From the NCBI GenBank assembly GCA_023253615.1, contig JALRFZ010000429.1, forward strand, positions 1-12,141: a DNA stretch of 12,141 bases, written 5' to 3'. Numbering within the stretch: the first letter of the stretch is position 1; the number at the start of each line of letters is the position of its first letter. Made by a program: the position numbers and the translations under genes. Below the pieces are notes generated by a model. It was not told the DNA's origin, did no database searches, and saw nothing but the letters and a program-made list of their open reading frames with translations. Below are positions 1-12,141 of this stretch, piece by piece. Origin of the DNA: Verrucomicrobiales bacterium. GTDB lineage: Bacteria; Verrucomicrobiota; Verrucomicrobiia; Verrucomicrobiales; DEV007.

Positions 1-1
1 C

Positions 2-235
2 CGCGGCAATCTTCGCCGCGCCACGATCCGCTACGTCTATTCGGGAGTCTCTTACAATCCCGACGACGGCGAGGACATGTACGGGACCGGCCAGAAGATC
101 GTGCGCCTCGCGCGCCGCGGCTTCGCGAGACCGCGCCTCGACATGACGACGAGCGATGTCCTCCAGGAGCGTTCCGTCTTCGACGACGCGCTCTTCACCT
201 ACTGGCGCCGCTTCGGTTCTTATTCCGCCTTTTGA
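2..235 (+). CDS. Hypothetical protein, C-terminal part, paralogue of the next gene (5' end outside window)
   Basis: An open frame enters from the left edge and ends at TGA 233-235, giving 77 visible residues. I do not recognise the family. The visible part matches the C-terminal half of the protein at 333-809: about 35 of 60 aligned residues are identical, including shared RRATIR, YSGVS, NPD, RRG and ER-x-FDD blocks, with similar spacing. It ends in a short aromatic extension (TYWRRFGSYSAF) that the neighbour lacks. The two genes are in tandem, 97 bp apart, so they probably arose by duplication. By analogy with the neighbour this one is probably also secreted, but its N-terminus is not visible. 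The function is unknown. Confidence 0.75.
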   Translation, partial: RGNLRRATIRYVYSGVSYNPDDGEDMYGTGQKIVRLARRGFARPRLDMTTSDVLQERSVFDDALFTYWRRFGSYSAF

Positions 236-332
236 TCCGGCCCGATATGGAACGGGGAAGCCGGGCTTGCACTCCTCCGCCGCGGGGGCGAAAGTGGAAA
301 TGGATCCGCTTCACCCCCATCCTTCCACTGTC

Positions 333-809
333 ATGATCCCCCGTCTCCTCATCCTTGCCTCCGCCCTTTCCATCCTCACGCCCATGGCCGATGCCGCACC
401 GCTTTCCAGCGGCGATCTGCGCAGGCTCGGCTTCACCGGGAACTACCGCGGGGATGTGCAGGGCAACATCGCGGTCAAGAACGGATCGAATTTCGACAAT
501 TTCCGCGTCGACCAACGCGACAACGAGCAGCTCCCGCCGCGCAACCGGTCCGTCGTCACCGGTCCCTCGGGGCGCAACGGCTTCTTCCTGAATCTGCAGA
601 AGATCACCGGGAACGAACGCCGGGCCACCATCCGCCTTTTTTACTCGGGCGTTTCCCGGAACCCCGATTACGACGAGGACACCGTCGGCAGCGGCGTGAA
701 GATCATGAAAGTGCTCCGCCGGGGCACCTCCCGTCCCCAGTTCGAGATGAAGCTCACCGACAAGCTGGACGAGCGCGCCTTCGATGACGGCGAATATCTC
801 ACGATCTAG
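333..809 (+). CDS. Small secreted protein of unknown function, tandem paralogue
   Basis: A 158-residue protein. The start at ATG 333 is chosen because it opens a typical Sec signal peptide (MIPRLLILASALSILTPMADA, likely cut after residue 21). Longer in-frame starts at 156 and 300 add a low-complexity leader that would bury the signal peptide, and the one at 156 lies inside the upstream gene. The mature protein has about 137 residues, is rich in Arg, Asp, Asn and Gly, and has no Cys. It shows beta-strand-like alternation (NLQKITGNERRATIRLFYSG) and no recognisable catalytic motif. Its C-terminal half matches the truncated protein that ends at 235. No Shine-Dalgarno sequence is visible. It is 124 bp upstream of a sulfatase on the same strand, but nothing shows that they are cotranscribed. 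The family is not recognised. Confidence 0.7.
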   Translation: MIPRLLILASALSILTPMADAAPLSSGDLRRLGFTGNYRGDVQGNIAVKNGSNFDNFRVDQRDNEQLPPRNRSVVTGPSGRNGFFLNLQKITGNERRATIRLFYSGVSRNPDYDEDTVGSGVKIMKVLRRGTSRPQFEMKLTDKLDERAFDDGEYLTI

Positions 810-933
810 CGGATCCGCGGGCTTCTCTTCAAGTGAGAGCGGCGAGGACGAGGTGACCGGACGCGCAACTTTCCGCGCACCCGGGGGTTTTGGCTTCCCC
901 GCGTCATCGCCGTGGCGGTAAAACATCTCCCTC

Positions 934-2553
934 ATGAATCGTCTCTCCCTACTCGCTCCGCTCTTCGCCCTGCTCGCACTGACCTCCGGCCAGGCCGCCG
1001 GAGAGACCTCCGCGAAACCCGCTCCGAGGCCGAATATCGTCTTTTTCTTCTGCGACGACCTCGCGACCCAGGCCATCAGCGCCTACGGGCACAAGCTCGG
1101 ACTGCTCGAGACGCCCCACATGGATCGTCTCGCGAAAGAGGGCATGCTCTTCGAGCGGTGCGTCGTGCCGAATTCGATCTGCGGACCGAGCCGGGCCGTC
1201 ATCCAGACCGGAAAATACAGCCACCTCAATGGATTTTACCACAACGGGAGCCGCTTCGACGGATCCCAGCAGACTTTCGTGAAGCTCCTCAAGGAAGCCG
1301 GCTACCAGACCGCGGTGATCGGCAAATGGCATCTCGTGAGCGACCCGGTGGGCTACGATCACTGGCACATCCTCCCCGGCCAGGGCGCCTACTACAATCC
1401 GCCGATGATCCGGGACGGCGAGCAGGTGAAACACCACGGCTACACCACCGACCTCATCAGCGAATTCTCGATTGAATGGCTCAAACAGCGCGACAAGACG
1501 AAGCCCTTCCTCCTCATGACCCAGCACAAGGCGCCCCACCGCGAATGGGCGCCCGCCCTGCGCCACCTCGGTTGGAACGGTGATCGCGAATTCCCCGAAC
1601 CCGCGACCCTCTTCGACGACTACTCCGGCCGTGGCATCGCCGAACTCGAACAGGACATGACCCTCGCGAAGACCTTCACGGAACGCGATGCGAAGCTCAT
1701 CCCCACCCCCGGCCTCACTCCTGAACAACTCGCGCAGTGGAATGCCTACTACGAGCCGCGCAACGCGGCCGTCGCGGATCTTTCCGGCAAGGAACTCGTG
1801 CGTTGGCGCTACCAGCGTTACATGCACGACTACCTCGGCACGGTGAAGGCCGTCGACGAGGCAATGGGCGCGTTGCTCGACACCCTCGAGGCCGAAGGCA
1901 TCGCCGACGAGACCCTCGTCGTGCTCTCGTCCGACCAGGGCTTCTACCTCGGCGAGCACGGCTGGTTCGACAAACGCTGGATCTACGAGGAGTCGCTGAC
2001 GACCCCGCTCGTCGCCAGCTGGCCGGGCGTGATCGCACCCGGCGCGCGCGGCGAGGGCATGGTCTCGATCATCGATTTTCCCGAAACCTTTCTCGAGGCG
2101 GCAGGCCTGCCCGTGCCCGACGACATGCAGGGCCGGAGTCTCATGCCTTTCTTCCGATCCGGCGGAAAAGCGCCCGACGACTGGCGCACCAGTTTCTACT
2201 ACCACTACTACGAGTATCCCGGCCCCCACAGCGTGCGGAAACACTACGGTGTCGTCACGGGCCGCTACAAGCTCTTCCACTTCTACGAGCCCGAAACGAA
2301 CTACTGGACCCTGATCGACCGCGAAAAGGACCCTGACGAAATGACCAACGTCTACGGCAACGGCGATTATGCCGCCGTGCAGGCGGAGTTGCACGCCGAG
2401 CTCGAGCGCCTCCGCGCCGAGCTGAAAGTGCCCGAGCAGGATGCCCCGGAATCCTACCTGCGCCCCGGTCAAGGCGGCGGCAAGGGGAAAGGAAAAGGGA
2501 AGGAGAAAGCCAAGGAAAAGGCCAAGGCGCCGCGCGCGGCAAAAGCCGGATGA
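934..2553 (+). CDS. Exported sulfatase (alkaline phosphatase fold) with basic C-terminal tail
   Basis: A 539-residue type I (formylglycine) sulfatase that hydrolyses sulfate esters, probably on a polysaccharide, outside the cytoplasm. Residues 1-22 form a Sec signal peptide. The sulfatase core starts at PNIVFFFCDD (34-42), with metal-binding Asp41/Asp42. C83-G-P-S-R is the canonical C-x-P-S-R motif for conversion of Cys83 to formylglycine. GKWHL (130-134) supplies Lys131 and His133. H202, D334/Q335 and K347 fit the remaining active-site positions; Gln335 stands where many family members have Asn. Residues about 430-500 resemble the usual sulfatase C-terminal subdomain. The last 30 residues are a Gly/Lys-rich tail with 9 Lys. 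The SDQGFYLGEHGW block recalls GlcNAc-6-sulfatase or mucin-desulfating-type enzymes, but the substrate cannot be assigned. Start: ATG 934 opens the signal peptide directly; no Shine-Dalgarno. It converges on the small gene at 2573. Confidence 0.93.
   Translation: MNRLSLLAPLFALLALTSGQAAGETSAKPAPRPNIVFFFCDDLATQAISAYGHKLGLLETPHMDRLAKEGMLFERCVVPNSICGPSRAVIQTGKYSHLNGFYHNGSRFDGSQQTFVKLLKEAGYQTAVIGKWHLVSDPVGYDHWHILPGQGAYYNPPMIRDGEQVKHHGYTTDLISEFSIEWLKQRDKTKPFLLMTQHKAPHREWAPALRHLGWNGDREFPEPATLFDDYSGRGIAELEQDMTLAKTFTERDAKLIPTPGLTPEQLAQWNAYYEPRNAAVADLSGKELVRWRYQRYMHDYLGTVKAVDEAMGALLDTLEAEGIADETLVVLSSDQGFYLGEHGWFDKRWIYEESLTTPLVASWPGVIAPGARGEGMVSIIDFPETFLEAAGLPVPDDMQGRSLMPFFRSGGKAPDDWRTSFYYHYYEYPGPHSVRKHYGVVTGRYKLFHFYEPETNYWTLIDREKDPDEMTNVYGNGDYAAVQAELHAELERLRAELKVPEQDAPESYLRPGQGGGKGKGKGKEKAKEKAKAPRAAKAG
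2461..2550 (+). other. Codons for the Gly/Lys-rich basic tail of sulfatase 1
   Basis: A purine-rich, low-complexity stretch encodes residues 510-539 of the sulfatase at 934. The core GGGKGKGKGK block is followed by EKAKEKAK. The tail carries 9 Lys and 2 Arg against 2 Glu and has no hydrophobic residues, so it should be disordered and strongly cationic. A similar tail ends the sulfatase at 4247-5683. Confidence 0.8.
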
Positions 2554-2572
2554 GGGGAGTCCCGCCGCGGTC

Positions 2573-2740
2573 TCAGCCGAGCAGGCCGAGCGCACCGACC
2601 ACGATCAGGTAGACCGCGACGATTTTCGCGAGGAGATCGGGCTTCATCAGGATGAGGATGCCCGCCACCAGCGCGGCGACGGGGCCGATCGCCGGGTGGA
2701 GCGGCACGATGGCGGCGAGGGATTGAGTGATTTCGATCAT
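2573..2740 (-). CDS. Small membrane protein, DUF3096-like
   Basis: A 55-residue protein. The start is ATG 2740-2738 (MIEITQSLAAIVPLHP). A longer in-frame start at 2908 would add a hydrophilic leader lying inside the neighbouring sulfatase gene, so it is rejected. The sequence has two hydrophobic segments, about residues 17-31 (AIGPVAALVAGILIL) and 37-53 (LLAKIVAVYLIVVGALG), joined by a short MKPD turn. The LVAGILIL-x-KPDLL and IVAVYLIVVGALGLL blocks match what I recall of the DUF3096 family, small two-helix membrane proteins of unknown function. Its stop lies 19 bp from the stop of the convergent sulfatase at 934. The minus-strand sulfatase ending at 2847 is 106 bp upstream. It may be cotranscribed with that gene or have its own promoter. 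Confidence 0.75.
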   Translation of the reverse strand: MIEITQSLAAIVPLHPAIGPVAALVAGILILMKPDLLAKIVAVYLIVVGALGLLG

Positions 2741-2846
2741 GGTAGTCCGGGGGTTCGAATCGGGACAAGGCTTTCGCCAAGTGACTTCATCGTATCGGGA
2801 AAGCGCACCGGTGTCGAGAGCGAGGGCGCGGCTCCGCCGTGAAACC

Positions 2847-4250
2847 TCAATGGTCCCGGAAAGGTCCCCTCGGCTCGGATTCGTCCATTTCCTTCCTCCA
2901 CGCCGCAAATCGCCCGAGCATCATCCGCAGCACCTCCGGCTTCTCCGTGGACAAATCGTGTTCTTCGGCCGGATCCGCCGCAAGGTCGAAGAGACCCCGT
3001 CCCTTCGCGGATTCGACCCACTTCCATTGCCCGACGCGCGCGGCCTTGTCGCCGCGACGCTGCCAGAACATCTCCGCCCGCGGTGACGCCATCCCGCCCC
3101 GCAGCACCGGGAGCAGGTCGAAGCCATCGAGTTTCAAACCCTCAGGCGCCGGCGTGCCTGTCGCGGCGAGAAGGGTCGGCAGGATCTCGAGAGAGCTGAG
3201 GAATTCATCGGTGACTTTCCCCGCCGGCACCTTCCCCGGCCAGCGCATCAGAAAGGGCACGCGCAGACCACCCTCCCACATCGTCGACTTCGAGCCGCGC
3301 AGCGGGGCATTGCCACCGTTGCCGCTGCCGCCGTTGTCGGAGAGAAAGATCACGATCGTCTCCTCCGTTTCCCCGGCGTCTTCGATCGCCTCGAGGACGC
3401 GTCCGATCGCCGTGTCCATGCGCGTCACGGCGGCGAAATAACGGGCGAGTTTTTCCTCCTTCACGAGGCCGCGGTATTTCGCGACCTCCTCCTCCGGTGC
3501 CTGCACCCCGGGTTTCTCACCGCCGTTGTCTTCGGCGAGGGTCGAGGCGCTGTGCGGGGCGTTGAAGGCGAGGTAGAGAAAAAACGGAGCCTTCCCCGCA
3601 TGCTCTTTCACGAACGCGACGGCTTCGCGCTCGAAGACGCCGGTGACGTAGGTCCCCTTGTCCTCCTCCGTGCGCGCATTGCCGCGGAAGAGCGAGGGAA
3701 TGCCGTAACGCTCGTGCGTGTAGTAGTCGATCCCGTTGTTGCCATGGCCGTAAAAGAAATCGAAGCCGCGCTGCAGCGGCAGGTAACGTTTCGCCTGGCC
3801 CATGTCCCACTTGCCGACGACGCCGTTGACGTAGCCGGACTTCCGCAGGTGATCGCCGATGGTGAGCTCCTTCGGATCGAGGCCGAGGATCATCTCGGGT
3901 GAGACGGCGTATTCTTCCGCGGTGAAGCGGTGGCCGTAATTGACGAGGTCGTTGCGCACCATGTCGTATAGCCCGTTGCGCTGCGGGTACCGTCCGGTGA
4001 GGAGACTGCCGCGCGAGGGCGTGCAGGCGGGCCAGGTGACGTAGAAATTCGTCGCCCGCGTCCCCTCCGCGGCGAGCCGGTCGAGAGCGGGTGTCCGGAT
4101 CGGCTTGATCCCCAGGCAACCGAGGTCCGTCCATCCCTGGTCGTCGCTGATGATGAGGAGGACGTTGGGTTTGTCGTCTCCGCCGACAAGAGTGCCGGCG
4201 TGGAACCAACCTGACAAAACAACCAAAACCGGAAAAATCCCGCGCATCAT
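2847..4250 (-). CDS. Exported arylsulfatase-like sulfatase with Asp in place of the conserved GKWH histidine
   Basis: A 467-residue type I sulfatase of the arylsulfatase A / GalNAc-6-sulfatase-like kind. Residues 1 to about 23 form a Sec signal peptide. The core begins PNVLLIISDDQGWTDLG, with metal ligands Asp36/Asp37. C76-T-P-S-R is the formylglycine motif, followed by LLTGRYPQRNG. Asp305/Asn306 (SDNGG), His233 (NAPHS) and Lys321 (RGSKSTMWEGG) fit the other active-site positions. The usual GKWH motif reads GKWD (147-149), and the codon GAC at 3806-3804 is clear in the sequence. No basic tail is present. Its ATG overlaps the TGA of the upstream sulfatase (ATGA, 4250-4247), so the two are probably translationally coupled in one transcript. 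A second ATG follows immediately, so either could serve as the start. The substrate is unknown. Confidence 0.92.
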   Translation of the reverse strand: MMRGIFPVLVVLSGWFHAGTLVGGDDKPNVLLIISDDQGWTDLGCLGIKPIRTPALDRLAAEGTRATNFYVTWPACTPSRGSLLTGRYPQRNGLYDMVRNDLVNYGHRFTAEEYAVSPEMILGLDPKELTIGDHLRKSGYVNGVVGKWDMGQAKRYLPLQRGFDFFYGHGNNGIDYYTHERYGIPSLFRGNARTEEDKGTYVTGVFEREAVAFVKEHAGKAPFFLYLAFNAPHSASTLAEDNGGEKPGVQAPEEEVAKYRGLVKEEKLARYFAAVTRMDTAIGRVLEAIEDAGETEETIVIFLSDNGGSGNGGNAPLRGSKSTMWEGGLRVPFLMRWPGKVPAGKVTDEFLSSLEILPTLLAATGTPAPEGLKLDGFDLLPVLRGGMASPRAEMFWQRRGDKAARVGQWKWVESAKGRGLFDLAADPAEEHDLSTEKPEVLRMMLGRFAAWRKEMDESEPRGPFRDH

Positions 4251-5683
4251 TTTTCTCTTTTTCCTTTTTTCCCTCCCTTGCCTCCACCTTTGCCTTTGCC
4301 TTTTCCACCACCTCCCGGCAGGTCCTTCGCCTCCTCCTTCGGCAGGTAGGAAGCGAGATCCTTCTTCGTCTCCACGAGTTTCGGATCTCCGGCGAGATTG
4401 GCATACTCCAGCGGATCACTCGCGTGATCGTAGAGTTCCTCGCTGCCGTCGGAGTAGCGGATGTAGCGCCAGTCGCCGAAACGGATGCTGTGGTTGCCGC
4501 GTCCGTGCGTGGTCATGGCGGGCTGGTCCCAGTCGGCGGCGGGATCCGCGAGGATGGGGCTCATGTCGAAGCCCTCGAGATGTTCCGGACGGGACAATCC
4601 CGCGGCCGAAGCGAGCGTGGGAAAAACGTTCAGGTAGTCGACCGGCCAATCGCAGGTCTTCCCTACGGGCGTGATCCCCGGCACTTTCCAGATGTGGACG
4701 GTGCGGGTCGGCTCCTCCCAGAGGGCGAACTTCCGCCAGTGCGATTTCTCCCCGAGGCTCCAGCCGTGGTCGCTCCAGAGGCAGATGATGGTGTCATCCT
4801 TTTTCGGCGAACTCTCCAGCGCGTCGAGGAGGCGTCCGATCTCGTAATCGCAGTAGGCGATCGTGGCGAGGTAAGCCTGCACCGCCTCTTTCCAGCGGCC
4901 TGATTCGAGGATCTTCGCGTGGTCGCCCTGCGGTCCCGCCATTTTCACTCCGGCGGGCGGGACATCGTCGAGGTCGTCCTCGCGGTGCGGGGGCAGCTCG
5001 ATGGATTCGAGCGGGAAGAGGTCGAACCACTCCTTCGGCACGCTGAAGGGCATGTGCGGCTTCACGAGACCGCAGGCGATGAAAAAGGGCTGATCGCCCT
5101 CCTCTTTCATCCGTTCGATGCACCAGTCGACGACGGCGTGGTCGGGCATTTCCTCGTTCGTATTGGCAAGCGGATAAAACTCGATGCCGCCGACACCCTT
5201 GTCCGGAGCCGAGGGATGCGGCGTGAGCTTTCCTCCTTTGCCGTCGAAATACTCCGTCCACTCGCCGCCGCGATCACCGGCCCCATGGTAGATCTTGCCG
5301 GCTCCATAAACACGGTAGCCGTTTTGGAAAAAGTGCGAGTTCAGCAACTGGTCCTCGCGGATCCCGGGACGCCAGTTCTGCGCGTTCACGTAGCACCCCG
5401 TCGTGCTCGGTCGCATCCCGGACATCAGCGAAGCCCGCGAGGGATTGCAGGCCGGGGCGGTGCAATAGGCGCTCGTGAAAGAAAGGCCCGCGGCGGCGAG
5501 ACGGTCAAGGTTGGGTGTTTTCGTCTGCGGGTTGCGCCCGAGATGGCCGACCCAGTGATTGAGGTCGTCGATGGCGATGAAGAGGACGTTGGGCTTCTTC
5601 TTTTCCTTCCCCTCCGCCGCCGTTCCGGGGAGAGCGGCGGCAAGGAGGAGCAGAATGAGGGCGGGGACTTTCGGGAAGGACAT
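4247..5683 (-). CDS. Exported iduronate-2-sulfatase-like sulfatase with basic C-terminal tail
   Basis: A 478-residue type I sulfatase. ATG 5683-5681 is chosen because it opens a Sec signal peptide (SFPKVPALILLLLAAALPGTAA). The frame stays open upstream to 6619, but only by running antisense through the SDR gene. The motifs follow iduronate-2-sulfatase closely: Asp39/Asp40 in FIAIDDLNHW; C79-N-P-S-R for formylglycine; the GAGKIYHG variant of GKWH with Lys130 and His133; KPH-MPF with His210; and SDHGWSLGEKSHW with Asp305/His306. This is the S1_7-type pattern as I recall it, which also includes choline-sulfatase-like enzymes; iduronate itself is not proven as substrate. Residues 456-478 form a Gly/Lys tail. 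It is the first gene of a pair with the sulfatase at 2847-4250, separated from the divergent SDR gene by 135 bp. Confidence 0.93.
   Translation of the reverse strand: MSFPKVPALILLLLAAALPGTAAEGKEKKKPNVLFIAIDDLNHWVGHLGRNPQTKTPNLDRLAAAGLSFTSAYCTAPACNPSRASLMSGMRPSTTGCYVNAQNWRPGIREDQLLNSHFFQNGYRVYGAGKIYHGAGDRGGEWTEYFDGKGGKLTPHPSAPDKGVGGIEFYPLANTNEEMPDHAVVDWCIERMKEEGDQPFFIACGLVKPHMPFSVPKEWFDLFPLESIELPPHREDDLDDVPPAGVKMAGPQGDHAKILESGRWKEAVQAYLATIAYCDYEIGRLLDALESSPKKDDTIICLWSDHGWSLGEKSHWRKFALWEEPTRTVHIWKVPGITPVGKTCDWPVDYLNVFPTLASAAGLSRPEHLEGFDMSPILADPAADWDQPAMTTHGRGNHSIRFGDWRYIRYSDGSEELYDHASDPLEYANLAGDPKLVETKKDLASYLPKEEAKDLPGGGGKGKGKGGGKGGKKGKREK
4250..4318 (-). other. Codons for the Gly/Lys-rich tail of sulfatase 3, also the likely ribosome-binding region of the next gene
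   Basis: The last 23 residues of the upstream sulfatase (PGGGGKGKGKGGG... ending KKGKREK) are encoded by an almost pure purine tract on the minus strand. They carry 8 Lys and 1 Arg against 1 Glu. The tract runs directly into the ATGA overlap. An AAGGA lies about 12 nt before the next ATG, a slightly long but usable Shine-Dalgarno spacing. Confidence 0.65.
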
Positions 5684-5818
5684 GAGAGGGTGGGATGGCG
5701 GACCTGACCGTGTCAAAACGAGCGGGCCTGGTCGAGACAAAATCCAGTCCAAGCCCGCCATCGACAAACCCCGCGATCTTTGCCAAGTTGCCCGCCGGAT
5801 CCCTTCCCCGTATTCCCC

Positions 5819-6607
5819 ATGAATCTCCATCTCCAGGACAAGGCCGTGCTCGTTTTCGCCTCCAGCGGTGGCATCGGCCGCGGTGTCGCCACCGAATTCG
5901 CCCGCGAGGGGGCGAAGGTCATGCTCTTCGCCCGCTCCGAAGACAAACTCGCCGCCACGGCCGAAGCGATCGCCGCGGAGACGGGCAATCGTCCGCTCTT
6001 CACCGTCGGCGATCTCACCAACGCGGCTTCGGTACAAGGGGTGATCGATCGCACCGTCGCCGAGTTCGGCGGTCTCTGGGCGCTTTTCAACAACACGGGC
6101 GGGCCTCCGGCGGGCGGCTTCGAGGCGTTTGACGATGCCGCCTGGCAGTCGGCCTTCGAACTCACCACGCTCGGCTACGTGCGCGCGATCCGCGCGGCGC
6201 TGCCGCATCTCCGCGCCGGAGGCGGGGGACGCATCGTGAACAATACCTCCGTCTCGACGAAGCAGGCGATCGATGGACTGCTCCTTTCGAATGTCTTCCG
6301 CAGCGGACTCGTCGGACTCGGGAAAAGCCTCGCCCGCGAGCTCGGCCGCGAAGGCATCCTCGTGAACACGGTGGGGGCGGGACGCATCGACAGCGACCGC
6401 ATCACCGCCCTCGACACGATCTGGGCGGAGAAGGCGGGCATCACCTACGACGCACAACGCGCCAAATCGCAGGCCTCCATCCCGCTCGGCAAGTACGGCG
6501 AACCGGCCGACTTCGCCCGCGCCGTGGTCTGGCTCTGCTCGGGGGCGAACGGTTATGTCACCGGACAGAATCTCCTCATCGACGGCGGGATGACGGAAGT
6601 CTACTGA
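5819..6607 (+). CDS. SDR-family protein lacking the catalytic Tyr-x3-Lys
   Basis: A 262-residue protein with the short-chain dehydrogenase/reductase fold. The start at ATG 5819 (MNLHLQDKAVLVFASSGGIG) puts the first beta-strand near residue 8, as is usual. The nucleotide-binding loop reads ASSGGIG (14-20) instead of T-G-x3-G-x-G. GDLTN (64-68), the NNTGG strand-4 motif (91-95), Ser144 in NNTSVS and the C-terminal VTGQNLLIDGG are all typical SDR features. At the catalytic site the usual YxxxK becomes S157-N-V-F-R161 before SGLVGLGKSLAREL, so both Tyr and Lys are missing. This pattern fits the 'BKR-like SDR-like' group, often annotated 3-oxoacyl-ACP reductase although its chemistry is unclear. 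No signal peptide, so cytoplasmic. It is divergent from sulfatase 3 and convergent with the isomerase-like gene at 6653. Confidence 0.88.
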   Translation: MNLHLQDKAVLVFASSGGIGRGVATEFAREGAKVMLFARSEDKLAATAEAIAAETGNRPLFTVGDLTNAASVQGVIDRTVAEFGGLWALFNNTGGPPAGGFEAFDDAAWQSAFELTTLGYVRAIRAALPHLRAGGGGRIVNNTSVSTKQAIDGLLLSNVFRSGLVGLGKSLARELGREGILVNTVGAGRIDSDRITALDTIWAEKAGITYDAQRAKSQASIPLGKYGEPADFARAVVWLCSGANGYVTGQNLLIDGGMTEVY

Positions 6608-6652
6608 CTTGCGCGACAAAACGCCGTGGGCGGGAGACCCGATCGACCGCCC

Positions 6653-7582
6653 TCACACCGTGCAGATTTCGACGGCCTGCTTCAGCGAGGCGATCTTGTC
6701 TTCCCGCTTGGGGATGAATTCCTGGGCGACCCATCCGGTGTAGCCGGTCGCGACGATCGCCTTCATGATCGCGGGGTAGAAGAGCTCCTGCGTCTCGTCG
6801 ATCTCGGCGCGGCCCGGGACGCCGCCGGTGTGGTAGTGGCTCAAGTACTGGTGGCGCGCCTGGATCGTGGCGATGATGTCGCCCTCCATGATCTGCATAT
6901 GGTAGATGTCGTAGAGCAGCTTGAACCGCTCCGAGCCGACTTTGTCGCAGAGCGCCGCCCCCCAGGAGGAAAGGTCGCACATGTAGTCCTTGTGGTTCAC
7001 CTTCGAGTTGAGCAACTCCATCGTCAGGGTGACGCCGTGTTTTTCACACAAGGGCATGAGCCGTTTCAATCCGACCGCGCAGTTTTCGAGTCCCTGCTCG
7101 TCGTCCATGCCATCGCGGTTGCCCGAGAAACAGATCACGTTGGTGAATCCGGCCGCGGCACTTTCGGCGATGAGCTTTTCGTAGAGGGCGAAAAGGGTGT
7201 CGTGGTGCTCGAGACGGTTGAAGGCGTGGGGAATGGAGCCGACCTTCTTTTTCACGCCGCCGATCTCGACCTCGGCCGAGGGGAAGCTGACCATGGGACA
7301 ATGCATCCCGTGTTTTTTCATCGTCGGGAAATCGGCGGGATCGAGCAGGTCGATCGCTTCGAGTCCGAACTCCTTGCCCGCGGTGCAGAGGTCGTCGAGC
7401 GAGATATCCTTGTAGCACCACTTGCAGGCCGAGTGGTTGATTTTTCCGGCGACACCGGCCTTGGCGGCAGCTTCTTCGGCGAGGGCGAAGCGATCGTGCA
7501 TCGAGGCGGCGACCGCGGCGACGGTCGCGGCACCCGTGGTGGAGACGAAGGATCGGCGGGAAAGGGGGGAAGTTTCGGACAT
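6653..7582 (-). CDS. Tat-exported hydroxypyruvate-isomerase-like / sugar phosphate isomerase (AP endonuclease 2 fold)
   Basis: A 309-residue protein of the xylose-isomerase-like TIM barrel superfamily. It starts with a twin-arginine signal (S8-R-R-S-F-V-S followed by an Ala-rich hydrophobic stretch to about residue 36). It is therefore probably folded and metal-loaded in the cytoplasm before export. The barrel runs from about residue 50 to the end. Candidate divalent-metal ligands are Glu189 (MELLNSK), Asp225 (LLYDIYHMQ), His251 (HYHTGGVPGR) and Glu288 (AQEFIP). The LYDIYHMQIMEGD and HTGGVPGRAEID blocks are close to the hydroxypyruvate isomerase (Hyi) family. The family isomerises or epimerises small sugars and hydroxy-keto acids; the true substrate is unknown. 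Its start lies 65 bp after the stop of the M56 gene, and that gap is filled by a strong inverted repeat. No Shine-Dalgarno. Confidence 0.9.
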   Translation of the reverse strand: MSETSPLSRRSFVSTTGAATVAAVAASMHDRFALAEEAAAKAGVAGKINHSACKWCYKDISLDDLCTAGKEFGLEAIDLLDPADFPTMKKHGMHCPMVSFPSAEVEIGGVKKKVGSIPHAFNRLEHHDTLFALYEKLIAESAAAGFTNVICFSGNRDGMDDEQGLENCAVGLKRLMPLCEKHGVTLTMELLNSKVNHKDYMCDLSSWGAALCDKVGSERFKLLYDIYHMQIMEGDIIATIQARHQYLSHYHTGGVPGRAEIDETQELFYPAIMKAIVATGYTGWVAQEFIPKREDKIASLKQAVEICTV

Positions 7583-7585
7583 GAC

Positions 7586-7638
7586 GGGAATGTAGCGGAA
7601 AAGAGGCCGTGTGACGACTGCGGATTTCCGCTATTCCC
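7586..7638 (-). promoter_or_regulatory. Long inverted repeat directly before the isomerase-like gene (terminator or leader structure)
   Basis: GGGAAT-gt-AGCGGAAA (7586-7601) is matched by its complement TTTCCGCTATTCCC (7625-7638). This gives 14 base pairs with a 2-nt bulge and a 23-nt loop. In minus-strand RNA it begins 9 nt after the stop codon of the M56 gene and ends 3 nt before the ATG of the next gene. The 5' arm can instead form a small hairpin, GCGG-AAAT-CCGC, so two exclusive folds are possible. No U-run follows, so a simple intrinsic terminator is not demonstrated. Confidence 0.55.
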
Positions 7639-7647
7639 GGCGCGGTT

Positions 7648-9801
7648 TCACTGCCGGAAAAGCACCACGGCATCCTCGTCGTAGCGCAATTTCAGATGGG
7701 AGAGCTCGGCCACATAACGCAAGGCCTCGGAGAGCGGGACGTTACGCAAGGTGAGCGTGATCCTGATCTCATCCGCCAGCGGTTCGCCGGGAGCATTGAG
7801 GATCAGATTCAGCCCCTTCTTTTCGGGGTCGAGTTCCAGCGATCGACTCTGCAGGAATTGGAGCGCCCATGGCAGGGGCGTTCCGGCAAATTCCACCTGG
7901 GGTAACACGATATCGGCGGCGACCGTGGCGGATTTAGCTGATGCCTTTTGGGATGGCTGGGCTTCCGCTGCAGGGACGCCTGAAGGCGGACGCATCACCA
8001 CGGCCGCATCTCCGAATTCGAGCTCAAGATTCGACAATTCGGCAAAATATCCCAGCGCCTCAGTCAGGGGAATCTGTTTGAACGAGACGGTGAGTTGCGG
8101 CTCCGGAGCATCAACCGCGGGGATATAAACGAAATTGACTCCCTTCTTCTCGGGATCGAGTTCGCGGACTCTTTCCCGGAGGAAAGCGAGCGCGTCGGTG
8201 AGACTGGCACTTCTCAGTTCGATGGAGGGAATGACGATCTTCTCCAAGCGAGCGCGGGTCAGATCCCCGTCATCTCCCAGTCGAGTCTGCACCGTGAGCA
8301 GGAGCCGCCTGCCGGGGGCGGATGCCTGGCCGGCTTCCGGATTGAGCGAAGTGACCAGCACCGTATCCCCGGACGCGACGGTGAGTTCGGCTTTGAGTTC
8401 GTTCTCCGAGGATGTGGTGGTTCCCCCAACCGTGATCTGTTGGGTTCGATTCGCATGAAGGGCAAGATGGATCTTCCCCTCGGCAAGAGTGGGCTGAACC
8501 TCCAGCCGGGTACCGATGAATCTCGGCTTACCAGCCTCGTCCGGCTTGGGTGTGCCAATCTCGATGACGGCCTTTCTTCCTGACAAAGTCAACACGGAGG
8601 GGGCGCTCAACACGTCGGCTCCCGGAATCGCAGCGATTTGGTCAATCACGCCGGAATCTCCAGCAAAGACGGAAGATCCCTTCTCCGGGTCATAGGTTAT
8701 TCCTTCCGACTTGATTTCGATTGGTCGATCGGCCGGTACTTCGATGAACTTCGCCTCGATCAGAATCTGCTGGCCGCCCGCAACGGCGGGTTCGTTCTGG
8801 GCGCGGGTTGCTCCTGCGAACCCGATCGCGAGGAGCAGCCCGGGACCGGCGAAGTTCCACACCGGACTTGCCCGGCGATGTCCGGCGATCGCGGTGATGC
8901 GCCAGGAAAGGAGACCGCCCCTCCCGAAAAGTCCCACCAGTCCCAGGAATCCGAGGCGCCAGGGCTCGGGATGCGCCGCCCGTTCCACCTTGAGCAGCGC
9001 GTGACCGTATCGCGAACGATCATCCCCCTGGCAGCCCGCGAGCACGGCGCTATCACAGGCCAGTTCGCGGTCGGCGCGGAAACGACGGAAGGCAAACCAC
9101 ACCAGCGGATTGCACCAATGCAGCGCCAGCAGGCATACGACGAGCCCGTTCACCACCAGATCGCCGCGTTTCACGTGGTTGAATTCGTGCAGGAGGATCA
9201 GTCGCCGCTCCTCCCGGTCGAAGGTCTCCTCGAAGGATGCCGGCAGCAGCAGGAGTGGGCGCAGGACGCCGGTCATTGCCGGACCTGGCACCGCAGCCGA
9301 AAGCAGAACCCGCGGGACGCGTCGCAAGCCGCACGCTCGCGCCGCATCCTGAATCTCGCGATGGAGTTCCACCGGAAGGGGCGGCGATCGACGCCGGAAA
9401 CCAGCCAGGGCCGCCGCACAGGAGATCACACAGATGAGCATCGCGAGGATCGCTCCCGACATCCAGATCCATCCCGCCACCGTGGTCCAGGGAACCGGCT
9501 GACGTTCAGGTGCGGAATCCATCGGCAGGGCGGGAGCCGCGGATTCCGCCGGAATCAGTTCGGTCGCAAAGGAGACCGGAGCCGAGCCGGGCGCGGTCCA
9601 TCCATTCTCGATGCTCAGCGGGCTCGGAGGCAGGACGGGAGAGCCGAGAACAAACAACACCGGCAACCACAGCGCGTGTCGCCACCCGGCCGGCATTCTT
9701 TTGCCCAAGGCGATCTGCACGAGCAGGACGGCGAGAATGAGGAGGGATCCCCGCGTCGTGGCGGAGAGAAACCAGTCAAAGACAGCGTCGATGGTGTGCA
9801 T
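7648..9801 (-). CDS. M56 (BlaR1-type) membrane metalloprotease fused to a secretin-like domain and two STN-like repeats
   Basis: A 717-residue membrane protein. Segments at about 18-33, 41-57, 108-134 and 215-237 surround an M56 peptidase core. The zinc motif is H205-E-F-N-H209 (KRGDLVV follows), with E246-L-A-C-D250 as the expected downstream ligand region. A further membrane segment (about 316-333) leads outward. Residues 344-506 match the secretin core: QQILIEAKFIEV, LSAPSVLTLSGRKAVIEIG, GTRLEVQPTL and VASGDTVLVTSL. Residues 522-604 and 631-717 are two copies of an STN-like domain. BlaR1 itself ends in a penicillin-binding domain, which is absent here. By analogy the protease should inactivate the adjacent BlaI-like repressor when its outer module detects a signal; the signal is unknown. 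It starts 1 nt after the repressor's stop (TGA-C-ATG), so translation is probably coupled. Confidence 0.88.
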   Translation of the reverse strand: MHTIDAVFDWFLSATTRGSLLILAVLLVQIALGKRMPAGWRHALWLPVLFVLGSPVLPPSPLSIENGWTAPGSAPVSFATELIPAESAAPALPMDSAPERQPVPWTTVAGWIWMSGAILAMLICVISCAAALAGFRRRSPPLPVELHREIQDAARACGLRRVPRVLLSAAVPGPAMTGVLRPLLLLPASFEETFDREERRLILLHEFNHVKRGDLVVNGLVVCLLALHWCNPLVWFAFRRFRADRELACDSAVLAGCQGDDRSRYGHALLKVERAAHPEPWRLGFLGLVGLFGRGGLLSWRITAIAGHRRASPVWNFAGPGLLLAIGFAGATRAQNEPAVAGGQQILIEAKFIEVPADRPIEIKSEGITYDPEKGSSVFAGDSGVIDQIAAIPGADVLSAPSVLTLSGRKAVIEIGTPKPDEAGKPRFIGTRLEVQPTLAEGKIHLALHANRTQQITVGGTTTSSENELKAELTVASGDTVLVTSLNPEAGQASAPGRRLLLTVQTRLGDDGDLTRARLEKIVIPSIELRSASLTDALAFLRERVRELDPEKKGVNFVYIPAVDAPEPQLTVSFKQIPLTEALGYFAELSNLELEFGDAAVVMRPPSGVPAAEAQPSQKASAKSATVAADIVLPQVEFAGTPLPWALQFLQSRSLELDPEKKGLNLILNAPGEPLADEIRITLTLRNVPLSEALRYVAELSHLKLRYDEDAVVLFRQ
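7651..7911 (-). repeat. Second STN-like domain repeat of the M56 protein
   Basis: Encodes residues 631-717 (IVLPQVEFAGTPLPWAL... to the C-terminus). It shares the LELDPEKKG-(V/L)-N block, P-L-(T/S)-EAL, Y-x-AELS and AVV(M/L) with the first copy at 7990-8238. More than 30 of about 83 aligned residues are identical. The shape resembles the secretin/TonB short N-terminal (STN) domain. Confidence 0.75.
7990..8238 (-). repeat. First STN-like domain repeat of the M56 protein
   Basis: Encodes residues 522-604 (IVIPSIELRSASLTDAL... to VVMR). It is separated from the second copy by a Ser/Ala/Pro-rich linker of about 26 residues. This suggests internal duplication of one domain. Confidence 0.75.
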
Positions 9802-9802
9802 G

Positions 9803-10198
9803 TCAGGATTTCCGGCGGAGGTTTTTCTTCACGGATTCGTCGAGGAGTTGTTTGAGTTGGTCGATCTCTTCGGCACTGAGATTCGACCGCTTCGCGAAAT
9901 GGACCAGCAGGGGTTGCGCGGCCCCTTGGAAAACGCGTTTCAGGAAGGACTCGCTCTCCGCCCGGACCATCGCGTAGCGCGCAAAGGCCGGAGAAAACTC
10001 GCGCACCCCCGCCTCGTTCTCGCCGGAGAGGATCGCGCCCTTTTCAACGAGACGGCTCAGCATGGTGCGAACCGTATTCACCGCCCAACCCGTCGATGGT
10101 TGCAGGACTTTGGCAACCTCCGAAGCGGTCTGCGGAGCCCGCTCCCAGAGCGCCTCCATCAAGGTCCACTCGGCTTCTGAAATACTCGGTGCGTTCAT
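9803..10198 (-). CDS. BlaI/MecI-family winged-helix transcriptional repressor
   Basis: A 131-residue repressor. The N-terminal winged helix (about residues 5-75) starts ISEAEWTLMEALWERAPQTASEV and has the family's recognition-helix block GWAVNTVRTMLSRLVEKGAI (37-56). The C-terminal helices (about 77-130) form the dimerisation part: FLKRVFQG, QPLLVHFAKRSNLSAEEIDQLKQLL. In staphylococcal BlaI/MecI, cleavage occurs between Asn101 and Phe102 within an NFAK-like segment. The aligned place here is His100-Phe101, so a similar inactivation site is plausible. It is the first gene of an operon with the M56 protease, with only 1 nt between them. Two matching operator dyads lie 14-48 bp upstream of its ATG, so autorepression is expected. 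No Shine-Dalgarno precedes the start. Overall length and layout are normal for the family. Confidence 0.93.
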   Translation of the reverse strand: MNAPSISEAEWTLMEALWERAPQTASEVAKVLQPSTGWAVNTVRTMLSRLVEKGAILSGENEAGVREFSPAFARYAMVRAESESFLKRVFQGAAQPLLVHFAKRSNLSAEEIDQLKQLLDESVKKNLRRKS

Positions 10199-10207
10199 CC
10201 GGGTGCA

Positions 10208-10235
10208 TCATTACATTTGTAGTGCCGCAAGTCAA
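10208..10235 (-). promoter_or_regulatory. Candidate promoter of the repressor-protease operon
   Basis: On the minus strand, TTGACT (10235-10230) resembles a -35 box. A 16-bp spacer follows, then TAATGA (10213-10208) as a possible -10 box. The -35 lies between the two operator dyads and the -10 overlaps the proximal dyad, which is ideal for repression. Transcription would start near 10201, only a few nt before the ATG at 10198. Confidence 0.4.
10212..10221. promoter_or_regulatory. BlaI-type operator dyad, repressor-proximal
   Basis: TACATTTGTA is a TACA-N2-TGTA dyad, the core pattern recognised by BlaI/MecI repressors. It lies 13 bp upstream of the repressor's ATG and overlaps the candidate -10 box. 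Confidence 0.8.
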
Positions 10236-10236
10236 C

Positions 10237-10246
10237 TACAAATGTA
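10237..10246. promoter_or_regulatory. BlaI-type operator dyad, esterase-proximal
   Basis: TACAAATGTA is the exact reverse complement of the first dyad, centred 25 bp away. With one more base on each inner side the pair forms perfect 11-bp inverted arms (10212-10222 and 10236-10246). Both dyads are also followed by the same GTGCC on the plus strand. The esterase start codon is 51 bp downstream. Confidence 0.8.
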
Positions 10247-10297
10247 GTGCCATAAATGATCTTGCCAAACCGCGCCAATTCCTTCACAACGCTCCCC

Positions 10298-11212
10298 ATG
10301 AAGCTCGGCCCACTTCTTCTCGGATGCGTCTTCCTCGTTTTCCCGGAGGCCCGTTCCCGTGAGTGGACCTCCACCGACGGCCGAAAGCTCGAAGCCGATT
10401 TTGTTTCCGCTACCGGGGATTCCGTCATCGTCAAGCGCGCCGCGGATGGGCGCAGCTTCACACTGCCGTTGAAAGGCCTCTCCGACGCCGACCAAACCTG
10501 GGTGAAGGAAGAGTTGGCGAAAAATGCCAAACCGGTCGAGGGACCCTACGCCACACTCCTGACGGGCGAGTGGGCCTTATCCGAAGACGACGGCCTGCCC
10601 TTCGCCCTCTTTGGCGCCAAGGATCTCGATGCGTCGAAGAAGTATCCTCTCGTCGTCGGACTTCACGGACGCAGTCAGAATGCGGAGAATGGCAAGCAGC
10701 TTGGTCCATTCTCGAAATCCTTCTCCGAACCAGGCCGCTACGAAAAGAATCCCTGCATCATCCTGGCACCCCTCGGCTATCAACCCTTCGGCGGCCAAGG
10801 CACCGCTTGGAGCAACGAACCCGGCACGAAAACGCTCGCCCTCATCGAAAAACTGATCGAGAGCCTGCCCATTGATGGAAACTGCATCTACGTCGTCGGA
10901 TATTCGATGGGTGGGTTTGGCGCCTGTCATTTCGCCGTCACCGAACCGAAGCGATTCGCCGCGGTCGTCGCGGGCGCCGGTTGCACGGGAGTGGATTCGG
11001 CCGATGTCTTCAAGCGCCTTCCCTTGTGGCTCCATCATGCGGCGGATGATCCGACCGTGGAGGTCCGCTACTCGCGAGACCTCGCCGAAGCCTTGAAACG
11101 GTCGGAGACGATGAAATATACCGAATACCCGACCGGAGGACACGGCATCGCCGGCACGATTTTCAACGACGACGCCGTGCACGAGTGGATTTTCCAACAG
11201 CGACGCGAGTGA
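10298..11212 (+). CDS. Secreted SHD1-domain alpha/beta-hydrolase (esterase/PHB-depolymerase-like)
   Basis: A 304-residue exported hydrolase. ATG 10298 is chosen because it opens a Sec signal peptide (MKLGPLLLGCVFLVFPEARS); an in-frame ATG at 10256 would add a polar leader. Residues about 20-70 form an SLA1-homology domain 1 (REWTSTDGRKLEADFVS... LPLKGLSDADQTWV), a module common in secreted planctomycete and verrucomicrobial proteins. Residues about 95-304 form the hydrolase: an oxyanion-side LHGRSQNAENG stretch, the nucleophile elbow G201-Y-S203-M-G, Asp250/251 in HHAADDPTV, and His282 in TGGHGIAG complete a Ser-Asp-His triad. The fold resembles phospholipase/carboxylesterase and feruloyl-esterase-like enzymes, acting on an ester or possibly a peptide bond; the substrate is unknown. 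It diverges from the repressor gene across the double operator, so it is a candidate member of that regulon. Confidence 0.9.
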   Translation: MKLGPLLLGCVFLVFPEARSREWTSTDGRKLEADFVSATGDSVIVKRAADGRSFTLPLKGLSDADQTWVKEELAKNAKPVEGPYATLLTGEWALSEDDGLPFALFGAKDLDASKKYPLVVGLHGRSQNAENGKQLGPFSKSFSEPGRYEKNPCIILAPLGYQPFGGQGTAWSNEPGTKTLALIEKLIESLPIDGNCIYVVGYSMGGFGACHFAVTEPKRFAAVVAGAGCTGVDSADVFKRLPLWLHHAADDPTVEVRYSRDLAEALKRSETMKYTEYPTGGHGIAGTIFNDDAVHEWIFQQRRE

Positions 11213-11240
11213 GATCGGCATCGCGGCGGCGGAAAAGCGC

Positions 11241-12141
11241 TCAGCGCTGTGCCTCCAGCTCGCAATCCTCCTCGGCCCGGACGCGTTCGCCGGCCTTGTC
11301 GACGGGATGGGTGAAGAGATAGCGCCAGACGTCTTCGTGGATGAGCTTGCCTTCGGCATCCTTCACCGCCGCGCCGCCGGGCACGGAGGCGTTGTGGGCG
11401 CGGTTGGCGTCGTTTTTCACATCCGCGTTGGTGATGAGACGGCGCGAATTTTCGTAGGGCGGCTTCACCGCGTCGACATCGACGAGGGGACCGAATTCAT
11501 TCAAGCCGAGAAGAATCCACGAGCGGCAGTAGTGATCGGCGGTCCAGCCGCCGTCGAGGACGTGGGTGAAGCCGAAGTAGCGGTTCGCCGGGGTCGCGGA
11601 TTTCATTTCCTGCCAGGTCTCGGTGTTGTCGCGCGGACCGGAGAACATCACGACGCGATCGACCTTCTGATGGATCGCGAACCGGGCCGCGGTGGTGCTG
11701 CCGTGCGAGATCCCTGCCAAAACCACCTTTTCCCAGTCGAGTTCCTTTCCATCGCGGGCGATGAACTGATCCCAGTCGCCCTGGCGGTTTTCCTTGTCGA
11801 GCCACTTCACGAACCGGAAGGCGCGCTCCTTCAGCCCGTCGGGCTGCGGGATCTCGACGATCGGGCTGTGATCCTCGCCGGTGGCGGCTTCGAGACGGAT
11901 CTTGCCGAGGGTGTCGCCGTCGTTGAGCTGCTCCTTGGTGAGTTTGGAAAACCAGCGGTTCGCATAGCTGACCTGGAGGTAGTGCATGCCGTAGCTGTTG
12001 ACGCGCTCGGCGAGACCGGCGTTGTGATCCATCAGCCAGATCACGAGCTTGCCCTGGGATTTCACGTCGGTGTCGATGGAGGCGTACTGGAGATCGCGCG
12101 GCTTGCCCTTGTCGTCGGTGAAGACGAAGTCGATCGCGGGA
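11241..12141 (-). CDS. Alpha/beta-hydrolase-type protein, BPSS1187-like (5' end outside window)
   Basis: The frame is open from the right edge (12140) to the stop TGA at 11243-11241, giving 299 visible residues; the N-terminus is missing. A GTG at 12063-12065 could be read as a start. The 25 residues before it (FVFTDDKGKPRDLQYASID...) continue the same fold smoothly, so the gene is better treated as truncated by the window. The G-I-S-H-G elbow has its candidate nucleophile Ser at codon 11708-11706, inside VVLAGISHGSTTAARFA. A later RAHNASVPG block could hold the catalytic His. The VVMFSGPRDNTETW and VLDGGWTADHYCRSW blocks are distinctive. I recall them from proteins annotated 'BPSS1187 family', but this is from memory and moderately uncertain. 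It converges on the SHD1 esterase with 28 bp between the stops. Function and substrate are unknown. Confidence 0.75.
   Translation of the reverse strand, partial: PAIDFVFTDDKGKPRDLQYASIDTDVKSQGKLVIWLMDHNAGLAERVNSYGMHYLQVSYANRWFSKLTKEQLNDGDTLGKIRLEAATGEDHSPIVEIPQPDGLKERAFRFVKWLDKENRQGDWDQFIARDGKELDWEKVVLAGISHGSTTAARFAIHQKVDRVVMFSGPRDNTETWQEMKSATPANRYFGFTHVLDGGWTADHYCRSWILLGLNEFGPLVDVDAVKPPYENSRRLITNADVKNDANRAHNASVPGGAAVKDAEGKLIHEDVWRYLFTHPVDKAGERVRAEEDCELEAQR

What the first reader, a model, noticed from the sequence alone, without database searches (positions are those of the whole stretch)
7648..9801. BlaR1-type protease whose sensor part is a secretin-like domain plus two STN-like repeats
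Seen: an M56 HEFNH core between membrane segments, then a secretin-core pattern (ILIEAKFIEV ... SAPSVLTLSGRKAVIEIG ... GTRLEVQPTL ... SGDTVLVTS), then two homologous domains of about 85 residues. Known: BlaR1/MecR1 carry a C-terminal penicillin-binding domain, and secretin and STN domains normally belong to outer-membrane secretion pores and TonB receptors. Inference: the extracytoplasmic part senses an envelope partner such as a secretin, a TonB-like protein, peptidoglycan or a glycan, and relays this to the protease. An inner-membrane protein carrying only the secretin core is unlikely to form a pore, so re-use of the domain for sensing or docking is more plausible. I do not know this architecture as a described sensor class.
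Basis: partly seen in the sequence, partly recalled or inferred. Interest (0 to 1): 0.78.

Follow-up and report, generated by a model that had tools for sequence, protein, structure and literature searches.

The report
Membrane protease with swappable secretin-like sensor
This bacterial gene pairs a BlaR1-like membrane protease with a repressor it probably cuts, but its sensor is built from pieces of secretion-pore proteins that probably cannot form a pore and that appear to be swapped between bacteria by recombination, so it may detect something variable rather than an antibiotic.

Summary
The gene is on the minus strand (7651-9801, 717 aa). It has an intact M56 zinc-protease half that folds like BlaR1. 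A secretin-core domain follows, lacking the gate and lip insertions, then two STN-like domains. This order (secretin, then STN) is the reverse of true secretins. Both recur in relatives, so this is probably a BlaR1/BlaI-type proteolytic switch with a new sensor and no penicillin-binding domain.

The unexpected result is that the sensor is mosaic. Against a same-genus genome, the repressor, divergent esterase and protease half are 94-98% identical (dS about 0.05). The sensor between them is about 50-76% identical by domain (dS 0.7-1.7), and similarity returns at the very C-terminus. Each allele was seen in a second sequence record. A comparison with another genus shows a different exchanged tract. 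The type IV pilus secretin, the obvious partner, is 93.5% identical between the same two genomes, which argues against species-specific sensing of it. No paper on this architecture turned up in my searches. Ligand and targets remain unknown.

The parts
7651..9801 (-). M56-secretin-STN-STN receptor protease gene (717 aa); stop codon at 7648-7650
8962..9801 (-). N-terminal half (residues 1-280): membrane helices and M56 zinc-protease domain
9175..9189 (-). HEFNH zinc motif (residues 205-209); with E246 and D250
   Evidence: H205, E206, H209, E246, D250 identical in 65 of 65 aligned relatives (65 of the 108 proteins at hand were aligned)
8797..8868 (-). last membrane helix (residues 312-335) ending in GATRA|Q, a signal-peptidase-like site
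   Evidence: Model helix 315-330; G330, A331, T332, A334, Q335 invariant in 26 close relatives, kept in 56, 30, 49, 52 and 31 of 65 in the wider set. S. aureus BlaR1 is cut by SpsB at a like place (PMC9834060, passages)
8272..8772 (-). secretin-core-like domain (residues 344-510), without gate hairpins and lip
7984..8256 (-). first STN-like domain (residues 516-606)
7651..7920 (-). second STN-like domain (residues 628-717)
   Evidence: STN E 4.4e-4; Amuc_1098 family
7762..8961 (-). segment (residues about 281-680) that differs as an allele from genome G012
   Evidence: flanks dS about 0.04-0.11; by domain inside dS 0.72-1.68
9803..10198 (-). BlaI/MecI-type repressor gene (131 aa), one base upstream of the receptor; F101 aligns with the P1' Phe of the BlaI cleavage site
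   Evidence: Penicillinase_R E 6e-29; MecI/BlaI structures E 4e-14 to 1e-11; site N101-F102 from PMC9834060 (passages)
10212..10221 (.). operator TACAAATGTA (read on the minus strand), copy nearer to blaI
10237..10246 (.). operator TACATTTGTA (read on the minus strand), copy farther from blaI; 25 bp centre to centre
10207..10235 (-). sigma-70-like promoter TTGACT-17-AATGAT, overlapping the nearer operator and touching the edge of the farther one
   Evidence: consensus match only: 2 sites found in 641 bp, 0.1 expected

Best explanation
It is a BlaR1/BlaI-type proteolytic switch with a replaceable sensor. The BlaI-like dimer binds two operators at its own promoter and represses blaI and the receptor gene (shown: the sites and a promoter-like match; inferred: binding). 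The receptor sits in the inner membrane with its zinc protease facing the cytoplasm and its C-terminal secretin-core/STN/STN part in the periplasm (topology inferred by homology to BlaR1). When the periplasmic part binds its ligand, a movement is passed through the last helix to the protease. The protease then cuts the repressor near F101 and the operon is derepressed (inferred). The sensor is made of secretin pieces in permuted order without pore-forming insertions, and it is exchanged by homologous recombination while the protease half, repressor and operators stay fixed. The likeliest ligand is therefore a variable protein or other structure in the envelope or arriving from outside, bound by the variable secretin-core domain, with the more conserved STN domains serving as docking or relay parts (inferred).
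Against: No binding, cleavage or induction was tested. No target gene besides the operon itself was found. Strict operators (ACTACANNTGTARW) lie only at BlaI-M56 loci in five of the six carrier genomes, and the sixth (G071) has none. Over the 74 genomes searched the reversed control pattern was commoner than the pattern itself (58 against 20 on the forward strand, my tally), so site counts elsewhere carry no signal; the case for the operators rests on their place, pairing and conserved spacing. The divergent gene differs between loci. A variable ligand is inferred only from sensor variability. dN/dS of SEC is below 1 overall (0.27 versus G012; 0.55 versus G059), and the one stretch with more amino-acid than silent change is not significant (p 0.36). 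The AU-tested group and the 441-606 tract were chosen after seeing the data. Only one core gene was used as the yardstick of genome divergence.
Confidence: 0.6

Rival explanations
1. The receptor reads the assembly state of the cell's own type IV pilus (Amuc_1098-type) or type II secretin by like-with-like docking of STN and secretin domains, and reports envelope or pilus stress.
For: The sensor's closest named relative is the Amuc_1098 family (E 2.5e-35). The same genome holds an Amuc_1098 equivalog (979 bits, cut-off 750) beside Amuc_1099 and Amuc_1100 homologues, which shares the STN repeat with the sensor (61% over residues 629-672). All 6 genomes with the receptor have that secretin.
Against: That secretin is 93.5% identical between G000 and G012 and 95% between G000 and G005, yet the SEC domains are 50% and 45% identical. 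The receptor is in only 6 of 74 family genomes; whether non-carriers have the secretin was not searched.
Confidence: 0.2
2. A FecR-like relay: the STN-like domains dock with the STN signalling domain of a TonB-dependent outer-membrane transducer, and the protease output replaces the anti-sigma output.
Against: No transducer was seen among the window ORFs scanned with Pfam; neighbours in the other loci were not annotated, and I did not search the genomes for STN-bearing receptors. It does not explain the more variable secretin-core domain.
Confidence: 0.12
3. The sensor is variable only because it is weakly constrained, and the allele swap is a side effect of ordinary recombination around a mobile regulatory gene pair.
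For: The pair is patchy (6 of 74 family genomes), sits at different places, and its neighbourhood shows recent transfer (dS 0.05 against dS 1.5 in the one core gene tested). SEC dN/dS is below 1.
Against: The domain keeps invariant positions (12 of 167 in 26 relatives). Variation is higher in the loops 360-394, 417-429, 450-463 and 484-497 (mean entropy 1.7-2.1) than in base turns (0.6-1.4) (loops picked after seeing the profile), and swaps recur in different tracts.
Confidence: 0.2
4. Assembly artefact: the window's gene is a chimera of two strains.
For: The window comes from a draft genome (802 contigs, 84.7% complete, 4.65% contamination).
Against: Each allele is found in a second record: P0002 is 99-100% identical to the window from the last helix on and 95-97% before it; P0013 is 99% identical in SEC to G012. 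The frame is open throughout. How independent the source samples of P0002 and P0013 are is not known.
Confidence: 0.03

Closest known systems
BlaR1/MecR1 with BlaI/MecI (Staphylococcus aureus)
   Same: M56 fold and HEXXH...E, repressor gene next to it, paired dyad operators at the promoter (the staphylococcal operators are recalled), conserved Phe at the repressor cleavage site, signal-peptidase-like site after the last helix
   Different: no penicillin-binding sensor; sensor made of secretin core plus two STN-like domains; no beta-lactamase or PBP gene among the window ORFs scanned; sensor alleles swapped by recombination
Amuc_1098 family type IV pilus secretin (NF042912)
   Same: closest named sequence relative of the sensor (E 2.5e-35): STN-like repeats and secretin core
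   Different: true secretin has STN before the secretin core, the gate and lip parts, and an outer-membrane location (PilQ immunogold, PMC4960237, passages); here the order is reversed, those parts are missing and it is fused to a protease
FecR-type anti-sigma regulators
   Same: inner-membrane regulator with a periplasmic STN-like domain (4m0n match; FecR facts recalled)
   Different: here the output is a zinc protease and a BlaI repressor, not a sigma factor
Other M56-STN proteins without the secretin core
   Same: M56 plus one to three STN-like repeats (15 of 108 proteins)
   Different: lack the secretin-core domain

Membership tests
BlaR1/MecR1 beta-lactam sensors | M56 protease with HEXXH...E between membrane helices | tested here: met
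BlaR1/MecR1 beta-lactam sensors | BlaI/MecI repressor gene adjacent, with dyad operators | tested here: met
BlaR1/MecR1 beta-lactam sensors | C-terminal penicillin-binding sensor domain | tested here: not met
   Pfam finds secretin/STN there instead; blaR1_generic 125.5 bits against cut-off 400, best stretch residues 19-274
BlaR1/MecR1 beta-lactam sensors | cuts BlaI on signal | not testable with these tools
   cleavage-site Phe aligns; no assay
Secretins (PF00263) | secretin core sequence and fold | tested here: met
Secretins (PF00263) | gate hairpins and VPxLGDIPxLG lip region needed for a pore | tested here: not met
   both absent from the family profile aligned to three solved secretins; structural names of the stretches recalled
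Secretins (PF00263) | N-domains precede the secretin core | tested here: not met
   order is M56-SEC-STN-STN; 13 of 108 proteins have STN before SEC, none of these with M56
Secretins (PF00263) | outer-membrane location | not testable with these tools
   inner-membrane helices predicted by homology to BlaR1 and by the model; no experiment
Amuc_1098 family (NF042912) | score over the curated cut-off of 750 bits | tested here: not met
   121.8 bits
STN domain (PF07660) | score over gathering threshold | tested here: inconclusive
   20.4 bits against 28.4 on the last repeat; fold agrees for the first repeat and many relatives have PF07660 precomputed
PADLOC anti-phage systems | match to a defence-system model | tested here: not met
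   no match for the receptor at E 0.01; BlaI only 14.1 bits to KwaB

The most novel reading that the evidence does not exclude
A recombining receptor system: a fixed BlaR1-type protease/repressor module in which evolution swaps pore-less secretin-derived sensor cassettes, as in polymorphic recognition systems, to detect a variable attacker or partner that engages the envelope through secretin or pilus machinery (for example filamentous phage secretins or pilus-targeting phages or toxins). It would be a bacterial surveillance receptor built as a decoy of the machine it guards.
Probability: 0.15. Interest if true: 0.85.

Novelty: new variant of a known kind. Interest (0 to 1): 0.62.

Why it matters
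BlaR1-type receptors are known mainly as antibiotic sensors. This family suggests that the same protease/repressor output is wired to a sensor built from secretion-pore parts, with the pore-forming pieces removed and the domain order reversed. The recombination pattern gives a direct handle on what is sensed: two natural alleles on a nearly identical background can be compared for ligand binding, and the swap boundaries mark where sensor and protease can be separated.

Tried and rejected

Regulon search: TACAWWTGTA and a longer form in the own genome and ACTACANNTGTARW in 74 family genomes found, in the carrier genomes, only sites at BlaI-M56 loci (five of six carriers; G071 has no strict site, its two sites each have one mismatch). 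The reversed control pattern was commoner than the pattern over the 74 genomes (58 against 20 forward hits, my tally), and sites in non-carrier genomes were not followed. Weaker sites cannot be told from chance.

Conserved neighbours as effectors: rejected. The TIM-barrel gene next door is in 21 of 33 genus genomes, the receptor in 4 of 33. Of the 18 TIM loci outside the three linked ones I fetched 9 (L149-L157); 0 of 9 hold the pair within the 10 kb read. One of these is G005, which carries the pair elsewhere. The esterase is divergent from blaI only in the window and G012 among the loci compared.

Paralogue at C118 (L003) as a second secretin-like sensor: a motif looks similar, but hhalign gave probability 0.7%; not claimed.

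Positive selection: residues 441-500 versus G059 have more amino-acid than silent change per site but p 0.36; not claimed. The 441-606 tract test counts codons 516-520 twice and leaves out 607-627. Defence-system models: no match for the receptor.

A second-secretin comparison G000/G012 picked wrong reading frames (28 aligned codons) and was discarded. Several longest-frame translations (L077, L078, L008) were wrong frames and were not used. The align_proteins one search failed for a wrong frame and was not repeated. An earlier count said 5 of 33 genus genomes carry the receptor; the table shows 4 of 33, plus 2 in other genera of the family. Families not shown in fold lists are not taken as absent. 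Literature: one search matched 768 papers (12 listings seen, looking incidental), one search matched 13 (10 seen, incidental), one search matched 5 and one; none of these was opened.

Full report

Not a pore. In the alignment of the family profile to three solved secretins (ExeD, PilQ, XcpQ), two stretches are missing: 32-44 residues after the EAxxxEV strand (gate hairpins) and about 24 residues containing VPLLGDIPxLG (lip region) (the structural names of these stretches are recalled). The order secretin-then-STN is the reverse of secretins. Of 108 proteins (query plus 107 hits), 70 have M56, then SEC, then STN; 15 have M56 with STN only; 13 have STN before SEC and no M56; 5 are SEC-STN without M56; 5 are STN only (HMMs trained on the same set). 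Independently, 62 of the 107 hits carry precomputed Pfam M56 plus Secretin (my tally).

The partner. A BlaI/MecI-like gene (9803-10198, minus) ends one base before the receptor starts (Penicillinase_R E 6e-29; MecI/BlaI structures). Upstream lie two TACANNTGTA sites 25 bp apart; none was found in 200 shuffles of the window. They lie at a promoter-like match TTGACT-17-AATGAT. Among 12 loci with relatives of the receptor, 10 have both sites with at most one mismatch (7 spaced 25 bp, 3 spaced 23); L018 and L019 have a different repeated palindrome, read by eye. L014 was left out of that count because its repressor gene is cut by the contig end. A BlaI-like gene precedes the receptor in 11 of 11 of L010-L020 (recognised by sequence, not each scanned with Pfam). 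The Phe at the known BlaI cleavage site (N101-F102, PMC9834060, passages read) aligns with F101 here and is kept in 10 of 12 repressors. H205, E206, H209, E246 and D250 are identical in 65 of 65 relatives (65 of 108 proteins were aligned, chosen by me). A GATRA|Q sequence ends the last helix, resembling the place where signal peptidase cuts BlaR1.

Mosaic sensor. The closest neighbourhood fetched is G012 (L117), same genus, with the same gene order TIM-barrel / receptor / BlaI / divergent esterase. BlaI is 97.7% identical (dS 0.04), esterase 98.4% (dS 0.05), receptor residues 1-280 94% (dS about 0.05). From about residue 281 to 680 identity falls: last helix 76% with dS 0.88, SEC 50% with dS 1.27, STN1 61-63% with dS 1.55-1.68 (two boundary choices), STN2 74% with dS 0.72. 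The last 37 codons are back at 92% with dS 0.11. Within 6651-12141, nucleotide identity falls below 90% only between about 7700 and 8900 (5901-6650 did not align). The one core gene tested is far more diverged: the pilus secretin is 93.5% identical with dS 1.50, while the neighbouring TIM gene has dS 0.29. So the locus probably moved recently between these lineages, and it exists with two sensor alleles. Against chimeric assembly: P0002 (a second record) carries the window's allele (SEC 99%, STN 100%), and P0013 (11 member sequences) carries G012's allele (SEC 99%) on a protease half 96% identical to the window's and 98% to P0002's. The protease-half tree groups the four (99/97), and the SEC tree rejects that clade (p-AU 0.00029; group chosen after seeing identities). 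Against G059, another genus, residues 441-606 have silent divergence 0.083 while both sides have 0.38 (p 4e-12, segment chosen after seeing the data). Protein pairs show more mixing, for example P0011/P0016 (M56 89, SEC 87, STN1 68, STN2 76) against P0011/P0015 (91, 81, 92, 98). Over all 325 pairs, however, domain identities still correlate (M56-SEC 0.81, M56-STN1 0.69, M56-STN2 0.73), so swaps sit on a background of shared descent. Variability in 26 close relatives is highest, among the folded domains, in SEC (mean entropy 1.45; protease 0.93, STN 1.00 and 0.93). The loop 61-104 and the linker 607-627 vary more still (2.09, 2.04). Within SEC it is higher in 417-429, 450-463, 484-497 and 360-394 (1.7-2.1) than in base turns (0.6-1.4) (loops picked after seeing the profile). 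That these loops lie on one face is an inference from secretin topology.

Distribution. 6 of 74 family genomes and the same 6 of 386 order genomes carry a close relative (E thresholds 1e-60 and 1e-90); 4 of 33 in the genus. The window's genome is thus in Verrucomicrobiota, probably near Akkermansiaceae (inference). More distant relatives occur in Verrucomicrobiaceae and other records.

What it senses. The own genome has an Amuc_1098 equivalog next to Amuc_1099 and Amuc_1100 homologues. That secretin is nearly constant where the sensor is not (G000/G005: 95% against SEC 45%). I therefore think that species-specific reading of the pilus secretin is unlikely, though a conserved contact through the STN domains is not excluded. 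No target genes were found. Strict operators lie only at BlaI-M56 loci in five of the six carrier genomes, and G071 has none. Over 74 genomes the reversed control pattern was commoner than the pattern, so counts of sites elsewhere carry no signal. The divergent gene next to the operators is an esterase in the window and G012 and something else elsewhere. The signal, the targets and the cleavage step are inferences.

Literature. Searches for M56 with secretin, BlaR1, Verrucomicrobia, TonB, sensor domain or domain architecture, and for BlaR1 or BlaI with Planctomycetes or Verrucomicrobia showed no paper on this architecture; judged from listings, and for from 12 of 768 matches. PMC9834060 and PMC4960237 were read as passages. 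PMC7593790 was seen only as a listing.

Noticed in passing
G000 C118 (L003 1052-1498 and 1693-3297; L122): A second BlaI-M56 pair with one TACAAATGTA operator near the repressor and a different, unassigned C-terminal part; the match to the receptor holds one in-frame TAG.
   Followed up: partly
G000 C220 (L002 1068-3027; L123): A third BlaI-M56 pair whose tail is Pro/Glu/Arg-rich and, by eye, holds an ExbD-like stretch; Pfam found only M56.
   Followed up: partly
L018 and L019, upstream of blaI: These relatives have a repeated palindrome around GCTAAAATTTTAGC (by eye) in place of TACANNTGTA, suggesting a different repressor specificity.
   Followed up: no
window 934-2553 (+), 2847-4250 (-), 4247 to about 5600 (-): Three sulfatase genes (PF00884 E 3.5e-40 to 7.7e-62), two of them with overlapping ends.
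   Followed up: no
window 10256-11212 (+): Secreted-looking esterase-like gene, divergent from blaI and next to its operator region; 98% identical in G012, about 85% and not adjacent in G015.
   Followed up: partly
G000 C796, C793, C327 (L004, L005, L009): Short secreted-looking proteins with one or two STN-like repeats and no secretin core seen by eye; possible partners of the sensor.
   Followed up: no
window about 6650-12141 versus G012 L117: The neighbourhood (dS 0.05 to 0.3 in the genes measured) is much more alike than the one core gene tested (dS 1.5), so a multi-gene tract probably moved recently between the two lineages.
   Followed up: partly
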